Part shown: piece by piece, positions 1 through 64,000 of the stretch
Layout: each line of letters starts with the position of its first letter
Numbering within the stretch: the stretch's first letter is position 1
NCBI RefSeq assembly: GCF_000016165.1
Contig: NC_009253.1
Location: forward strand, 654,332-718,331
Source: Desulforamulus reducens MI-1
GTDB lineage: Bacteria; Bacillota; Desulfotomaculia; Desulfotomaculales; Desulfotomaculaceae
DNA: 64,000 nucleotides
Direction of reading: 5' to 3'
Translations under genes and position numbers: made by a program
The notes under the pieces: model-generated
The model's database searches: none
Seen by the model: the letters and a program-made list of their open reading frames with translations, nothing else
What the model was told of the DNA's origin: nothing

Positions 1-2
1 CC

Positions 3-149
3 TCTGATTTGATTGCCGAAGCAACCCTGGCCGTAAAAAATAAGCTGACAGCTAAAGAATTGGCATCTACCATCCATGCACATCCTACCCTGGCAGAAGC
101 AATCATGGAAGCAGCCGAGAATGTGCACGGTTTAAGTATTCACGGCTAA
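3..149 (+). CDS. lpdA: dihydrolipoamide dehydrogenase, C-terminal end (partial)
   Basis: Only the last 48 codons are inside the window; the gene begins upstream. The visible reading frame carries the end of the dimerisation domain of the FAD-dependent dihydrolipoamide dehydrogenase family, including the pattern HAHPTLAEAIMEAA, whose HPT segment is typical of the catalytic C-terminus. The enzyme reoxidises lipoyl groups in 2-oxoacid dehydrogenase or glycine cleavage complexes. It lies 32 bases before lipB-lipA, which make the lipoyl cofactor, so a shared lipoate operon is likely. The assignment rests on a short fragment but the motif is distinctive. Confidence 0.8.
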   Translation, partial: SDLIAEATLAVKNKLTAKELASTIHAHPTLAEAIMEAAENVHGLSIHG

Positions 150-181
150 AAATGTAGGTGGATGTTAAGGAGTGTATAATT

Positions 182-868
182 ATGAAACTATTCGTAGCAA
201 AATTGGGTGAAATAGACTATCAAGATGCATTAACAATGCAAGAAAAACTACTGCTTTTACGCCAACAGAACAAAGTAGAAGACATTATGCTCCTGCTGCA
301 ACATCCACCTACATTAACCTTAGGAACACGGGAAAACCGATATAATATCCTTGTGCCTGAAGTAGAGTTAAAAAGGCAAGGAGTTAATATTTTTAAAAGT
401 AACCGGGGTGGTGATGTAACCTATCATGGCCCCGGTCAGATTGTGGGCTACCCCATTGTAGATCTGAATGGACATGGCAAAAGCATCCGAGAATATGTCC
501 ACAAAATTGAAGAAACCTTTATTCAATTATTAAAGGAAGAATATGATTTAACAGCCAGCCGGGAAAGTAAATATCACGGCGTATGGCTTGGTAATGAAAA
601 AATAACCGCCATTGGCTGTGCTGTTAAAAGATGGGTTACCATGCACGGTTTTGCCTTTAATGTTAATACAAACTTAAGTCATTTTAATTTAATTAATCCC
701 TGTGGTATTACCGATCGTGGCGTCACCTCGCTGCAGAAAATTTTTGGACAACCCCAGGATATGGAGAAGGTCTACAAACAGGTTATTACCTACTTTAGCA
801 GGGTTTTTGATTTCGAACCCGAGATTATTGATGATAAAAAATTAAACGAAATAGTAGGGAGAGAGTAA
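182..868 (+). CDS. lipB: octanoyltransferase LipB
   Basis: Transfers octanoyl groups from acyl carrier protein to lipoyl domains, the first step of lipoate synthesis. The 228-residue product has the family motif [12 protein letters not shown] at about 75-86, a lysine at about 140 in NEKITAIG, and the catalytic cysteine at about 174 in NPCGI, matching the Lys/Cys pair of LipB. The ATG at 182 is preferred over an in-frame ATG at 158 because an AAGGAG site lies about 10 bases before it. lipA follows at once, so the two are almost certainly cotranscribed. Confidence 0.95.
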
Positions 869-869
869 C

Positions 870-1721
870 ATGAATAAACGAAAACCCGATTGGCTAAAGA
901 TAAAACTGCAAGGGGCAGAAAAATCACACGAGGTTAAAGACATGTTAAAAAGACTTTCTTTACACACCGTGTGTGAGGAAGCCAATTGTCCCAACCTCAT
1001 TGAATGCTTCGGTCGAAAGACAGCCACTTTTATGATTTTGGGCAGTGTATGTACCCGTAATTGTACCTTCTGTAATGTTACCAAGGGTTTAACCCAAGCC
1101 GTAGATGCCGAGGAACCATCCAATGTGGCTCAGGCAGTAAAGGAACTGGGACTGAAGCATGTCGTAATAACTTCTGTAACCAGAGATGACCTGCCGGATG
1201 GTGGTGCCGGGCACTTTGCCAAGGTTATTGAAAAGTTAAGGCCCACCGAAGTTATTGTGGAAGTGCTGATTCCAGATTTCCAGGGTGATCGTGAGGCATT
1301 GGACACTGTTATTAGGGCTAAACCTCATATCTTAAATCATAATATCGAAACGGTACCCAGATTATATGCAACGGTTCGTCCCAAGGCCAGCTATGCCCGA
1401 TCCTTGGAGTTACTGAAAAATTCCAAAGAACTGGATCCAGGTATCTTTACTAAATCCGGTATCATGGTTGGTTTAGGCGAGCAGGAGGAAGAGGTTATTG
1501 CCGTATTACAGGATTTACGGGCTGTTGACTGTGACTTACTGACAATTGGACAATACTTGGCTCCCTCGGCCAAGCATCACCCAGTAATTGAATATATTCA
1601 CCCGGAATTGTTTAAAAAATATAAAGACGTGGCCTATGAAATGGGCTTTAAATATGTTGCCTCCGATCCCCTGGTTAGGAGTTCATACCACGCAGCAGAT
1701 GTATCACATATAATTGGATAA
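870..1721 (+). CDS. lipA: lipoyl synthase LipA
   Basis: Radical-SAM enzyme that inserts two sulfur atoms into protein-bound octanoyl groups. The 283-residue protein shows the auxiliary cluster cysteines at about 35, 40 and 46 and the radical-SAM CTRNCTFC motif at about 61-68, followed by the [12 protein letters not shown] signature. Length is normal for the family. The start lies one base after the lipB stop with a GGGAGAG site inside the end of lipB, so translation is probably coupled. A hairpin with a T-run follows and likely ends the operon. Confidence 0.96.
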
Positions 1722-1731
1722 TTGATAAATG

Positions 1732-1763
1732 GCTGGCCTAGTAAAAGGTCAGCTTATTTTTTC
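1732..1763 (+). terminator. rho-independent terminator after lipA
   Basis: The arms GCTGGCCT and AGGTCAGC form an imperfect 8-bp stem with a short A-rich loop, followed by a T-rich stretch. It sits 10 bases after the lipA stop. Confidence 0.65.
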
Positions 1764-2130
1764 TAAAATAGTGTGAGGTATAAAAGAATAAATGATTCTT
1801 CATTATTTGTCAGGATTGTAGTTGGGTTAACAATTTCTATTACTCGTCTATGATAATGTAATGTCATAAGGAATTATAAAAAGTGCCAGGAATGGTTCCA
1901 TTATAGTAGGTGATTGGGAAAAACTGAAAGAAAAAGGATTTGGAGTATAAGCACATTTAATAGCAAAATTGGTTTTTCTTCAATTCAAAAACATTCTCTG
2001 CCTAGGGGCAGTTTTTTTTGCTTCCTTTTAGGAGTATTCCTTCCTTGTCCATGTGTACAAAAATGGTAAAGCAAAAAAATAATAAAAACTTCTATTTGTG
2101 GAAAAATATCTTGAAGGTTGGTGAAAATAA
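1764..2130. other. intergenic region before the ger remnant
   Basis: AT-rich stretch without a convincing gene. Its only clear structure is a small hairpin at 1998-2019 (CTGCC/GGCAG stem followed by eight T), a possible terminator on the plus strand. A weak ribosome site (GAAGGTTGGTG) precedes the ATG at 2131. Confidence 0.4.
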
Positions 2131-2568
2131 ATGTCCCTAAAGGATATATTTGGCAAGTTAAAGCGTGGTAAAAACAAAAACCAATCAGCGTATATTTCAT
2201 CTGTTAAAAAGAATATTTTTCTGACCGGGGATATAGAAATAGATGTGGAGACTATTTATCGAGGGCTTGGCGGTAGCACCGATATCATGCGAAGGAAAAT
2301 TACAATTGGAACAATTCCAGCCACGTTAGTCTATATTAATGGTATTGTCAATATTGATGTTATTAATAGACAAATTATTAGCCAACTGCAACAGATTTTT
2401 AATGTAAATTCAACAAATCTTATAACATGCATCCTTTTTAGTACTATCTTAATCATTAGCATGCTCCCACATAATATGGAACAGGCTATCCAATTAAGCA
2501 CCTATTTGGGTTACTTGGGGTTGGCCTTCATATCCCTGATTCCTGCCGGTTATTCAAGTGCACGATAA
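2131..2568 (+). pseudogene. ger spore-germination remnant: GerA N-terminus fused to GerB C-terminus
   Basis: The open frame encodes 145 residues but matches no single intact family. Residues 1 to about 88 look like the start of a GerA-type germinant receptor A subunit, with a charged N-terminus and the pattern ATLVYINGIVN. From about 89 on, the sequence is hydrophobic and resembles the last transmembrane segments of a GerB/GerAB-type permease subunit (MLPHNMEQA, then YLGYLGLAF). The most economical explanation is an in-frame deletion that removed the rest of gerA and most of gerB. A broken gerC follows, in the usual A-B-C order. A functional receptor subunit is very unlikely. The family match is by pattern, not by search. 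Confidence 0.6.
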
Positions 2569-2577
2569 GAACAAATT

Positions 2578-3060
2578 AGGATCGCAGGAGTGGCACTATT
2601 TAAAAAGTATAAAATGGTGGATATCCTTAACCCTAAGGATATGAGAGTGTTAACCTGGCTTCGGGGGAACCAAGCCTATGGGGATATTCCATTCAATGTT
2701 ACAGACATGGATGGGAAAAGGCATCAAATTACCTTTTGAGGGGGCTAACAGTCGTTCTGTCCATGACTACCTGGCGGAGGGGCAGCCCACCTTTAAAATT
2801 AATGTAAAACTGCAGGGTACGATCATTGAAGCTGTTAAACCCATTTGATTTGCAGGTAAAGTGGATAATCTGGAAATGGTAAGCAATGCTCTGGAAGCAA
2901 CTGTTAAACAGCAGTGCGAGGATTTAGCGGAACGCTTACAAGTGAATATCAAGTGGATGCAATTCTACTGGGAAATATGCCCGGGCTCATTGGCCCAAAA
3001 AGAAAACATAATCCACAAAATGTGGATAAAGCTGTGGAGAACGTGTTAATAAAATGTTGA
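2578..3060 (+). pseudogene. Ger(x)C-type germination lipoprotein, broken remnant
   Basis: Several frames must be joined to recover this gene. The frame from 2578 gives a stretch beginning RIAGVALFKK and ending at a TGA at 2737, resembling the middle of a Ger(x)C germinant-receptor lipoprotein. An extra T in a TTTT run near 2734 would explain the shift into the next frame, which continues with EGANSRSVHDYL to an in-frame TGA near 2848. After that stop comes a coding-like stretch rich in charged residues, DNLEMVSNALEATVKQQ. A further shift near 2940 seems needed to reach the stop at 3058. With the preceding GerA/GerB fusion it marks a dead gerABC operon. Confidence 0.55.
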
Positions 3061-3138
3061 AAACAGAAGAAGCTTGTCATGTTAAAATAGCAAAAAAATT
3101 ATACTAAGTAAAAAGTTTATAGCCTTGCATATCCGTTG

Positions 3139-3171
3139 GCCCTCAATCAATTATTGGGGGTTTTGTTATTT
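3139..3171 (+). terminator. terminator of the decayed ger operon
   Basis: CCCTCAAT pairs with ATTGGGGG (one G-T pair) around a five-base loop, and TTTTGTTATTT follows. It is the likely original end of the ger operon. Confidence 0.6.
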
Positions 3172-3398
3172 CTATCACTGGAATATAAGAAAGCCAAGCA
3201 AGTTATACCAAAAAAATATAAAAGAAAGAAAAGAGGTAGTAGACCTAGCCATTTTGGAAATGCTAGATAACAACTGAACACTAGAAAAATCAGGAATAGA
3301 AGAAATCCAGTCATTGAATTACCTGTATACAAAATCTGCTAATTCAAGTATGATTAATACCGTATGAGATAAAAGGGCTATTGTTTAAGGAGGATAAT
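3172..3398. other. intergenic region without recognisable features
   Basis: AT-rich sequence between the ger terminator and the next ribosome site. No gene or structured element could be supported. Confidence 0.4.
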
Positions 3399-3962
3399 AT
3401 GATTACATATGAAGTACTTTCCCACGCTCTTATAAGGTCCGCTAAAGAAGCAGGGCTTAAGGCATATAACGTAAAGAGTATGATGAATACCATTACCTGT
3501 GACAGGGAATTCAGCTTTCTATGTACACCAGAAGAAAGTGATGAGCCTTATACAGTAAGGGCAGAGATTGATTTTCATTGGGATAGCGTGCTTACCGCAC
3601 AAACAGTGTATGGAAACAACCGCCCTGTATTCGATGAAAGCAGTGCCAGTGTACCATCCGATGAATTGGATACCGACTTTCTGGTAGAGCTCCAGATCAA
3701 ATATAGTTTTGAGGCAGACGAAAACATTGATAAGTTAAACCAAGAATTAAATCGGGTTTTTGCAAAGTACATGAGCCATGATAATATTCCTTCAATACGC
3801 TGGCAATTAATCGTAAGTAATAAAGGTGAGCAGAAGATTACATCCATTTGGGCAGTTCATTATTGGGATATCAATATTAAAAAGGATGTTGAATTTAACC
3901 AAATTTTTAGGGAGATACATAGTGTACTGATGGGTTTAAAGGACCTTTCCTTTCTAAAATAG
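3399..3962 (+). CDS. protein of unknown function, 187 residues
   Basis: I do not recognise this family. The ATG at 3399 follows a perfect AAGGAGG site seven bases upstream, so I prefer it over an upstream in-frame TTG at 3381. The product is acidic and apparently soluble, with no signal peptide or membrane segment. It shows alternating strand-like stretches and a tryptophan-rich region near residue 160 (SIWAVHYWD). A strong terminator follows directly, so it is probably a single-gene transcript. Confidence 0.75.
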   Translation: MITYEVLSHALIRSAKEAGLKAYNVKSMMNTITCDREFSFLCTPEESDEPYTVRAEIDFHWDSVLTAQTVYGNNRPVFDESSASVPSDELDTDFLVELQIKYSFEADENIDKLNQELNRVFAKYMSHDNIPSIRWQLIVSNKGEQKITSIWAVHYWDINIKKDVEFNQIFREIHSVLMGLKDLSFLK

Positions 3963-3979
3963 AGTGGTGCTTGGTGCAA

Positions 3980-4026
3980 AAATAGGGGGATGGAAGCTGG
4001 TGTAGCTTCTGTCCCCCTATTTTTTC
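3980..4026 (+). terminator. strong rho-independent terminator
   Basis: AATAGGGGGA and TCCCCCTATT form a perfect 10-bp outer stem with an inner AAGCT/AGCTT stem, followed by a T-run. Confidence 0.85.
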
Positions 4027-4451
4027 TGCACTTTAAAATAAACCTTACTTCACAATCTGCTAATAAATTAGTAAATATTTAATTAAAAATTTGTTAGAAA
4101 AGTATAAAAAAATTTTAATACCATGAAGGATTTTGGAAAAATACGGAGAAATGTAAATTAAACGACAAAGGAAAAGTAAGTTACCTGATATTTGGTATAG
4201 TGAAAAAACGAATTAGAACAAGGCAAAACAAGTATTTTCTATATGCGAGCAGGTTTTATAAAAACCTGCTAAAAAAATAAGATAAAACAATTAAATTTTT
4301 TTTATAAACTTACTAATTTTTTTTAAGAAACTAAAGGAATTTGTTGAAAAAAGTAGAAATGAAACATAAATAAACGCACGAAGGCCACCGTTAGTGCCCA
4401 AATGCTAGAGTTATGGCGTAGACAAGTTTTTCTTAAAGGGGGGACGATTTA
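4027..4451. other. AT-rich intergenic region with one palindrome
   Basis: No gene is visible. A perfect palindrome at 4248-4270 (AGCAGGTTTT, three-base loop, AAAACCTGCT) is flanked by A-runs on the plus strand. It could act as an operator for the regulator gene that follows. The ribosome site AAAGGGGGG of that gene lies at the right edge. Confidence 0.4.
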
Positions 4452-5126
4452 ATGACAGGTCAAATAACAGAAACCCAGCATCAATTGCAGATCCTGATCC
4501 CCATTGCCACAGGGTTGGTACAGACCTTCGGCAAATACTGCGAAGTGGCTGTTCACGATCTACGTACACCGGAAAATTCCTTAATATATGTCGCAGGAAG
4601 TATCACACGGCGTGAAAAGGGTGCGCCTATTACAAACATTGTGTTAGAAGGCGTAAGGAAATATGGTGACAGCTGTCCGGATTTGATTGGCTATAAGAAT
4701 GTTACCAAGGATGGCAGGATATTAAAATCATCAACCATTTTTGCCAGAAACGAAGAAGGAAAAATCATTGGCTGCCTGTGTATTAACTACGACATCAGTG
4801 ATTTATTAACCCACAAGGGGCACATCGAAGAATTTGTTGGTTTTGGCGACAAAGAACAATCCAGTGACAGTGTTGAGGATTTTGCTTCTGATGTTACAGA
4901 GGTGCTGGAAAACATGATTGGTCAGGTTATCAAAAACTTGACCGTACCAGTGGCAAATATGCAAAAGGAAGACAAGATGCAAGTTGTCCGCGAGCTTGAC
5001 CTTAAAGGTGTTTTTATGATTAAAGGGGCCGTGGATAAAGTAGCAGCTGTACTGGGAGTTTCCCGGTATACAGTCTATAACTACCTAGAAGAGGACCGGT
5101 CTAACCGGACCAATAACATAATTTAG
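4452..5126 (+). CDS. YheO/DauR-type PAS-HTH transcriptional regulator
   Basis: The 224-residue protein has the layout of the YheO-like family: an N-terminal PAS-like domain (about 10-125) with the pattern EVAVHDLRTPENSLIYVAG, and a C-terminal helix-turn-helix (about 185-215) with the segment VAAVLGVSRYTVYNYLEE. Members studied in other bacteria sense small molecules and control amino-acid catabolism, for example DauR with D-arginine. The gene leads a likely operon with ridA, a threonine synthase-like gene and a symporter, so it is a good candidate regulator of that set. The effector is unknown. Confidence 0.85.
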   Translation: MTGQITETQHQLQILIPIATGLVQTFGKYCEVAVHDLRTPENSLIYVAGSITRREKGAPITNIVLEGVRKYGDSCPDLIGYKNVTKDGRILKSSTIFARNEEGKIIGCLCINYDISDLLTHKGHIEEFVGFGDKEQSSDSVEDFASDVTEVLENMIGQVIKNLTVPVANMQKEDKMQVVRELDLKGVFMIKGAVDKVAAVLGVSRYTVYNYLEEDRSNRTNNII

Positions 5127-5146
5127 TTGAAAGGTGATGACGTTCC

Positions 5147-5530
5147 ATGAACAAAGAAATTATCAGCACTGATAAGGCTCCGGCTGCAATCGGACCTTAT
5201 TCCCAAGCAGTAAAGGTTGGCAACCTAATGTTTATCTCTGGCCAAATTCCCATTGATCCTACCACAGGCAATGTGGTTGAAGGGGATGTACAAGCACAAA
5301 CCAGACAATGTATTAAAAACCTGCAGGCCATTTGTGAAGAGGCCGGCTCTAGTTTGAAGGATGTTGTAAAAACCTCTGTGTTTGTGAAGGACATGAACCA
5401 GTTTGCTAAAGTGAATGAAACCTATGGCGAGTTCTTTAACGAAGAGGCTCCAGCCCGTGCCTGCGTAGAAATTTCCTGCCTGCCCAAGAATGTACAGGTG
5501 GAAATCGAAGCAATTGTACTAATTAAGTAA
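5147..5530 (+). CDS. ridA: 2-iminobutanoate/2-iminopropanoate deaminase RidA
   Basis: Hydrolyses reactive enamine/imine intermediates released by PLP enzymes such as threonine or serine dehydratase. The 127-residue product has the full RidA signature: GPYSQAV near 16-22, SGQIP at 31-35, the substrate-binding arginine at about 104 in APARACVE, and the VQVEIEAI end. It begins 20 bases after the regulator and 34 bases before the PLP enzyme gene, so it probably works with that enzyme in one operon. Confidence 0.95.
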
Positions 5531-5564
5531 TTTTCTAAACATTATTTACTAGGAGGAATTTGTA

Positions 5565-6776
5565 ATGAGCTACGTATCTCATCTGGAATGCGCCAAATGT
5601 GGAAAACACTATCACAGTGAAGAAGTTCGTCAGCTTTGCCCTGAGTGCAGCGGTCCGCTGGTTGTTCGCTATGACTTGGAGGCAGTGAAGGAAAATTTCC
5701 ACAAGGAAGATTTAAAGGACCGTGAGCCCAGCCTCTGGCGTTACTGGGAACTGCTTCCCTTAAAAGACAGAAAGAATCTGGTATCCCTGGGTGAAGGCAT
5801 GACCCCCATGATTAAAATGGAGAAAGCAGGTCCTGCCATTGGTTTAAACAACCTGTACTTGAAGGACGAAGGAATTATCCCCTCTGGTACCTTTAAATCC
5901 AGAGGAGCCACCGTTGGGGTATCCAGAGCAAAGGAACTGGGTATTAAAACCCTGGCTATGCCCACCAATGGTAACGCAGGTGCTTCTTGGTCCACCTATG
6001 GTGCCAGAGCTGGCATTAAATCGGTAATTGTTATGCCTCAGGATGCTCCTGAAATTACCCGTAACGAGTGTGCCATTACTGGTGCGGATCTCTACCTGGT
6101 GGATGGGCTGATCAGTGATGCTGGTAAAATTGTGGCCCGTGCTGTGCAAAAATACGGTTGGTTTGATGTTTCGACCTTAAAAGAGCCCTATCGTATTGAA
6201 GGTAAAAAAACGATGGGTCTAGAGATTGTAGAACAATTCAACTGGGAAGTTCCTGATGTTATCCTTTATCCCACTGGCGGTGGTGTAGGGATCATCGGTA
6301 TCTACAAAGCCCTAAAAGAATTACAGGCTATCGGCTGGATTGGAGAAAAAATGCCCCGTCTGGTAGCTGTACAGGCGGAAGGTTGTGCACCCATAGTAAA
6401 AGCATGGCAAGAGGGCAAAAAAGAATCCGAATTCTGGAACAATGCTTATACCTGTGCCTTTGGTATTACTGTACCCAAAGCTCTGGGTGACTTCCTAGTA
6501 CTGGATGCCATCTACAAAACCAATGGTTGCGCCATTGCCATCGGTGATGAAGATCTTCTTAAGGCTCAGGCAGTACTGGCAGCACAAGAAGGTGCCTTTG
6601 TTTGCCCCGAGGGTGCTTCCTTGTACACTGCGGCACAAAAACTGAGAGAACAAGGCTGGATAAAAGAGGACGAGAAGGTTGTTCTGCTGAACACCGGTAC
6701 CGGTCTAAAATATCCTGAAACTGTTAAGGTAAATGTTCCTTTGTTGCAACCCAATGATGATATTCCAGAAGCATAG
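5565..6776 (+). CDS. thrC: threonine synthase-like PLP enzyme with zinc ribbon
   Basis: A fold-type II PLP enzyme of 403 residues. The N-terminus carries a zinc ribbon (CAKC at 9-12, CPEC at 25-28), as in the archaeal-type threonine synthase branch. SGTFKSRG holds the PLP lysine at about 111, and GGGVG binds the phosphate. Family membership is clear. Whether it makes threonine from O-phosphohomoserine or does a related elimination is less certain. Its neighbours are a PAS-HTH regulator, RidA and an amino-acid symporter, not hom or thrB. The RBS AGGAGG lies just before the ATG. Confidence 0.8.
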   Translation: MSYVSHLECAKCGKHYHSEEVRQLCPECSGPLVVRYDLEAVKENFHKEDLKDREPSLWRYWELLPLKDRKNLVSLGEGMTPMIKMEKAGPAIGLNNLYLKDEGIIPSGTFKSRGATVGVSRAKELGIKTLAMPTNGNAGASWSTYGARAGIKSVIVMPQDAPEITRNECAITGADLYLVDGLISDAGKIVARAVQKYGWFDVSTLKEPYRIEGKKTMGLEIVEQFNWEVPDVILYPTGGGVGIIGIYKALKELQAIGWIGEKMPRLVAVQAEGCAPIVKAWQEGKKESEFWNNAYTCAFGITVPKALGDFLVLDAIYKTNGCAIAIGDEDLLKAQAVLAAQEGAFVCPEGASLYTAAQKLREQGWIKEDEKVVLLNTGTGLKYPETVKVNVPLLQPNDDIPEA

Positions 6777-6957
6777 GTCCTAAAGTATAGAAAGATAAAA
6801 AACAACCCCCGGCAAATATCATTTGTCGGGGACAAATACAAAAATTAAAATCCGACTACCATAATACACCCAGAAGGGATGTCTTGCAATCCCTTCTAAA
6901 TTAAAAATGAATTCCCCCAACCAAATTTATAAAAAATATCTGATTGGAGGACGTAAT

Positions 6958-8199
6958 ATGGCAGAAAACAAGAAAATGGGTTTACCCGCTAAGATGGGTA
7001 TTGGTTTAATTGCCGGTGTGATTGCAGGTTTGATTTTTCAAAAGGCTGGTTGGAATGTAGATTATGTAAAACCAGTTGGTGATTTGTTTATTCGCTTAAT
7101 CCGTATGGTTGTTATTCCCCTTGTCTTTGCTTCTCTGGTGGCCGGTGCAGCCAGTATCGGTGATTCCCGGAAGTTAGGTAGCATTGCTTCCAAGAGTATT
7201 GCCTGGATGTTTGGGACCACGGCTGTGGCTGTGGGATTAGGGCTCTTTTTTGCCAATTTAATTAAACCAGGTGTAGGACTAAGCCTTTCCACCGAAGGGC
7301 TCAAGGCTAAGGAAATTGTTCCCCCCAGTATCGTAGACACTTTACTGAACATTGTTCCCATCAACCCACTGCAGGCCTTCGCAGAAGGCAACCTGCTGCA
7401 AGTCATCTTCTTTGCCGTGTTCTTTGGTTTTGCCTTGAACGCCATTGGCGAAAGAGGGAAGCCTCTTCTAAATATCTTTGAAATGGTAACTGATGTTATG
7501 ATCAAGTTAACCGGTATTGTAATGAACTTTGCTCCCTATGGTGTCTTTGCTTTAATCACCTTTACAGTGGCTAAAAACGGTGCCGCAGTGTTGCTTCCTT
7601 TAATAAAGTTGATTGTGGCAATGTACCTGGTCTCTGTTATTCACATCATCCTGGTATACCTGCTTCCTATTAAATTTATTGCTGGTAAGAGCTGGAGAGA
7701 ATACTTTAAGGCCATTGCTGAGCCCCTGCTGGTTGCTTTCAGCACCTGCTCCAGTGCCGCTGCCCTGGCACTAAACCTCAAGTCTACCCAAAAGTTGGGT
7801 GCTTCTAAAAACGTTGCTAGCTTTACCATTCCTCTGGGTAACACCATTAATATGGACGGTGCCGCCATTTACCTTGGCTTAGCAGCCGTATTTGTAGCTC
7901 AGGTTTATAATATTCCCTTAACCGGTGGTGAACAATTAACCATTCTGCTAATGGCTGTATTGGCCTCCATTGGCTCTGTAGGTGTTCCTTCAATGGCACT
8001 GGTAGTTATGACAATGGTATTTACCTCCATTGGCCTGCCGCTGGAAGGTATTGCACTGGTGGCTGGAGTGGACAGAATTCTGGATATGGCCAGAACCTCT
8101 CTTAACGTATTCGGTGACAACACTACCGCCCTGATTGTCTCCAAATGGGAAGGAGAACTGGGTGAAACCAACCTGGAACTGGATGAGCAAGCTACATAA
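6958..8199 (+). CDS. dicarboxylate/amino acid:cation symporter (DAACS family)
   Basis: Membrane transporter of the GltP/DctA/SstT type with about eight transmembrane helices and two re-entrant loops. The serine-rich hairpin STCSSAAAL, the NTINMDGAA motif and the closing NTTALIV pattern of the ion- and substrate-binding core are all visible. The ATG at 6958 is chosen because TTGGAGG lies eight bases upstream; the in-frame ATG at 6907 has no such site. The gene ends the yheO-ridA-thrC group after a 180-base gap, so uptake of aspartate, glutamate, serine or threonine is likely. The substrate cannot be read from sequence. Confidence 0.9.
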   Translation: MAENKKMGLPAKMGIGLIAGVIAGLIFQKAGWNVDYVKPVGDLFIRLIRMVVIPLVFASLVAGAASIGDSRKLGSIASKSIAWMFGTTAVAVGLGLFFANLIKPGVGLSLSTEGLKAKEIVPPSIVDTLLNIVPINPLQAFAEGNLLQVIFFAVFFGFALNAIGERGKPLLNIFEMVTDVMIKLTGIVMNFAPYGVFALITFTVAKNGAAVLLPLIKLIVAMYLVSVIHIILVYLLPIKFIAGKSWREYFKAIAEPLLVAFSTCSSAAALALNLKSTQKLGASKNVASFTIPLGNTINMDGAAIYLGLAAVFVAQVYNIPLTGGEQLTILLMAVLASIGSVGVPSMALVVMTMVFTSIGLPLEGIALVAGVDRILDMARTSLNVFGDNTTALIVSKWEGELGETNLELDEQAT

Positions 8200-8383
8200 A
8201 CAATGTGGGTGAGGCTCTAAGAGCTTCACCTTTTTATATTTTATCCACTATTGAATCTAACCATGAAAAGAAACTTATTATAGCATTGGGAAAAATGTTA
8301 ATTAATTTTATAGGGATTTTTGATTATGCAGAATGCTCAAAATAAGTGTAGTATTGCAAACAAACTTATTGGAGGGAAAATAC

Positions 8384-9268
8384 GTGGCTGAAAAAGGAAC
8401 ATGGACCGTTAAAAAAGGTCTTGCAGAGATGCTTAAGGGCGGGGTAATTATGGATGTTACCACCCCTGAACAAGCAAAAATCGCTGAAGAGGCCGGTGCT
8501 TGTGCTGTAATGGCTTTAGAAAGAGTACCTGCTGATATTCGGGCTGCTGGTGGAGTGGCTAGGATGGCAGACCCCAATATTATATTACGCATTATGGAAG
8601 CTGTAACCATTCCAGTTATGGCAAAGGCGAGAATTGGACATTTTGTTGAAGCTCAGATTTTAGAAGCTCTTGGTGTTGATTACATTGATGAGAGTGAAGT
8701 TTTAACTCCTGCAGATGAAGTTTTCCATATCGACAAACACCAATTTAAAGTACCCTATGTTTGTGGTGCAAGAAACCTGGGCGAAGCTCTACGTAGGATT
8801 GGCGAAGGTGCTGCTATGATTCGTACCAAGGGTGAACCGGGTACTGGTAATGTTGTAGAGGCTGTGCGTCATATGAGACAAGTTATGAGTGAAATTCGGA
8901 TGGTACACAATATGCCAAAGGATGAGCTTATGACTGCAGCAAAAGAAATGGGAGCTCCCTATGATCTAGTATTACAGGTCCATGAATTAGGTAAATTACC
9001 GGTTGTGAATTTCGCTGCTGGTGGTATTGCAACTCCTGCGGACGCTGCCCTAATGATGCAACTGGGCTGTGATGGTATCTTCGTAGGTTCCGGTATTTTC
9101 AAATCTAATGATCCTGCATCCAGAGCTAAAGCCATCGTAGCAGCAACCACCCATTATAATGATCCAAAAATATTAGCAGAAATATCAAAGGATTTAGGAG
9201 AGGCAATGCCAGGTATGGAAATCTCCAGTATTCCTACTGAACACCGTATGCAAGAAAGAGGATGGTAA
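8384..9268 (+). CDS. pdxS: pyridoxal 5'-phosphate synthase subunit PdxS
   Basis: Makes PLP from ribose 5-phosphate, glyceraldehyde 3-phosphate and ammonia supplied by its glutaminase partner PdxT. The GTG at 8384 follows TTGGAGGG and gives 294 residues, the usual length. The catalytic Asp near 24 (VIMDVTT) and Lys near 81 (MAKARIGH) are present, and the phosphate-binding [15 protein letters not shown] is intact. The expected pdxT begins eight bases later but stops after 14 codons, so the ammonia-supplying subunit must come from elsewhere or free ammonia is used. Confidence 0.96.
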
Positions 9269-9275
9269 AAGGATA

Positions 9276-9320
9276 ATGGCAATTGGAGTTTTGGACTTGC
9301 AGGGGGCATTTATTAAATGA
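9276..9320 (+). pseudogene. pdxT stump (first 14 codons)
   Basis: Directly after pdxS an ATG opens the peptide MAIGVLDLQGAFIK, which closely matches the start of PdxT glutaminases (typically IGVLALQGAF...H). It runs into a TGA that is part of a long terminator hairpin. The catalytic Cys-His-Glu triad is absent. The spacing is normal for a pdxST operon, so this is what remains after a deletion whose other end lies in the patB/malY tail that follows. Confidence 0.65.
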
Positions 9321-9360
9321 TAAGTAAAAAAAGAGGCTATTGCCTCTTTTTTTACTTATC
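9319..9360 (+). terminator. long perfect terminator hairpin after pdxS
   Basis: A 19-bp perfect inverted repeat with a TATT loop (core AAGAGGC/GCCTCTT, outer arms GATAAGT/ACTTATC). Poly-T lies in the right arm and poly-A in the left, so it could work on both strands. It occupies the exact deletion junction. Confidence 0.8.
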
Positions 9361-9503
9361 ACGAAGCCATGGTTGGGATTAATACCGGGTCAGCCTTTGG
9401 TTTGCAGGGGGAAGGGTTTGTACGTTTAAATTTTGGCTGCCCTAGGTCTGTTCGCAAGGAAGGCTTGGAGAGGATTCAACGTACCGTTAATAAAACGTTG
9501 TGA
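9360..9503 (+). pseudogene. C-terminal fragment of a PatB/MalY-type aminotransferase
   Basis: An open frame without a start codon encodes about 47 residues ending in a TGA at 9501. GSAFGLQGEGFVRLNFGCPR matches the last conserved block of PatB/MalY-type cystathionine beta-lyases, where the arginine contacts the substrate carboxylate. The PLP-binding domain is missing. The fragment lies between the pdxS terminator and the amidase gene and is a deletion remnant. Confidence 0.65.
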
Positions 9504-9588
9504 TATTTTAAGATGTTTTCTAACAAAAAAGTTAAATTACCCCCAAAACATCTATATTATTTAGTATAATTTCGTAGGGGGGAATAAC

Positions 9589-10944
9589 ATGAAAAAATTA
9601 ATCAGCACAATTATTACAATCTGCTTCTTGTTAACAGTTACGCCGGCCTTGGCAAAAACGCCTGAATTAATCATAAATAATCAACCGGTAAAAAGTGATG
9701 TATCACCGCAAATCATAGACGGTCGGGTATTGGTCCCCTTAAGAGTTATCTCCGAGTCATTGGGAGCTCTGGTTGATTGGGAAAAGGACTCTCAAACGGT
9801 AAAAATTCAAGATCAGCACAAAACACTGAGGTTACAACTTCAAAATAAAATTACATATGTAAATGATCAACCCTTGGAGCTGGATGTACCGCCCCTGATG
9901 CTGGATAATCGTACAATGGTTCCGCTGAGATTTATCAGCGAGCAACTGGGTGCAAGGGTAAGTTGGATTGGCACTGAAAAGAAGGTTATCATAGAACGAA
10001 GCGAAAATAACTCTGTTAAGGATGGGCCTACGTCGGTACCGGCTGACAGAAAATTAACTAACGTTTCATATGAGGAAACCGAAGAAAAGTCCGTTATTGA
10101 GATAGAGGTAAAAGAAGGCACCAATAAGGTATTTGAATTGAAGAACCCTGATCGGATTGTCTTTGACCTAATGGATACGGCAAATGAAGTTAGTGCAGAC
10201 CCAGAGGTGAACAGCCAATTTATTGATGCAATAAAATTGGGTGTCCATCCAGGAAATGTAACAAGAGTCGTAATTCAGTTAAAGGATCGTAAAACCACTG
10301 CTTATGAGGCCAAGCAAATGGCGGATAAACTGGTTGTTACTTTGACTAGGCGGGAGGCACCACCACCGGAGGAAGGGTATACCCATAAAGTAGTGAATGG
10401 CCAAAGTAACGTTATTGTCATAGACCCCGGTCACGGTGGCAAGGATGTAGGAACCGTTGGCGCCAGTGGTAGATGGGAAAAAATGGTCAACCTTGCCATC
10501 GCAGATAAATTAAAGGGCATCTTACAAAATGAAGGGTTTACTGTGGTGATGACAAGGGAAGACGATGCTTCGTTCCTGTCTCTGGATGAAAGAGCTCAGT
10601 TGGCTAATAAAAGTGATCCCCTTTGTTTTATCAGTATACACGCCAATGCCGCAGAAAATAAGGCAGTATCAGGATTAGAAACCTATTCCTTTTACGGCAG
10701 TGACAAAACCTTGGCCAATCTCATCCACAATGCTGTTTTGGCCAGAACTAACCAGGTAAACCGTAAGGTAAAGGAAGCAGGGTTTTATGTTATTAAACAT
10801 ACCAAAATGCCTTCGGTTCTCATAGAGACAGGATTTGTCTCTAATTCCGAGGAAGAAAACTTTTTATTTAACGAGAATAATCAAATGGCTATAGCTGAAG
10901 GTATTGCAGAGGCTGTTAAACAGTTTAAAAGTCTATACAAATAA
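9589..10944 (+). CDS. N-acetylmuramoyl-L-alanine amidase with stalk and AMIN domains
   Basis: Exported cell-wall hydrolase of 451 residues. A signal peptide (1 to about 22, ending ALA) is followed by a copper amine oxidase-like N-terminal 'stalk' domain with two similar repeats (LVPLRVISESLGA and MVPLRFISEQLGA). Then comes an AMIN domain (about 145-255) and an Amidase_3 zinc hydrolase domain from about 275. The zinc-site blocks VIDPGHGGKD, SIHANA and VLIETGFVSN are all present. The RBS GGGGGG lies just before the ATG. A terminator follows, so it appears monocistronic. The exact role (sporulation, separation or turnover) is not shown. Confidence 0.92.
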   Translation: MKKLISTIITICFLLTVTPALAKTPELIINNQPVKSDVSPQIIDGRVLVPLRVISESLGALVDWEKDSQTVKIQDQHKTLRLQLQNKITYVNDQPLELDVPPLMLDNRTMVPLRFISEQLGARVSWIGTEKKVIIERSENNSVKDGPTSVPADRKLTNVSYEETEEKSVIEIEVKEGTNKVFELKNPDRIVFDLMDTANEVSADPEVNSQFIDAIKLGVHPGNVTRVVIQLKDRKTTAYEAKQMADKLVVTLTRREAPPPEEGYTHKVVNGQSNVIVIDPGHGGKDVGTVGASGRWEKMVNLAIADKLKGILQNEGFTVVMTREDDASFLSLDERAQLANKSDPLCFISIHANAAENKAVSGLETYSFYGSDKTLANLIHNAVLARTNQVNRKVKEAGFYVIKHTKMPSVLIETGFVSNSEEENFLFNENNQMAIAEGIAEAVKQFKSLYK

Positions 10945-10947
10945 ATT

Positions 10948-10970
10948 AACCGGGGGTTGCCCCGGTTTTT
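10948..10970 (+). terminator. terminator after the amidase gene
   Basis: AACCGGGG pairs perfectly with CCCCGGTT and is followed by T5. Confidence 0.85.
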
Positions 10971-10978
10971 GTCTATCA

Positions 10979-11122
10979 CGTATCTTGATATTATTTGCCT
11001 TGGCCGGTCGTATATTAGGGGAATTTGACCAACAAGGAAAATGGCTCAACAGGGTAAATAAAATTTCCGCTCTGATTATTTGGGGGACAGCAGTATATCT
11101 TGCTTTATCCATTGCTTTGTAA
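10979..11122 (+). pseudogene. possible LysE/RhtB exporter C-terminal remnant
   Basis: An open frame downstream of the amidase terminator encodes a hydrophobic end: a membrane-like segment, then QQGKWLNRVNKISALIIWG, then YLALSIAL. This resembles the final helix of LysE/RhtB amino-acid exporters, where a WLNR-type motif precedes the last transmembrane segment. There is no plausible start codon with a ribosome site and the rest of the gene is absent. The call is tentative because the match is short and hydrophobic. Confidence 0.35.
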
Positions 11123-11200
11123 AAAAATGTAGAAATATGAACCAAAAGTGATACAATGTAGTAAAAAACATCATTGACGGAAAAGTTTGGAGGGGCAGCT

Positions 11201-12769
11201 ATGGGGAAGGTATCCATAAAGTTTCAGATAATGGGAATTGTAATACTGGTTTTAGTACTCGCTATTGCGGTCACAGGGTTTGAGTCCTATCGTCTGGTAG
11301 ACAAAACAACCAACATGTTAGCCATGGAAAAAGCCAGAAGTGACTTAGCCTTAGGTGAAGTCTTCATTAATCAAACAGCCCCGGGTCCTTGGAGAGTAGA
11401 AGGGGACAAGTTGTATAAAGGAAATACCTTAATGAATAACAATAGTGATATTGTTGATTCAGTTGCTCAATTAACCAATGACACCTGTACAATCTTTTTA
11501 AATGGGACTAGAATTGCAACCAACGTCAAGAAGGAAGATGGCAGCAGGGCCGTAGGAACTAAAGCAGCAGACGAGGTGGCAGAGATAGTTCTTAAAAAGA
11601 AACAAACTTATCTTGGTGAGGCTAATGTACTAGGAATCACCTATCAAACTGCTTACAAACCTATCTTTGATCAGAATGATAATGTTGTAGGGATGTTTTA
11701 TGTAGGAATATCAAAAGAATTTACCAGTGAATTAATTAATAAAGCAATTATAAATATAATTCTTAGTGGCGTTGTTATATTAGCGTTAGCCGTTGCTGTG
11801 GTTTTATGGCGTATACGTAAAAACGTATTGCAACCCATTGAACAATTAAAGACAGGTTCTCTGGCCCTGGCAGAGGGAGATCTCACCCATGAGTTAAAAA
11901 TCGATGTGAATAGTGAAATGAACGATTTGGCCCAAGCCTTTAATAAAATGGCCGATAATTTAAAGCAAATTATTGGGCGTTTGGCAGAAGACTCCTCAAT
12001 CCTTACCAGTAAAAGCCAAGAATTGGCTGCGGTAAGCGAAGAAGTTAACGCCACCATCGACACCATGGCTGCCAACAGCACTGAGGTGGCTGCTGTTACG
12101 GAAGAAAGTGCGGCAGGTTCACGGCAAGCAGCGTCGGATATGGAACAAGTCAATGCAAAAGCACAAAGGGGAAACGAACTGGCCGAGGATTCCGTAGCAC
12201 AAATAAATAACTTAAAAGAAAGTGTTAGTACTGTTTCGGAATCTGTTAAGATTCTTCATGAACGGTCGCAAAATATTGGTAAGATCATTGACGTGATAAC
12301 CCAAATAGCGGACCAAACCAATTTACTTGCCCTTAATGCTGCCATTGAAGCGGCCAGGGCCGGTGAGCAGGGTAAGGGTTTTGCAGTGGTAGCCGATGAA
12401 GTACGGAAATTGGCAGAGCAATCAGCCAATGCTGCAAAGGATATTAAAGACTTAATTCTAAGAATACAACGCAGGGTAGACACCGTACTAAATGACATGG
12501 GTACCAGCCGTAGTAAGGCCGAGCAAGTAACAATGGCCATAGAAAATACTGGATTATCCTTTCAAGAAATATCCCAGTCCGTGGCCTCTTCCAGTTCAGC
12601 TGTTAGTCAGATAGCTGCTGGGGCCGAGCAAATTAGTAGCAGTACTCAGGATTTAGCTGGTTCGTCCCAACAACTGAGTGCTATCGTGCAGCAAGTTACC
12701 GGTTCTGCCTCGGCGATGGCTAAAATGGCAGAAGATTTAAATGGTATCGTAAAAACTTTTAAACTATAA
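11201..12769 (+). CDS. methyl-accepting chemotaxis protein
   Basis: Membrane chemoreceptor of 522 residues. It has a first transmembrane segment (about 9-28), a periplasmic Cache-type sensor (about 30-180), a second transmembrane segment (about 183-205), HAMP (about 205-260) and a long coiled-coil signalling domain. The signalling tip is the conserved hairpin around [20 protein letters not shown] and [11 protein letters not shown]. The ATG at 11201 is chosen over an upstream ATG at 11174 because TTGGAGGGG precedes it at proper distance. The ligand is not predictable. No che genes are adjacent. Confidence 0.93.
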
Positions 12770-12783
12770 AATTCTAAAAGGAC

Positions 12784-12808
12784 GAGGCCCCGGAAATCCG
12801 GGGCCTTG
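12784..12808 (+). terminator. GC-rich hairpin after the chemoreceptor gene
   Basis: AGGCCCCGG and CCGGGGCCT form a 9-bp stem with an AAAT loop, but only a weak T-tail follows. A second inverted repeat (GCCGTCCC...GGGCGGC) lies at about 12844-12876. Confidence 0.5.
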
Positions 12809-12972
12809 CCCATTGAAATCTAAAAAAATCTAGAAAAAGAAGCTGCCGTCCCACAGTAAGATACTGCAGGGCGGCATAGAAGACTCCTCATTTTTATTAT
12901 GGACCGTGTTTGATAGAAAATCAATACGGATGCTAATCATAATGGGTTTCCTGTAAATAAATAATTCCTTGT

Positions 12973-13929
12973 TTATTGGGTAGCTTCATTTTTCTTAAAG
13001 GTCATTTTCTTATGGAGGATTGTTTCTAATTGCATAAAGGGTTTGGTTTTGGCCAAAGAAAAAATAATTAATGCAAACCATATAAAGGAGAAGGAAATAA
13101 GATGTATACGATTAAAAGATTCGTGGTAAAGAAAAACTCCTAAAAGCAAAGTTATGGTTGGAGACATATACTGTATAAACCCTATGAAGGAAAGGGGAAG
13201 TCTTTTAGCTCCGCTGGAAAAAAGAATTAGCGGCACTGCTGTAACGACACCAGCTCCCATCAGTAGCATGGACAGTGTAGGGTATTGGAAACCAAAGGCA
13301 CCCATACTGTTTTTATGAACATAGCCCAGATAGAGCAAGGCAAAGGGCATCATGAACAAAGTTTCAATGGTTATGCTGGCAATAGCTCCAACATTGACAA
13401 CTTTTTTAATTAAACCATAAAGAGCAAAACTGAAGGCCAAGACAATGGTAACCCAGGGTATTGTACCAACATGAAAAGCCATGTTCAAAACGCCAATGCT
13501 GGCTAAAAAAAAGGAGAACATTTGCCAGAAAGAAAGTTTTTCTTTTAGCACAAAAATGCCCAGCAATACGCTTATTAAAGGGTTTAAATAATAACCCAAG
13601 CTTGTGTCCAAAATGTGGTTGTGGTTCACAGCCCAGATATAGGTGAACCAGTTGATGCTAATAATGGCTGAGGCCATGAACATACCAAAAAGCTTTTTAG
13701 GCTGACAAGCAATCATATAAAACTCTGTAATAAAAGCACGCAACTTACCAATGGTTAACAGTAATAATGTCATAAACATAAAGGACCAAACAATTCGATG
13801 GGCCAGAATTTCATGGGCAGGGACCTTCTGAACCAGTTTCCAGTAGATGGGAAGTATGCCCCATAGCAGGTAGGAACCTGCCGCTGCAATGATGCCAATA
13901 AACTGTTCTTTAGTATATTGTTTATCCAT
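12973..13929 (-). CDS. rarD: EamA-family transporter RarD
   Basis: Integral membrane protein of 318 residues with ten predicted helices in two EamA repeats. It matches the RarD subgroup: the start GIIAAAGSYLLWGILPIYWK, then the first-loop segment EILAHRIVWS, and the pattern GFIQYMSPTITLLLGVFLYHE near the end. The substrate of RarD proteins is not established; the name comes from a Pseudomonas gene linked to chloramphenicol sensitivity. The start has GAGGT upstream. It appears to be a single-gene unit on the minus strand. Confidence 0.9.
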   Translation of the reverse strand: MDKQYTKEQFIGIIAAAGSYLLWGILPIYWKLVQKVPAHEILAHRIVWSFMFMTLLLLTIGKLRAFITEFYMIACQPKKLFGMFMASAIISINWFTYIWAVNHNHILDTSLGYYLNPLISVLLGIFVLKEKLSFWQMFSFFLASIGVLNMAFHVGTIPWVTIVLAFSFALYGLIKKVVNVGAIASITIETLFMMPFALLYLGYVHKNSMGAFGFQYPTLSMLLMGAGVVTAVPLILFSSGAKRLPLSFIGFIQYMSPTITLLLGVFLYHESFNRIHLISFSFIWFALIIFSLAKTKPFMQLETILHKKMTFKKNEATQ

Positions 13930-14100
13930 AATAATACCTCATATAACTTGAATTTTAGGATGATAAGAATAATTTTAGGAGTTGTTGCTGGAAAAGGCAA
14001 TAGTTTAGTTAGTAAGAATAAAGCAGATCATAGTTTATTTAATGAACAATCCCAGCAATTTTAATCAACCAACTGGATTAAATTTATCATATAAAATATT

Positions 14101-14147
14101 TAAAAAAATAAAAACCTGTTATAGAAAAGCTCTATGAAACAGGTTTT
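14101..14147 (-). terminator. terminator after the TRIC-like gene
   Basis: AAAACCTGTT and AACAGGTTTT form a perfect 10-bp stem, with T-rich tails on both strands. It lies just 3' of the minus-strand TRIC-like gene. Confidence 0.8.
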
Positions 14148-14162
14148 ATATTTTTTACTATT

Positions 14163-14783
14163 TTATTGTAAAAGGGAAGAGCGGGAGGCCTTAACAAAAT
14201 TCCATTTTAATTTGATAGCTGCCAATCGTAAGAAAAAGATAACACTGGCACTTACAAGCAACGTTATATCATGGGGCACATTTAAATGATGCAGATATAC
14301 GTAAAGAATTCCGCCCACCACACAGATGAGAGCGTAGAAGTCTTTAACAAGTACAGTGGGGATTTCTCCGGCCAATAAATCCCGAATAATACCACCCACA
14401 GTCCCTGTAACAACGCCCAATATCACAGCTCCTGTGAAGGAGATGTGGGCACTGAGGGCTATGGAAACACCAACGCATACGAAGAGTCCCAGTCCCAAGG
14501 CGTCTAAAATCAAAATAATGGAATTGATTTTAAACAACTCCTTGTGAAATAGAAATGTACAGAATCCAGCCAGTAAGGATATGTAAAAATAAGAGGGCTG
14601 GTTTAAAAAGAATACAGGCGTATTACCTAGTAACAGATCACGAGTGGTTCCACCGCCGATGGCAGTAACAAAAGATAGAAGTAGAATTCCGTATAAATCC
14701 ATTTCTTTTCTTACGGCCACCAATGCACCGGTTAAGGCAAAGGCAAAGGTGCCTATCATATCTAATAAAGATAGTAAAGTCAT
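14163..14783 (-). CDS. TRIC-like cation channel family protein (UPF0126)
   Basis: Membrane protein of about 206 residues with two copies of the UPF0126 repeat, each about three helices. The glycine-rich signatures GGGTTRDLLLGNTPVF and GGIIRDLLAGEIPTVL are diagnostic. Bacterial members have been linked to trimeric intracellular cation (TRIC) channels. I use the second ATG (14783) because GAGGG lies six bases before it and touches the first ATG at 14789. Function in this organism is inferred only from family. Confidence 0.88.
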   Translation of the reverse strand: MTLLSLLDMIGTFAFALTGALVAVRKEMDLYGILLLSFVTAIGGGTTRDLLLGNTPVFFLNQPSYFYISLLAGFCTFLFHKELFKINSIILILDALGLGLFVCVGVSIALSAHISFTGAVILGVVTGTVGGIIRDLLAGEIPTVLVKDFYALICVVGGILYVYLHHLNVPHDITLLVSASVIFFLRLAAIKLKWNFVKASRSSLLQ

Positions 14784-14902
14784 GTTCATCCCTCTGATGC
14801 TTAGAATAATTAATATATCCTAATACATTTTATCAATAAGCAGGGAAAATTCAACTAAAATATTTTACCTAATTTTAGCCCGGAAGGACAAAAGCATTTA
14901 TA

Positions 14903-14932
14903 ACAAAATCCCAGGGAATCATCCCCGGGATT
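14903..14932 (-). terminator. terminator after the peptide transporter gene
   Basis: AATCCCAGGG pairs with CCCCGGGATT (one mismatch). On the minus strand it is followed by TTTTGTTA, eight bases past the gene's stop. Confidence 0.7.
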
Positions 14933-14939
14933 TAATGTT

Positions 14940-16427
14940 TTAGGCAGCTTGTTGTTCCTTTTTATTTTGCTGTGAGTTACCCTCAATCATACGACGGAGA
15001 ATGGGTACGGTTATAATCATAATCACAGCCACCACAGCGGTAACCTCACCAATTTGCAGGAACACCTTGGAATATATGGGCAGGGTTTGTAGAGGATCAG
15101 TTACACCTTTGGGTGCTGCAGTTAGCGTTGCAACCCAGCCGCCAATAACACCGGAGGCTGCGGTGGTAAGGAACCAAGCACCCATTACAAAGCCTACCAT
15201 ACGTTGGGGAACCAACTTGGCCACCATTGATAAGCCTAAGCCGCTAATTAATAGTTCTCCTACACTTTGGAAGCCATAGCTGGCCACCAACCACCAAACG
15301 GAAACGATACCCTGGGAGTTCGCAAATTTAGTACCCAGAGGTAGGATTAAAAAACTGATTGCGCATAATACCATACCCAAAGCAAATTTACCAGGCATAG
15401 ACAAATCGCGCCCCTGCTTACCGAAGTAAGCATACAGATAAGCGAAAAGTGGGCTGGCTACCACAATCCAGAAGGGATTCAGGGCCTGGAAGGTTTCTGG
15501 GTTGCTAACAGCAATCCCTAAAATTGAGTGTTCTACGTTTTTAATGGCAAAGAAATTTAAGGAGGTGGGCATTTGCTGGTACAGAGTAAAGAAGACAACT
15601 GCTTGAACCATCAAAATTACAGCGGCAATCATTTTGCTACGTTCAATACCCTGACTCTTAAATATCTCTTTAAAAAAGATGGATATTACGCCGATACCAA
15701 CCAGTAATAAAAGCCAGTGAGCCACAGTTAGGTTTTGTAGCATATAGGTAGAGAACCCAATGAGAACTGCTTCACCCAGTAATACCAGGGAAAAATTGCG
15801 GTAATGGATGGGTGCCAGGCCCGCAGGTGAATCAATTCCCTCAACTAACTGGCGGAAGAAGATGAAACTAGCAAGAGAAAGCATTAATCCTGCGGCACAG
15901 ACATAGAAACCAACACTTAAACCAAACTTGCCGCCCAAAATAGGAACCAAGATCATGGAAATGAAAGATCCTATGTTTACAGACATGTAATACAGGGTAA
16001 AGGCGCCATCCAATCGTGGGTCATCTTTTTCATAGAGCTTTGACAGTAAACTGGAGGGGTTTGCCTTGAACAAACCGTTACCAACAGCTACAAAGGCCAA
16101 AGCAATATAAACAAGGCTCTTATCTAGGGTTGCCATACCAATTAAAATATAACCAATCATCATGGTAAAAGCACCCAGTACAATAGTGCGTTTGGTACCC
16201 AAAACTTTGTCGCCAATAAAACCACCGATAGCTACAAAACCATACACCATAGCGCTGAAAGCACCAAAAATGGTAAAGGATTCTGCGTCACTCATACCCA
16301 AGGATTTAACAAAAAAGGTTGCCAATACAGCCTGAAGTCCGTAAAAACCAAAGCGTTCCCACATCTCTAAGAAAAAGATCATGTAAAAGGGACGTGGTTG
16401 TTTTAGAGAACTGGAATTTGTTGACAT
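14940..16427 (-). CDS. POT/PTR-family peptide MFS transporter
   Basis: Proton-coupled oligopeptide transporter of 495 residues, about 14 transmembrane segments. The first helix carries the ExxER motif of the family (EMWERFGFYGLQAVL), and the later FTLYYMSVNIGSF block matches the PTR2 signature. A perfect AAGGAGG precedes the ATG. It probably imports di- and tripeptides; bacterial members are called DtpT or Dtp. No peptidase gene is adjacent. Confidence 0.93.
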   Translation of the reverse strand: MSTNSSSLKQPRPFYMIFFLEMWERFGFYGLQAVLATFFVKSLGMSDAESFTIFGAFSAMVYGFVAIGGFIGDKVLGTKRTIVLGAFTMMIGYILIGMATLDKSLVYIALAFVAVGNGLFKANPSSLLSKLYEKDDPRLDGAFTLYYMSVNIGSFISMILVPILGGKFGLSVGFYVCAAGLMLSLASFIFFRQLVEGIDSPAGLAPIHYRNFSLVLLGEAVLIGFSTYMLQNLTVAHWLLLLVGIGVISIFFKEIFKSQGIERSKMIAAVILMVQAVVFFTLYQQMPTSLNFFAIKNVEHSILGIAVSNPETFQALNPFWIVVASPLFAYLYAYFGKQGRDLSMPGKFALGMVLCAISFLILPLGTKFANSQGIVSVWWLVASYGFQSVGELLISGLGLSMVAKLVPQRMVGFVMGAWFLTTAASGVIGGWVATLTAAPKGVTDPLQTLPIYSKVFLQIGEVTAVVAVIMIITVPILRRMIEGNSQQNKKEQQAA

Positions 16428-16875
16428 AAATTTCCTCCTTTTTCCTATATACGTACGTTGGCTAGCTGTCTAAAAATGTATAATAAGTTGCACAGTTAGC
16501 TGAACAAAGATTATTTTACTATTTTTTATGACATAAGTCGACAAAAATAGTAAAGAGGTTGAAAATTTTAAGAGGTTCATAACAAAATCTGACAGTAGGA
16601 TTATTTTACTGCTTAAAGCTTTTCCAAATTATGCTATAATAACGCCATGGGGGCCAACCTAAGGGAGGAATGACATGAAGCGTTTTTTGTCCTTACTTTT
16701 ACTTTTTAGTTTTCTCATAACGGGTTGTGAAACCAAAGAATCCACTCAAAAAAAGCTTACAGAACAGGATATTCGTAATGCTGTGACTGAACTGGTACAG
16801 GGACTTAATGATGGGGATCTAGAAGTAGTAAAGAAATATGTAGGTGCTGCCACTCCGGTTGCGGAAAAGTTAATT

Positions 16876-16880
16876 AATAA
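16876..16880 (+). repeat. left target-site duplication AATAA
   Basis: AATAA directly precedes the left terminal repeat and recurs at 18576-18580 directly after the right one. A 5-bp duplication is known for ISEcp1-like members of the IS1380 family. Confidence 0.85.
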
Positions 16881-18575
16881 CCTGAATCCGTAAAGTAATT
16901 TTCTGCCTCACCCCATAATTTATAGGGAAATGAAGGAATATGTAGAAATATACATCTAATCGATATTTCTAATCTTCACCTCAGGGGTGCAACATGAAAA
17001 AGATAAGAAACAAGAAAATCAAAACCAAAAACAGAGACGATGATAGGCTCACTATCTTTGAAATTGAACAAGGTGACGAAGAGCTAACCACCCATTCGGG
17101 CTTAGCTCTTATCGGAGCCTTACTGACTAATACCAAGATAAAAACACGACTGAACAATACAATGTCTGCTGAACAAAAGAAACCCCATATTTCTAATGGA
17201 AGTGTTGGTATTGCCTACATTGGCTTGTTATGCCAAGGCAAGAGTGATTTTGACCACATTGAACCCTTTCGAGAAGATAATTTCTTTGCAATCTCGTTAA
17301 ACATCAAAGAGACACCGTCAAGCCCAACCCTTCGCCAACGATTAGATATGGTTGCTAAAGATAAGCAATGGAATAATATCCTGTTGGAAGAATCTGCGGG
17401 GCTAATCAAAAAAACAAATGCACCACTAACCCCAGTGTACCTGGGTCAAGAAAATAGAGCTTATCTTCCACTAGATATTGATGTGTCTCCCTTTGATAAC
17501 TCCAACACCAAAAAAGAAGGGGTCTCCCGCACCTACAAAGGCACCGATGGTTACGCTCCCATCTTTGCATATCTAGCAAAGGAAGGTTATTGCGTAAATA
17601 CTGAGCTACGCCAAGGGAGTGAACATTGCCAAAAGAACACCTCAGAATTCGTTGCCGAAAGCATTCGCTATGCCAGAAAAATTACCCAGTTGCCTTTGCT
17701 TTTAAGGATGGACTCAGGCAATGACAGCGCTAGTAATATTGAAATTTGCTTAAATGATGATACTAAGGCTGATTTCATTATTAAGCGAAACCTTCGCAAA
17801 GAAACCCCTGAAGGGTGGCTACTATTGGCAAAGAACAATAAAGATATTTACTGCCAGGAACGTGAAGGTAAAAAAGTCTACTATGGTTCCATGATGAAAT
17901 ACAAAAAGGAGCTGAAAAGAGAAATCAGGGTAGTTTACAAAATTACCGAAAGAACCTTTGGTAAAGATGGCCAGATATTTCTCGTACCCCAGGTGGAGGC
18001 AGAAACCTATTGGACCTCATTGCCAGACCCTCCACATGTAATCGAAAGACTATACCACGAACATGGCACCAGTGAGCAGTTTCACAGCGAACTTAAGACA
18101 GACCTGGATTTAGAAAGACTGCCCTCTGGCAAATTTGACACTAACAACCTAATACTACATTTTGGAGTAGTGGCCTACAATCTGTTGCGCATGATAGGAC
18201 AATCAACAACTAGAATGCAGCATGTGCCCTTGCGAAAGCAGGCAGAACGCCGTAGGATTAGGACGGTGATTCAGAACTTAATCACGTTGGCATCACGGTT
18301 AGTTTCACATGCAAGAAAGAAGAAATTACGATTTGGAAAGCACAGTCCCTGGTTTGAAACATTTAAACAAGCTTACTCTGTGTGTTTAGCAAGATAGAAA
18401 TATCCACAGAACGATAAAACTTTGCACTAAAAGGAGTGCTTAGATTTTTATTGCCAAATTTAAGCTCAATACTATTGAGAGATTCATTAAATGCTAGTGG
18501 CAATTCTTAAAATATAAATTTTTACATATTTTACTGAAAGATAAGGTTACAGAATAGGTAACTCACGGATTCAGG
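16881..18575 (+). mobile_element. complete IS1380-family insertion sequence (1695 bp)
   Basis: The left end begins CCTGAATCCGT and the right end is its complement ACGGATTCAGG, followed inward by a partly conserved A/T-rich stretch. This resembles the CCTAGATTCTACGT-type ends of ISEcp1. Length and the single transposase gene fit the family. The 5-bp AATAA duplication is perfect, so the insertion looks recent and structurally intact. It splits a lipoprotein gene. Confidence 0.9.
16994..18397 (+). CDS. IS1380-family transposase
   Basis: DDE transposase of 467 residues filling most of the element. Candidate catalytic residues are the Asp in LDIDVSPFD (about 165), the Asp in LLRMDSGND (about 240) and the Glu in HGTSEQFHSELKTDLDL (about 375). 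The basic N-terminus and the RTYKGTDGYAPIFAYLAKEG block match the family. The frame is intact, so the enzyme may still be active. GGGGTGC is the only weak ribosome site before the ATG. Confidence 0.92.
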   Translation: MKKIRNKKIKTKNRDDDRLTIFEIEQGDEELTTHSGLALIGALLTNTKIKTRLNNTMSAEQKKPHISNGSVGIAYIGLLCQGKSDFDHIEPFREDNFFAISLNIKETPSSPTLRQRLDMVAKDKQWNNILLEESAGLIKKTNAPLTPVYLGQENRAYLPLDIDVSPFDNSNTKKEGVSRTYKGTDGYAPIFAYLAKEGYCVNTELRQGSEHCQKNTSEFVAESIRYARKITQLPLLLRMDSGNDSASNIEICLNDDTKADFIIKRNLRKETPEGWLLLAKNNKDIYCQEREGKKVYYGSMMKYKKELKREIRVVYKITERTFGKDGQIFLVPQVEAETYWTSLPDPPHVIERLYHEHGTSEQFHSELKTDLDLERLPSGKFDTNNLILHFGVVAYNLLRMIGQSTTRMQHVPLRKQAERRRIRTVIQNLITLASRLVSHARKKKLRFGKHSPWFETFKQAYSVCLAR

Positions 18576-18580
18576 AATAA
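18576..18580 (+). repeat. right target-site duplication AATAA
   Basis: Second copy of the 5-bp duplication, directly after the right terminal repeat. The next base (18581) resumes the lipoprotein reading frame. Confidence 0.85.
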
Positions 18581-18770
18581 GTTAAAAAACAACGTAAAAC
18601 TATCTAATATTCGAGACATATCAATTAAAGGTACCACTGCAAGGGCCACTGTTACACTGGAAGTGGTTCCTTTGGAAATGAAAAAAGATATTACATTAAG
18701 CTTTAATGTAACAGATGTTCTTTTACTAAATAACCCCCTGGGTCTTTTATCCATCCTATTAAGGTAAAAT

Positions 18771-18810
18771 AAAAGGGAGGACCACCCTAACAGAGGAGGT
18801 CTTCCCTTTT
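18771..18810 (+). terminator. terminator of the split lipoprotein gene
   Basis: AAAAGGGAGGACC pairs with GGTCTTCCCTTTT with one wobble. It starts four bases past the lipoprotein stop codon, supporting the rebuilt gene end. Confidence 0.8.
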
Positions 18811-18899
18811 GAAGGTCTCTTACGGAAAATTTTGTCATGAACCATTGATTAAGTTACTTCGTCTATTTAAGGTAGAGTAAACTTGCAAAGGTGGTTTTT

Positions 18900-19361
18900 A
18901 TGAAGAAGTTCATGGCAACAGTTTTTACCCTAGCCCTGTTATTTAATTGCGTAGCCAGTGCCATGGCTGCCCCCGCGAACAATGTCGTTTTTTATTTAAA
19001 TATGAATAAATACGTCGTTGATAACAGCCAGTATACGATGGACGCGGCCCCTTTTATAGAGAAGGGTCGTATCTTTGTACCCATTCGATATTTAGCCTAT
19101 GCCTGTGGAGTGGTAGAGCAAGATGTTCAATGGCATCATGTTTTTGAAACTGTAACACTGAAAAGAAAAGATACTACTCTTCAATTACAAGTAGGGATTA
19201 ATCAAGCAATTAAAAATGATCTTGTGGAGGAACTGGATATCAGTCCTATTATGAAGGGAGATCGTACCTACTTGCCTGCTCGCTGGATTGCAGAATCACT
19301 GGGCTATCAGGTTCAATGGAACGAAAAAAGCAAAACTATGGTTATATCCCAAAATTCATAA
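18900..19361 (+). CDS. secreted stalk-domain (copper amine oxidase N-terminal-like) protein
   Basis: Short exported protein of 153 residues. A signal peptide (1 to about 23, ending AMA) is followed by a single stalk domain with the repeat pattern IFVPIRYLAYACGV and TYLPARWIAESLGY. The same domain forms the N-terminus of the amidase at 9589, but here it stands alone, so a scaffold or surface-binding role is likely. The ATG at 18900 is chosen because AAGGTGG lies before it; an in-frame GTG at 18891 overlaps that site. Confidence 0.85.
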   Translation: MKKFMATVFTLALLFNCVASAMAAPANNVVFYLNMNKYVVDNSQYTMDAAPFIEKGRIFVPIRYLAYACGVVEQDVQWHHVFETVTLKRKDTTLQLQVGINQAIKNDLVEELDISPIMKGDRTYLPARWIAESLGYQVQWNEKSKTMVISQNS

Positions 19362-19373
19362 CTTAGATAAAAG

Positions 19374-19403
19374 TGCTCCTGCTCGTTGTAGTAGGAGCAT
19401 TTT
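19374..19403 (+). terminator. terminator after the stalk-domain gene
   Basis: TGCTCCTGCT pairs with AGTAGGAGCA (one mismatch), followed by TTTT. Confidence 0.75.
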
Positions 19404-19505
19404 GGTTGCTATAGATGTAATAAGGGAATATTTTTGATAAGGTGTAACCTTGAGCACATACAAGCCTTTAGCCCTTAGCTATAATGGCAGACGAGGTGAT
19501 TATTA

Positions 19506-20228
19506 ATGAAAATTGTTTTACCAAAAGAACACGGAGCATGGGCTATGATGCTGGCTCCATTTGTGATTGGGGCAACAATACACGGACTCAAATGGTTGCA
19601 TCTACCCCTTTTTATGGGCTGGGTATTTCTTTATTTGCTCTCATATCCCCTACTTATGGTTATCCGTAATGCAGGTAACTATAGCCTCTATGGAAAATGG
19701 CTATTTATATATGGGGTGTTGGCGGCGGTCTGTTTGACAATTCCTCTTTATTATTATCCAGAATTAATGATCCTAGGGGCGCTAATGATCCCCTTCTTTA
19801 TTGTCAATGTTTACTTTGCAAAATCTAAACAGGAACGGGGATTGATGAATAACTTTAGTGCCATAGTGATCCTGTCCCTGGGATCTGTGGCCAGCAACTA
19901 TCTATCAGTTGGAAGATTGACAGAAGAAGCCATCTATGCCTGGTTTTTATGTGTATTGTTTTTCGGTGGATCGGTGTTCTTTGTTAAAACTATGATTCGT
20001 GAAAAGAACAATATATTATTTCGCTATTATTCATGGCTCTATCATGGACTGCTTGTTTTCTTACCAATTGCCACACATCAACAATGGATTCTTTCTATGA
20101 CTTATTTACCCAGCCTTGTTAGGGCCATAGTTTGCACCAATAGAGAAATGGCCCCGCTGCAAATTGGTAAGGTAGAAATCCTTAATACAATATTCTTCAC
20201 AGTTTGTCTTATCATTTATCTACATTAA
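19506..20228 (+). CDS. ywiC: YwiC-like membrane protein
   Basis: Integral membrane protein of 240 residues with about eight helices. It starts with the family signature LPKEHGAWAMMLAPF and contains the usual RNAGNYSLYGKW segment after the second helix. The function of YwiC proteins is not established; in Bacillus subtilis the gene lies near nitrate-respiration genes. The ATG at 19506 follows GACGAGGTGAT. No operon partner on the same strand is close. Confidence 0.85.
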   Translation: MKIVLPKEHGAWAMMLAPFVIGATIHGLKWLHLPLFMGWVFLYLLSYPLLMVIRNAGNYSLYGKWLFIYGVLAAVCLTIPLYYYPELMILGALMIPFFIVNVYFAKSKQERGLMNNFSAIVILSLGSVASNYLSVGRLTEEAIYAWFLCVLFFGGSVFFVKTMIREKNNILFRYYSWLYHGLLVFLPIATHQQWILSMTYLPSLVRAIVCTNREMAPLQIGKVEILNTIFFTVCLIIYLH

Positions 20229-20255
20229 TTTAAAATAATTGAAACAATTTCCAAG

Positions 20256-20423
20256 TTAAGAAGTGTTTTGGACTTTGCTACCACATAAGGGGCAATATAT
20301 CTTAGGGGCAAAATAATGGTAGTAAATGGGGTAGATGGGAATAAGTATAAGGAACCAGGTCCAGGACCATTTTTTGGTCGGATCAACATTCTTTTTGCAG
20401 TTAGGGCAATAGCTTTTTTTCAT
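20256..20423 (-). CDS. small zinc-ribbon membrane protein, 55 residues
   Basis: Short open frame starting MKKSYCPNCKKNVD and ending at a TAA. Two CxxC knuckles (CPNC near 6-9, CPLC near 44-47) flank one hydrophobic segment (WTWFLILIPIYPIYYHYFAP). The ATG has AAGGTGAT at good distance. The two knuckles probably bind one zinc, with the protein anchored to the membrane. I know of similar unnamed small proteins in Firmicutes but no function. A DnaA-box cluster lies 105-157 bases upstream of its start. Confidence 0.75.
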   Translation of the reverse strand: MKKSYCPNCKKNVDPTKKWSWTWFLILIPIYPIYYHYFAPKIYCPLCGSKVQNTS

Positions 20424-20528
20424 TATGTAATCACCTTGTTTTAGGTATCTACAATAATTGATATATAATGTTGCCCTAACAACAAAAATTTATGAATGTT
20501 TAGTGGAAATTAGTCGTTCATAAATATT

Positions 20529-20580
20529 AGTGGATAAATTGTGCATAACCCTGTGGACAAGGGTGGTTTTATGTGGATAA
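20529..20580. promoter_or_regulatory. cluster of four DnaA-box-like sites
   Basis: Four nonamers in the same orientation: AGTGGATAA (20529), TGTGCATAA (20540), TGTGGACAA (20552) and TGTGGATAA (20572). Two match TTATNCACA perfectly on the opposite strand, and the other two have one mismatch. The cluster is intergenic, between the zinc-ribbon gene and the PilZ gene. Confidence 0.6.
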
Positions 20581-20623
20581 GTGTAGATTAGAGGTAAAAT
20601 TTTCTAAAACAACTATTCTGTTG

Positions 20624-21247
20624 TTAATGAGTGTTTGCCTTTATATATCTTGTTGATAAAATAGAAAGAGCTTCCTGAACACTTGGAGTCATATTAATAA
20701 ATTTAAAACCTGCAAAGGGGATATGATCGTATTGTTTTTTCCAAGATAGTTGGACATCGATCTCAAAGGGAAAATCATCTAAGATAAGATGAGCTTTCAG
20801 AATATCAGTAGACAAAAGAATATTTTCCAAATGAGGAACAAGGTAAACCATGATACCGCCGGCGGAGAAGTTAACCAGGGCTGTTTGAGCTTCTTTGTTT
20901 CCAAAATGGAATATTACATTGGTTGAACGGTTAACACGCATAAACTTTCTTTCTTGGGTTTCTGTAAAACTAGGAGGAATCACAAAACCGTAGAATTTTT
21001 CATTGCAGTTTCCCAATAATGCCACAGAAGTTTCTGCTTGATAAAAACCCTTTGGTAGTGAGATCCCTATATTTATCTGTTGATGTTCTTGCAAAACAAG
21101 TACTTGGTTACCCTCCCTGGGAAGGTTAACCCAAAAAATTTTTTTATCCTGATCAATAGCAGTAATGGTTGTGTTGAAGGCCGGTTGAAGGTCCGTTTGC
21201 AACAATATTTTTTGCTTAAGCGATATAAGCTCCTGACTACTAACCAT
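20624..21247 (-). CDS. PilZ-domain (YcgR-like) c-di-GMP-binding protein
   Basis: Protein of 207 residues with an N-terminal YcgR-like domain (about 1-100) and a C-terminal PilZ domain (about 105-200). The c-di-GMP-binding motifs are present: the arginine pair in ERKFMRVNR and NFSAGG. Such proteins slow the flagellar motor or control other outputs. The ATG at 21247 lies eight bases after AAAGGAG; an upstream in-frame GTG overlaps that site. HD-GYP and GGDEF proteins elsewhere in the window could degrade and make the ligand. Confidence 0.88.
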   Translation of the reverse strand: MVSSQELISLKQKILLQTDLQPAFNTTITAIDQDKKIFWVNLPREGNQVLVLQEHQQINIGISLPKGFYQAETSVALLGNCNEKFYGFVIPPSFTETQERKFMRVNRSTNVIFHFGNKEAQTALVNFSAGGIMVYLVPHLENILLSTDILKAHLILDDFPFEIDVQLSWKKQYDHIPFAGFKFINMTPSVQEALSILSTRYIKANTH

Positions 21248-21344
21248 GGCGGTCACTCCTTTATATTTGCTTTCTTATATTGAGTATACTTAAATAAAGG
21301 GAGAAATCAAACATAATTCTAGTGGACTAGAGGGGATAAAAGAA

Positions 21345-21369
21345 TAAAAAAAAACCCGCAAAATGCGGG
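21345..21369 (-). terminator. terminator-like hairpin upstream of the PilZ gene
   Basis: CCCGCATTTTGCGGG followed by nine T when read on the minus strand. It lies about 100 bases before the PilZ start, where no minus-strand gene ends. Confidence 0.65.
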
Positions 21370-21540
21370 ATGGGAAAAGCGGATAAACATATCTTACCTG
21401 TTTTTAAAGTATTTTTGAATACGACAAAGGTCCCGTATAGATAGGTTTAACGCATTAAAAAAATTAGTAAATTTTGAGAAGGATTTTATAATTTATTTGT
21501 CCAAGTTAACTAATTATTAATGAAGGTCTGGGGGGTAATC

Positions 21541-22239
21541 ATGAATAACGGAACGATATTGATTGCAGATGATGATCATAGAATTGTTAAAATAGTTTCT
21601 CATAGTCTGGAACAGGAGGGGTACAGGGTAATAACTGCTAAGGACGGGGAACAAGCTGTTCAATTAGCCACCACCATGAAGCCAGATATTGTTATTATGG
21701 ATATCATGATGCCTAAACTGGACGGGTTAGAGGCTTCCCAGAAAATTAAGATGAAAGTCGATGTTCCTATCATCATATTGTCTGCCAAAGATGATGTTGT
21801 TGACAAAATTGTTGGGTTTAAAATGGGAGTGGATGATTACCAAACAAAACCCTTTAGTCCCGCGGAATTGGCCCTAAGGGTAAAAGCAGTTCTAAGAAGA
21901 AGCAAAGCTGTACCGGAAAAGAAGGGCAAGGATGTACTGGATTACCAAAATTTTTATATAGAATATTCTACCCGTCTTGTCCGAATATGGGGGAAGGAAG
22001 TTACGCTTACCGCAAAGGAGTTTGACATGCTTTGGCTGATGGCCTCCCATCCCAACCAAATCTTCTCCCGCCTCCAATTATTAGAACAAATTTGGGAGAG
22101 TCATTTTGAAGGGGATGAGGATACCGTAACAGTTCATATTAGAAGGCTAAGGAGAAAAATAGAAAGGGATGCTGCTAAGCCAGAGTTGATTAAAACTGTT
22201 TGGGGAGTTGGTTATAAATTTGAGGCGCCCAAGGAATAA
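21541..22239 (+). CDS. OmpR/PhoB-type response regulator
   Basis: DNA-binding response regulator of 232 residues. The receiver domain (1 to about 120) has the phosphoacceptor Asp in VIMDIMMPKLDG and the conserved Lys in TKPFSPAEL. The winged helix (about 135-230) ends with DTVTVHIRRLRRKIE and VWGVGYKFE, typical of the family. The ATG at 21541 is preceded by a GGGGGG stretch; an upstream ATG at 21520 has no such site. No histidine kinase is adjacent, so it is an orphan here. Confidence 0.93.
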   Translation: MNNGTILIADDDHRIVKIVSHSLEQEGYRVITAKDGEQAVQLATTMKPDIVIMDIMMPKLDGLEASQKIKMKVDVPIIILSAKDDVVDKIVGFKMGVDDYQTKPFSPAELALRVKAVLRRSKAVPEKKGKDVLDYQNFYIEYSTRLVRIWGKEVTLTAKEFDMLWLMASHPNQIFSRLQLLEQIWESHFEGDEDTVTVHIRRLRRKIERDAAKPELIKTVWGVGYKFEAPKE

Positions 22240-22247
22240 GAGATAAA

Positions 22248-22278
22248 AAAGAGGCTTCGTGAAATGAAGTCTCTTTTG
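22248..22278 (+). terminator. terminator after the response regulator
   Basis: AAAGAGGCTTC pairs with GAAGTCTCTTT (one mismatch), followed by a T-run. Confidence 0.75.
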
Positions 22279-22285
22279 GTATATT

Positions 22286-22385
22286 GGAAAGTTTTATACT
22301 TTCCAAATAAATATAGGGAATACATAAGGGCAACTTAGCTTAGGCCATACTCTATAGTCTATAGCCTAAACTAAGTTTTCTTTAG
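22286..22385. repeat. intergenic hairpin repeat, copy A
   Basis: Contains CATAAGGGCAACTTAG, a variable hairpin (TTAGGCCATA/TATAGCCTAA, one mismatch) and CTAAGTTTTCTTTA. It shares these blocks with copies at 33902 and 51407. In this copy a short GGAAAGT/ACTTTCC palindrome precedes the core. Confidence 0.7.
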
Positions 22386-22481
22386 CATATTAAATTTATA
22401 AAACTACTGAGGTAGATAAAGAATCCAAGGCCTGCCTTTAGAGTGATAGGATAGCAAGTAAAAAATTAGCCAAGTATTATA

Positions 22482-22871
22482 TTATGCATTAATATCTTCT
22501 ACATCATCTTCTGATATTTCCGGTTGCTCATTTGCGCGAATACCTTGACGAATTTTCGTGCTGACCAAAGTCATCATAGCCTGAAACTTTTCATGAGCCT
22601 CAAAGGAAGCTTTAACAATGGAGTTTTCTATGGCCTTAGCCTCTGCTTCCTGCATTTGTTTCTTGTCTTCTTCAGTTAGCGGCAGGCCGGCTAATTTCTT
22701 TTTTTGAACATCCATTTGCAATTTTTGAAGGCCTTCTACTAAATTACGAGCATCTTGGTCATGCATAAGAGCCAATTCAGCCTTTTTCATATTTTGGTAT
22801 TCTTCAGTTTCCGATAAAACCTTTCCTAATTCAATACAAATATCTAGAGCTGCATCAATTTTTGTCATCAT
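22482..22871 (-). CDS. YlbF/YmcA-family protein
   Basis: Helical protein of 129 residues of the Com_YlbF family, with the long amphipathic core around DQDARNLVEGLQKLQMDVQ. In Bacillus the related YlbF, YmcA and YaaT act with RNase Y on mRNA processing and development. Two adjacent ATGs (22871 and 22868) follow AGGAGG; either could be used. The C-terminus is acidic. It is not obviously in an operon, though a YkgJ-like gene lies upstream on the same strand. Confidence 0.85.
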   Translation of the reverse strand: MMTKIDAALDICIELGKVLSETEEYQNMKKAELALMHDQDARNLVEGLQKLQMDVQKKKLAGLPLTEEDKKQMQEAEAKAIENSIVKASFEAHEKFQAMMTLVSTKIRQGIRANEQPEISEDDVEDINA

Positions 22872-22964
22872 TTATACCTCCTAAGTGATATGTCCTTTTT
22901 GATGTGTTCTTCACATGAAAAGAAAATCCTTCCAGTTAATAAAATGTAGGGTATAGCAATTGCT

Positions 22965-23699
22965 TTAAAAATGAAAAGATAAAGCCTTGTCCATTATACT
23001 ATCCAGCAATTCCCGATTTCCTTCTGTATATTGCTTCATAATTTTCATTTTACGGGCCCGGGCGCCAGAGCCGAGAATAGTATTTGCTAAATGCACAGGA
23101 TAGGGAAGGAGTGTTCCCTCTTGGTCTACCAGATCCTGTGAAAAGAAATAGCAGTCAAGGGTTCCAATCTGGGCAACATAGCCAGCCAAAGTTGATTTTT
23201 CAATAAACTTACCGGCGTCTGAAACAACTTTGTCACACCAGGGAAGTTCATAATCAATAATCTCTTGGGGGATCACCAGATCATATTCCTCTTTAAATTT
23301 TTTGGCCAGCTGTTGCAGACCACGGTTGCCTGTTTCAAAATCTTCTTTAGATAATAACCCATAGGAACGGCAGGAAAAGGGGCGAACATGATAAATTGAG
23401 CATTGATTATCTTCATTAAGGAAGGGACACTTTTGCTGACGGTCTACTAGTTCCAGGTAAAAGTATTCAGCAGATTTTTTGATAATATTCGGCCATTCTG
23501 CTTTTTGGTTGTCCCTTATATGTTTGTACATATTTAAATATTCAATAAAGAAGGCCGGAGGGCTACCCCAATTGCAACATGTGGCACAACCAGTGCAGGT
23601 AGTTTTAGGGAGTTTTTCATAGACTTCTTGAAGTTTAATAAAAAGGTTATTTTGTTCGGCTTTCCCTAGAGCGGAATACAATTCTACCTGTTGTAGCAT
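22965..23699 (-). CDS. YkgJ-family cysteine-cluster protein
   Basis: Protein of 244 residues with the CxxCxxCC-type zinc/iron cluster domain. CTGCATCCNWG lies near 35-45, and CPFLNEDNQCSIYHVRPFSCR near 90-110 completes the set. This arrangement resembles the YkgJ/FliB-like family, whose biochemical role is not settled. The RBS AAGGAGA precedes the ATG. Confidence 0.85.
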   Translation of the reverse strand: MLQQVELYSALGKAEQNNLFIKLQEVYEKLPKTTCTGCATCCNWGSPPAFFIEYLNMYKHIRDNQKAEWPNIIKKSAEYFYLELVDRQQKCPFLNEDNQCSIYHVRPFSCRSYGLLSKEDFETGNRGLQQLAKKFKEEYDLVIPQEIIDYELPWCDKVVSDAGKFIEKSTLAGYVAQIGTLDCYFFSQDLVDQEGTLLPYPVHLANTILGSGARARKMKIMKQYTEGNRELLDSIMDKALSFHF

Positions 23700-24274
23700 A
23701 GATTCATCTCCTTCAGTTATATTTCCGACTATGTACTAATTATAACAAATAACCATCTAACTGTGGAGGAAAAATAAAAATAGCTCTAAATCCTTAAACT
23801 ATTTAAAAGATTAAACAAAAGAATCAAATGCATATTATTTTAATTTTCAATAAAAAAATGAAGGATTATTTCTGGCTGCCTAGAATCATGTAAAAATAAG
23901 CACAACTTAAAGTCGCAGAAGCGACATATATCTTCCTCCATAAGAAGCTGTGTCATAAAAAACAAAAAAATATCGGTGGTTCTTTTAAAAAATGGAAGGA
24001 TATTATACTTGTCAACTAAAATTAGTGGTGTTATAGTTAATTCAAGAACGAACTAAGGCAGGTTTGAGAAACTTATAGATATATTCTCATGGTTATATAG
24101 AAGAAATGTGTACTACACAAGGGGGTGTGTAGGAGGAATAGCTATGTTATTCCGTGTGCAGTTATTCACAAAGCAGAACGTTTTGCCTGGTCCTGCTTAA
24201 GGTAAAAAATCATTTTTAGTTTTGCTTTTGCCAATCTGGCATAAAGAAAGCCCAAAGGGAAGTGAGGGAAGTAG
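23700..24274. other. long leader region before hdrC
   Basis: About 575 bases between divergent genes. It holds a GTCGC/GCGAC hairpin near 23911-23925 and a perfect CTACACA/TGTGTAG hairpin at 24113-24132. Directly after the second hairpin is a strong GGAGG site with a possible 18-codon leader frame. It is likely to contain the promoter for hdrCB. Confidence 0.5.
24144..24200 (+). CDS. possible 18-residue leader peptide
   Basis: The frame MLFRVQLFTKQNVLPGPA ends in TAA. It is preceded by AGGAGG at ideal distance, next to a perfect 7-bp hairpin whose 3' base touches the ribosome site. hdrC starts 74 bases after its stop. The size and position suggest a leader peptide, but chance cannot be excluded. 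Confidence 0.3.
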   Translation: MLFRVQLFTKQNVLPGPA

Positions 24275-24877
24275 ATGACTGAAGCGATGGCAAAAGAAAA
24301 GGCCACGGTGAAATACGATTCACAATTTACCAAAAAAGTCTATGAGATGGAAAACGGCAAATGGGTTAAGATGTGTATGCAGTGTGGCATTTGCCCTACT
24401 ACCTGTGCTCTTAAAGAAAAAATGGATCTTTCCCCCAGACGTATTATCCAACTGATTAGGGCCGGACGTAAAGATGAAGTATTGCAGGCTAATACTATGT
24501 GGTTGTGTACTTCGTGTTATGCCTGTGCCTGCCGTTGTCCCCGAGGAGTTCCGATGATGGACGTAATGCATGATCTCCGTCACTTGGCTGTAGAGAATGG
24601 TATTAATCACAACTCCCAGTCGATGGCAGAAGTTTATGCCAAGGATGTTTCTAAGCGGGGTCGGATTTGGGAAGGTGGACTAACCCTTAATTATGGTTTG
24701 AAAATTGGTCTTGGCAACTTCTTTAAAATGGCCTTAGATATGCAAGATATTGGAAAGAATATGATGTTTCACCGCCGCTTAACTCTGTTACCGCCGAAGG
24801 GTGTAAAGAACCCTGGTAAATTACGCGAAGTGTTAAGTAGAGCTGCTGAAATTGCCAAGAGGGAGGGTGCCCACTAG
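24275..24877 (+). CDS. hdrC: heterodisulfide reductase subunit C-like protein
   Basis: Iron-sulfur protein of 200 residues with two [4Fe-4S] motifs, CMQCGICPTTCALKEKM (near 34) and CTSCYACACRCPRGV (near 75). It lacks membrane segments, so it is a soluble HdrC rather than the HdrE-fused QmoC of Gram-negative sulfate reducers. hdrB follows directly, and sat-aprBA-qmoAB lies downstream on the same strand. It is therefore likely to serve electron transfer with QmoAB. The RBS AGTGAGGGAA lies before the ATG; a second ATG is at 24287. Confidence 0.9.
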   Translation: MTEAMAKEKATVKYDSQFTKKVYEMENGKWVKMCMQCGICPTTCALKEKMDLSPRRIIQLIRAGRKDEVLQANTMWLCTSCYACACRCPRGVPMMDVMHDLRHLAVENGINHNSQSMAEVYAKDVSKRGRIWEGGLTLNYGLKIGLGNFFKMALDMQDIGKNMMFHRRLTLLPPKGVKNPGKLREVLSRAAEIAKREGAH

Positions 24878-24878
24878 C

Positions 24879-25751
24879 ATGAAATATACTTATTACCCGG
24901 GATGTTCCAGTGAAGGAACAGCTATTAGTTACCATCACTCTGCCCTTGAAGTAGCGAAAATTTTAGGACTGGATATCAAGGAAATAGACGATTGGAACTG
25001 CTGCGGATCAACTGTAACCTCCAGTGTTATTGGCCAATTCGCTGCAGATGTATTAGCAGCCAGAAACCTTGCATTGGCCGAAAAAATGGGACAAGAGGAT
25101 GTAGTTGCAACTTGTAGTTCATGTTATGCTATTCTAGGAAGTGTTAATAAAAAATTTGCTGATGAAAAGTTTAAAACAAATGCCAATGATGCTCTCGGCA
25201 AGGATGAACTTAGCTATAGTGGCGGTTTAAATGTCCGTATGCTACTTGATGTTATGGTATCGGATGTTGGTTTAGAAACCATTGCTTCCAAAGTGGTTAA
25301 ACCACTAAAGGGTCTAAAAGTTGCAGGGTATGTTGGATGCCAAACTGTTAGAGCTCTCAGGGAATTCGACAATTGGGAAAACCCTACATTTTTAGATGAC
25401 ATTACTCGCACACTGGGTGCCGAAGCAGTTAACTTCAGTCACAAATTAAAATGCTGCACTGGCGCGATGGCCTTAAGTTCACCCGATGTAACCATTTCTG
25501 CAATCTATCCTATCTTGAAAAGTGCCCATGATGCAGGAGCTGACCTAATAGTAACACCCTGTCCCTTATGCCAAATGAATCTGGATGCCTATCAAATTAA
25601 GGTTAACAAGATTTACGGTACTAACTATAATATACCGGTATTATTCTTTACTCAGTTAATGGCCATAGCCTTTGGCTTAGATCGTAAGAAAGCAGCACTG
25701 GATTATTGTATCGTATCACCTAATAATGCGCTTGCTGGTTTTGGCGCATAA
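24879..25751 (+). CDS. hdrB: heterodisulfide reductase subunit B-like protein
   Basis: Protein of 290 residues with the two cysteine-rich CCG domains of HdrB. The first contains YYPGC, NCCGS and CSSC; the second has CQTV, KCCTGA and CPLC. In HdrB these bind unusual iron-sulfur clusters at the disulfide site. The second motif reads CCTG instead of the usual CCGG. The ATG at 24879 lies just after the hdrC stop with GAGGGAGG upstream, so the two are coupled. In this lineage HdrBC is thought to replace QmoC. Confidence 0.9.
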   Translation: MKYTYYPGCSSEGTAISYHHSALEVAKILGLDIKEIDDWNCCGSTVTSSVIGQFAADVLAARNLALAEKMGQEDVVATCSSCYAILGSVNKKFADEKFKTNANDALGKDELSYSGGLNVRMLLDVMVSDVGLETIASKVVKPLKGLKVAGYVGCQTVRALREFDNWENPTFLDDITRTLGAEAVNFSHKLKCCTGAMALSSPDVTISAIYPILKSAHDAGADLIVTPCPLCQMNLDAYQIKVNKIYGTNYNIPVLFFTQLMAIAFGLDRKKAALDYCIVSPNNALAGFGA

Positions 25752-26159
25752 AAACGAAGAATGTAAAAAACAAATTATTTTTAGCACAAATTCTTATAAA
25801 TTTTATGAAAACTAGCAGGAGAATTTAAATATAAATAGAATAGGTTAGTAATGAAAATCACAAACAGGCAAGTACCTACTGGCACCCATTCTAAATAGAG
25901 AAGAAGGGGATGTCGTTGTAAACAGAGCAGGTAGCCAATTAAACAACATCAAGGCCATTGCTTGGGATTTCAAGCTAAATGAAATTGATGTAACCTACTT
26001 CCAATAATTTATCGATCCTGGCAGGTCAGTAAACTGGAAGGTGAGTTTAATACTGCTATGGTAAACGACATCAGCTTAGGGGTACATCTTCATAAGTGTT
26101 TGGATTCACAAAATTAGGACAAAGTCCAAGTTTTAAATCAGACAAGGAGGCGTTTGTTA
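25752..26159. other. leader region before sat with an unexplained open frame
   Basis: About 400 bases. A coding-like frame at 25864-26007 contains APILNREEGDVVVNRAG and ends in TAA, but it has no start codon and no family I recognise. It may be a remnant. A strong AAGGAGG for sat lies at the right end. Confidence 0.35.
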
Positions 26160-27329
26160 ATGGCATTAGTTCAACCCCATGGTGGCAAACTGACCCCGGT
26201 GCTGGCTCCCAAAGAGCAGCGCGCAGAACTGAAAGCCAAAGCTGAAAAACTACCCGTAATTCGCATGAGCTCTCGCGAGTCTTCCGACTGCTTAATGCTC
26301 GGCATGGGTGCTTTCTCCCCTCTAACTGGCTTCATGACCCAAGCTGATTATCAAGGTGTTATCGACAACATGCACTTAGCAAGTGGCTTAGCTTGGCCCC
26401 TGCCTGTAACACTGGCAGTTACCAAGGACCAAGCTGCAAGCATCGAAGTTGGCCAGGAACTGGCTCTGGTTGATGATGAAACTGATATCTATGTTGGTAT
26501 CATCAAAGTTGCTGATAAGTATGAATATGACAAAGTTAAAGAATGCAAAGCTACTTTCTTTACCGATGATGCAGACCATCCTGGTGTGCAAAAAGTAATG
26601 TCCCAAGGTGAAGTATACCTGGGCGGCGACATTGTAACTTTCTCAGAAATGGGTTATGCCACTAAGTATGCTGGATACTATGCTCACCCTGCAGAAACCC
26701 GTGCTCTGTTTGAATCCAAAGGTTGGAGCACCGTTTGTGCATTCCAAACCCGTAACCCCTTGCACCGTTCCCACGAGTTCCTGTGCAAGATTGGTAACGA
26801 AGTATGCGATGGCCTTTTCTTACACCCCATCGTTGGTAAACTGAAAAAAGGTGATATCCCCGCTGAAGTACGTTTCGAGTGCTACAAAGCCCACATGGAA
26901 AACTACTTCAACCCTGCTACCATTGAAATGCGCGTGTATCCTATGGAAATGCGCTATGCTGGTCCTAAAGAAGCAATCCTGCATGCTATCTTCCGTCAAA
27001 ACTTCGGTTGTAGCCATATCCTTGTTGGCCGTGACCACGCTGGTGTTGGTAGCTACTACACTGCTTACCAAGCTCAAGAAATCTTTGACGAATTTAAACC
27101 CGGCGAAATTCTTTGCCAACCCATTAAAGTTACCGCTTCCTACTACTGCAAGAAGTGCATGGGCATGGCCACTGAGAAAACTTGCCCACACACCAAGGAA
27201 GACCGCATTGCAATCAGCGGCACCAAGGTTCGTGAAATGTTCTCCAAAGGTGAACTTCCACCGCTGGAATTTGGCCGTAAGGAAGTTCTTGAAATACTCA
27301 CCAAGTACTATCAAAGCTTAGAAAAGTAA
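26160..27329 (+). CDS. sat: sulfate adenylyltransferase (ATP sulfurylase) Sat
   Basis: Activates sulfate with ATP to adenosine 5'-phosphosulfate, the entry step of dissimilatory sulfate reduction. The 389-residue protein has the nucleotide-binding QTRNPLHRSHE at about 196-206 and GRDHAGVGSYY further on. It also has the zinc-type CKKCMGMATEKTCPH near 325-340, found in the homo-oligomeric dissimilatory branch. The ATG at 26160 follows AAGGAGG nine bases upstream; a TTG at 26154 is less likely. It is followed by aprBA. Confidence 0.97.
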   Translation: MALVQPHGGKLTPVLAPKEQRAELKAKAEKLPVIRMSSRESSDCLMLGMGAFSPLTGFMTQADYQGVIDNMHLASGLAWPLPVTLAVTKDQAASIEVGQELALVDDETDIYVGIIKVADKYEYDKVKECKATFFTDDADHPGVQKVMSQGEVYLGGDIVTFSEMGYATKYAGYYAHPAETRALFESKGWSTVCAFQTRNPLHRSHEFLCKIGNEVCDGLFLHPIVGKLKKGDIPAEVRFECYKAHMENYFNPATIEMRVYPMEMRYAGPKEAILHAIFRQNFGCSHILVGRDHAGVGSYYTAYQAQEIFDEFKPGEILCQPIKVTASYYCKKCMGMATEKTCPHTKEDRIAISGTKVREMFSKGELPPLEFGRKEVLEILTKYYQSLEK

Positions 27330-27745
27330 TACTGACTTGATTTCACTACTGGTTTTGTGGAATGTTAATAAAAAATTAAATATACCTAATATTACAGTTA
27401 CATTCTACAACTTTCGACATGATAATACAGTCGGCAGGACGACAGGATACATGACTTGATGAAGTTATAACGAAAATGTTGATATAGTGGCAGAACCTAT
27501 AAGGTCTACGCTATATCAACATACTAAACTCATAATTCTGTTAAATAACCAGATATGAGAACTCGTTAGTTTATCATTAAAGACATGAAGCTATAGTACG
27601 TTCGCCAATGAAAACCCATCGGAGTTATCCGAATATAACGAATCTGTCGCCGGTGGTGAGAAAACAAGTTATATTAGACATGATGTATTTATACTAGCAA
27701 TTAAAGACGTAAAGTCTTTAAATTTAGCAATAGGGAGGTAAAAAA
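27330..27745. other. sat-aprB spacer with an inverted repeat
   Basis: About 415 bases with no gene. A perfect 10-bp inverted repeat (GTTGATATAG at 27478-27487 and CTATATCAAC at 27511-27520) could be an operator or hairpin. The spacing suggests aprBA has its own promoter. The RBS GGGAGG precedes aprB. Confidence 0.45.
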
Positions 27746-28189
27746 ATGCCTAGCTTTGTAATTGCTGAAAAGTGCGATGGTTGCAAAGGTCAGGACAAAA
27801 CCGCTTGCATGTACATTTGCCCCAACGACCTAATGGTTCTGGACAAGGAAAAAATGAAAGCCTATAACCGGGATACTTCCCAGTGCTGGGAATGCTACTG
27901 CTGTGTAAAAATTTGCCCACAGCAAGCAATCGACGTTCGTGGCTATGCTGACTTCGTTCCTATGGGTGCCAGCTGTGTTCCTCTCAGAAGCTCCGACAGC
28001 ATTATGTGGACTGTTAAGTTCCGTAATGGTATGCTGAAGCGCTTTAAGTTCCCCATCCGTACCACTGATGAAGGAACTGCTGTTCCCGATGGCGGCTATA
28101 CTTTAGATCAAGAAGATCTGAACAGCCAATTGCTCTTCACAGAGCCCTATTCCACCGGTACTCCTGAACTTCCTGGCCTGAAGAAGTAA
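27746..28189 (+). CDS. aprB: adenylylsulfate reductase subunit beta
   Basis: Iron-sulfur subunit of APS reductase, 147 residues, which passes electrons to the FAD subunit AprA. Two [4Fe-4S] sites are visible: CDGCKGQDKTACMYICPNDL and CWECYCCVKICPQQAI. The insertion after the first cysteines is typical of AprB. Beyond about 75 residues lies the C-terminal tail that wraps AprA. aprA follows after 36 bases. Confidence 0.97.
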   Translation: MPSFVIAEKCDGCKGQDKTACMYICPNDLMVLDKEKMKAYNRDTSQCWECYCCVKICPQQAIDVRGYADFVPMGASCVPLRSSDSIMWTVKFRNGMLKRFKFPIRTTDEGTAVPDGGYTLDQEDLNSQLLFTEPYSTGTPELPGLKK

Positions 28190-28225
28190 ATTTAGATAAC
28201 CAACTATCGGAGGAGGTTAAATATA

Positions 28226-30100
28226 ATGCCGAACTTTGAAACTGTAGTAGTTAATACCGACATTCTGATTCTTGGTGGCGGTATGGCAGCTTGCGGCGCA
28301 GCCGTTGAAGCAGCTTACTGGGCTAAGAAACAAGGTTTAAAAATAACTCTGGTTGATAAAGCTGCTATGGACCGTTCTGGTGCAGTTGCAATGGGTCTGT
28401 CTGCTATTAACCAGTACCTCGGTATCGCTAAAGGCGAAAACACCGTAGAAGACTATGTTAAATACGTTAAAAATGACTTAATGGGCATCGCCCGTGATGA
28501 CCAAGTCGCTGACATCGCTCGTCACGTTGACTCTTCCGTTCATTTATTTGAAAAATGGGGTCTCCCCATCTGGACCAACGACGAAGGCAACTATGTACGC
28601 GGCGGTCGCTGGCAAATCATGCTGAACGGTGAATCTTACAAGATCATCGTTGCTGAAGCTGCTAAGAATGCTCTTGGCACTGATAACATTTACGAGCGTG
28701 TTTACATCTGTGAACCCATCATGGATGGTGACAGAATCGCTGGTGCCATCGGTTTCAGCACCCGTGAAGAAAAAGTATATGTATTCAAGGCTAAAGCTGT
28801 ATTGGCTTCCATGGGCGGCGCTGTAGGCGTATTCAAGCCTCGCTCCACTGGTGAAGGTCTTGGCCGTTCCTGGTATCCTCCTTTCAGCTCTGGTTCCTCT
28901 GCTTACTTTACAATGGTTGCCGGTGCTGAAATGACTTGCCAAGAAGTTCGTTTCATCCCCGTACGCTTTAAAGATGCTTACGGTCCTGTAGGCGCTTGGT
29001 TCCTGCTCTTCAAATCCCGTGCTGTTAACGGTTTTGGCGAAGAGTATATGGTTACCCGTCGTCCTGAATTAGATAATTGGGGTCCCTATGGTAAAGTTAA
29101 GCCTATCCCTGCTAACCTGCGTAACTACCTCGGTATGCTGGATGTAAGCGACGGCAAAGGCCCTCTGTTCATGGAGACCGACGAAGCTATTGCTAACTTA
29201 GCTAAGAAATACGAAGACGATCCCAAAGCCTTCAAGAAGAAAATGAAAGAACTGGAAAATGAAGCTTGGGAAGACTTCCTTGATATGACTGTTGCACAGG
29301 CTATCCTGTGGGCTGCTTCCAACATCGCTCCCGAAGAGAAACACTCCGAGATTGCTGCTGCTGAACCTTACTTTATCGGTTCTCACTCTGGTGCTTCCGG
29401 TGCTTGGGTTTCCGGTCCTGCTGACATTGCTCCTGCTGAATATCAGTGGGGTTATACCAACATGACCACTGTTAAAGGTCTGTTCGCCGCTGGCGATGCT
29501 TCTGGTGCTTCCAGTCACAAGTTCTCCTCCGGCTCCCACGCTGAAGGTCGTATTGCTGGTAAATCCATGGTTCGCTTTGTAGTAGAAAACAACCAAGAAC
29601 CCAACATTGACGATGCTAAGGTAGAAGAATTAAAAGCTAAGATTCTGAAGCCTCTGGCTGTTTGGGAAGAGTTCGCTGGTTTCACCACCGATCCCGAAAC
29701 CAACCCCAACTATATCTTACCCAAAATGTACATGTTCCGTCTGCAGAAGATGATGGACGAGTACGCTGGTGGTGTTGTTGCTAACTTTACCACATCCAAG
29801 ACTCTGCTGGAAGTTGGCCTTGAGCTTTTGACGATGCTGAAAGAAGACAGCCAGAAGCTAGCTGCACGTGACCTGCACGAATTAATGAGAGCATGGGAAA
29901 ACATCCATAGAACCCTGCAGGCAGAATCCCATATTCGTACTGTATTGTTCCGTGAAGAAACCCGTTTCCCTGGCTACTACTTCCGTGCTGACCTGCCCAA
30001 GATGGATCCAGATTGGGAAGTATTCTGTAACTGCAAGTACGATGCTGCTAATGGTGAATGGGAAATGATCAAACGCCCCATCATCCGTCTGGTTGACTAA
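28226..30100 (+). CDS. aprA: adenylylsulfate reductase subunit alpha
   Basis: FAD subunit that reduces APS to sulfite and AMP. The 624-residue protein starts with the FAD-binding stretch ILGGGMAACGAAVEAAYWAK. It has the RSGAVAMGLSAIN block, the catalytic-site region RPELDNWGPYG and the SSHKFSSGSHAEGR segment near the flavin. Length is close to that of known AprA. Codon use is strongly biased (GCT, CGT, GGT), as expected for an abundant enzyme. Two hairpins follow before qmoA. Confidence 0.97.
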   Translation: MPNFETVVVNTDILILGGGMAACGAAVEAAYWAKKQGLKITLVDKAAMDRSGAVAMGLSAINQYLGIAKGENTVEDYVKYVKNDLMGIARDDQVADIARHVDSSVHLFEKWGLPIWTNDEGNYVRGGRWQIMLNGESYKIIVAEAAKNALGTDNIYERVYICEPIMDGDRIAGAIGFSTREEKVYVFKAKAVLASMGGAVGVFKPRSTGEGLGRSWYPPFSSGSSAYFTMVAGAEMTCQEVRFIPVRFKDAYGPVGAWFLLFKSRAVNGFGEEYMVTRRPELDNWGPYGKVKPIPANLRNYLGMLDVSDGKGPLFMETDEAIANLAKKYEDDPKAFKKKMKELENEAWEDFLDMTVAQAILWAASNIAPEEKHSEIAAAEPYFIGSHSGASGAWVSGPADIAPAEYQWGYTNMTTVKGLFAAGDASGASSHKFSSGSHAEGRIAGKSMVRFVVENNQEPNIDDAKVEELKAKILKPLAVWEEFAGFTTDPETNPNYILPKMYMFRLQKMMDEYAGGVVANFTTSKTLLEVGLELLTMLKEDSQKLAARDLHELMRAWENIHRTLQAESHIRTVLFREETRFPGYYFRADLPKMDPDWEVFCNCKYDAANGEWEMIKRPIIRLVD

Positions 30101-30143
30101 TTAAGCACCTTCTGACAAATTATATTAGCGTAAATGCAAAAAG

Positions 30144-30175
30144 GCCCGTGGCCCTCTACGGCCACGGGCTCATTG
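30144..30175 (+). terminator. hairpin after aprA
   Basis: GCCCGTGGCC pairs perfectly with GGCCACGGGC around a six-base loop. Only a weak T-tail follows, so it may act as an mRNA-stabilising 3' end or a leaky terminator. Confidence 0.6.
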
Positions 30176-30221
30176 TTTAGAATTAAAGGCCTAGGTGCAA
30201 AGCGCTATTAGGGCCCATTAG

Positions 30222-30258
30222 TCCAGGTGGCCTGAAAGGTGCCTGGATTTTATTTTGT
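30222..30258 (+). terminator. second hairpin after aprA
   Basis: TCCAGG pairs with CCTGGA and is followed by TTTTATTTTG. Together with the preceding hairpin it likely ends most aprBA transcripts before qmoA. Confidence 0.6.
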
Positions 30259-30445
30259 TTGTTATATTTTGCATTGTAATTTAGGAAGATTGAGCTTTCA
30301 TCTCGCTAATATCAGGCAGGACCTAGTATTAGCAAGTTGGGAGCAAGCTTCCCAAAGAACCTGGCGGGTTAGATAATTTTTAAGTTTTTATTGATCACCT
30401 ATCCAATGGATTTTTTAACCCACAACTGGACTAGGGAGTGAGAAA
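30259..30445. other. promoter-like spacer before qmoA
   Basis: No gene is visible. The region ends with TAGGGAG eight bases before the qmoA ATG. A separate qmoAB promoter is likely because two hairpins separate it from aprA. Confidence 0.4.
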
Positions 30446-31690
30446 ATGGCAAATAAAAGCATATTAGTTGTTGGTGGCGGTATTAGTGGTATTACCGCTG
30501 CTGTGGAAGCCGCCGAAGTGGGTTATGAAGTGTTCTTAGTAGAAAGGAATGCTTACTTGGGCGGTAAAGTATCTCAGATTAACGAATATTTCCCTAAACT
30601 ATGCCCACCTAACTGTGGACTGGAAATTAACTTCCAAAGGATTAAAAAGAACCCCAAGATCCGGGTTATAACCATGGCGGAAGTTGAAAGTATCTCCGGT
30701 CAGGAGGGTAATTTTGATGTTACCGTCAAAATGAATCCTCGTTATGTAACTGACAACTGTACTGGCTGCGGCAAATGCAGTGAAGTATGTCCTGTTGAAC
30801 GGGCCAATGCCTTTAATTTAGGAATGGACAAGACAAAGGCAGTCTATTTACCACAACCCTTTGCTTATCCCATGAAGTATGTTATCGACAATACAGCCTG
30901 CACCGGTGCTTCTTGTGGCAAATGTGTTGAGGTATGTGATGTAAAAGCCATTGACTTGAACATGGGTGCCAAGACCATGAATCTTAATGTTGGTGCTGTT
31001 ATCTGGGCCACTGGTTGGAATTCCTATCCTGTGGAAAAACTAGCCAACTATGGAAGTGGTACTGTTACCAACGCCATCTCTAATATTATGATGGAAAGAT
31101 TAGCGGCCGTTACCGGACCGACCAATGGCAAGATTGTTCGTCCTTCCGATGGACAAGAACCCAAGAACATCGCCTTTGTACAGTGCGCTGGTTCCCGTGA
31201 TGAGAATCACCAGAAGGCTTGTTCCTCGGTTTGCTGCATGGCAACATTAAAACACATTGATTATGTGAAGAGACAATATCCCGATGCTAAGGTCACCATT
31301 TACTATATGGATATCCGGGCAATGGGCAAGCACGAAGATTTTTATAATAAGATTAAAGAATATGATATCAACATGATTAAAGGCAAGCCTTCGGAAATTT
31401 TGGAAGACGAAACAAAGGATGTTATCGTCATAGCTGAAAACCAAAATACCCAGGAAATTACCCAATTGAAGTATGACATGGTGGTTCTGGCAACTGGTAT
31501 GGCACCTGCCACCGCAGTTTCTCAAGTACCTGCCGCAGTGGCTTACGATGTAGACGGCTTTGTTCAAAGTGGCTCTGTACCGGGTGTTTATGCTGCAGGC
31601 TGTGTGGCAAAACCCGGAGATGTAGCCTCTTCCGTGCAAAGTGCAACCGCTGCTGTTCTTAAAGCCATCCAATCTACGGTGAGGGGGTAA
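30446..31690 (+). CDS. qmoA: quinone-interacting oxidoreductase subunit QmoA
   Basis: HdrA-like flavoprotein of 414 residues. The N-terminus binds FAD (VVGGGISGITAAVEAAE), followed by the CPPNCGLEINF motif. Two ferredoxin-like sites follow, CTGCGKCSEVCPVE and CTGASCGKCVEVCDVK. QmoA works with QmoB as the soluble part of the complex that feeds electrons to AprBA. The pair here is followed by no qmoC. The RBS AGGGAG precedes the ATG. Confidence 0.95.
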   Translation: MANKSILVVGGGISGITAAVEAAEVGYEVFLVERNAYLGGKVSQINEYFPKLCPPNCGLEINFQRIKKNPKIRVITMAEVESISGQEGNFDVTVKMNPRYVTDNCTGCGKCSEVCPVERANAFNLGMDKTKAVYLPQPFAYPMKYVIDNTACTGASCGKCVEVCDVKAIDLNMGAKTMNLNVGAVIWATGWNSYPVEKLANYGSGTVTNAISNIMMERLAAVTGPTNGKIVRPSDGQEPKNIAFVQCAGSRDENHQKACSSVCCMATLKHIDYVKRQYPDAKVTIYYMDIRAMGKHEDFYNKIKEYDINMIKGKPSEILEDETKDVIVIAENQNTQEITQLKYDMVVLATGMAPATAVSQVPAAVAYDVDGFVQSGSVPGVYAAGCVAKPGDVASSVQSATAAVLKAIQSTVRG

Positions 31691-31694
31691 GACA

Positions 31695-33851
31695 ATGGCT
31701 AAAAAACTAGGATTTTTCATGTGTACTGGTTGTGGCATTGGCGAAGCCCTCGATGCAGCGGCTTTAACCAAAGTAGCAGCTAAAGAATATAAAGTTCCTG
31801 TCTGCAAAGAGCATGGATACCTTTGCTCTGCAGAAGGTGTCGACTTAATTAAGGGAGAAATTGAAGCCCAGGGGTTGGACGGCGTTATTGTAGCTGCCTG
31901 TTCCAACCGTGTTAATGCGGATGCCTTTAATTTCCCAGGTGTATTCCTGGAGCGTGTAAATTTACGTGAACAAGTTATCTGGAGCCACGAAGCCAACGAC
32001 GAAGATACTCAAATGCTGGCAGAAGATCAGATTCGCATGGGCTGTGAAAAGGGCAAAGTAGCACAAGTTCCCGAGCCCTTTATTGGCGAAAATCTTTCCA
32101 AAACCGTATTGGTTGTTGGTGGTGGCTTGGCCGGTATGACAGCAGCACTGGAAGCCGGGAAAGCTGGTTATCCCGTGGTGTTGGTAGAGAAGGAAGCCAC
32201 TCTGGGCGGTTGGTTAAACAAGGTTTACAAGACTACACCGATGGCTGCTCCCTTTACGTCGCCTGAAGATCCCAATGTTGCGGCTCGTATTGCTGAAATA
32301 GAAGCAATTCCTAATATTAAGGTTTATACCGGAGCTACGATTGAAAAAATCGCTGGCGGACCTGGAATGTTTGATGCAGAAATTAACCAGGGTGGAACCA
32401 TTGCTGCTGAAAGAGTGGGGGCAATTGTACTAGCCACTGGTGCAAAACCCAATGTCGATAAACTTGATTACCTGGGCTATGGTAAGTATCCTAATGTAAT
32501 CACCCAGATTGACTTTGAAGAAATGGCTAAATCCGGTAAGATCGATGCAGAAAAGGTGGTTTTTGTTCAGTGTGCAGGTTCCAGAGATGCTGAGCGTCTA
32601 CCCTATTGCTCTGCCGCTTGCTGTGTAGAAACCCTCAAGCAAACCATGGTTTTAAAGGAATTAGCTCCAGAAGCAATGGCCTATGTGATCTATAAGGATG
32701 TTCGTAGTTCTGGACAATATGAACATTTCTATAAAGCAGCCCAGGAAACCGGTGCTGTCTTTATTAAAGGTGAAATCCAAAACATTACCGAAGATGGCGG
32801 TAAACTTACCGTTGAATGCGAAGACATCTTGCTAGGTGGCAACGGTATGGTTGATGAAGTGGATTTAGTGGTACTAGCCAACGGTATGATTCCCACCACC
32901 AAGGCTACTGAAGCTGTGGGTGAAGGAGAAGCAGCTGTGGAAGCGGCTGAAAAGATCTTGAATCTGGAATACAGACAAGGTCCTGAACTGCCCAATCTAA
33001 AATATGGTTTCCCAGACTCCCACTTTATTTGCTTCCCCTATGAAACACGTCGTACCGGGATTTACGCCTGCGGTAGTGTTAGAGCACCTATGGATATGGC
33101 GAAGGCCGTTGGCGATGCCGCTGGTGCTGCCCTGAAGGCTATCCAGTGTGTTGAGGTCACCGCTGGCGGCGCTGCTGTTCACCCCAGAAGCGGCGACCTT
33201 TCCTATCCTGAATTTGCTTTACAACGTTGCACCCAGTGCAAGAGATGTACAGAAGAGTGTCCCTTCGGTGCCATTAACGAAGATGCCAAGGGTAACCCAC
33301 TACCGAACCCCACCCGTTGCAGAAGATGTGGTACCTGTATGGGTGCTTGCCCAGAGCGTATTATCTCCTTCAAGAACTATTCTGTGGGTATGATCGGTAA
33401 CATGGTGAAGGCCGTAGAAGTTCCAGAAGAGGACGAAGAAAAACCAAGAATTCTTATCCTGGCCTGTGAGAACGATGCAATGCCTGCCCTAGATATGGCT
33501 GGTATCAACCGCCTGAAGTATAATTCCTGGGTGCGGATTATTCCTGTAAGATGCCTTGGTTCCTTGAACCTAGTATGGATTGCTGACTCTATGTCCAAGG
33601 GCTTTGACGGCGTACTTCTGTTAGGCTGTAAACATGGCGATGACTATCAGTGCCACTTTATGAAAGGTTCTGAGCTGGCTGAGATTCGTCTCTCCAAGGT
33701 TTCAGAAACTCTGGACCGCCTTGGTTTAGAGTCTGAGCGTGTACGCATGATTCAGATCAATATCATGGATTATGCTGAATTACCGAAGATGATTGATAAA
33801 TTTGCTGAGGATTTAGAAGAATTTGGTCCTAACCCGATGAAAGGCTTCTAA
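31695..33851 (+). CDS. qmoB: quinone-interacting oxidoreductase subunit QmoB
   Basis: 718-residue protein joining an HdrA-like core to a C-terminal MvhD/FlpD-like domain. In order: an N-terminal segment with CTGCGIGEALD, FAD binding (VVGGGLAGMTAALEAG), two [4Fe-4S] motifs (CTQCKRCTEECPFGAI, CRRCGTCMGACPERII), then the MvhD part with PVRCLGSLN and LGCKHGDDYQC, a likely [2Fe-2S] site. It starts four bases after the qmoA stop. The MvhD domain is usually where electrons enter from other partners, which fits a soluble HdrBC link. Confidence 0.95.
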   Translation: MAKKLGFFMCTGCGIGEALDAAALTKVAAKEYKVPVCKEHGYLCSAEGVDLIKGEIEAQGLDGVIVAACSNRVNADAFNFPGVFLERVNLREQVIWSHEANDEDTQMLAEDQIRMGCEKGKVAQVPEPFIGENLSKTVLVVGGGLAGMTAALEAGKAGYPVVLVEKEATLGGWLNKVYKTTPMAAPFTSPEDPNVAARIAEIEAIPNIKVYTGATIEKIAGGPGMFDAEINQGGTIAAERVGAIVLATGAKPNVDKLDYLGYGKYPNVITQIDFEEMAKSGKIDAEKVVFVQCAGSRDAERLPYCSAACCVETLKQTMVLKELAPEAMAYVIYKDVRSSGQYEHFYKAAQETGAVFIKGEIQNITEDGGKLTVECEDILLGGNGMVDEVDLVVLANGMIPTTKATEAVGEGEAAVEAAEKILNLEYRQGPELPNLKYGFPDSHFICFPYETRRTGIYACGSVRAPMDMAKAVGDAAGAALKAIQCVEVTAGGAAVHPRSGDLSYPEFALQRCTQCKRCTEECPFGAINEDAKGNPLPNPTRCRRCGTCMGACPERIISFKNYSVGMIGNMVKAVEVPEEDEEKPRILILACENDAMPALDMAGINRLKYNSWVRIIPVRCLGSLNLVWIADSMSKGFDGVLLLGCKHGDDYQCHFMKGSELAEIRLSKVSETLDRLGLESERVRMIQINIMDYAELPKMIDKFAEDLEEFGPNPMKGF

Positions 33852-33857
33852 TCATAA

Positions 33858-33886
33858 TAAAAAACCCCGCATTTGCGGGGTTTTTT
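33858..33886 (+). terminator. terminator after qmoB
   Basis: AAACCCCGC pairs perfectly with GCGGGGTTT around ATTT, followed by T6. Confidence 0.9.
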
Positions 33887-33901
33887 ATTAGCAAACCAAA
33901 A

Positions 33902-34004
33902 AGTATAAAACTTTCCGACTTGCATAAGGGCAACTAAGGCTTACGCCATCGCCTAAAGGCTCTCGTGCCCTATAGGGTATGGCGTAAGCCAAGTTTTCTT
34001 TACT
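33902..34004. repeat. intergenic hairpin repeat, copy B
   Basis: Best-preserved copy. GCATAAGGGCAACTAA leads into a perfect 12-bp stem (GGCTTACGCCAT at 33938-33949, ATGGCGTAAGCC at 33979-33990), then AAGTTTTCTTTA. It sits just after the qmoB terminator. Confidence 0.75.
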
Positions 34005-34084
34005 AGAATTATGAGAATACATTCACATATAGAGGCATATAAAACAATTTATTAAAAGTATGTTTTAAAAAATACTAGGAACTA

Positions 34085-34237
34085 CTAATTCGTTTCGGTA
34101 TTTTCAGATTCTTCTTGGCCAATGGAAAAGAATTTTTTCATAATTTCTACCATCATTTTACTGGTTTCAATTTCATCATGTACGTTACAGCTATCCATTC
34201 TATCTTGTACCCAATCGGTAAAATCGTTCATTGTCAT
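34085..34237 (-). CDS. small acidic protein of unknown function, 50 residues
   Basis: Short frame starting MTMNDFTDWVQDRMD and ending in a TAG. GGGGGG lies seven bases before the ATG; a second ATG two codons in is also possible. It is acidic and probably helical, with no membrane segment and one cysteine. I do not recognise a family. Size, strong ribosome site and charge pattern support a real gene. Confidence 0.55.
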   Translation of the reverse strand: MTMNDFTDWVQDRMDSCNVHDEIETSKMMVEIMKKFFSIGQEESENTETN

Positions 34238-34415
34238 TAGATATCCCCCCACGGTTATTATATTTTTAATTAACTAGATTCGGGACGCATTAAAACAACT
34301 TCAATATTACAGGGTACCCTTGGGGATTAATACTTAGGATCAAAATATGACAAAAATTCTAAACGGGATAAAGAGCAACACCTCCTAAAAAGTTTTTTAA
34401 AATTCCGTTTGCCTA

Positions 34416-34444
34416 TTGCCAATGCGCCCTATAAGTGCTACAAT
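34416..34444 (+). promoter_or_regulatory. sigma-A-like promoter of a candidate small RNA
   Basis: TTGCCA at 34416-34421, a 17-base spacer, then TACAAT at 34439-34444. No protein-coding gene begins after it on the plus strand before a terminator at 34606. Confidence 0.5.
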
Positions 34445-34449
34445 AACCG

Positions 34450-34641
34450 TGAAGGTAGTGACAACAATATAGTTGTCGTAGTGATTATTATAGTAGATGA
34501 AATAATCATCTATACCAGGGCGATTAGCCTTGGCTATTTCTGTTTATCTGGAATTTTCCTAGATACTAGCATAAAACAATAATCAATACAAGACTGCATG
34601 ATAAAAACTCCCCTTACAAAATAAGTATTGGGGAGTTTTTT
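34450..34641 (+). ncRNA. candidate structured small RNA, about 190 nt
   Basis: Between a good promoter match and a strong terminator lie three consecutive hairpins. They are GACAAC/GTTGTC (near 34459-34476), TATAG..GATGA/TCATCTATA (near 34491-34518) and CCAGGGC/GCCTTGG (near 34520-34539). No plus-strand open frame with a ribosome site is present. I do not recognise an Rfam family. Length is close to that of 6S RNA, but the two ends do not pair convincingly. Confidence 0.4.
34606..34641 (+). terminator. orphan terminator
   Basis: AACTCCCC pairs with GGGGAGTT, followed by T6. No protein gene precedes it on this strand since qmoB, which has its own terminator. Confidence 0.8.
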
Positions 34642-34822
34642 ATGTTTTTAGCTGATAAAATGACAACTACCTATCCTTTACCCACTCATATTATCCAATT
34701 TTAACTGCCCACAATATTTTCTAATAAAGAATCTTTAGGAGACTAAAAAAAGTAAGTTTTTCCAGAGGAATTTTATGTTAAAGGTAGAATATTTTACACA
34801 GTATTTTGCATGGAGGTACATT

Positions 34823-35932
34823 ATGCGGCGGGTATCAATAGATGTGGTAAAACCTGGTATGAAAGTCGGTAGAGCCATCCGAAACAGTAATGGCCAAGTG
34901 CTTCTAAATGCCGGCATTGTACTGAATGAAAAGTATGTTGCGCGCCTCAAATCATTGGGTGTTCTGTCGTTATACATAGATGACGGGCTTTTACCAGATA
35001 TTCAGGTAGATGATGTAATACCTGAAATTACGAGAGTAAAGGCTGTTCAACAGGTAAAGGATATGCTACAGGCCCATTCACGATCAATGGGGGGCAGTGT
35101 CTCCGGAGCCGATAAAATATATGGTACCATTAATGAGATTATTGACCAGTTGTTAAATAACGCCAAGTTAATGGTAGAACTGGTTGATATAAGAACAATG
35201 GACGATTATGTCTTTGCCCATTCAGTAAATGTGTGTGTGTTGGCACTAATGACGGGTATTACACTGGGGTATGAAAGGCCCAAATTATTTCATCTGGGTA
35301 TGGGTGCCCTGTTACATGATATAGGAAAAATGCATGTGCCGAAAGAGATATTAGACAAGCCAGGTGCCTTAACCGATGAAGAATATGCAGAAGTAAAAAA
35401 ACACCCGGAATATGGGCTGAATATTCTCAGAGATAATCCCCATGTCAGCAGTTTATCGCGTTTGGTTGTGTACCAACACCATGAAAGATATAACGGTGAT
35501 GGTTACCCCAAGAGATTAAAGGACTCGGAGATTCATAAATTTGCTCAAATCACGGGCATGGTGGATATGTACGATGCCTTAACAGCAGACCGAGTTTACC
35601 GTAGGGCCTTCCCCCCCCATGAAGCCTATGAGATGATTTTAGGCTCTGGTAATTACTTATTTGACTATCAGATTATTGAACCTTTTTTATCCAACATAGC
35701 GGCCTATCCAGCAGGAACCATTGTTGAATTGAGTACAGGTGAAATAGCCGTGGTTATAAGGACCCAAAAGGGCCTTTCACAATATCCTAAAGTAAGAATA
35801 CTGTATGATAAGGAGAAGAACACTCTGAGAGAAACTGTTGAAATTGATCTATTTGATTGTAGAAACATCGTTATCAATCGAGTGGTAGATGAACCTGAGT
35901 CTTTTATAGAAGGGAATAACCAGGTAAAATAA
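34823..35932 (+). CDS. HD-GYP domain phosphodiesterase
   Basis: 369-residue protein with a small N-terminal domain (about 1-110) and a C-terminal HD-GYP domain. The metal-site motifs HDIGKMHVPKEIL and HHERYNGDGYP are complete, and DMYDALTADRVYR follows. HD-GYP enzymes break down c-di-GMP. The ATG at 34823 has TGGAGG upstream; an in-frame ATG at 34775 does not. The PilZ protein at 20.6 kb and the GGDEF protein at 47.2 kb could act in the same signalling network. Confidence 0.92.
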   Translation: MRRVSIDVVKPGMKVGRAIRNSNGQVLLNAGIVLNEKYVARLKSLGVLSLYIDDGLLPDIQVDDVIPEITRVKAVQQVKDMLQAHSRSMGGSVSGADKIYGTINEIIDQLLNNAKLMVELVDIRTMDDYVFAHSVNVCVLALMTGITLGYERPKLFHLGMGALLHDIGKMHVPKEILDKPGALTDEEYAEVKKHPEYGLNILRDNPHVSSLSRLVVYQHHERYNGDGYPKRLKDSEIHKFAQITGMVDMYDALTADRVYRRAFPPHEAYEMILGSGNYLFDYQIIEPFLSNIAAYPAGTIVELSTGEIAVVIRTQKGLSQYPKVRILYDKEKNTLRETVEIDLFDCRNIVINRVVDEPESFIEGNNQVK

Positions 35933-35947
35933 AACCAAGAAATTATA

Positions 35948-35974
35948 AATCCTGGCTAAGCTGGGATTTTTGGT
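35948..35974 (+). terminator. terminator after the HD-GYP gene
   Basis: AAATCCTGGC pairs imperfectly with GCTGGGATTT and is followed by T5. Confidence 0.6.
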
Positions 35975-36031
35975 TTATTAAGCAAATAATTGCCCAGACC
36001 AGACAATACTATAGAAAGGGAGGTCGGTTGA

Positions 36032-37177
36032 ATGTCCAAATGGAGGAATATAGCTGTCTGTACCTTAATTATTGCATTCCTGTCTGGAATCATGTTTGCT
36101 GCGGGTTGTACCTTAATTAAGGATATTAGCCCAAAGGAAAATATAGCACAGCAGCAGGAAGGAGTAGCTAACGCCGGTATGCCGGGAGTGGGACCGAATG
36201 CCATTGCAGACATAGTAGAAAAGGTTAGTCCGGCAGTTGTTAAAATTACGACGGTGGTGGCGGTGAAAGGCTACATAGATAACAACCCATTTCTAAATGA
36301 TCCGTTTTTTAGACAATTCTTTGGAGAAAATGCGCAACCCAAGTATCAGAGTGGTTTAGGTTCTGGATTTATTATTTCTAAGGATGGTTATATTTTGACC
36401 AATGATCATGTTGTTGAAGGTGCTCAAAAAATTAGTGTGCTAGTGAAAGGATATAAAAAGCCCTATGAAGCAAAACTCATAGGAGCAGATCCTTCAATGG
36501 ATTTGGCAGTATTAAAAATTGAGGGAAAGGAGTTCCCAACCTTACCACTGGGGGATTCAAAAAAAATACGGGTAGGCAATTGGGTGATAGCCATTGGGAG
36601 CCCCTTTGGGTTGGAAGACACTGTTACCATTGGTGTCATTAGTGCTAAGGAACGTCCTTTAGAAATCGACAACCGTACCTTTGAACACCTACTACAAACG
36701 GATGCATCCATCAACCCAGGTAACAGTGGGGGTCCCTTGCTCAATTTAAATGGGGAAGTAATTGGTATAAATACTGCCATCAATGCCCAAGCCCAGGGTA
36801 TTGGTTTTGCGATACCCACCAGCACCGTGAAAGAAATAATTGATGATTTGATTCAGCAGGGAAAAGTGAAGAGACCATGGCTAGGTGTACAAATCCAGCC
36901 GGTAACCCAGGATATTGCCAATTTTCTTGGTTATGATGGTACAACAGGAGCTGTCATCTATGGAGTTGTACCTGATGGACCAGCAGCTAAAGCCGGTATA
37001 CAAGAGGGTGACATTGTCTTAAGCATTGATGATACAAAGATTGATGACCCGGATACATTAATAAAAACCATGCAGAAGAAGAAGGTAGGTACCAAGGTGT
37101 CAATGAAAGTGTTCCGCAAGGGAAAGACCATCCAAATCACTGTTCTTACAGATGAAAGACCAGCAAATGTAAAATAA
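36032..37177 (+). CDS. HtrA/DegP-like serine protease with PDZ domain
   Basis: Membrane-bound quality-control protease of 381 residues. One N-terminal hydrophobic segment (about 7-25) ends in AAGC, so it is either a transmembrane anchor or a loose lipobox. The trypsin-like domain holds the triad His126 (TNDHVV), Asp157 (SMDLAVL) and Ser232 (NPGNSGGPL). A PDZ domain spans about 285-375. The RBS GGGAGG precedes the ATG. A terminator follows. Confidence 0.94.
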   Translation: MSKWRNIAVCTLIIAFLSGIMFAAGCTLIKDISPKENIAQQQEGVANAGMPGVGPNAIADIVEKVSPAVVKITTVVAVKGYIDNNPFLNDPFFRQFFGENAQPKYQSGLGSGFIISKDGYILTNDHVVEGAQKISVLVKGYKKPYEAKLIGADPSMDLAVLKIEGKEFPTLPLGDSKKIRVGNWVIAIGSPFGLEDTVTIGVISAKERPLEIDNRTFEHLLQTDASINPGNSGGPLLNLNGEVIGINTAINAQAQGIGFAIPTSTVKEIIDDLIQQGKVKRPWLGVQIQPVTQDIANFLGYDGTTGAVIYGVVPDGPAAKAGIQEGDIVLSIDDTKIDDPDTLIKTMQKKKVGTKVSMKVFRKGKTIQITVLTDERPANVK

Positions 37178-37180
37178 TAC

Positions 37181-37206
37181 ACAGGGCTGCGTGCCCTGTT
37201 TTTTTA
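37181..37206 (+). terminator. terminator after the HtrA-like gene
   Basis: ACAGGGC pairs perfectly with GCCCTGT around a five-base loop, followed by T8. Confidence 0.85.
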
Positions 37207-37267
37207 TGCCAATGGATGGTGCAAGCAAAGGTTTTTTAATGGGTACACTAAGAGGTGGAGGTGTATT

Positions 37268-38511
37268 ATGGAAATCAAATTTCCTTATGGACAAAGCACT
37301 TTATCTATCGCCATTGAAGATAGGAATATTGCTGGCTTTGTAACACCAGAACTACCACTGGCGGTTGACTCGCTGCAAGAAATTCGTAGGGCCCTAAAAA
37401 ATCCTATTGCCAACCCTGGTTTAAAAGAAATTGTAAAGGAAAAACATCCCAGGAGCATTGTAATATTAGTTACAGATATATCCAGGCCAATTCCTTATCA
37501 AGAAATACTAGAGGGATTACTAGAAGAATTACAAGCAGGCGGTGGTGATGCGCAGATTAAATTTATTATTGCCACCGGAGCCCATAGGCCCAATACAGAG
37601 CTGGAAACAGCAGAGGTCTTTGGCAAAATGGCCCAACAGTACACCTTTTTAAACCATGACTGTGATAGTAACCTAGTTGCAATGGGCACTTTAAAAGATG
37701 GCACTAAATTGTTGATAAACAAAGATGTGTCAGAGGCGGATATGGTTATCATAACAAGCTGTATTATGCCGCATAATTTGGCCGGTTTTTCGGGAGGGCC
37801 AAAGCTTATATTGCCTGGTGTGGCAGGCAGAAAAACCATTGAAGCAAACCATAGTATGATGACAAGCCAACAGGTGGGACCTGGAAACATTAGGAACAAT
37901 CCCATTTCTGAGCAAATTGTAGAAGCAGCAAGTTTGGTTGGAGTGGATTTTAGCTTGTAAACCATCACAATAAAATTGTTAAATGCTTTACAGGTGATCT
38001 GATAGCCTCCTGGAGGGAAGGTTGTAGCTATTGCCAAAGAATATATAGTATGAAATTGCCTCCAAAGGAAGAGGTGGTGATTGCCGGTGCAGGGGGCTAT
38101 CCCCGAGATTTAAACCTCTACCAGTCTGTGAAGGCACTGGTCAATGGAGCCAGACTGGTAAGACCAGGGGGGACGATAGTTTTGATTGGAGAATGTAAGG
38201 AAGGAATGGGAGAACCACTGTTTAAGGATTGGATGTTCCGGAGCAGAACCGCGGAAGAGTTGGTAAAGACTTTTAAGCAAAAGGGTTTTATTTTAGGTGG
38301 GCATAAGGCATATGTACTTTGTCAGGAATTAAAAAATAAAGAAGTGATCCTGATTTCTGAGATAGCCAAATCCAGAAAGCAGGTACCACTTCTGAAAAAT
38401 GCCATTGACTGGGAAGATGCCCGAAGCATGCTTGAGAAAAAACATGGCTGCCATTTCCGGGCCTTGCTGCTGCCCTTTGCAGGGCTGGTATTTCCCCTTG
38501 AAAACAACTAA
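37268..38511 (+). pseudogene. larA: LarA-family (DUF2088) nickel-pincer enzyme, frameshifted
   Basis: The first frame (37268-37960, 230 residues) contains the N-terminal LarA domain with likely cofactor residues His106 (ATGAHRP), His169 (MPHN), Lys179 (SGGPKL) and His195 (EANHS). It stops just after VGVDFS. A second frame, open from about 37954, continues with LVNHHNKIVKCFTGDLIASW and runs through VVIAGAGGYPRDLN to 38511. One missing base near 37952 would join them to a normal-length LarA of about 410 residues. No larB, larC or larE is nearby. It could be a pseudogene or a sequencing error. Confidence 0.85.
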
Positions 38512-38517
38512 GCACTG

Positions 38518-39795
38518 TTACCTCAGTAGATAGCGATTTAAAAGCTCATTACGGGTAATGATCACCTTTTTTGGTACCAGTTTGCTCCACTGGCGACGAA
38601 TGTGGGATAGTCCACCGGGATGCATTAAAAACAACAACCATCTTTGATACCAGGCCACTAGGGAACGAATCCTAGGGGATAAATCGTAGACCGTAAATCC
38701 TAGCTGGGGAGTACCCCTGTGAATCATAGTGATGCCTATGAGGGCCTTAGTACCGTTGCAAGCAGGGTCCTGAGAAATAAACTTAGCCAGTAGTGGTAAC
38801 GAACGTCGGGTTTCTCGCAGCAGGGCAATGGCTGTTGCCTCCAGAGAACGGGCTTTTGTTGTAAGTTGTTGCAGAAAGTCATTATTTAAGTGAAGCTCTA
38901 TTACCTTATCCCCAGGAGATAATAAAGTACCGTCTGGTAGTTTCAAGGTCTGTCCTCTATAACTTCTTACTGCTAGACGAAATAATCCCTCATTACCAAC
39001 TGGCTTTAGGCCAGCTATTCGATCAAAACATAACTCCCAAACCTGCCATAACCTGCGCAGGTTTTTCTTTATAAAGCCAACGTCATCGTAAAGCATTAAT
39101 TGTTCCAGATTTACAGGTTCTAAGCCTTTGCATTTCAGTTCCTTAAGGATAATCGGCAGAGCCTGCACCATTTTGACTGGTCCTTCTGCCGCCGCACCAA
39201 AGCCGGTGCAACGGTCATGAAAGACAATAATAGAGCCGGACCTAGTTTTGCGGGTAACAATATCATGGATACTTTCCGCAGAGGATTTCGCATCCCAATC
39301 CCAGGTCATGAAAGTCCAGAGTACCGTTTTTTGTTGGGACAACAGCGTATATAGGTAGGTTGCTAGATTAAAGACCCCCCAGGAGGGGCGGAAGTATAGT
39401 GGCAATTTACCATCTATCAATGCTATTGACTTATGTCCCAGCATTATTTCTCGAATGGAAGCAATAGGTCCTTGCAGCCAAGCAAAGCTGTGGTGATAGC
39501 CATGGGTGCCCAAGCTATGTCCCTCTGCTAGGATACGTTGAATTAATTCCGGGTGTTTTTTGGCGTGGTTACCTACCACGAAAAAGCTTGCTTTGGCATT
39601 ATACTGTTGAAGAATATCGAGGACCTGGGCGGTGAAAAGTGGATCCGGCCCGTCATCAAAGGTTAAGGCCACTTTGCCTGAGTGTTTGTTTCCCCTACGA
39701 TAGGATCCAATGGAAAGGACCCTGCCCAGGAATGTTGGTAACAGTATGTAAATAAAGAATGCTATGCCAGCGAGCTTAAAAACGTTAAGATACAT
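38518..39795 (-). CDS. polysaccharide deacetylase (NodB domain) protein
   Basis: Membrane-anchored protein of 425 residues with one N-terminal hydrophobic helix (about 6-24). The NodB domain (about 35-220) carries the metal/catalytic motifs LTFDDGPDPLFT, GNHAKKHPELI and SLGTHGYHHSF. A further 180-residue C-terminal part, probably a separate domain, is not one I can name. It likely removes acetyl groups from a cell-wall or spore polysaccharide. Its start overlaps the end of the MFS gene by 11 bases, so the two are coupled. Confidence 0.88.
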   Translation of the reverse strand: MYLNVFKLAGIAFFIYILLPTFLGRVLSIGSYRRGNKHSGKVALTFDDGPDPLFTAQVLDILQQYNAKASFFVVGNHAKKHPELIQRILAEGHSLGTHGYHHSFAWLQGPIASIREIMLGHKSIALIDGKLPLYFRPSWGVFNLATYLYTLLSQQKTVLWTFMTWDWDAKSSAESIHDIVTRKTRSGSIIVFHDRCTGFGAAAEGPVKMVQALPIILKELKCKGLEPVNLEQLMLYDDVGFIKKNLRRLWQVWELCFDRIAGLKPVGNEGLFRLAVRSYRGQTLKLPDGTLLSPGDKVIELHLNNDFLQQLTTKARSLEATAIALLRETRRSLPLLAKFISQDPACNGTKALIGITMIHRGTPQLGFTVYDLSPRIRSLVAWYQRWLLFLMHPGGLSHIRRQWSKLVPKKVIITRNELLNRYLLR

Positions 39796-40978
39796 TTTCT
39801 TTCTCCTGGTTTTTTAATAATTCTTCAACAGGGTATAAAACATAAAAGATACCCATGAAGGCTAATATAAAAGCACTCATATAGATAGCCCCTGCGGGGT
39901 GGAGGGAAGTGGCAATGGCTCCGCCCAGAGTGGGACCAGCGGCGATGCCCAGACCTTCCAAGGTCGTAAAAATACCCCAACCCGTAGCCTGTTGCTCTTC
40001 TGGGATGGCCTTGGCCAATAGAGAGTTCCAGGCTGGCAGTATAATGGCATAGGAAAATCCTACGAGAAATACCAAGAATACAATCAGTTTCAAATTCCTA
40101 ATAAGGGGAAAAAGACCCAATAACAGAGCGCTTAACAAAAAACCTAGGGACAAGAGATTTCTTACAGAAAAACGATCAACCATTCTACCCATAGGAACCA
40201 GAAAAAGAATCGCAGTTGCACCACCAATGGTTAATAGCAAACCGTACTGTTGGGTGCTCAAATCTAAAACATGGGTTGCGTAGAGTGGCAATATGGGCAA
40301 TAACAAACTGGCAGCCAGGGTCTGTAAAAACATACCCGGCAATAAAATTTGAACCACCATACGGTCGGAGGCCAACCTTTTAACCTGATCTAGAATGGTA
40401 AAGTTGATGGCGGTTGTTTTGGCCGCAAAGGGAGCCAGTAAAGCAATGACAAGGCCGAGGGCCCATAAGAAAATAAATATTTTAAATGTGTTTTGATAAC
40501 CTCTGGCCAGAACAAAATTAACTCCAACAGGGCCGATGCCCATCCCCAGCAGCCAGGCAGAAAAAACGAACCCCATTCTGGCAGCCCGATTGGAGCAACC
40601 AGTTGGAGCAACATTGCTGATAACAGCCAGCCATACCGGAGTAAAACCCAGGCCAAAAGTACCAGATAATAATAGGGCTAACCATTGGGATCTAACATGG
40701 TATAAGCCAATTAAGGAAATGAAGCTGATTAACAAACCCAGTAACAATACAGGTCGTCCACGACGATCCAATAGAGAACCTGCAAAGGATTTAAGAAGCG
40801 TTTCTATTAAATAGTGGGCAGAAACCACCAAACCAGCACTAAATAAAGAAAAATGCAAAGCTTCTGCTGAATACAGTGGCCAAAAGGTAAGAAAAAAAGC
40901 ACTTCTGGTTAATTCTGTAATAAAAAGCAATAAAACAAAAGCATAATCCTGTGGCTTTAAATTCATTATGTTAAGCAA
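39785..40978 (-). CDS. MFS transporter
   Basis: Membrane protein of 397 residues with 12 predicted helices and a typical MFS loop motif, GSLLDRRGRPVLL, between helices 2 and 3. The TTG at 40978 is chosen because AAGGAG lies eight bases before it; an internal ATG at 40966 is further from that site. It sits between a PAP2-like gene and a polysaccharide deacetylase gene on the same strand, so export of a polymer precursor or drug is possible. The substrate is not predictable. Confidence 0.88.
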   Translation of the reverse strand: MLNIMNLKPQDYAFVLLLFITELTRSAFFLTFWPLYSAEALHFSLFSAGLVVSAHYLIETLLKSFAGSLLDRRGRPVLLLGLLISFISLIGLYHVRSQWLALLLSGTFGLGFTPVWLAVISNVAPTGCSNRAARMGFVFSAWLLGMGIGPVGVNFVLARGYQNTFKIFIFLWALGLVIALLAPFAAKTTAINFTILDQVKRLASDRMVVQILLPGMFLQTLAASLLLPILPLYATHVLDLSTQQYGLLLTIGGATAILFLVPMGRMVDRFSVRNLLSLGFLLSALLLGLFPLIRNLKLIVFLVFLVGFSYAIILPAWNSLLAKAIPEEQQATGWGIFTTLEGLGIAAGPTLGGAIATSLHPAGAIYMSAFILAFMGIFYVLYPVEELLKNQEKENVS

Positions 40979-40990
40979 TATGCAATCTCC

Positions 40991-41440
40991 TTAAAAAACC
41001 ACCGAGGCCATAACAACCCCGAGCAAAGCGCCTGCTACTACCTCAGAGGGGTTATGTCCAATCAATTCCCTTAACGCCTTAACATTTTGCTGACCATCCT
41101 GCCTGCCCATTTCTTCAAGCATTTGGTTTAAGATTTTAGCATGAATGCCCGCTGCACGACGAACACCCATAGCATCATACATCACGATGATGGCGAAAAT
41201 GGCAGTTATGGTAAACAGGGAGGAAGACCAACCATATTGAAGTCCCGAAGCTGTTGCCAGTGCCGTTACCATAGCTGAATGAGAACTGGGCATGCCGCCC
41301 GCCTCAATAAATCTGTCCCAGTGCCATTTTTTACTTTTGATACTTGCAAGAATTCCCTTCATTATTTGAGCAATAAGAAACGCCGATAAGGGAGCAAATA
41401 AAATTTTGTTTAGCCAGAGCCAGTAATACATTTCTGACAA
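40991..41440 (-). CDS. divergent PAP2-family protein (YuiD-like)
   Basis: Membrane protein of about 149 residues of the DUF212/YuiD family. The phosphatase-like motif GGMPSSHSAMVTALA and DAMGVRRAAGIHA are present. I choose the TTG at 41440 because GAGGTG lies six bases before it. A GTG at 41449 would overlap that site. It is the first gene of a probable three-gene unit with the MFS and deacetylase genes. Function is unknown; the family resembles lipid phosphatases. Confidence 0.85.
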   Translation of the reverse strand: MSEMYYWLWLNKILFAPLSAFLIAQIMKGILASIKSKKWHWDRFIEAGGMPSSHSAMVTALATASGLQYGWSSSLFTITAIFAIIVMYDAMGVRRAAGIHAKILNQMLEEMGRQDGQQNVKALRELIGHNPSEVVAGALLGVVMASVVF

Positions 41441-41667
41441 TAGTTTCACCTCAAAATATACTTTACAGACAAATATACATAATATATTCTCTAAAAGCTT
41501 CTGTAAATCCTTGCTAGAAAAAAATAATCAAAATAATACAAAAAGGCTAAAAACGGTGTAATTTAACAGAAATGGCAACATTATAGGCTTTCTTGGCTAA
41601 TGGGTTTCCTGTTAAGATTTTTATAGCAGATACCGATCTAATAACAAAAATCTGGACAGGAGGAATT

Positions 41668-42717
41668 ATGACAAAAAGAATATGGACAACCTATGGGCTG
41701 CTGTTTATGTATCTGTTTGCCTTGTGTATTACGATTTTCCCCACTCCGGTTGACGCAGGTAAGACCCAACCTGTGGTTATGGGCTATTATAGCAAAGATT
41801 GGTATACAGACCAAGACTCGTATCATGCATTATCAAGGTACTCTGGTTATTTGGATTATGTGGCTACATTTACAGCCCGTATCGATAGCAATGGGAACCT
41901 AATGGTAGATTTTCTGCCGTCGGAGGGTATTGAACTGGCAAAGAAGAAGAACGTAAAACCTCTTCTGGTTGTACATAACATGTATAGCGGTGGCATGGAT
42001 TGGGGTTCCGCAGCAGCAGTTTTGAGTGATTCTAACAAACGTTGGAAACTAGCCAATAATATTGCTTCGTTAGTTAAAAAATACGGTTATGCTGGTGTAA
42101 ATATTGACCTTGAGGCTGTACCTACTGGCAACAGAGGGGATTACACCAAGCTTTTATGGGAATTAAAGGGTCTGCTAAAATCTGGAGACTATGTTCTTAC
42201 TGCGGCAGTGCCGGCTAAAAACAGTGACCAAAGGAATAACAATTGGTCTGGTGCCTATGACTATAGGGAAATTGGCCGGGTATGCGACTATGTAATGCTG
42301 ATGACCTATGATGAGCACTGGTTTGGTGGAACCCCCGGTCCCGTTGCCTCCTTGTCCTGGGTGCAAAGTGTTCTTGACTATGCAGTTAGTCAAATGCCTT
42401 CACAGAAAATTTTACTGGGTCTGGCAGGTTATGGCTATGATTGGTCCAATGCCAAGACCAGAACAATTAAATGGAAGGATATAAATAGTATAGTTCAACA
42501 AACCGGGGCCCAGGTTCGCTGGGATAACGCTAGTAGTACACCTTACTTTTATTATTGGAATGGCAGCCAAAAGCATGAAGTCTGGTTCGAAAATAAATAT
42601 AGTCTTGGTATAAAAATGGGTTTAGTAAAATCCTACAAATTGGGTGGCGTCGGTTTTTGGCGCATGGGTTTTGAAAATGATAGTTTTTGGGAGACCATCC
42701 GTTACAAACTGAGATAG
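41668..42717 (+). CDS. exported glycoside hydrolase family 18 protein
   Basis: Secreted enzyme of 349 residues. The signal peptide (1 to about 31) is followed by a GH18 barrel. The active-site strand reads GVNIDLEAVP, keeping the catalytic Glu, and LMTYDEHWFGGTPGP follows. This pattern is usual in spore-cortex hydrolases of the YaaH/YdhD type as well as chitinase-like proteins. The ATG at 41668 follows CAGGAGG; an in-frame ATG at 41593 has none. No LysM domain is present. Confidence 0.9.
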   Translation: MTKRIWTTYGLLFMYLFALCITIFPTPVDAGKTQPVVMGYYSKDWYTDQDSYHALSRYSGYLDYVATFTARIDSNGNLMVDFLPSEGIELAKKKNVKPLLVVHNMYSGGMDWGSAAAVLSDSNKRWKLANNIASLVKKYGYAGVNIDLEAVPTGNRGDYTKLLWELKGLLKSGDYVLTAAVPAKNSDQRNNNWSGAYDYREIGRVCDYVMLMTYDEHWFGGTPGPVASLSWVQSVLDYAVSQMPSQKILLGLAGYGYDWSNAKTRTIKWKDINSIVQQTGAQVRWDNASSTPYFYYWNGSQKHEVWFENKYSLGIKMGLVKSYKLGGVGFWRMGFENDSFWETIRYKLR

Positions 42718-42753
42718 AGACTAAGGGAGGCAAGAATGCCTCCCTTAGTCTCT
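42716..42753. terminator. shared bidirectional terminator
   Basis: A perfect 16-bp inverted repeat (AGAGACTAAGGGAGGC and its complement) around a six-base loop. It serves the converging GH18 gene and the small minus-strand gene, whose TAA stop lies inside the stem. Confidence 0.8.
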
Positions 42754-42894
42754 ATTCCGGGTTACAGCCAGCAAGTATATTTCCTGATTGATTTTCGCCA
42801 TCTTATTTAAATCTGATTGAACAGAATTAACAAGATTTAATTGCTCTTCCGAAAGGGGTGCAACTTCTAAACCTTCCGTATTAATATTCACCAT
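42745..42894 (-). CDS. small protein of unknown function, 49 residues
   Basis: Short frame starting MVNINTEGLEVAPLSEEQL and ending inside the shared terminator. A perfect AAAGGAGG lies before the ATG. It looks helical and acidic-amphipathic and lacks cysteines and membrane segments. I do not recognise a family. The strong ribosome site and the clean length support a real gene. Confidence 0.6.
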   Translation of the reverse strand: MVNINTEGLEVAPLSEEQLNLVNSVQSDLNKMAKINQEIYLLAVTRNRD

Positions 42895-42994
42895 AATAAA
42901 ACCTCCTTTTTAAAAACTATTGTTTCCTATCTGGAATAAACTAAACAAAAAACCTTGCTTTGACCTAAAAGGACAATTATAATTAAAATGACAC

Positions 42995-43009
42995 TGATAA
43001 CCATTATCT
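42995..43009 (+). promoter_or_regulatory. Fur-box-like palindrome before feoA
   Basis: TGATAACCATTATCT matches the TGATAATNATTATCA consensus with two differences. It lies 26 bases before the feoA ATG, as expected for iron repression of feoAB. Confidence 0.6.
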
Positions 43010-43035
43010 ATAATAGGGAATTCGGAGGTAAAACG

Positions 43036-43257
43036 ATGACTCTAGATAAATGCAAAAGAGGACAAAGGCTTAAGATTATGAATATCCCCAATGAAATTAT
43101 CCGGTCTCAGGCAATTCGTTTCGGCATTTCTGAAGGGGCCATTGTTACTTGTGAAGAGGTGGTTCCCGCGGGACCTGTGGTGGTAGGTATGTTTAAACAG
43201 CAAATTGCCATTGGTAGGCAGTTAGCTAGAGGTATCACAGTTCAACCAGTTAGCTAA
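43036..43257 (+). CDS. feoA: ferrous iron transport protein FeoA (first copy)
   Basis: Small SH3-like protein of 73 residues that supports the FeoB iron channel in the cytoplasm. The family pattern is clear: RGQRLKIMNIPNE, SQAIRFGISEGAIVTC and QQIAIGRQLA. The ATG at 43036 has TCGGAGG upstream; an in-frame start at 42988 lies before the Fur box and is rejected. feoB follows after 35 bases. Confidence 0.93.
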   Translation: MTLDKCKRGQRLKIMNIPNEIIRSQAIRFGISEGAIVTCEEVVPAGPVVVGMFKQQIAIGRQLARGITVQPVS

Positions 43258-43292
43258 TAAACAACAATATAAGAGCCAAGAGGTTGTAAATA

Positions 43293-45245
43293 ATGAATAA
43301 CAAAGAGTCTAGCTCCCCAAGGATTACTGGGAAAAATATTGTTCTGGTGGGTAATCCTAATGTGGGGAAGTCCGTTATTTTTAATTATCTTACCGGAAGC
43401 TATGTGGACGTGGCAAACTTTCCGGGTACAACAAACAATGTAATATGTGGGCGTTTTGGCCAGGATGCCGTCACAGATACCCCGGGAATTTATGGAATTT
43501 CCTCTTTTAATGAGGAAGAAAAAATTACCCGGGATATTGTTTTGCATGGGGATGTGCTTATTAACATTGTAGATGCTGTACATTTGGAAAGAGACTTGTT
43601 TTTGACCCAGCAACTTATTGATACAGGTCTCCCTGTACTGGTTATGCTGAATATGATTGATGAGGCAGAGCACCAAGGAATCAAAATTGATATTGAGGTG
43701 TTAAAGGAACTTCTAGGGGTTCCGATAATAGCTACGGTGGCTGTGGAAGGAAAGGGTTTGGATCAGGTTAGGGATGCCATTGAAGGGGCCCAGATGGGCC
43801 GTGTTTTACCAGTGGTTAAGGAAAAATTGGCAGAATTGCCAGATACTATTTCTCGACCTGAAAAGTTACTTGCTTTGGAAGGAGATATTGCTGTTTCGGA
43901 AAGAAACGGAGTCACCCCAGGCCCATACAGAACGCTTTTTTATAAAGAAAGACGCCAATGGGTAAATCAATTAGTTGCTATGTCAGTAAAAGAAGCAGGT
44001 CCTCGGGAGGCTTGGGGGGCCAGGCTAAGCCGCTGGATGATTCAACCGGCCACAGGAATCCCCCTGTTGATTGCCACTCTGTGGGTGCTCTATCAGCTTA
44101 TCGGTGTTTTTGTTGCCCAAACAGTGGTGGAATTTACTGAAGGGGTTATTATGGGAGAATATTTCCAACCTGCTGCCAAAGCACTGGTAGGAACGATGGT
44201 TGCTCCAGATACAGCTCTCAGTGAGATACTGGTGGGGCAGTTTGGGGTGATTACCATGACCGTTACTTACTTAATTGGACTTTTGCTACCTTTGGTTCTG
44301 GGATTTAATCTTGTACTGGCCTTGTTGGAAGACACAGGTTATTTACCCAGAATTGCCATCCTGTTGGATCGGGTATTAACTTTCTTTGGATTAAATGGCC
44401 AGGCTGTTATTCCGCTGGTACTGGGGTTTGGCTGTGTAACAATGGCTTTAATGTCAACACGATTACTGGGTTCTGAACGGGAACGGCGTATTGCAACCAT
44501 TATTTTGGCATTGACAGTACCCTGTTCAGCTCAATTGGCAATCATCGCCACCATGCTGGCTGGGCTTGGGCCAGGCTTTGCAATTGTTTATGGCATATTA
44601 ATCCTGAGTGTTTTCATCGCCGGAGGCGTATTATTGGACAGATTTATACCCGGTAACTCCTCCTCCCTTTGGATTGATCTGCCCCCCCTGCGGTTGCCCC
44701 GCATGGACAACGTGCTGCAGAAAACCTGGGGTAAAAGCAAGGAGTTTATTACCGAAGCTGCCCCTTTGTTTGCATTGGGAGCTTTGTTCCTTGGCTTGCT
44801 AGAGGTGACAGGCACCTTGGATTCCATTGAGAATGCCTTGGTCCCCCTAACAGTAAGCTGGTTGGGTTTGCCTAAGGAAGCAGCCAGTGGTTTTATTATG
44901 GGAGTCATACGCCGGGAATTCGGTACCGCGGGACTATTTTCTTTCCCCATGTCGGATATGCAAAAATTAATAGCACTGACCACCATTACATTATTTGTTC
45001 CCTGCATCGCTTCGGCAATGGTTATTTTTAAAGAGCGGGGATGGAAAGAAGGAACAGCCATTTGGATCGGAGTTGTTATGGTAGCATTTTTCGTGGGTGG
45101 ATTGGCAAATCAGTTACTAAAATTTTTTGCCATTTATTTTTCTACAGCGGCTCCCTTGACTATGCTGGCAGGCTCTATTATAGTAGGACTTGTTTTAATA
45201 TTAGGACTTAGTTGGGTTACTCCCGGATTTTCCAGGAGCAGGTGA
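43293..45245 (+). CDS. feoB: ferrous iron transporter FeoB (first copy)
   Basis: Membrane Fe(II) transporter of 650 residues with an N-terminal G-protein domain: GNPNVGKS at about 20-27, DTPGIYG, NMID. A helical GDI domain is followed by a membrane domain with two Gate regions (VIPLVLGFGCVTMA and the GVIRREFGTAG segment). It ends normally at FSRSR, with no cysteine-rich tail. The dacA-type gene begins nine bases later, so they may be cotranscribed. Confidence 0.95.
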   Translation: MNNKESSSPRITGKNIVLVGNPNVGKSVIFNYLTGSYVDVANFPGTTNNVICGRFGQDAVTDTPGIYGISSFNEEEKITRDIVLHGDVLINIVDAVHLERDLFLTQQLIDTGLPVLVMLNMIDEAEHQGIKIDIEVLKELLGVPIIATVAVEGKGLDQVRDAIEGAQMGRVLPVVKEKLAELPDTISRPEKLLALEGDIAVSERNGVTPGPYRTLFYKERRQWVNQLVAMSVKEAGPREAWGARLSRWMIQPATGIPLLIATLWVLYQLIGVFVAQTVVEFTEGVIMGEYFQPAAKALVGTMVAPDTALSEILVGQFGVITMTVTYLIGLLLPLVLGFNLVLALLEDTGYLPRIAILLDRVLTFFGLNGQAVIPLVLGFGCVTMALMSTRLLGSERERRIATIILALTVPCSAQLAIIATMLAGLGPGFAIVYGILILSVFIAGGVLLDRFIPGNSSSLWIDLPPLRLPRMDNVLQKTWGKSKEFITEAAPLFALGALFLGLLEVTGTLDSIENALVPLTVSWLGLPKEAASGFIMGVIRREFGTAGLFSFPMSDMQKLIALTTITLFVPCIASAMVIFKERGWKEGTAIWIGVVMVAFFVGGLANQLLKFFAIYFSTAAPLTMLAGSIIVGLVLILGLSWVTPGFSRSR

Positions 45246-45254
45246 TAAAATATA

Positions 45255-46487
45255 ATGTATAGTCGCTTAATCAACATTTTAATAGTGTTGCTACTCCTAA
45301 CCGTTACTTCACAAGCCTGGGCAGGGCAACCCCAAATCACAGGGGAGACCGCCGTTCTGCTGGATGCTAAATCAGGTGCAGTTTTGTATGGCAAGGAGGA
45401 ACACAAGAGAATGTATCCTGCCAGCACCACAAAGGTATTGACAGCCCTAGTGGCGCTGGAACACGCCCGGATGACAGATCGGGTGACTATTGGTCCTAAC
45501 CCTAGCAAGGCCGGCGGAACCTCCATCTGGCTGCAAGAGGGAGAACAATTAGCCATGCAGGAACTTCTTTATGCTCTAATGTTAAACTCTGCCAATGATG
45601 CAGGAGTTGCCATTGCAGAACATGTGGCAGGTTCGGTAGGAAAATTCGCAGCCATGTCCAATGAAAGGGCTAGAGAACTAGGGGCTAATAACACTCATTT
45701 TGTGAACCCCCATGGGATGCCGAATAAAGATCATTATTCCACTGCCTATGATCTTGCCCTCATAGGCCAAGCGGCATTAAAAAATAAAGACCTTAGAAAA
45801 ATATTGACAACCATTCACCATGAAATACCCAGGGCCGACCCGGAGGCTCAAAAATATTTATTTAATCATAACAAGCTTCTGTGGAGTAAGACCTATGGCT
45901 ATAAAGGTGCAACGGGGCTGAAAACCGGTTATACCGTTGAAGCTGGGCAGTGTATTATTGCTTCTGCAGAGAGAAATGGCATGGAACTAATAGCAGTGGT
46001 GTTGCGTAGTGAAGGCTTTAATTTGTGGACCGATGCAGCTAAGTTACTGGATTATGGTTTTGCAAACTTTACCAATCGACAGTTGGTGCAGGGTGGCAAA
46101 ATCATGGCAGATGTGCCAGTGAAGTATGGCAAAAGCCATGTAAAACTGCTAGCCCAAAATGACTTTTATTATACCTTTCCCAAAGAGGGAACTGTTGACC
46201 TTCATGTAATCACCGAGCCCGCAGAAGAAGCCAAAGCACCGGTTGACAAGGGCCAGGTTTTGGGGGCAGTGGTTATACAGAATGGTAAAGAGATTGTTGG
46301 AAAGGTTCCACTGGTTGCTCAGGAGACAGTTCAACGGGACTGGCAAGCCATAACTAAAACCTATTTTAAATGGATTCTACCACCGAGCTTGCTTTTACTG
46401 TGGATTCGCCGTAGGCTTTATTTAAAAAGAAAAAGGCAGCAAAGAATGGCTAGGCGCCAAAAGTATTATAATTACCCAATAGACTAA
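45255..46487 (+). CDS. D-alanyl-D-alanine carboxypeptidase (DacA/DacF type)
   Basis: Penicillin-binding protein of 410 residues that trims peptidoglycan stem peptides. A signal peptide (1 to about 23) is followed by the motifs Ser57-xx-Lys60 (ASTTK), SAN near 115 and KTG near 219. A C-terminal beta domain and a final hydrophobic helix with a basic tail anchor it to the membrane. It directly follows feoB, an unusual pairing probably without functional meaning. Confidence 0.92.
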   Translation: MYSRLINILIVLLLLTVTSQAWAGQPQITGETAVLLDAKSGAVLYGKEEHKRMYPASTTKVLTALVALEHARMTDRVTIGPNPSKAGGTSIWLQEGEQLAMQELLYALMLNSANDAGVAIAEHVAGSVGKFAAMSNERARELGANNTHFVNPHGMPNKDHYSTAYDLALIGQAALKNKDLRKILTTIHHEIPRADPEAQKYLFNHNKLLWSKTYGYKGATGLKTGYTVEAGQCIIASAERNGMELIAVVLRSEGFNLWTDAAKLLDYGFANFTNRQLVQGGKIMADVPVKYGKSHVKLLAQNDFYYTFPKEGTVDLHVITEPAEEAKAPVDKGQVLGAVVIQNGKEIVGKVPLVAQETVQRDWQAITKTYFKWILPPSLLLLWIRRRLYLKRKRQQRMARRQKYYNYPID

Positions 46488-46554
46488 GTAATGCATTGAC
46501 ACCCCACCTAAAAAGCAATATACTGGTAAAAAGTAGCCGGGTGGTGTTTTTCTT

Positions 46555-46989
46555 TTGAAGAAGATTATAACCCAGGTTGGGGAAAAACTAAGGGCCAATG
46601 AATATAAGCTAACCCCCCAACGGCAGATCATATTAGAGGTTATGTTAGAAAACAAGGATAAACACCTCAGTGCAGAAGATGTTTATATTCTTGTTAAACG
46701 AAAAGCTCCGGATATAGGTTTGGCCACAGTTTATCGAACCCTGGAGTTATTCTTGGAGCATGAAATTGTTCATAGTGTCAATTTTGGGGATGGCCGTAAA
46801 CGTTACGAATATGGCGATAGTACTGAAGGTCACCACCATCATCATGCCATTTGCCTGAGGTGCGGTAAAATACTGGAGATTAATGAAGACCTCCTTGAAG
46901 AATTGGAAAAGCAAGTTTCCAAAGATTATGGTTTTACGGTATTGGATCATGAATTAAAAATTTTTGGTCACTGCAGTGAATGTAAATAA
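46555..46989 (+). CDS. Fur-family metal regulator
   Basis: DNA-binding regulator of 144 residues with the winged helix LTPQRQIILEVMLENKDKHL and SAEDVY, and a C-terminal metal domain. The His-rich HHHHHAICLRCGK and the CSEC end give the two CxxC pairs of the structural zinc site. Whether it is Fur, PerR or Zur cannot be settled by eye. The location after feoAB and the Fur boxes in the window favour iron sensing. A TTG start is used. Confidence 0.85.
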   Translation: MKKIITQVGEKLRANEYKLTPQRQIILEVMLENKDKHLSAEDVYILVKRKAPDIGLATVYRTLELFLEHEIVHSVNFGDGRKRYEYGDSTEGHHHHHAICLRCGKILEINEDLLEELEKQVSKDYGFTVLDHELKIFGHCSECK

Positions 46990-47011
46990 AAGTTTAACAA
47001 TAGAACAATAG

Positions 47012-47043
47012 CCAAAAGGATTGCCAGGAGGCAATCCTTTTGG
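47012..47043 (+). terminator. terminator after the Fur-family gene
   Basis: CCAAAAGGATTGCC pairs perfectly with GGCAATCCTTTTGG around a four-base loop. Confidence 0.75.
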
Positions 47044-47191
47044 CGTATCAGAAAGCTGATTTCCAATTCCTACTAGAAAACTAAGGTTACTTTCGAGGAA
47101 TATAGTCTGTTAGAGTATGGAGCAATCAATTTTTCTGTGTAAAGGTATAAGTAAATGCTTCTACATTTGACTAAGTAAATTAGAGGTGTAT

Positions 47192-48916
47192 ATGAAAGTA
47201 CTGCAATTTTTTATTTTTAATAGACGTATACAGACCTCATTGTTAATAGGCTTTATTGTATTTATTATTTTTCCTGCATTTTTAGTAGGGTTGTTCAGTT
47301 TTTCGCAAAGTAAAGCAGTTATAGAACGATCGGTCTTTAATACATTGGACTATCTGGCAGATGCCCAAGAGAAGTCTATTAACAACTGGATTATGAGCCG
47401 TAAAACATTTATTAAGGGCCTTGCCCAGAATAAATATATGCAGGTTATGGATAATCAAGAGAGTGCTAAAATTTTAAGAGATGCATTAAAAATGGATAAT
47501 AATTTTCGCTCTCTGGTGCTAGTGGGGAAAGACGGTCGAATAAAAGTAGATCCGGAACTGCCAAACCAGACGATAAATACTTATGTAGGGGATCGAGAAT
47601 ACTTTCAACAGGCTATTTCCGGTACAACCTTTGTCAGTGAAGTTCTAGTAAGTCGAAACACTAAGCGGCCTGTTATGATGGTGGCTACTCCGGTTAAGCA
47701 AGGTGATGAAATAGTAGGCGTTTTATCTGGTATTGTTAACATTTCTGTGATTACAGAAATAACCCAGCATAATTCTCCTGGTGTACTTGGTGAATCATAT
47801 TTAATTAATGATAAAGGATTAATGGTAAGCGAATCAAGATTTACTACATCAACGGAGCCGCTTAAATTGAAAGTACAAAACCACCCCGCCCTCACTTCTA
47901 GAGAAGGAGAGAAGGGGAAAGGGATTTATAAAAATTATCTTAACCGTACGGTTTTTGGCACTTATCGGTGGTTACCTGAGATGAGACTAAGTCTAGTTGT
48001 AGAGAAAGACTATGAGAGGGGTTTAATGGAATATGGCTTAGCAACTTACTTAAAAGTTTTGGGCGCTGCTTGCCTAATAATAGGGTTTTTCCTGGTTTTT
48101 GCTATAATCTATTCCAGAAGATTAACCAAGCCACTGGAAAGGCTGGCTGCGGAAGTAAATAACATTGCCAAGGGTAATTTTCTATCAATTATTGATCTTA
48201 AAGCCAATCGGGAGGTGCAGGAATTAAGCAGGGCTATTAATAACATGTCTGCTAATTTACTGGAAAAAACCACCCAATTAAATAACCTAATTAAGCAACT
48301 GGAACAAAATAGGGATGATTTGCATGAAGAAAAAAATAAGCTTGTTAAAATTTCAATTACCGATGAGCTAACAGACCTTTATAACCGACGATACCTGAAC
48401 AAAGAATTACTGCGGGTTATTGACCTTTGCAGCACCTTAAATAAAAATATTTCACTTTTAATGTTGGACCTGGATCGTTTTAAAGCAGTCAATGATAACT
48501 ATGGCCATGCTACAGGGGACACGGTACTAAAGGAATTTGCTGAAATACTCAGAAGGTGTAGCAGGGGAACCGATGTTGTTGGTCGGTTTGGCGGTGAGGA
48601 ATTCGTGATTATTATTCCCTTTGTCAGTGCTGAGCGGGTAGCCCTTATTGCTGAAAGGATTCGGCAAGAAATAAGTAACTTTGTTTTTGATGAGGGAAAC
48701 AGTAATCTTCATGTGACAGTTAGTATTGGGGTGGTTACGGTAAAATCCCTAGTGACAAGCACAACGGCTGAAGTGGCAGAAAAATTAATCAAAAAAGCTG
48801 ATGAGAATCTATACCAAGCAAAAAATTCCGGAAGAAACAAAGTGGTTCACCGGGAGATCAAAATAGGGGAATTATTTGAATGTTGCCCTCCAGAGAAAAA
48901 AACGTCCGATTCCTGA
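47192..48916 (+). CDS. Cache-HAMP-GGDEF diguanylate cyclase
   Basis: Membrane sensor enzyme of 574 residues. A transmembrane segment (about 17-37) precedes a double Cache sensor domain (about 40-280), a second transmembrane segment (about 285-310), HAMP (about 310-365), a coiled coil and GGDEF (about 400-560). The active-site motif is GGEEF, preceded by RGTD five residues earlier, the product-inhibition (I) site. It therefore probably makes c-di-GMP under feedback control. The ATG at 47192 follows AGAGGTG. Confidence 0.93.
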   Translation: MKVLQFFIFNRRIQTSLLIGFIVFIIFPAFLVGLFSFSQSKAVIERSVFNTLDYLADAQEKSINNWIMSRKTFIKGLAQNKYMQVMDNQESAKILRDALKMDNNFRSLVLVGKDGRIKVDPELPNQTINTYVGDREYFQQAISGTTFVSEVLVSRNTKRPVMMVATPVKQGDEIVGVLSGIVNISVITEITQHNSPGVLGESYLINDKGLMVSESRFTTSTEPLKLKVQNHPALTSREGEKGKGIYKNYLNRTVFGTYRWLPEMRLSLVVEKDYERGLMEYGLATYLKVLGAACLIIGFFLVFAIIYSRRLTKPLERLAAEVNNIAKGNFLSIIDLKANREVQELSRAINNMSANLLEKTTQLNNLIKQLEQNRDDLHEEKNKLVKISITDELTDLYNRRYLNKELLRVIDLCSTLNKNISLLMLDLDRFKAVNDNYGHATGDTVLKEFAEILRRCSRGTDVVGRFGGEEFVIIIPFVSAERVALIAERIRQEISNFVFDEGNSNLHVTVSIGVVTVKSLVTSTTAEVAEKLIKKADENLYQAKNSGRNKVVHREIKIGELFECCPPEKKTSDS

Positions 48917-49122
48917 TAAAAGCAAGTTCCTTAAGATAAAGGAAAGATCTTTATTTTTGAAGTATTTATTTAGTATGTTAGAAAACCAGTAGTCTGTTTT
49001 AAAGCTGGAGGCCTTTTGTTTTAATCATCACGGCTTTATACTTTTAATCACCTATTTTAGAAATTATGCATAATTATCCCTCCTGAGGAAATACTTTCTT
49101 CAAATACCTAGGGAGGGATAGT

Positions 49123-51246
49123 ATGTCAGACAAGAATAATGAAAATTACGATACGCTAATCCATAATAGTGATCCTACCCACCGGGCCGATACCAATGAC
49201 CCCAGTGCCCATCAGGATCAAAACAAAACAGAGGTACCCTATGATTACCGCAAATTTGAACCCTCTCCCACGGGGGAAGAATTACACCGTTGGCAACGGG
49301 AACATATTAAAAAGGATGATCAATCCAAAGAGGGCTATCCCTTAAATGTTATTGTGGACCCTGCCATGCGAGAAATGTATCAAGTGGTGCATAATCAGGG
49401 TCTGACAAACGTTTTTGACCGTTTTTCGGAACAGCAACCCCAGTGTAATTTCTGTGCCCCGGGTCTCTCTTGCCAGCTTTGTGCCAATGGACCCTGCCGA
49501 ATTACGAAGAAGGCCCAGCGGGGTGTTTGTGGTGTGGATGCCCATGTAATGGTGGCCCGGAACTTTACCTATCGTCACACTACCATAGGCACCTCCGCCA
49601 ACTGTTATCATGCTTTACAGGCTGCCAGAACCCTGCGGGCAGCGGGCTCCAACCCGGAAAGTGGGCTAAAGATCAGGGAACCGGAAAAATTAAAAAAATA
49701 TGCAGAGTTTTTGGGTATGGATAAAAATAAGCCCATTGAACAATTGGCTGTGGAGTTTGCGGATTTCTTTATCGAGGACCTTCACCGGCCCAACTTTATG
49801 GAATCCAAACTGGTGGAAGCCTTTGCGCCGCCCCGTCGTAAAGAACTCTGGCGTAAATTGGGCCTCTACCCCGGCGGCGCCTTCTCTGAAGTGGGTTTTG
49901 CCCAAACTAAGTGCATGACCAACCTGGGTGCAGATCCTGTGGACTTTTTATTAACCTGCGTACGCTTGGGGGTGGCCAATGAATTCCAGGGATTGTGGCC
50001 CCTGGACTTACTACAAGAAATTTTAATTGGCACCCAGGAGATTACGCAAAGGAAGCAAAATATGGGCTTGTTGGATCCCAATAAAGTAAATATTATTACC
50101 AATGGACACATGCCCTTGTTAGCCCATGTGGTCATTGATTTGGCCTCCACCGAAGAATGGCAGAGTAAAGCCAAAAAAGCAGGGGCCACTGGTTTACAAA
50201 TCATGGGTCATGTTTGTGAGGGCCAGCAACTGATAAACTACTCCGGCACCCACGAAATGTCAGCCCTGGCCGGTCAAGAGGGAGAATGGCTGTCTGAAGA
50301 ATATTTATTGGCCACAGGCTGTGTGGATCTGTTTATGTTTGACTACAACTGTACCGTTCCTACTCTTCCTTTGTATGCTGAGCGTTTTGGTACCAAATTG
50401 ATGAGTGTGGACCCGGTTATCCGCTTCCCCGATACCGAGGCTCTGGATTTCAAACCTGAGCAAATGATAAAGCAAGCAGAGGAGTGTCTGGAACGGGCAA
50501 TTGAATTTTTTAAGAAACGCAAGGAAGAAAACCGTAACGTTTATGTACCACCCCACGTCAGTGATTGCATGGTAGGTTTTTCCACTGAATCAGTTAAGCA
50601 AGCCCTTGGTGGCAGTTGGCAGCCTTTAATTGATCAAATTGCCAACGGAAACATCCGTGGTATTGCAACTTTGGTAGGTTGTACCACCGCCCGGTACGGT
50701 CAGGGCGGCAGCAATGCCTTTAAACTGGCAAAGGCCTTGATTGAGCGTGACGTCCTAGTACTGTCCGGTGGTTGTGTATCAGCCGTCTTTGAATATACTG
50801 GCCTGTGTAAGCCAGAAGCAGCCAATGAGGCAGGGGACGGTCTTAAGCAAGTTTGCCAAACCCTAGGGATACCGCCGGTATTGTCCTATGGTGCCTGTGT
50901 GGATGTTGGTAAGATGACCCACACCGCCATGGAACTGGCAGACGCTCTGGATGTGGATACCAATGCCCTTCCTCTGGTCATCGGTGCACCTGAGTATTTG
51001 GAGCAAAAGGCCGTGGCAGACGCCTGCACCGCAGTGGCAATGGGCTGGCTGGTCCACGTGGCACCGGTTCCATCGGTTACCGGCAGTGAAGTGGTAGTAA
51101 AGACCCTTACTGAAACCACTGAAACCTTGGGACTTGGTAAAATGATGATTGAGCTGGATGCCGAAAAGGCAGCGGATATTTACATTGAGCACATAGAGAA
51201 GAAACGAGCTGGATTGGGCTTATCCGCTAACCTGCCGAACCCATAG
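49123..51246 (+). CDS. cooS: anaerobic carbon monoxide dehydrogenase catalytic subunit CooS
   Basis: Ni-Fe enzyme of 707 residues that oxidises CO to CO2. Cysteines at about 108, 111, 117, 120, 125 and 136 lie in CNFCAPGLSCQLCANGPC and the following GVCG. The first pair is spaced CX2C rather than CX7C. Further ligand motifs include HVCEGQQ, GCTTARYGQGG and GGCVSAVF. An acidic, Asn-rich N-terminal extension of about 50-70 residues precedes the usual start. No cooC, cooF or acetyl-CoA synthase gene is adjacent. The RBS AGGGAGG precedes the ATG. Confidence 0.95.
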   Translation: MSDKNNENYDTLIHNSDPTHRADTNDPSAHQDQNKTEVPYDYRKFEPSPTGEELHRWQREHIKKDDQSKEGYPLNVIVDPAMREMYQVVHNQGLTNVFDRFSEQQPQCNFCAPGLSCQLCANGPCRITKKAQRGVCGVDAHVMVARNFTYRHTTIGTSANCYHALQAARTLRAAGSNPESGLKIREPEKLKKYAEFLGMDKNKPIEQLAVEFADFFIEDLHRPNFMESKLVEAFAPPRRKELWRKLGLYPGGAFSEVGFAQTKCMTNLGADPVDFLLTCVRLGVANEFQGLWPLDLLQEILIGTQEITQRKQNMGLLDPNKVNIITNGHMPLLAHVVIDLASTEEWQSKAKKAGATGLQIMGHVCEGQQLINYSGTHEMSALAGQEGEWLSEEYLLATGCVDLFMFDYNCTVPTLPLYAERFGTKLMSVDPVIRFPDTEALDFKPEQMIKQAEECLERAIEFFKKRKEENRNVYVPPHVSDCMVGFSTESVKQALGGSWQPLIDQIANGNIRGIATLVGCTTARYGQGGSNAFKLAKALIERDVLVLSGGCVSAVFEYTGLCKPEAANEAGDGLKQVCQTLGIPPVLSYGACVDVGKMTHTAMELADALDVDTNALPLVIGAPEYLEQKAVADACTAVAMGWLVHVAPVPSVTGSEVVVKTLTETTETLGLGKMMIELDAEKAADIYIEHIEKKRAGLGLSANLPNP

Positions 51247-51256
51247 GAAAAAACTT

Positions 51257-51290
51257 AGAGGCTGGATCAATTGATCTAGCCTCTTCTTAT
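51257..51290 (+). terminator. terminator after cooS
   Basis: AGAGGCTGGATCAA and its near-complement TTGATCTAGCCTCT form a long hairpin, followed by TCTTATTTG. Confidence 0.75.
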
Positions 51291-51679
51291 TTGTTGAAAA
51301 AGTAGGACGAGCAATTACATTATCTAGAGCCAGCGAAGATAATGTGATTGCTGATAAAAGTTTTCGAAAGTTTAATTTAATCTGGCTTGTTTTTAGCATA
51401 TCGAATAGTATAAAATTTGCAGATATGCATAAGGGCAACTAAGACTTAGGTCGTAGCCTAAAGGTTTGGTGTAAGCCAAATTTACTTTATGAGTGAAGTA
51501 TTGGGATTTGTTTAAAAACTTTTAGACAGTAACTTCTTTGTAGTCGCTGGCAGTTTATTCAAAAAAAAGATTGAATCTGTAGAATAGAATGATATACTAG
51601 GATTATGAACATATGTTATAAACATTATAAAAGTAGTACAAAACCAAAAAGCAGCTATATCCTTAAAGGGGGAGTTTCC
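51291..51679. other. intergenic region holding hairpin repeat copy C
   Basis: AT-rich. The only clear element is the repeat at 51407-51490. An overlapping minus-strand open frame (51512-51859) has no ribosome site and crosses the start of the IscU-like gene, so it is not counted. Confidence 0.4.
51407..51490. repeat. intergenic hairpin repeat, copy C
   Basis: Shares AGTATAAAA, GCATAAGGGCAACTAAG and GTAAGCCAAATTTACTTTA with copies A and B. The central hairpin is shorter and less well paired. Confidence 0.65.
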
Positions 51680-52171
51680 ATGAACGAGAACGAAGAACAA
51701 TTTACTGCTGCCGCACTTGCATATAGTGAGAAAACCCTTGATCACTTCAGGAATCCACGAAATGTTGGTGTGGTTGAGAATTATAATGGGCGAGGAAAAA
51801 TTGGTGAAGCAGATTGTGGAGATGTTTGTGAAATTACCATTCTCGTTGAAGAAGAGCAAATAAATGATATTAAATTCAGAGTTTATGGATGTGTAGGCGC
51901 TGTGGCAACTTCCAGTGCAGTTACAGAACTAGCCAAGGGAAAACACTGTGAGGAAGCCCTAAAGCTGACAGATGACGATGTGGTGGAATTCTTAGATGGC
52001 CTACCTGATCAGAAAAAGCATTGTTCTCTGCTAGGGATAAGGGCCTTAAAACAGGCGATCTATGATTATTGGTTGTATAAACAACTATTGGAGAATGGAC
52101 AGGTTACCAACCGTATTGAACATGAGCAGATAAGGGAAGATTTATTTCAACAGTTTGCTAATGAATTTTAA
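51680..52171 (+). CDS. NifU/IscU-like Fe-S cluster scaffold protein
   Basis: Protein of 163 residues related to IscU/NifU N-terminal scaffolds. Three conserved cysteines are visible: ADCGD, YGCVGAVATSSAV and KHCSLLG. The Asp beside the first Cys is kept as well. It may assemble or store Fe-S clusters; no nifS/iscS lies adjacent. The ATG at 51680 follows AAAGGGGGAG. It is followed by a MOSC-domain gene. Confidence 0.88.
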   Translation: MNENEEQFTAAALAYSEKTLDHFRNPRNVGVVENYNGRGKIGEADCGDVCEITILVEEEQINDIKFRVYGCVGAVATSSAVTELAKGKHCEEALKLTDDDVVEFLDGLPDQKKHCSLLGIRALKQAIYDYWLYKQLLENGQVTNRIEHEQIREDLFQQFANEF

Positions 52172-52197
52172 CAGAACAAGAGATTGGAAGTGAAGGT

Positions 52198-52617
52198 ATG
52201 GGAGAGGTACTTGCGATTAATGTCAGTGCAGTTAGGGGAATTGAAAAAAACAGTATAAATGAAGTAATGGTGGTGGAAGGCTGGGGTTTAGAAGGGGATG
52301 CCCACGGCGGAGACTGGAGCAAACAGGTAAGCATTTTTCCGGTGGAAGCAATGGAGAAGGTTCCACTCCATAAAAAACAAGAGGTCCTGTCCGGGGGTTA
52401 TACCGAGAATTTTACCATAGCGGGGATTAACCCCGATCAAATAAAGGTGGGGACCAAGGTGAAATTGGGTGAGGCTATCATCGAAATCTTTCATGTAGGG
52501 AAAGAAATATTTAAAGAATCGGGACGCCCCTACATTGTTAGCCGTGAGGGACGTTTTGGTAAAGTTATTAAGGGTGGTTTAGTAAAAGTAGGAGATAAAA
52601 TTATTGTGGAAGCTTAA
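52198..52617 (+). CDS. MOSC-domain protein
   Basis: Small protein of 139 residues that consists only of a MOSC domain, which in other proteins binds molybdenum cofactor or handles sulfur. The family segment WGLEGDAHGGDWSKQVS is present, but the catalytic Cys usual in full MOSC enzymes is not obvious. It lies 26 bases after the IscU-like gene, so cotranscription is likely. Stand-alone MOSC proteins are common in anaerobes. Confidence 0.85.
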   Translation: MGEVLAINVSAVRGIEKNSINEVMVVEGWGLEGDAHGGDWSKQVSIFPVEAMEKVPLHKKQEVLSGGYTENFTIAGINPDQIKVGTKVKLGEAIIEIFHVGKEIFKESGRPYIVSREGRFGKVIKGGLVKVGDKIIVEA

Positions 52618-52653
52618 AAGGACAGTGGTGGGCACCTAAAGCAAATCCCTTAC

Positions 52654-52699
52654 ACCTGATATAAAATCCTGAAGTATTAAGGGTATTTTTATATCAGGT
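52654..52699 (+). terminator. hairpin after the MOSC gene
   Basis: ACCTGATATAAAA pairs with TTTTATATCAGGT (13 bp). A second perfect palindrome, AAATGATCAA/TTGATCATTT, follows at 52703-52728. Confidence 0.6.
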
Positions 52700-52903
52700 T
52701 CTAAATGATCAATATTGCTTGATCATTTACCATAAGTATAAACTAAATATTCTAAAAAAAGAGAAAAATTAAGCTTTTATTATTGACATATGCTCATTAT
52801 AAGGATAACATTGAAAGTAAGTTAGCTTACTGCAAAACCTCCTATAATGAAGAACTATAAGATTGCCTGATACTGGTTTAGAGCAGGAGAGGAGGAGACA
52901 ACT

Positions 52904-53194
52904 TTGAAGGAGCATTACCAGGTTGATCCCTACCTTTTACAAATCCGTACCAGGGTGAAGGGGTTTATTGAAGGGCAGGGAAAAATTGGTCTTATATTTG
53001 AAGAGACCATCTTTAGCCCGACAACGGACGGTAATCCCTCAGACCGTGGAACCCTTGTTTGCGAAACTCTTCGCGCAACATATGAAGTTTTACTTGTAGA
53101 GCAAAGACCAGAAGGTATCGTACACTGGATTGCAGGCACCCCAAAGCCTACCATAGGGGCCAGTGTCTTAATGACATTGGATAGAGACAGGTGA
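52904..53194 (+). CDS. orphan AlaX/AlaRS editing-like N-terminal domain
   Basis: Short protein of 96 residues resembling the small beta domain that opens AlaX and the alanyl-tRNA synthetase editing region. FEETIFSPTTDGNPSDRGTL compares with the family pattern T-F-Y-P-x-x-GGQPSDRGTL, and VHWIAGTPKP then a final MTLDRDR match the end of that domain. The catalytic HxxxH domain that should follow is missing, and GGQ is changed to DGN. A strong GGAGGAG precedes the TTG start and the frame is clean, so it may be expressed. Confidence 0.6.
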   Translation: MKEHYQVDPYLLQIRTRVKGFIEGQGKIGLIFEETIFSPTTDGNPSDRGTLVCETLRATYEVLLVEQRPEGIVHWIAGTPKPTIGASVLMTLDRDR

Positions 53195-53231
53195 AAAGAT
53201 ATCAAGTTATTTGATTAATAGACATGTGTGT

Positions 53232-53265
53232 AACTCTTTCTCATAAGAAAGGGTTATTATTTTTG
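53232..53265 (+). terminator. terminator after the AlaX-like gene
   Basis: AACTCTTTC pairs with GAAAGGGTT, followed by a T-rich tail. Confidence 0.65.
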
Positions 53266-53317
53266 TTTTAAAATATAAGCTTTTATAGTAGGTTATTTTC
53301 AAGAACTTCTAAAAAAT

Positions 53318-53346
53318 AAAGGTGGAAAAGATTTTTTTCCACCTTT
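53318..53346. terminator. bidirectional terminator between convergent genes
   Basis: AAAGGTGGAAAA pairs with TTTTCCACCTTT, with A- and T-rich sides suited to both strands. Confidence 0.75.
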
Positions 53347-53415
53347 AATAATGATTATCAGGCATATATCAGAGGTGAACCTTTAAGGCCTGAATCATCC
53401 CTGGTTAACGATATT

Positions 53416-53769
53416 CTAGTGGTGATGGTTTCCACCACAACTGCATTGTGTTGGTCGGGTCACCAGAGTCCCTGTTGCATAGGCTTCAGCAACAGCTTCC
53501 AGTGAACCGGAGGCCCCGTTTACCACCTTAATCCCTATTTGTTGCAGGGCTTGAATCATGTGTCCGCCAATACCTCCACAAATAATGGTATCAATGTTTT
53601 CAGCTTTTAACATGTAGGCTATGCCGCCATGGTTATGCTGCAACCCATCATTTGATAGAATTTTTGTTTCTTTCACCTTTTTATTTTCTAAATCAACAAT
53701 GGCAAATTCTTGTGTTGTTCCGAAATGTTGATTAACTTGACCGTTCTTTGCCGGCATGGCGATCTTCAT
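53416..53769 (-). CDS. NifX/NifB-type dinitrogenase cofactor-like protein
   Basis: Protein of 117 residues of the Fe-Mo-cofactor biosynthesis family (RNase H-like fold). The family blocks are MKIAMPAKNGQVNQHFG and the IDTIICGGIGGHMIQALQ stretch. A Cys/His-rich tail (CSCGGNHHH) may bind metal. The start overlaps the zinc-ribbon gene by 38 bases and is preceded by AAAGGAGG. It is the last gene of the Mrp cluster. Confidence 0.88.
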   Translation of the reverse strand: MKIAMPAKNGQVNQHFGTTQEFAIVDLENKKVKETKILSNDGLQHNHGGIAYMLKAENIDTIICGGIGGHMIQALQQIGIKVVNGASGSLEAVAEAYATGTLVTRPTQCSCGGNHHH

Positions 53770-53920
53770 TCTTTACTCCTCCTTTAGTAGAATAGTTACT
53801 GTTATCATGCACGGGTAGTAATTTACCCCCGCAGCTGCATATACGTGGAATTTCATCTTTATGATAGATGCGCAGATATTCAACAGTTTTTCCACATTGA
53901 CTGCAACGAAACCTTACCAT
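53732..53920 (-). CDS. small zinc-ribbon protein, 62 residues
   Basis: Short protein with CSQC near 6-9 and CSCGGK near 28-33, the layout of a small zinc ribbon. The gene begins one base after the stop of the upstream ATPase gene, and its end overlaps the next gene, which is typical of a tight operon. The ribosome site AGGAG lies inside the upstream gene's end. The family is not one I can name. Confidence 0.65.
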   Translation of the reverse strand: MVRFRCSQCGKTVEYLRIYHKDEIPRICSCGGKLLPVHDNSNYSTKGGVKNEDRHAGKERSS

Positions 53921-53921
53921 G

Positions 53922-54782
53922 CTAAACTCCTAATAGTCCGGTAACTTGTTGCCAAAGTTTCGTAATTGCAGATGCACCCTCGTTTTGACCTAGGAGAGTG
54001 ACCGGAGTCCCCTGCAATAAGGATTGAGAAAGGGTTTGGTTATACGGGATTTTCCCTATTACCGGTACATCTAGCTTGCTGGCAGCGGCTTCAATGGAGA
54101 AGCAATTCTCAGTATCCAAATCATATTTATTAATACAAACAGCTGCTTGACAGCCAAAGGTAGCAGCTACTTGGATAATTCTTTCCATATCATGTAACCC
54201 TGAACGGGTAGGTTCTGTAACAATCAAAGCCATATCAGTGCCCGCCAAGGAAGATATCACAGGACAACCAATGCCTGGTGGACCATCACTGATAATGAGA
54301 GGTATATCCCTTTCGGTGGCAATTTCTCTGGCCCTTTTACGCACTGCACTAACTAATAATCCTGAGTTTCCCTCGGCAATGCCTAGCTTTGCATGTACCA
54401 TTGGGCCCCACTGGGTTTCTGATACATACCAATGACCAGACTGATGATCATTGAGTGTGATTGCTCCAGACGGACAGATTCCATAGCAGAGTCCGCAACC
54501 TTCACAGGCGTAGGGATTAACCTGCCGCTCTTTAATGGCAGAAAACCTGCATAATTCCTCACAACTGCCGCATTTAGAGCATAACTCTAAGTTAATATTT
54601 GCCTTAACGCCACCTATAAAGGAGTGCGTTTCCTGTACATCTGGTTTTAATAGTAAATGTAGATTGGCAGCATCCACATCACAGTCACAGATAACAGCTT
54701 TGTTAGATAGTGTGGCAAAGGAGCCAAGGATGCTGGTTTTACCGGTACCACCTTTACCGCTAATGACAGTTAACTCTTTCAT
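53922..54782 (-). CDS. MinD/ParA-type ATPase with inserted ferredoxin domain (A)
   Basis: ATPase of 286 residues with the deviant Walker motif SGKGGTGKTS at about 8-17. A ferredoxin-like insertion carries two [4Fe-4S] sites (CSKCGSCEELCRFSAI and CEGCGLCYGICPSGAI). The ISDGPPGIGCPV block closes the nucleotide site. Together with a very similar partner it forms a tandem pair common in anaerobes, thought to help build metal clusters. The two genes overlap by four bases (ATGA). Confidence 0.9.
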   Translation of the reverse strand: MKELTVISGKGGTGKTSILGSFATLSNKAVICDCDVDAANLHLLLKPDVQETHSFIGGVKANINLELCSKCGSCEELCRFSAIKERQVNPYACEGCGLCYGICPSGAITLNDHQSGHWYVSETQWGPMVHAKLGIAEGNSGLLVSAVRKRAREIATERDIPLIISDGPPGIGCPVISSLAGTDMALIVTEPTRSGLHDMERIIQVAATFGCQAAVCINKYDLDTENCFSIEAAASKLDVPVIGKIPYNQTLSQSLLQGTPVTLLGQNEGASAITKLWQQVTGLLGV

Positions 54783-55627
54783 TTGGTCACCTCCTGGGTA
54801 ACCTGTTGATATAGGTCAATGAACTTTTCTGTCCAGACAGGGCTACTTTTAACAAGGGGGATACCCTTGGCATAGGCCCGGGCTATCTCGGTATCGAGGG
54901 GGATTCGTAGGAGTATAGGGAGTCCCTTTTCCTGACAGTAATCATCGATTAAATGGTTGCCCGGTACATCCCGGTTGATAATGACACCGCAGGGGACATT
55001 AAGAACCTTTAGCATTTCCACGGCCAGAGATAGATCATTTAACCCAAAGGGAGTGGGTTCTGTTACCAATATACAGTAATCTGTTTCCTCGACTGCAGCC
55101 ATCACTGGGCAAGAACTGCCAGGTGGTCCATCAATAATTGTAACAGTGTCCGTATCTATGGCACCTCGAACCGCCTTGATGACCGGAGGGCTGGCATGCA
55201 CGCCTAGGTTTAATCGTCCAGTAATTAATTTTAATTTGCCAGACTGGCTTATTTGGACGGTCCCCACCTCTCTGGGACTCGGTTCTAGGGCTCCCGTCGG
55301 ACAGAAGTGCCAACAAGCACTACAGCTATGACAGACGTCTGGAAATATCAGTATGGTGTCCTTTAGTAGGGTAATGGCATTAAAACGACAAATCTCTGTA
55401 CACTTCCCACAATGCTGGCATAGGTCTTCGTTAATTTTGGGAATAGGTAAGCTGACCGTAGTTTCATTGATGGGTTCTTGATCCAGAAAAAGGTGCACAT
55501 TTGGTTCTTCCACATCGCAATCCAAAAGTTGAACCGATGGGTTATTCTTAATGAGCGATAGGGCCAAACTGGTGGCAACCAAAGTTTTACCGGTGCCGCC
55601 TTTACCACTGGCAACAGAGATCTTCAT
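54779..55627 (-). CDS. MinD/ParA-type ATPase with inserted ferredoxin domain (B)
   Basis: Partner ATPase of 282 residues. Walker motif SGKGGTGKTL at about 7-16; ferredoxin insertion with CQHCGKCTEICRFNAI and CHSCSACWHFCPTGAL; IDGPPGSSCPV later on. It is a paralog of the next gene in the operon. The two probably form a heterodimer that binds or moves Fe-S clusters; this role is inferred from family and context. It is preceded by a NifX-like gene. Confidence 0.9.
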   Translation of the reverse strand: MKISVASGKGGTGKTLVATSLALSLIKNNPSVQLLDCDVEEPNVHLFLDQEPINETTVSLPIPKINEDLCQHCGKCTEICRFNAITLLKDTILIFPDVCHSCSACWHFCPTGALEPSPREVGTVQISQSGKLKLITGRLNLGVHASPPVIKAVRGAIDTDTVTIIDGPPGSSCPVMAAVEETDYCILVTEPTPFGLNDLSLAVEMLKVLNVPCGVIINRDVPGNHLIDDYCQEKGLPILLRIPLDTEIARAYAKGIPLVKSSPVWTEKFIDLYQQVTQEVTK

Positions 55628-55637
55628 TCAATCACCC

Positions 55638-55997
55638 CTAACGACCGTGAGGGCCAACGTTGGGTGCATTGGCTTTGCTCAGAAGGTCTTTTTGATAGTC
55701 TTTAATTACATCCTGTGCCGTACCCTTGGCACCCGTAAAAACCTCGATGCCAGCAGCTTCCAGGGCAGTATAAGCATTAGGACCTATATTGCCGGTAATC
55801 ACCACTTGCACCTTTTGGTTACTTAATAAACTGGCAGTAGCAATTCCTGCTGCTCCCTGAGAAAAACGCCCTGTATTGTCAATGGAAGAGTATTTGTCGG
55901 TATCGGTATCATAAAGAACAAAGTACTCACACCTTCCCAAACGGGGATTTACTTCACTGTCTTGGTTTTTCCCAAAGGCAGAGACGGCTATTAGCAT
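55638..55997 (-). CDS. NifX/NifB-type cofactor-like protein (second)
   Basis: Protein of 119 residues of the same family as the gene at 53416. MLIAVSAFGKNQDSEVNPRLG opens the family and the VQVVITGNIGPNAYTALEAAG block follows. The tail is His-containing but lacks the Cys-rich end of its relative. The ATG at 55997 follows AAGGAG; a longer in-frame start upstream lacks one. It lies ten bases before the ATPase B gene. Confidence 0.87.
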   Translation of the reverse strand: MLIAVSAFGKNQDSEVNPRLGRCEYFVLYDTDTDKYSSIDNTGRFSQGAAGIATASLLSNQKVQVVITGNIGPNAYTALEAAGIEVFTGAKGTAQDVIKDYQKDLLSKANAPNVGPHGR

Positions 55998-56125
55998 AGT
56001 ACTCAACTCCTTATACTTTTTCCCAGAGGAGAGCCTTGTGCCTATCGATGCGGATAGGCACAAGGTCAACAAAGGTTAACCAGATTTCATTTACCTTTAG
56101 TCTTTGTATCACTCGGGGTAGATGC

Positions 56126-56181
56126 AAGCTAAGGCTTTTGTAAACTATTCAGATAAGTTACTTTATCTAATAGTCCTTAGC
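56126..56181. repeat. compound hairpin in the Mrp operon spacer
   Basis: An outer GCTAAGG/CCTTAGC stem encloses an AGATAA/TTATCT hairpin. It lies in the spacer between mrp and the NifX-like gene and may set unequal expression. It does not clearly belong to the A-C repeat family. Confidence 0.4.
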
Positions 56182-56201
56182 GCACCATAATATCTAAACC
56201 A

Positions 56202-57047
56202 CTAACTCACTTGTCTTTTAACCTTTACTAGGTTTGGAATATCTTCAAAGGCATTAGTTTTAACCTCTTCTACCATACCTGTATCACACAGCTTGGTAAA
56301 TTCAGTGTCAATGGGGAGAACTTCCAGAACAGGTAATCCATCTAAGGTATCTCCTTTTTGCAAGGCCTTACCAAAGAGTTCAAATTTTTCTCCGCATTTG
56401 GGACAGGTGATATAGGCCATATTTTGAACAAATCCCAGCAGAGAGGCTTCCATGATGCCAGCCATTCGAACAGCTTTTTTAACAACCATTACCGCTAAAT
56501 CCTGCGGTGATGTTACCATGACAATCCCATCAACGGGAATTTGTTGTATCACCGTAAGGGGAACATCCCCGGTGCCAGGGGGCATATCCACCAGGAGATA
56601 GTCCAGTTCCCCCCAATTTACATCGGTCCAGAATTGTTTTACGGCACTGGCGATAATTGGTCCACGCCAGATTACAGGTTCATCTTCCCGTTCCAACAAT
56701 AGATTTAAGGACATAATGCGAATACCGCCTTTACTTACAGCAGGTTGCAAAAGACCCTGAGCATTAGCGGGAACTCTCTTCACACCAAACATTTTGGGAA
56801 TGCTAGGACCGGTAATATCTGCATCCAGGATGCCAACCTGATAGCCCATCCTACGCAGGTTTACAGCCATTAGTGCCGTTACCGAAGATTTACCCACGCC
56901 GCCTTTACCGCTCATAACAGCAATTACACGGCTAATTTTGCTTTGGCCACCAGGATAAAGTTTGGGTGGAGGACTACACTTTTCTCCACTGCAAGAACCT
57001 TCGTTCATTTCACCACAGCTTGAACAGTTGTTACTTTGGTCGCTCAT
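56202..57047 (-). CDS. Mrp/NBP35-family Fe-S cluster carrier ATPase
   Basis: ATPase of 281 residues with a Cys-rich start (CSSCGEMNEGSCSGEKC, about 9-25), Walker motif SGKGGVGKSS near 45, and DADITGPSIPKMFG. CPKCGEKFELFG lies where Mrp proteins bridge clusters. It likely carries Fe-S clusters to client proteins. It is first in the minus-strand cluster, behind a strong promoter with a palindrome. The RBS GAGGAGG precedes the ATG. Confidence 0.93.
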   Translation of the reverse strand: MSDQSNNCSSCGEMNEGSCSGEKCSPPPKLYPGGQSKISRVIAVMSGKGGVGKSSVTALMAVNLRRMGYQVGILDADITGPSIPKMFGVKRVPANAQGLLQPAVSKGGIRIMSLNLLLEREDEPVIWRGPIIASAVKQFWTDVNWGELDYLLVDMPPGTGDVPLTVIQQIPVDGIVMVTSPQDLAVMVVKKAVRMAGIMEASLLGFVQNMAYITCPKCGEKFELFGKALQKGDTLDGLPVLEVLPIDTEFTKLCDTGMVEEVKTNAFEDIPNLVKVKRQVS

Positions 57048-57406
57048 GATTTTTCCTCCTCATAGTTAAGAAAGTTTTATGTACCAGCAGGCATTGTTAG
57101 AGACCCAAGGAATTTCACCTTTAGATCCATAGCTAGCCTAAAAAAATTATTGACATCCGTTCAAAACCATATTATAGCTATTATGAACTGATGTCAATAA
57201 ATAAAATACAAAAAAGTTAAAAAGAAGTTTAAAAAACACCCAGAATCTTATCGATAATTGTATAAAAAGCACAAGATTACTTAATGAAGAAGGGCTAGCT
57301 AAATTAAATCAGCAAAAAATATAAAGAAAAGTATGATAATTATACTACTTTTAAATCTTAATATTAAGCAAGTAGGAAGGAGGGAGATTCCTTAATATAA
57401 CTCAAA
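57048..57406. other. intergenic region between mrp and the Feo locus
   Basis: AT-rich apart from the mrp promoter palindrome described separately. No further gene is seen up to the hairpin at 57407. Confidence 0.4.
57147..57200 (-). promoter_or_regulatory. mrp promoter flanked by a 17-bp inverted repeat
   Basis: On the minus strand TTGACA (57192-57197), a 17-base spacer and TAATAT (57169-57174) make a near-ideal sigma-A promoter. The two arms (57147-57163 and 57184-57200) pair in 16 of 17 positions and cover the -35 region and the bases just downstream of -10. A repressor site is likely. A weaker plus-strand promoter could use the mirrored TTGACA. Confidence 0.65.
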
Positions 57407-57429
57407 GCCCTTGCCGTCTTGGCAAGGGC
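57407..57429 (-). terminator. hairpin after the second feo locus
   Basis: GCCCTTGCC pairs perfectly with GGCAAGGGC. It lies ten bases past the stop of the cysteine-rich frame, which places that frame inside the feoB transcript. Confidence 0.65.
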
Positions 57430-57438
57430 CTGTTTCTG

Positions 57439-57594
57439 TTACTTATGGCTGTTGCATGTTGAGCAGTTTCCAGAACAACCACCGGGGATGGGTTCACGGC
57501 AACGGGGGCAGACAAGTGTTAATAAATCAACAGGGCATCCACAGCGGGGGCAGGTTTTGCCCTGAGTGCATGTGTTTTTGGATTTTTCCTTTAT
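57439..57594 (-). CDS. nine-cysteine tail frame after feoB (start unclear)
   Basis: The codons after the feoB TAA stay open in the same frame for 51 codons, then stop at a TAA (57439-57441). They encode nine cysteines, in the order CTQGKTCPRCGC, VCPRC and CSGNCSTC, a zinc-ribbon-like layout. There is no ATG, GTG or TTG in frame; only an ATA directly after the stop, with AAAGGA after it. Options are a non-standard start, readthrough of the feoB stop, or a lost start codon. Small Cys-rich proteins are often linked to Feo systems. Confidence 0.5.
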   Translation of the reverse strand: MKEKSKNTCTQGKTCPRCGCPVDLLTLVCPRCREPIPGGCSGNCSTCNSHK

Positions 57595-59580
57595 TTAAAC
57601 CACGCCCTTTGAAGTAGAATTACTTTGTATGTTTTGCTTTTTAAACAATCTTACGCCCACAATCACCAGGGCTGTTAGAGCGATAACCACTGCCATCACG
57701 GTAAATACTTGTGCCGGTGTAGCAACTCCCAGTAGAGCGGAAAGTTGAGCAACAATACCACCAATTAAGAAGGCAATTACCCAGGTACTTACCCACATAA
57801 GGAGTGCCTCCTTCTTGTTGCGTTCCTTAAACATTACTAAAATGGAAGCAATGCAAGGAACAAAGAGGGTAATGGTAATTAAGGATATCACTGTTTGAAT
57901 GGATGTCAACGGCATACCTGCCAAGCCCGCGGCACCAAAATCTCGACGTACAATACCCATAATGAAGGCTGTGGCAGCTTCCTTGGGTAACCCTAGCCAA
58001 TTTACCGTCAAAGGAGCTAGGATGTTTTGCAAGGCAACCAGAATACCAGTAACCTGAAAGGTACTAATTATTAAAGCACCAAGAGCAAAGAGGGGGAAAG
58101 CTTCCTTTAAGAACTGATAAGATTTAATTCCAGTCTTGGTCATTACATTATGAATACGTGGCACACGTAGCGGTGGTAGATCGATTAAGAGGTCAGAAGA
58201 CTGACCGGATAATAGCGAATTCATTAAAGTACCCACAACCACTAGAACTGCAAAGATAACTAAAGAATACAGAAGTACAAACTCAGGGCCCACAGAGGCT
58301 AACATTCCAGCAATGACTCCCAATTGAGCAGAGCATGGGATCGCTAACCCCAATAGAAAAATAGCAATGCGGCGCTCCCGCTCGGAACCTAACAGACGAG
58401 TGGTAATAGTAGCCATGGTAACACAGCCCAGGCCAAGAATTAATGGAATAACAGCCCGGCCATTTAAACCAATGCTGGTGAGAAGTCTATCCACCAGGGT
58501 AGCTAGGCGGGGAAGGTAACCGGAATCTTCAAACAAGGACAGGAAAAAGTAAAATCCTATAACCAAGGGCATTAATAACCCCAGCACATAGGTAAAAGTC
58601 ATTGTAAGGAGGCCAAATTCGCCAATAAGGATCGTTCCCAAAGTGGACTGTTCACTGATAAAGTTACCAACAAAGGAACGTACAGCAGGTTCGAAGTGTC
58701 CGATCATAAGGGTTTCCTCTGTAAACCCTACAACTGTACCGGCCACAAAGACCCCAATTATCTGATACATGGTATAGAGTGCTAAAAATAGAATGGGAAT
58801 TCCGGTTAAAGGTTTGATCATCATACGGCTTAAGATATTACTGAAAGCGGTTTTTTTACTGATATCCTTGACCACATGAGTAACAATTTGGTTAACACGC
58901 TGTCTTCGCTGCAGGTAAATATCCTCCCTTTTATTTAGGGGTTCAAGACCATGACGTTCGGCAACTGTAGCATCGCCTTCCATAATCAACAGGGCTTCAC
59001 CACGGGAACCTACCCGGTTAACCAGTTTATCCATTTCTTTTTGGAGTTCTGTATCTGACTGCCCTGAACGTGCCTGCCCAATGTTTTCCTTTATTTCCTT
59101 CATGCCTTGTTTTTTAATGGCCACGGTAGGAATAACAGGTACACCTAGCAATTGGCTTAATAATTGGTTGTTTATTGTCATACCCTGTTTTTCAGCTTCA
59201 TCTACCATATTCAGGGCAATGATTACAGGAACGCCAGTATCTATAATTTGTTGGGTAAGGAATAAATCCCGTTCTAGGTAAACCGCGTTTACAACGTTAA
59301 TAACCACATCGGCTGTTAAAATAACATCCCGGGCCACCCTTTCTTCGTCATTAAAAGAAGAAATTCCATAAACCCCCGGGGTATCAATTACGACATCCCC
59401 TTGAAGAAGACCGTGGGATATCTCCAGGGTAGTACCGGGGTAATTGGATACATCCACATACATACCAGTTAAGTAATTAAAAAATACTGATTTACCAGCA
59501 TTTGGGTTGCCTGCCAAAACAATGCGCCGAGCTCCTTCGGGAATATCAATTTGAATACTGCAACCATGGCAGTGAGACAT
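57595..59580 (-). CDS. feoB: ferrous iron transporter FeoB (second copy)
   Basis: Fe(II) transporter of 661 residues. CHGC near 4-7 starts an extra N-terminal Cys pair absent from the first copy. The G domain has GNPNAGKS near 25-32, DTPGVYG and NMVD. The Gate regions AVIPLILGLGCVTMAT and MGIVRRDFGAAG are present. It is clearly a paralog of the copy at 43293 but from a distinct branch. feoA lies 36 bases upstream. A Cys-rich frame follows its stop. Confidence 0.95.
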   Translation of the reverse strand: MSHCHGCSIQIDIPEGARRIVLAGNPNAGKSVFFNYLTGMYVDVSNYPGTTLEISHGLLQGDVVIDTPGVYGISSFNDEERVARDVILTADVVINVVNAVYLERDLFLTQQIIDTGVPVIIALNMVDEAEKQGMTINNQLLSQLLGVPVIPTVAIKKQGMKEIKENIGQARSGQSDTELQKEMDKLVNRVGSRGEALLIMEGDATVAERHGLEPLNKREDIYLQRRQRVNQIVTHVVKDISKKTAFSNILSRMMIKPLTGIPILFLALYTMYQIIGVFVAGTVVGFTEETLMIGHFEPAVRSFVGNFISEQSTLGTILIGEFGLLTMTFTYVLGLLMPLVIGFYFFLSLFEDSGYLPRLATLVDRLLTSIGLNGRAVIPLILGLGCVTMATITTRLLGSERERRIAIFLLGLAIPCSAQLGVIAGMLASVGPEFVLLYSLVIFAVLVVVGTLMNSLLSGQSSDLLIDLPPLRVPRIHNVMTKTGIKSYQFLKEAFPLFALGALIISTFQVTGILVALQNILAPLTVNWLGLPKEAATAFIMGIVRRDFGAAGLAGMPLTSIQTVISLITITLFVPCIASILVMFKERNKKEALLMWVSTWVIAFLIGGIVAQLSALLGVATPAQVFTVMAVVIALTALVIVGVRLFKKQNIQSNSTSKGVV

Positions 59581-59616
59581 GCTGCTGTCACTCCTTCAAT
59601 TCTCTTAAATAAAGCA

Positions 59617-59835
59617 CTAATTTAGACTAATATCAATTAATCTAGCCAGTTGACGGCCAAGGGCAATTTGTTGACGGTTTTTACGAATCACAATGGGACC
59701 CGCTGGAACAACCTCTTCACAGCTAAGCCACTCTCCTTCGGCAATGCCAAAGCGAATTGCTTGGGATCGGACGTTTTCATTATGGATGTTGTTAATTTTA
59801 AAAAATTGACCTTTTTTTACACGATCAAGAGTCAT
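59617..59835 (-). CDS. feoA: ferrous iron transport protein FeoA (second copy)
   Basis: FeoA-type protein of 72 residues with KGQFFKINNIHNE, SQAIRFGIAEGE and RQQIALGRQLA. It is closely similar to the copy at 43036. The ATG at 59835 follows AAGGAG; the longer in-frame start at 59877 lies inside a Fur-like box and is rejected. Confidence 0.92.
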   Translation of the reverse strand: MTLDRVKKGQFFKINNIHNENVRSQAIRFGIAEGEWLSCEEVVPAGPIVIRKNRQQIALGRQLARLIDISLN

Positions 59836-59857
59836 AATACCACTCCTTGTCTGAATA

Positions 59858-59872
59858 TAAGAATCATTATCA
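59858..59872 (-). promoter_or_regulatory. Fur-box-like site at feoA2
   Basis: TGATAATGATTCTTA on the minus strand matches the Fur consensus well. It lies 23 bases before the feoA2 start codon. Confidence 0.6.
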
Positions 59873-59931
59873 CTCAAAGGACAAAATAAAAATGTGTTAT
59901 AGTTAAGCTAGTTATAAAATAACACATTGTT

Positions 59932-59950
59932 GAAAATGATTATCATTTCT
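59932..59950. promoter_or_regulatory. Fur-box-like palindrome in the feoA2/tyrR-type spacer
   Basis: GAAAATGATTATCATTT contains the palindromic core AATGATTATCATT. Its place between divergent genes allows control in both directions. Confidence 0.6.
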
Positions 59951-60003
59951 AAAGTAAGTATATTCCTCGATTGTTGGGATGTCAATCCCCTTTAGGCAAG
60001 ATT

Positions 60004-60020
60004 TTGAATATCATTTTCAA
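60004..60020. promoter_or_regulatory. third Fur-like site before the sigma-54 activator gene
   Basis: TTGAATATCATTTTCAA is a near-palindrome of the same type, less close to the consensus. It lies 106 bases before the activator gene. Confidence 0.45.
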
Positions 60021-60125
60021 TAGAGAGAAAGAAAAATATTTAGAATGTTCGAATATATTAAAGAAGGGAGGAAGCACAAATGTGTAGAAATATATTGCTA
60101 CAGTATATAAGTAAAGGATGTTAGA

Positions 60126-61709
60126 ATGGAAAATCTGCGCCTTCGCTTAGATTTTAATGATCGAGTAGGCATTGTCTATGATGTAGCCAAGCTTGTCTCA
60201 CCAAAAAATATTAACATTATATCCTTACAAGTTTTACCCAATACCATGTACCTGGAACTTAATTATCTGTCAGATCAGGAGACAGAAGTATTAAAAAGAG
60301 AATTTCAAAATATCCCTGGGGTAAAGCAGGTGGAACCTGTTGAGGTTATACCCCAGGAAGAAAGGGAACGGCAACTCAAGGCAGTACTTGATTCTGTTAG
60401 TGATGGTATTATTGCAGTGGATCGCAAGGGAAAAATCACTTTTTTTAATCCTACCTGCGAAAAAATACTTTTTGTTTCGGCCGAACATGCCGTGGGACGT
60501 GATGTGGCAGAGGTAATTTCAACGGACATCCCCATGATTAACAGCCTAAAAACCGGGGAGGGGTATGATAACAAAGAGATTATGATTACCACCCCCAGGG
60601 GACGCCATCATTACTTAACCACTGGCAGGCCAATTAAAGATCAAACTGGCAAGGTAATCGGTATGGTGGCAGCCCTCAAGGATATGCATCAGGTGCGGGA
60701 TTTGGTTTACTCAGTAACAAAGCCTTCTATGTTTACCTTTGAAGACATAGTTTATGGAAGTGAGGCAATGGAAAGAGTGGTGGCAATAGCCAAAAGAGTT
60801 GCTCACAGTGAGTCCACAGTGGTCATTAGAGGGGAAAGCGGAACAGGCAAAGAATTATTTGCCCGTGCTATTCATATGGAAAGCATGCGTAGTAACAAGC
60901 CCTTTGTTCCTTTAAACTGTGCTGCATTGCCGGACACTCTGCTGGAAAGCGAGCTTTTTGGTTATGCAGATGGGGCGTTTACAGGAGCTAAGAAAGGCGG
61001 TAAACAGGGGCTTTTCGAATTTGCCCATGAAGGTACGTTGTTTCTGGATGAAATAGGGGAACTTTCACCGCACCTGCAGGCAAAGCTACTTCGAGTTTTA
61101 CAGGATGGAAAAGTAAGAAGAATTGGTGACCGACAGGAAACACCTGTGAATGTTCGAGTTATTGCAGCCACCAATCGAAATCTGGAAGAGATGATGGCCC
61201 GGGGGGATTTTCGAGAGGATCTATATTACCGGCTAAATGTTTTTCCCATCAGAGTTCCAGCTCTGCGTGAGCGACCCGAGGATATTCCCTTTTTGGTTCA
61301 TCATTTTCTTAAAAAATTTACACAACACCCAGATAAAAAGATATCTGGGATTTCCACAGGGGCCCTGCGTATTTTAACCAGAAACCGGTGGACAGGGAAT
61401 GTGCGGGAATTACAAAATGTCCTTGAAAGGGCCATAAACCTGGTGGAGAATGGCGATATCAAAGAGGAACATATCATATTAGACGAAGAGCGGATAATTG
61501 AAGGTAGCGGCTGTGTTTTGGATAAAATGATGCAGGGCACCAGCTTAAAAGAAGCTGCTGCCAGGGCTGAACTGGACGCATTACAAATTGCCCTTAATAC
61601 CTATGGTACAGCACGTAAGACTGCAAAGGCTTTAGGAGTGTCCCATACAACGGTGTTAAATAAAATTCGTCGTTTTGGTTTAAAATATCCAATTGAAAGA
61701 AAACAATAA
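60126..61709 (+). CDS. TyrR-like sigma-54-dependent activator (ACT-PAS-AAA-HTH)
   Basis: Enhancer-binding regulator of 527 residues. Domains in order: ACT-like (about 1-75), PAS (about 80-190), AAA+ (about 205-440) and a C-terminal HTH (about 485-520). Walker A reads GESGTGKELFARAIH, the sigma-54 contact loop is GAFTGAKKGGKQG, and the HTH segment is ARKTAKALGVSHTTVLNKI. The architecture is that of TyrR, which senses aromatic or other amino acids. Its target is not evident nearby, and no -24/-12 promoter was found in the neighbourhood. Confidence 0.92.
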   Translation: MENLRLRLDFNDRVGIVYDVAKLVSPKNINIISLQVLPNTMYLELNYLSDQETEVLKREFQNIPGVKQVEPVEVIPQEERERQLKAVLDSVSDGIIAVDRKGKITFFNPTCEKILFVSAEHAVGRDVAEVISTDIPMINSLKTGEGYDNKEIMITTPRGRHHYLTTGRPIKDQTGKVIGMVAALKDMHQVRDLVYSVTKPSMFTFEDIVYGSEAMERVVAIAKRVAHSESTVVIRGESGTGKELFARAIHMESMRSNKPFVPLNCAALPDTLLESELFGYADGAFTGAKKGGKQGLFEFAHEGTLFLDEIGELSPHLQAKLLRVLQDGKVRRIGDRQETPVNVRVIAATNRNLEEMMARGDFREDLYYRLNVFPIRVPALRERPEDIPFLVHHFLKKFTQHPDKKISGISTGALRILTRNRWTGNVRELQNVLERAINLVENGDIKEEHIILDEERIIEGSGCVLDKMMQGTSLKEAAARAELDALQIALNTYGTARKTAKALGVSHTTVLNKIRRFGLKYPIERKQ

Positions 61710-61710
61710 A

Positions 61711-61739
61711 AACAACGCCACAAAGGGTGTTGTTTTTTT
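61711..61739 (+). terminator. terminator after the sigma-54 activator
   Basis: AACAACGCC pairs with GGTGTTGTT (one wobble), followed by T7. Confidence 0.8.
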
Positions 61740-61806
61740 GCATTATTATTATAATCACCACCAATATCTTTTTTTCATAAAATATAGCCAAATAGGTGGT
61801 GATAGA

Positions 61807-62706
61807 ATGTCTAAGAAGATAGGCCTGGCATTAGGTGGGGGCTTTGTACGGGGTGCTGCCCACGTGGGAGTATTAAAGGTTTTGGAGGAAAACAATATTA
61901 AGCCTCATATGGTGGCAGGAACCAGTGCAGGAAGTATGATTGCTTCTTTATATGCATCGGGCTGGTCTGTCTCTGAATTAGAGAATATGGTATGTGCTTT
62001 AAAACCAGGTGTATTTATTGATGAGATAGCGGCAGTGGAGAATTTTTTTATCATGACCCTTAAACTTTTCATCGATGCTTTAAGGCTGCCCTGTCCCTTT
62101 CGATCTCCCCTGGGACTTATGAAGGGAGTAAAATTAACACGTTTTATAAGATCAATGCTAGGTAAAAAAAATTTTGAAGGATCACCCCTTCAACTGGCTA
62201 TTACCTCCGTTGATATAGCCAGTGGCAAAAAGGTTATCTTTGTTAGCAGGCAGGATCGCATGAAATTAACTGCCAAGGAAGATCAAGTATTTATCAGTGG
62301 GGTACCGGTTTGGGAAGCCGTTAGAGCCAGTACTGCAGTACCAGGGATTTATGAACCGAAGAAGATTCATGAATATCTCCTAGTTGACGGTGGCTTGCGG
62401 GAAAATGTACCTGCTTTGGTGCTTAAAAGGTTGGGGGCTGATGTTGTGATTGCTGTGGACCTGGGGAATGACGGCCATGAGCATACAGTTCCTCGTAATA
62501 TTTTGGAAATGATGGAACAAACCTTGGATATTATTCGTGCAGATGCCCTGGAGTATGTGCTGGATGGTAATGCAGATGTCCGTATCCGACCCTTATTAAA
62601 GGGCATTGGGGCATGGGATTTTTATAAAATACCCCATATTATTTCCCAAGGAGAGAAAGCTGCCCGTGAATTATTGCCAGAGATAATAAGGATATGTAAG
62701 CTTTAA
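61807..62706 (+). CDS. patatin-like phospholipase (RssA-type)
   Basis: Serine lipid hydrolase of 299 residues with the oxyanion glycine loop GLALGGGFVRGAAHVG, the nucleophile motif GTSAGS (Ser near 44) and the DGG of the Ser-Asp dyad (VDGGLREN). These three blocks define the RssA/YchK-like subgroup. The ATG at 61807 follows AGGTGG; longer in-frame starts cross the preceding terminator and are rejected. Confidence 0.9.
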   Translation: MSKKIGLALGGGFVRGAAHVGVLKVLEENNIKPHMVAGTSAGSMIASLYASGWSVSELENMVCALKPGVFIDEIAAVENFFIMTLKLFIDALRLPCPFRSPLGLMKGVKLTRFIRSMLGKKNFEGSPLQLAITSVDIASGKKVIFVSRQDRMKLTAKEDQVFISGVPVWEAVRASTAVPGIYEPKKIHEYLLVDGGLRENVPALVLKRLGADVVIAVDLGNDGHEHTVPRNILEMMEQTLDIIRADALEYVLDGNADVRIRPLLKGIGAWDFYKIPHIISQGEKAARELLPEIIRICKL

Positions 62707-62772
62707 TATATTAAAAACCATACTTGTTGTATAATAAGATGAATTTTAGTTACTTGGGGAGAGTGTTTAACA

Positions 62773-63579
62773 GTGATAGTGGACTATCATATACATACTG
62801 CACGTTGTGGACATGCTGTGGGTACCGTAATTGAATATGTGGCGGAGGCAAAGAAGAATAAATTGGCGGAAATTGGTTTTTCGGAACATTTGCCCCTGTA
62901 TTGGATACCCCAAGAAAAAAGGGAACCTGATTTTGCTATGTCTGATGAGGAACTTCCTATTTATATTTCCGAAGTTATACAGGCAAAGAAAGATCATCCT
63001 GATTTGTCTATAAAATTGGGAATCGAGGCAGATTATATCCCGGGCTATGAACAAGAATTAAAAAAAATACTTGCCTCCATGCCCCTGGATTATGTATTGG
63101 GTTCCGTACATTTTCTTGGTGACTGGGCCTTTGATGATCCCGACAAGATAGATCAGTACCAAAGGCATGATATCAATGAACTTTACCAAAGGTATTTTTT
63201 GCAGGTTCAGCAGGCAGCAGCTTCCGGTTTGTTTGATATAATTTCCCACCCTGATTTAATTAAAAAATTTGGCTTTAAGCCAACTACTTCCAACACAGAG
63301 CTATACCGAAAAACTATTCAGGTAATCAAAGCCAATGATCTTTGTGTGGATGTTAATGCTGCGGGTTGGCGATATCCCTGTGCTGAATTGTATCCTTCGC
63401 CGGAGTTTTTGAAGCTTTGCTATAATTATGGAGTTCCGGTAACCCTTGGCTCGGACGCCCATAAACCAGAACAAGTGGGTGAAGGATTAGAACGAGCAGT
63501 GGCTATATTGAAAGAAATTGGTTACCGTCAGGTGGCGACTTTCCGTGCAAGGAAACGTATAATGGTAGAACTGGGTTAA
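62773..63579 (+). CDS. PHP-domain phosphatase (histidinol-phosphatase type)
   Basis: Protein of 268 residues of the PHP family with metal-ligand motifs DYHIHTARCGHA, GFSEHLP, GIEADYIPG, SVHFL, ISHPDLI and GSDAHKPEQVG. These match HisJ-type histidinol phosphatases, though stand-alone members can act on other phosphoesters. No other histidine genes are nearby, so the substrate stays open. A GTG start with GGGGAGA upstream is used. Confidence 0.9.
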   Translation: MIVDYHIHTARCGHAVGTVIEYVAEAKKNKLAEIGFSEHLPLYWIPQEKREPDFAMSDEELPIYISEVIQAKKDHPDLSIKLGIEADYIPGYEQELKKILASMPLDYVLGSVHFLGDWAFDDPDKIDQYQRHDINELYQRYFLQVQQAAASGLFDIISHPDLIKKFGFKPTTSNTELYRKTIQVIKANDLCVDVNAAGWRYPCAELYPSPEFLKLCYNYGVPVTLGSDAHKPEQVGEGLERAVAILKEIGYRQVATFRARKRIMVELG

Positions 63580-63615
63580 ATCAAATCCTAAATTATGGAT
63601 TTGATTTATTTTTTT
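63578..63615 (+). terminator. terminator before mraZ
   Basis: AAATCAAATCC pairs perfectly with GGATTTGATTT, followed by a T-run. It begins at the PHP gene's stop codon. Confidence 0.85.
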
Positions 63616-63673
63616 GGAAAAAAACTAAAATAAGCTGTGGAAGAAGAAGGGATTTTTATCGCTGTAGCGAATA

Positions 63674-63700
63674 AAAGTGGTGTAAAGTGGTACCAAGTGG
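63674..63700 (+). promoter_or_regulatory. MraZ operator: three 10-bp-phased repeats
   Basis: AAAGTGG-N3-AAAGTGG-N3-CAAGTGG, matching the repeated boxes bound by MraZ in other bacteria. A fourth, looser AGAGTGG lies at 63715. The boxes end 33 bases before the mraZ start, so autoregulation is likely. Confidence 0.75.
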
Positions 63701-63732
63701 AGGGAAATACCCAGAGAGTGGAGTAAGATATC

Positions 63733-64000
63733 ATGTTCATGGGGGAATTCCAACACAATATCGACTCGAAAGGTCGACTTATAGTCCCTGCCCGCTTCCG
63801 TGAAGGTCTGGGTGACCGGTTTATTGTCACCAAGGGTTTAGACAACTGTCTTTTTGTTTATCCTCAGCACGAATGGGCTGAGGTGGAACAAAAACTTAAG
63901 TCGCTGCCCTTTACCAGGGCAGATGCCCGGGCCTTTGTACGTTTTTTCTTTTCCGGAGCTACTGAATGTGAAGTAGATAAACAGGGGCGGATTTTACTTC
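63733..64000 (+). CDS. mraZ: transcriptional regulator MraZ (partial)
   Basis: The gene runs past the window edge; the first 89 codons are visible. The first SpoVT/AbrB-like MraZ repeat is clear: [20 protein letters not shown] near the start, with a second (DKQGRILL) beginning at the edge. MraZ controls the division and cell-wall (dcw) cluster it usually leads, so mraW/ftsL are expected just beyond the window. GTGGAG serves as ribosome site. A second ATG two codons in is possible. Confidence 0.95.

Follow-up and report, generated by a model that had tools for sequence, protein, structure and literature searches.

The cysteine-rich stretch that follows feoB2 in Desulforamulus reducens quite probably encodes a separate and conserved FeoB accessory protein of 50–60 residues, zinc-ribbon-like, whose translation would be started at an AUA codon from a Shine–Dalgarno sequence at the feoB stop. 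In relatives the stretch is a separate gene. The position of its start, its conservation, the selection acting on it and its link with one subtype of FeoB are all directly observed, and they are laid out below, followed by the case for the AUA start and by what the protein may do.

A nine-cysteine frame behind feoB2

The window, that is, the whole stretch of 64 kb of D. reducens DNA that was analysed, contains the following features.

59617–59877, minus strand: feoA, upstream of feoB2; the frame opens at TTG, with an internal ATG 14 codons in (PF04023, E 1.1e-10).
57595–59580, minus strand: feoB2, 661 amino acids, N-terminus MSHCHGC, TAA at 57597–57595 (open reading frame; FeoB_N, Gate, FeoB_C and TIGR00437 matches).
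57599–57610, minus strand: Shine–Dalgarno-like stretch AAAGGGCGTGGT, within the final feoB2 codons (predicted pairing with the 16S rRNA 3′ end, −10.3 kcal/mol).
57592–57594, minus strand: ATA, the proposed start codon, immediately 3′ of the feoB2 TAA (at the alignment position of the ATG in six relatives within the genus).
57439–57594, minus strand, stop included: the small gene, for a 51-residue cysteine-rich zinc-ribbon-like protein (homology, conservation, purifying selection).
57499–57552, minus strand: zinc-ribbon-like core CxxC-x10-CxxC (C15, C18, C29, C32), invariant in the 23 rows of alignment A1 and in A2.
57454–57477, minus strand: CxxxCxxC motif (C40, C44, C47), conserved in alignments A1 and A2.
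57405–57431, minus strand: hairpin 3′ of the small gene, a possible transcript end (−20.4 kcal/mol, z = −4.97).
43293–45245, plus strand: the other feoB copy of the window, with no small gene behind it.

The frame of the small gene runs on the minus strand from 57594 to 57442 (51 codons by ORF analysis), in the same frame as feoB2, and is closed by a TAA at 57441–57439. FeoB2 ends with the residues SKGVV, and the amino-acid sequence read on past its TAA is IKEKSKNTCTQGKTCPRCGCPVDLLTLVCPRCREPIPGGCSGNCSTCNSHK, with nine cysteines; the tryptic peptides predicted from it include CGCPVDLLTLVCPR and EPIPGGCSGNCSTCNSHK. A scan of all 51 codons found no ATG, GTG or TTG. When CTG, ATT, ATC and ATA are added to the list, the only in-frame candidates are codon 1 (ATA) and, within the cysteine array, codon 36 (ATC). 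A preliminary description of this DNA had claimed a frame of this length and cysteine content past the feoB2 TAA, with a zinc-ribbon-like pattern, no standard start codon and an end just before a hairpin. All of this is confirmed, with the frame on the minus strand and the hairpin at 57431–57405.

None of 200 shuffles gave an equally good hairpin. The terminator scan flags it in the plus direction only, and for the region as a whole the scan shows no excess of sites over shuffles (2 versus a mean of 2.8). We infer that feoA, feoB2 and the small gene form one operon, transcribed jointly, in which the small gene comes last. The other feoB copy has nothing comparable, as had also been noted before: the next gene behind it, at 45255 and so beginning no more than 10 bases further on, encodes a D-Ala-D-Ala carboxypeptidase. 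Beside the carboxypeptidase gene, in the region 42988–46989 (plus strand), a feoA-like ORF before this first feoB and a Fur-like ORF after it were recognized by eye. On the minus strand, the segment 53416–57047, which adjoins the feo operon, holds a series of ATPases of the NUBPL/Mrp and MinD types (two have 4Fe-4S domains) together with two Nitro_FeMo-Co proteins, a neighbourhood of iron-sulfur or metal handling.

A separate gene in relatives, paired with one FeoB subtype

Six of the eight other Desulforamulus genomes carry the small protein directly after feoB and with its own ATG, at 67 to 74% identity (best match E 6.6e-21), and the FeoB preceding it is 81 to 84% identical to feoB2. Six of the seven genus members have a FeoB2 of 661 codons; in the seventh it has 659. 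The two genus genomes that lack the small gene, G005 and G007 (the assembly of the latter is 72% complete), also lack a FeoB2-type protein, their best FeoB being 53–54% identical. One match in G007 (L023) has internal stops and no adjoining FeoB and is not counted as genuine.

In five of the six relatives, the feoB stop and the ATG of the small gene overlap by one base (TAATG or TGATG) and the two frames differ. In the sixth (G003, L002) the frame is shared, but the ATG lies 12 bases past the feoB stop and a further stop codon stands in the interval. Where the ATG overlaps the feoB stop, as it does in most of the sampled genus relatives, ribosomes ending feoB could restart there on the small gene. 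The ATA of D. reducens aligns with the ATG of all six relatives. From this codon to the first CPRC the alignment is gapless in five of them and has one single-residue gap in the sixth, and all nine cysteine columns hold cysteine in the seven genus sequences, which, with the matches in relatives, shows the frame to be no product of chance. Set against TAATG or TGATG, the D. reducens junction, TAA-ATA, differs by a one-base shift and by the change of ATG to ATA. It follows from the shift that the small gene stands in the feoB frame by accident.

A search profile of the small protein, built from 23 members, finds matches at E ≤ 0.001 in 50 of the 113 genomes of the class and in 114 of 398 genomes drawn evenly from the phylum, where the weak end of the match list consists of long, different proteins. 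There are 85 phylum matches with E < 2e-6, D. reducens included. The longest open frame among them has 357 codons and FeoB about 660, so none of the 85 is a FeoB fusion. Fifty-three distinct small-gene loci have a profile match, counting one (L093) from a Bacillota MAG outside the phylum survey; the weak loci L026–L029 are left out of the counts, and L094 (39% identity) was not matched by the profile at E 1e-4. FeoB lies upstream in 52 of the 53, and fusions occur in none. Since the loci were retrieved by way of the small protein and not of FeoB, the linkage is not built into the sample. The frame offset between feoB and the small gene is 0, 1 and 2 in 13, 19 and 20 of the 52 loci, respectively. 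A start candidate is present in 52 of the 53 loci (ATG in 41, GTG in 7, TTG in 4), and the exception is D. reducens. The start picker is a rule of thumb that takes any ATG, GTG or TTG before the first CxxC, and by its choices the gap from feoB to the small gene is up to 190 bases. At L020 it chose an implausible, far-upstream GTG (gap −205), and inspection by eye favours a GTG that overlaps the feoB stop. In L093, as in D. reducens, the small gene is in frame after the FeoB stop, a weak row because its TTG candidate is 114 bases away and has no Shine–Dalgarno match in the scan.

The FeoB2 subtype, taken as at least 58% identity to feoB2, a cut set after the gap between 58% and 55% was seen, is present in 53 of the 113 class genomes; the remaining FeoB matches are 55% identical or less (search threshold E 1e-120, at which fragments may be missed). 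The small gene is found in 49 of these 53 genomes versus one weak match in the 60 others. That match, in G056 (E 7.9e-4, in a genome without the FeoB2 type), is not counted as genuine. By comparison of the two lists, the small gene stands beside FeoB2 on one contig in 47 of the 49. In G036, it lies amid unrelated genes with its own AGGAGG and ATG, and FeoB2 is on another contig. In G077, the two are again on different contigs, with no FeoB within 4 kb of the small gene and no small gene behind FeoB2. The four FeoB2-type genomes without the small gene (G075, G086, G088 and G012) have none in the 400 bases behind FeoB. Given these four of 53 and the two of 49 in which the gene is apart from feoB, the pairing is not strict. 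The small gene is an independent gene and not an extension of FeoB.

Three observations on single loci may be added. Both detached copies (L136, G036:C36, ~4159; L149, G077:C19, ~1722) may adjoin a similar methyltransferase-like gene, as judged by eye. The 816-codon FeoB frame of G088 was considered as a fusion and ruled out, its extension being N-terminal. In L148 (G013:C148), the FeoB2 frame is broken by an early stop near the N-terminus, through decay or an assembly error.

The subtype also has a sequence mark. Of 30 FeoB proteins from small-gene genomes, 29 have a CH or HH pair, often HCH, a short way ahead of the GTPase P-loop; the 30 are only those retrieved at full length, and the motif was picked after a first look. 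The pair is found in three of the four FeoB2-type proteins without the small gene and in none of the eight FeoB1-type proteins of the genus. The positions examined were 59580–59480 (minus strand) of the window and the loci L030–L036, L093 and L120–L147.

The preliminary description had offered two readings. One was a restart at ATA. In the other, readthrough of the feoB2 TAA, the cell would make FeoB in two lengths, the longer one ending in the cysteine tail. Readthrough draws on the frame that stays open past the TAA, on the conserved cysteines and on the 13 of 52 loci, D. reducens included, in which the small gene is in the feoB frame. It is nevertheless very improbable, since 39 of the 52 loci are out of frame, no fusion appears in the 85 matches or the 53 loci, and two genomes have the small gene apart from feoB. 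Moreover, a separate ATG-started gene in another frame, which the description had itself named beforehand as the finding that would tell against a FeoB tail, is what five of the six same-genus relatives have. The tail is not borne out, with none of the 85 matches in a frame long enough to hold it. The restart at ATA, which coincides with the ATG of the relatives and is preceded by a Shine–Dalgarno match, is the better half of that proposal.

Selection and a probable initiation at AUA

A codon model was fitted to 49 codons of the seven genus sequences, excluding the start codon, on branch lengths taken from feoB by scaling. It gives a dN/dS of about 0.13 on the D. reducens branch and 0.16 on the other branches. 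A dN/dS of 1 on the D. reducens branch is rejected with 2ΔlnL of 37 in the scaled fit and 22 with free lengths; the scaled fit is preferred because the free-length fit ran to the length bound. Selection has maintained the small protein for most of the D. reducens branch. That branch is terminal, long and saturated, so that a start lost only very recently would escape notice. It could be, then, that loss of the start codon has only now turned the small gene into an untranslated pseudogene. We consider this improbable. ATA is weak as a start, and four of the 53 FeoB2-type genomes live without the gene, but the D. reducens copy has kept its nine cysteines, its open frame and a low dN/dS, and the Shine–Dalgarno stretch before it has been kept as well.

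The 24 bases before the ATA form a duplex of −10.3 kcal/mol with the 16S rRNA end, and the corresponding values before the ATG in five of the six relatives are −11.8, −11.2, −11.2, −9.7 and −6.7, all computed with an assumed sequence for the 16S rRNA end. An equally strong site precedes 80 of the 2848 ATA triplets of the window (2.8%), and for this reason the match is suggestive only. At the small gene of D. reducens, the two things are present together, an AUA at the conserved start position and a Shine–Dalgarno match. A second gene of D. reducens, infC (L140, G000:C1, ~1754689), likewise lacks ATG, GTG and TTG throughout its first 20 codons; it reads GGAGGTGA, then ATA TAT ATT, with ATA and ATT as the available starts.

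Could the true codon at 57594–57592 be ATG? In that case the gene would be an ordinary one, and the ATA would have arisen as an error in sequencing or assembly or else be peculiar to the culture that was sequenced. ATA is one base from the ATG of the relatives, a candidate start of the usual kind is present at each of the 52 other distinct loci, and the D. reducens junction is known from one assembly. On the other hand, the genome is a single contig of 3,608,104 bases, 100% complete by the tool's estimate, and a non-AUG start is plausible in view of the Shine–Dalgarno match and of the start of infC, points that weigh against an error without being decisive. We give an erroneous or private ATA a small chance.

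The simplest account is a restart at AUA by ribosomes ending feoB at the adjacent base. In D. reducens, initiation would most likely still occur at AUA with a reduced yield, and it would be aided by the strong, start-proximal Shine–Dalgarno sequence and by the supply of ribosomes just released from feoB. The main text of the proteomics paper PMC4759654 holds no Feo data, both matches to "Feo" being the column label "Feox".

A precedent is found in Staphylococcus aureus, for which the available part of the source reports that AUA starts infC, ccpN and citZ and that three of four such starts have an extended Shine–Dalgarno sequence (PMC13009471). According to the same text, in poor medium reporters of ccpN and citZ (AUA) and of cvfC1 (AUU) yielded about 10% of what AUG did, and the ccpN AUA reporter reached up to 30% in rich medium (PMC13009471). 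As far as that text goes, the S. aureus AUA genes and the D. reducens small gene share an AUA with a strong Shine–Dalgarno sequence close to the start, and the low yield of the former has its counterpart in the reduced yield proposed here. The S. aureus starts, however, were shown by ribosome profiling, and those of ccpN and citZ also by reporters, whereas the D. reducens AUA would be the start at one of 53 loci. A start of this kind, which is likely to be a natural one, is invisible to gene finders limited to ATG, GTG and TTG.

The protein family and known systems

The product, of about 51 residues, is expected to be cytosolic and a protein in its own right. It combines a CxxxCxxC motif with a zinc-ribbon-like core that reads CPxC...CPRC. 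No membrane-helix-like stretch was found in the 23 members of A1 and the 23 of A2 (best 19-residue Kyte–Doolittle mean ≤1.04, with none reaching 1.6). In the family, CxxC-x10-12-CxRC is followed by C-x3-C-x2-C. Across the 23 rows of A1, C15, C18, C29, R31, C32, C44 and C47 are invariant, and C40 is kept in at least 90%; C40, C44 and C47 are all invariant in A2. Both CxxC knuckles of a zinc ribbon are present (C15, C18, C29 and C32 in 23 of 23 rows). AlphaFold models the protein with low confidence (mean pLDDT 60.9), and the assignment of a zinc-ribbon-like fold is therefore based on the cysteine pattern. A profile search of solved structures returned generic zinc-binding proteins, through weak or repeated single-knuckle matches.

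Apart from a single zinc-finger match at chance level (E 0.11), searches of Pfam and NCBIfam returned nothing for the D. reducens protein. Among the 23 members, weak matches to Zn_Ribbon_1 occur in 11 and to DZR in 10 (among the first 25 families listed), with best E-values of 0.001 and 0.0046, respectively, among the matches listed. No description of the family was found in the literature searched, which included the available parts of PMC8749426 and PMC8980893.

Being conserved, under selection, provided with its own start sites and closely tied in occurrence to one FeoB subtype, the small family is a testable candidate for a missing Feo component in the whole phylum. As to function, the likeliest candidate is a metal-binding or redox-sensing accessory of the FeoB2 subtype, analogous to FeoC in its place, a tentative reading that is nevertheless rather less likely to be right than wrong. 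In its fullest form the proposal is that an unnamed, phylum-wide, zinc-ribbon-like family would be the dedicated partner of FeoB2 (the FeoB with the N-terminal CH or HH pair, often HCH), using its two cysteine motifs on the cytosolic side to take over or sense iron, as a separately evolved FeoC analogue, with the output in D. reducens lowered by the AUA start and, through that start, perhaps tied to the activity of initiation factor 3. Taken jointly, these parts make a possible but doubtful whole. What should be of lasting interest is the unnamed FeoB2-linked family together with a likely natural AUA start.

Short, cysteine-rich, feoB-linked ORFs of the PF12669 type are described for Firmicutes and Bacteroidetes, and whether such ORFs are translated is called unanswered, in the part of the review available (PMC8749426). 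The D. reducens genome has no PF12669 match at E 0.001, and among the listed matches of the 113 class genomes (E up to 0.1) none falls on the place of the small gene; those over the cut-off, in eight class genomes, are at other places.

The generic zinc ribbons Zn_Ribbon_1 and DZR have, like the small protein, CxxC pairs about ten residues apart. The small protein differs from them by its extra conserved CxxxCxxC, and the D. reducens copy matches neither. FeoC is the third protein of the gammaproteobacterial feoABC operons, and the small gene likewise lies directly downstream of feoAB on the same strand. FeoC is a winged-helix protein, and the small protein is unlike it in having a core with the CxxC/CxxC zinc-ribbon pattern. 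The D. reducens protein gives no PF09012 match at E 1, and no PF09012 match listed for the 113 class genomes (E up to 0.1) is at the small-gene place, as checked by eye. FeoC (PF09012) is described, in the available part of the review, as small, encoded directly after feoAB and in most cases provided with a cysteine motif, and the role of an iron sensor is one of several proposed for it (PMC8749426). Judged by sequence, the small protein does not belong to FeoC; it is by position that it resembles it.
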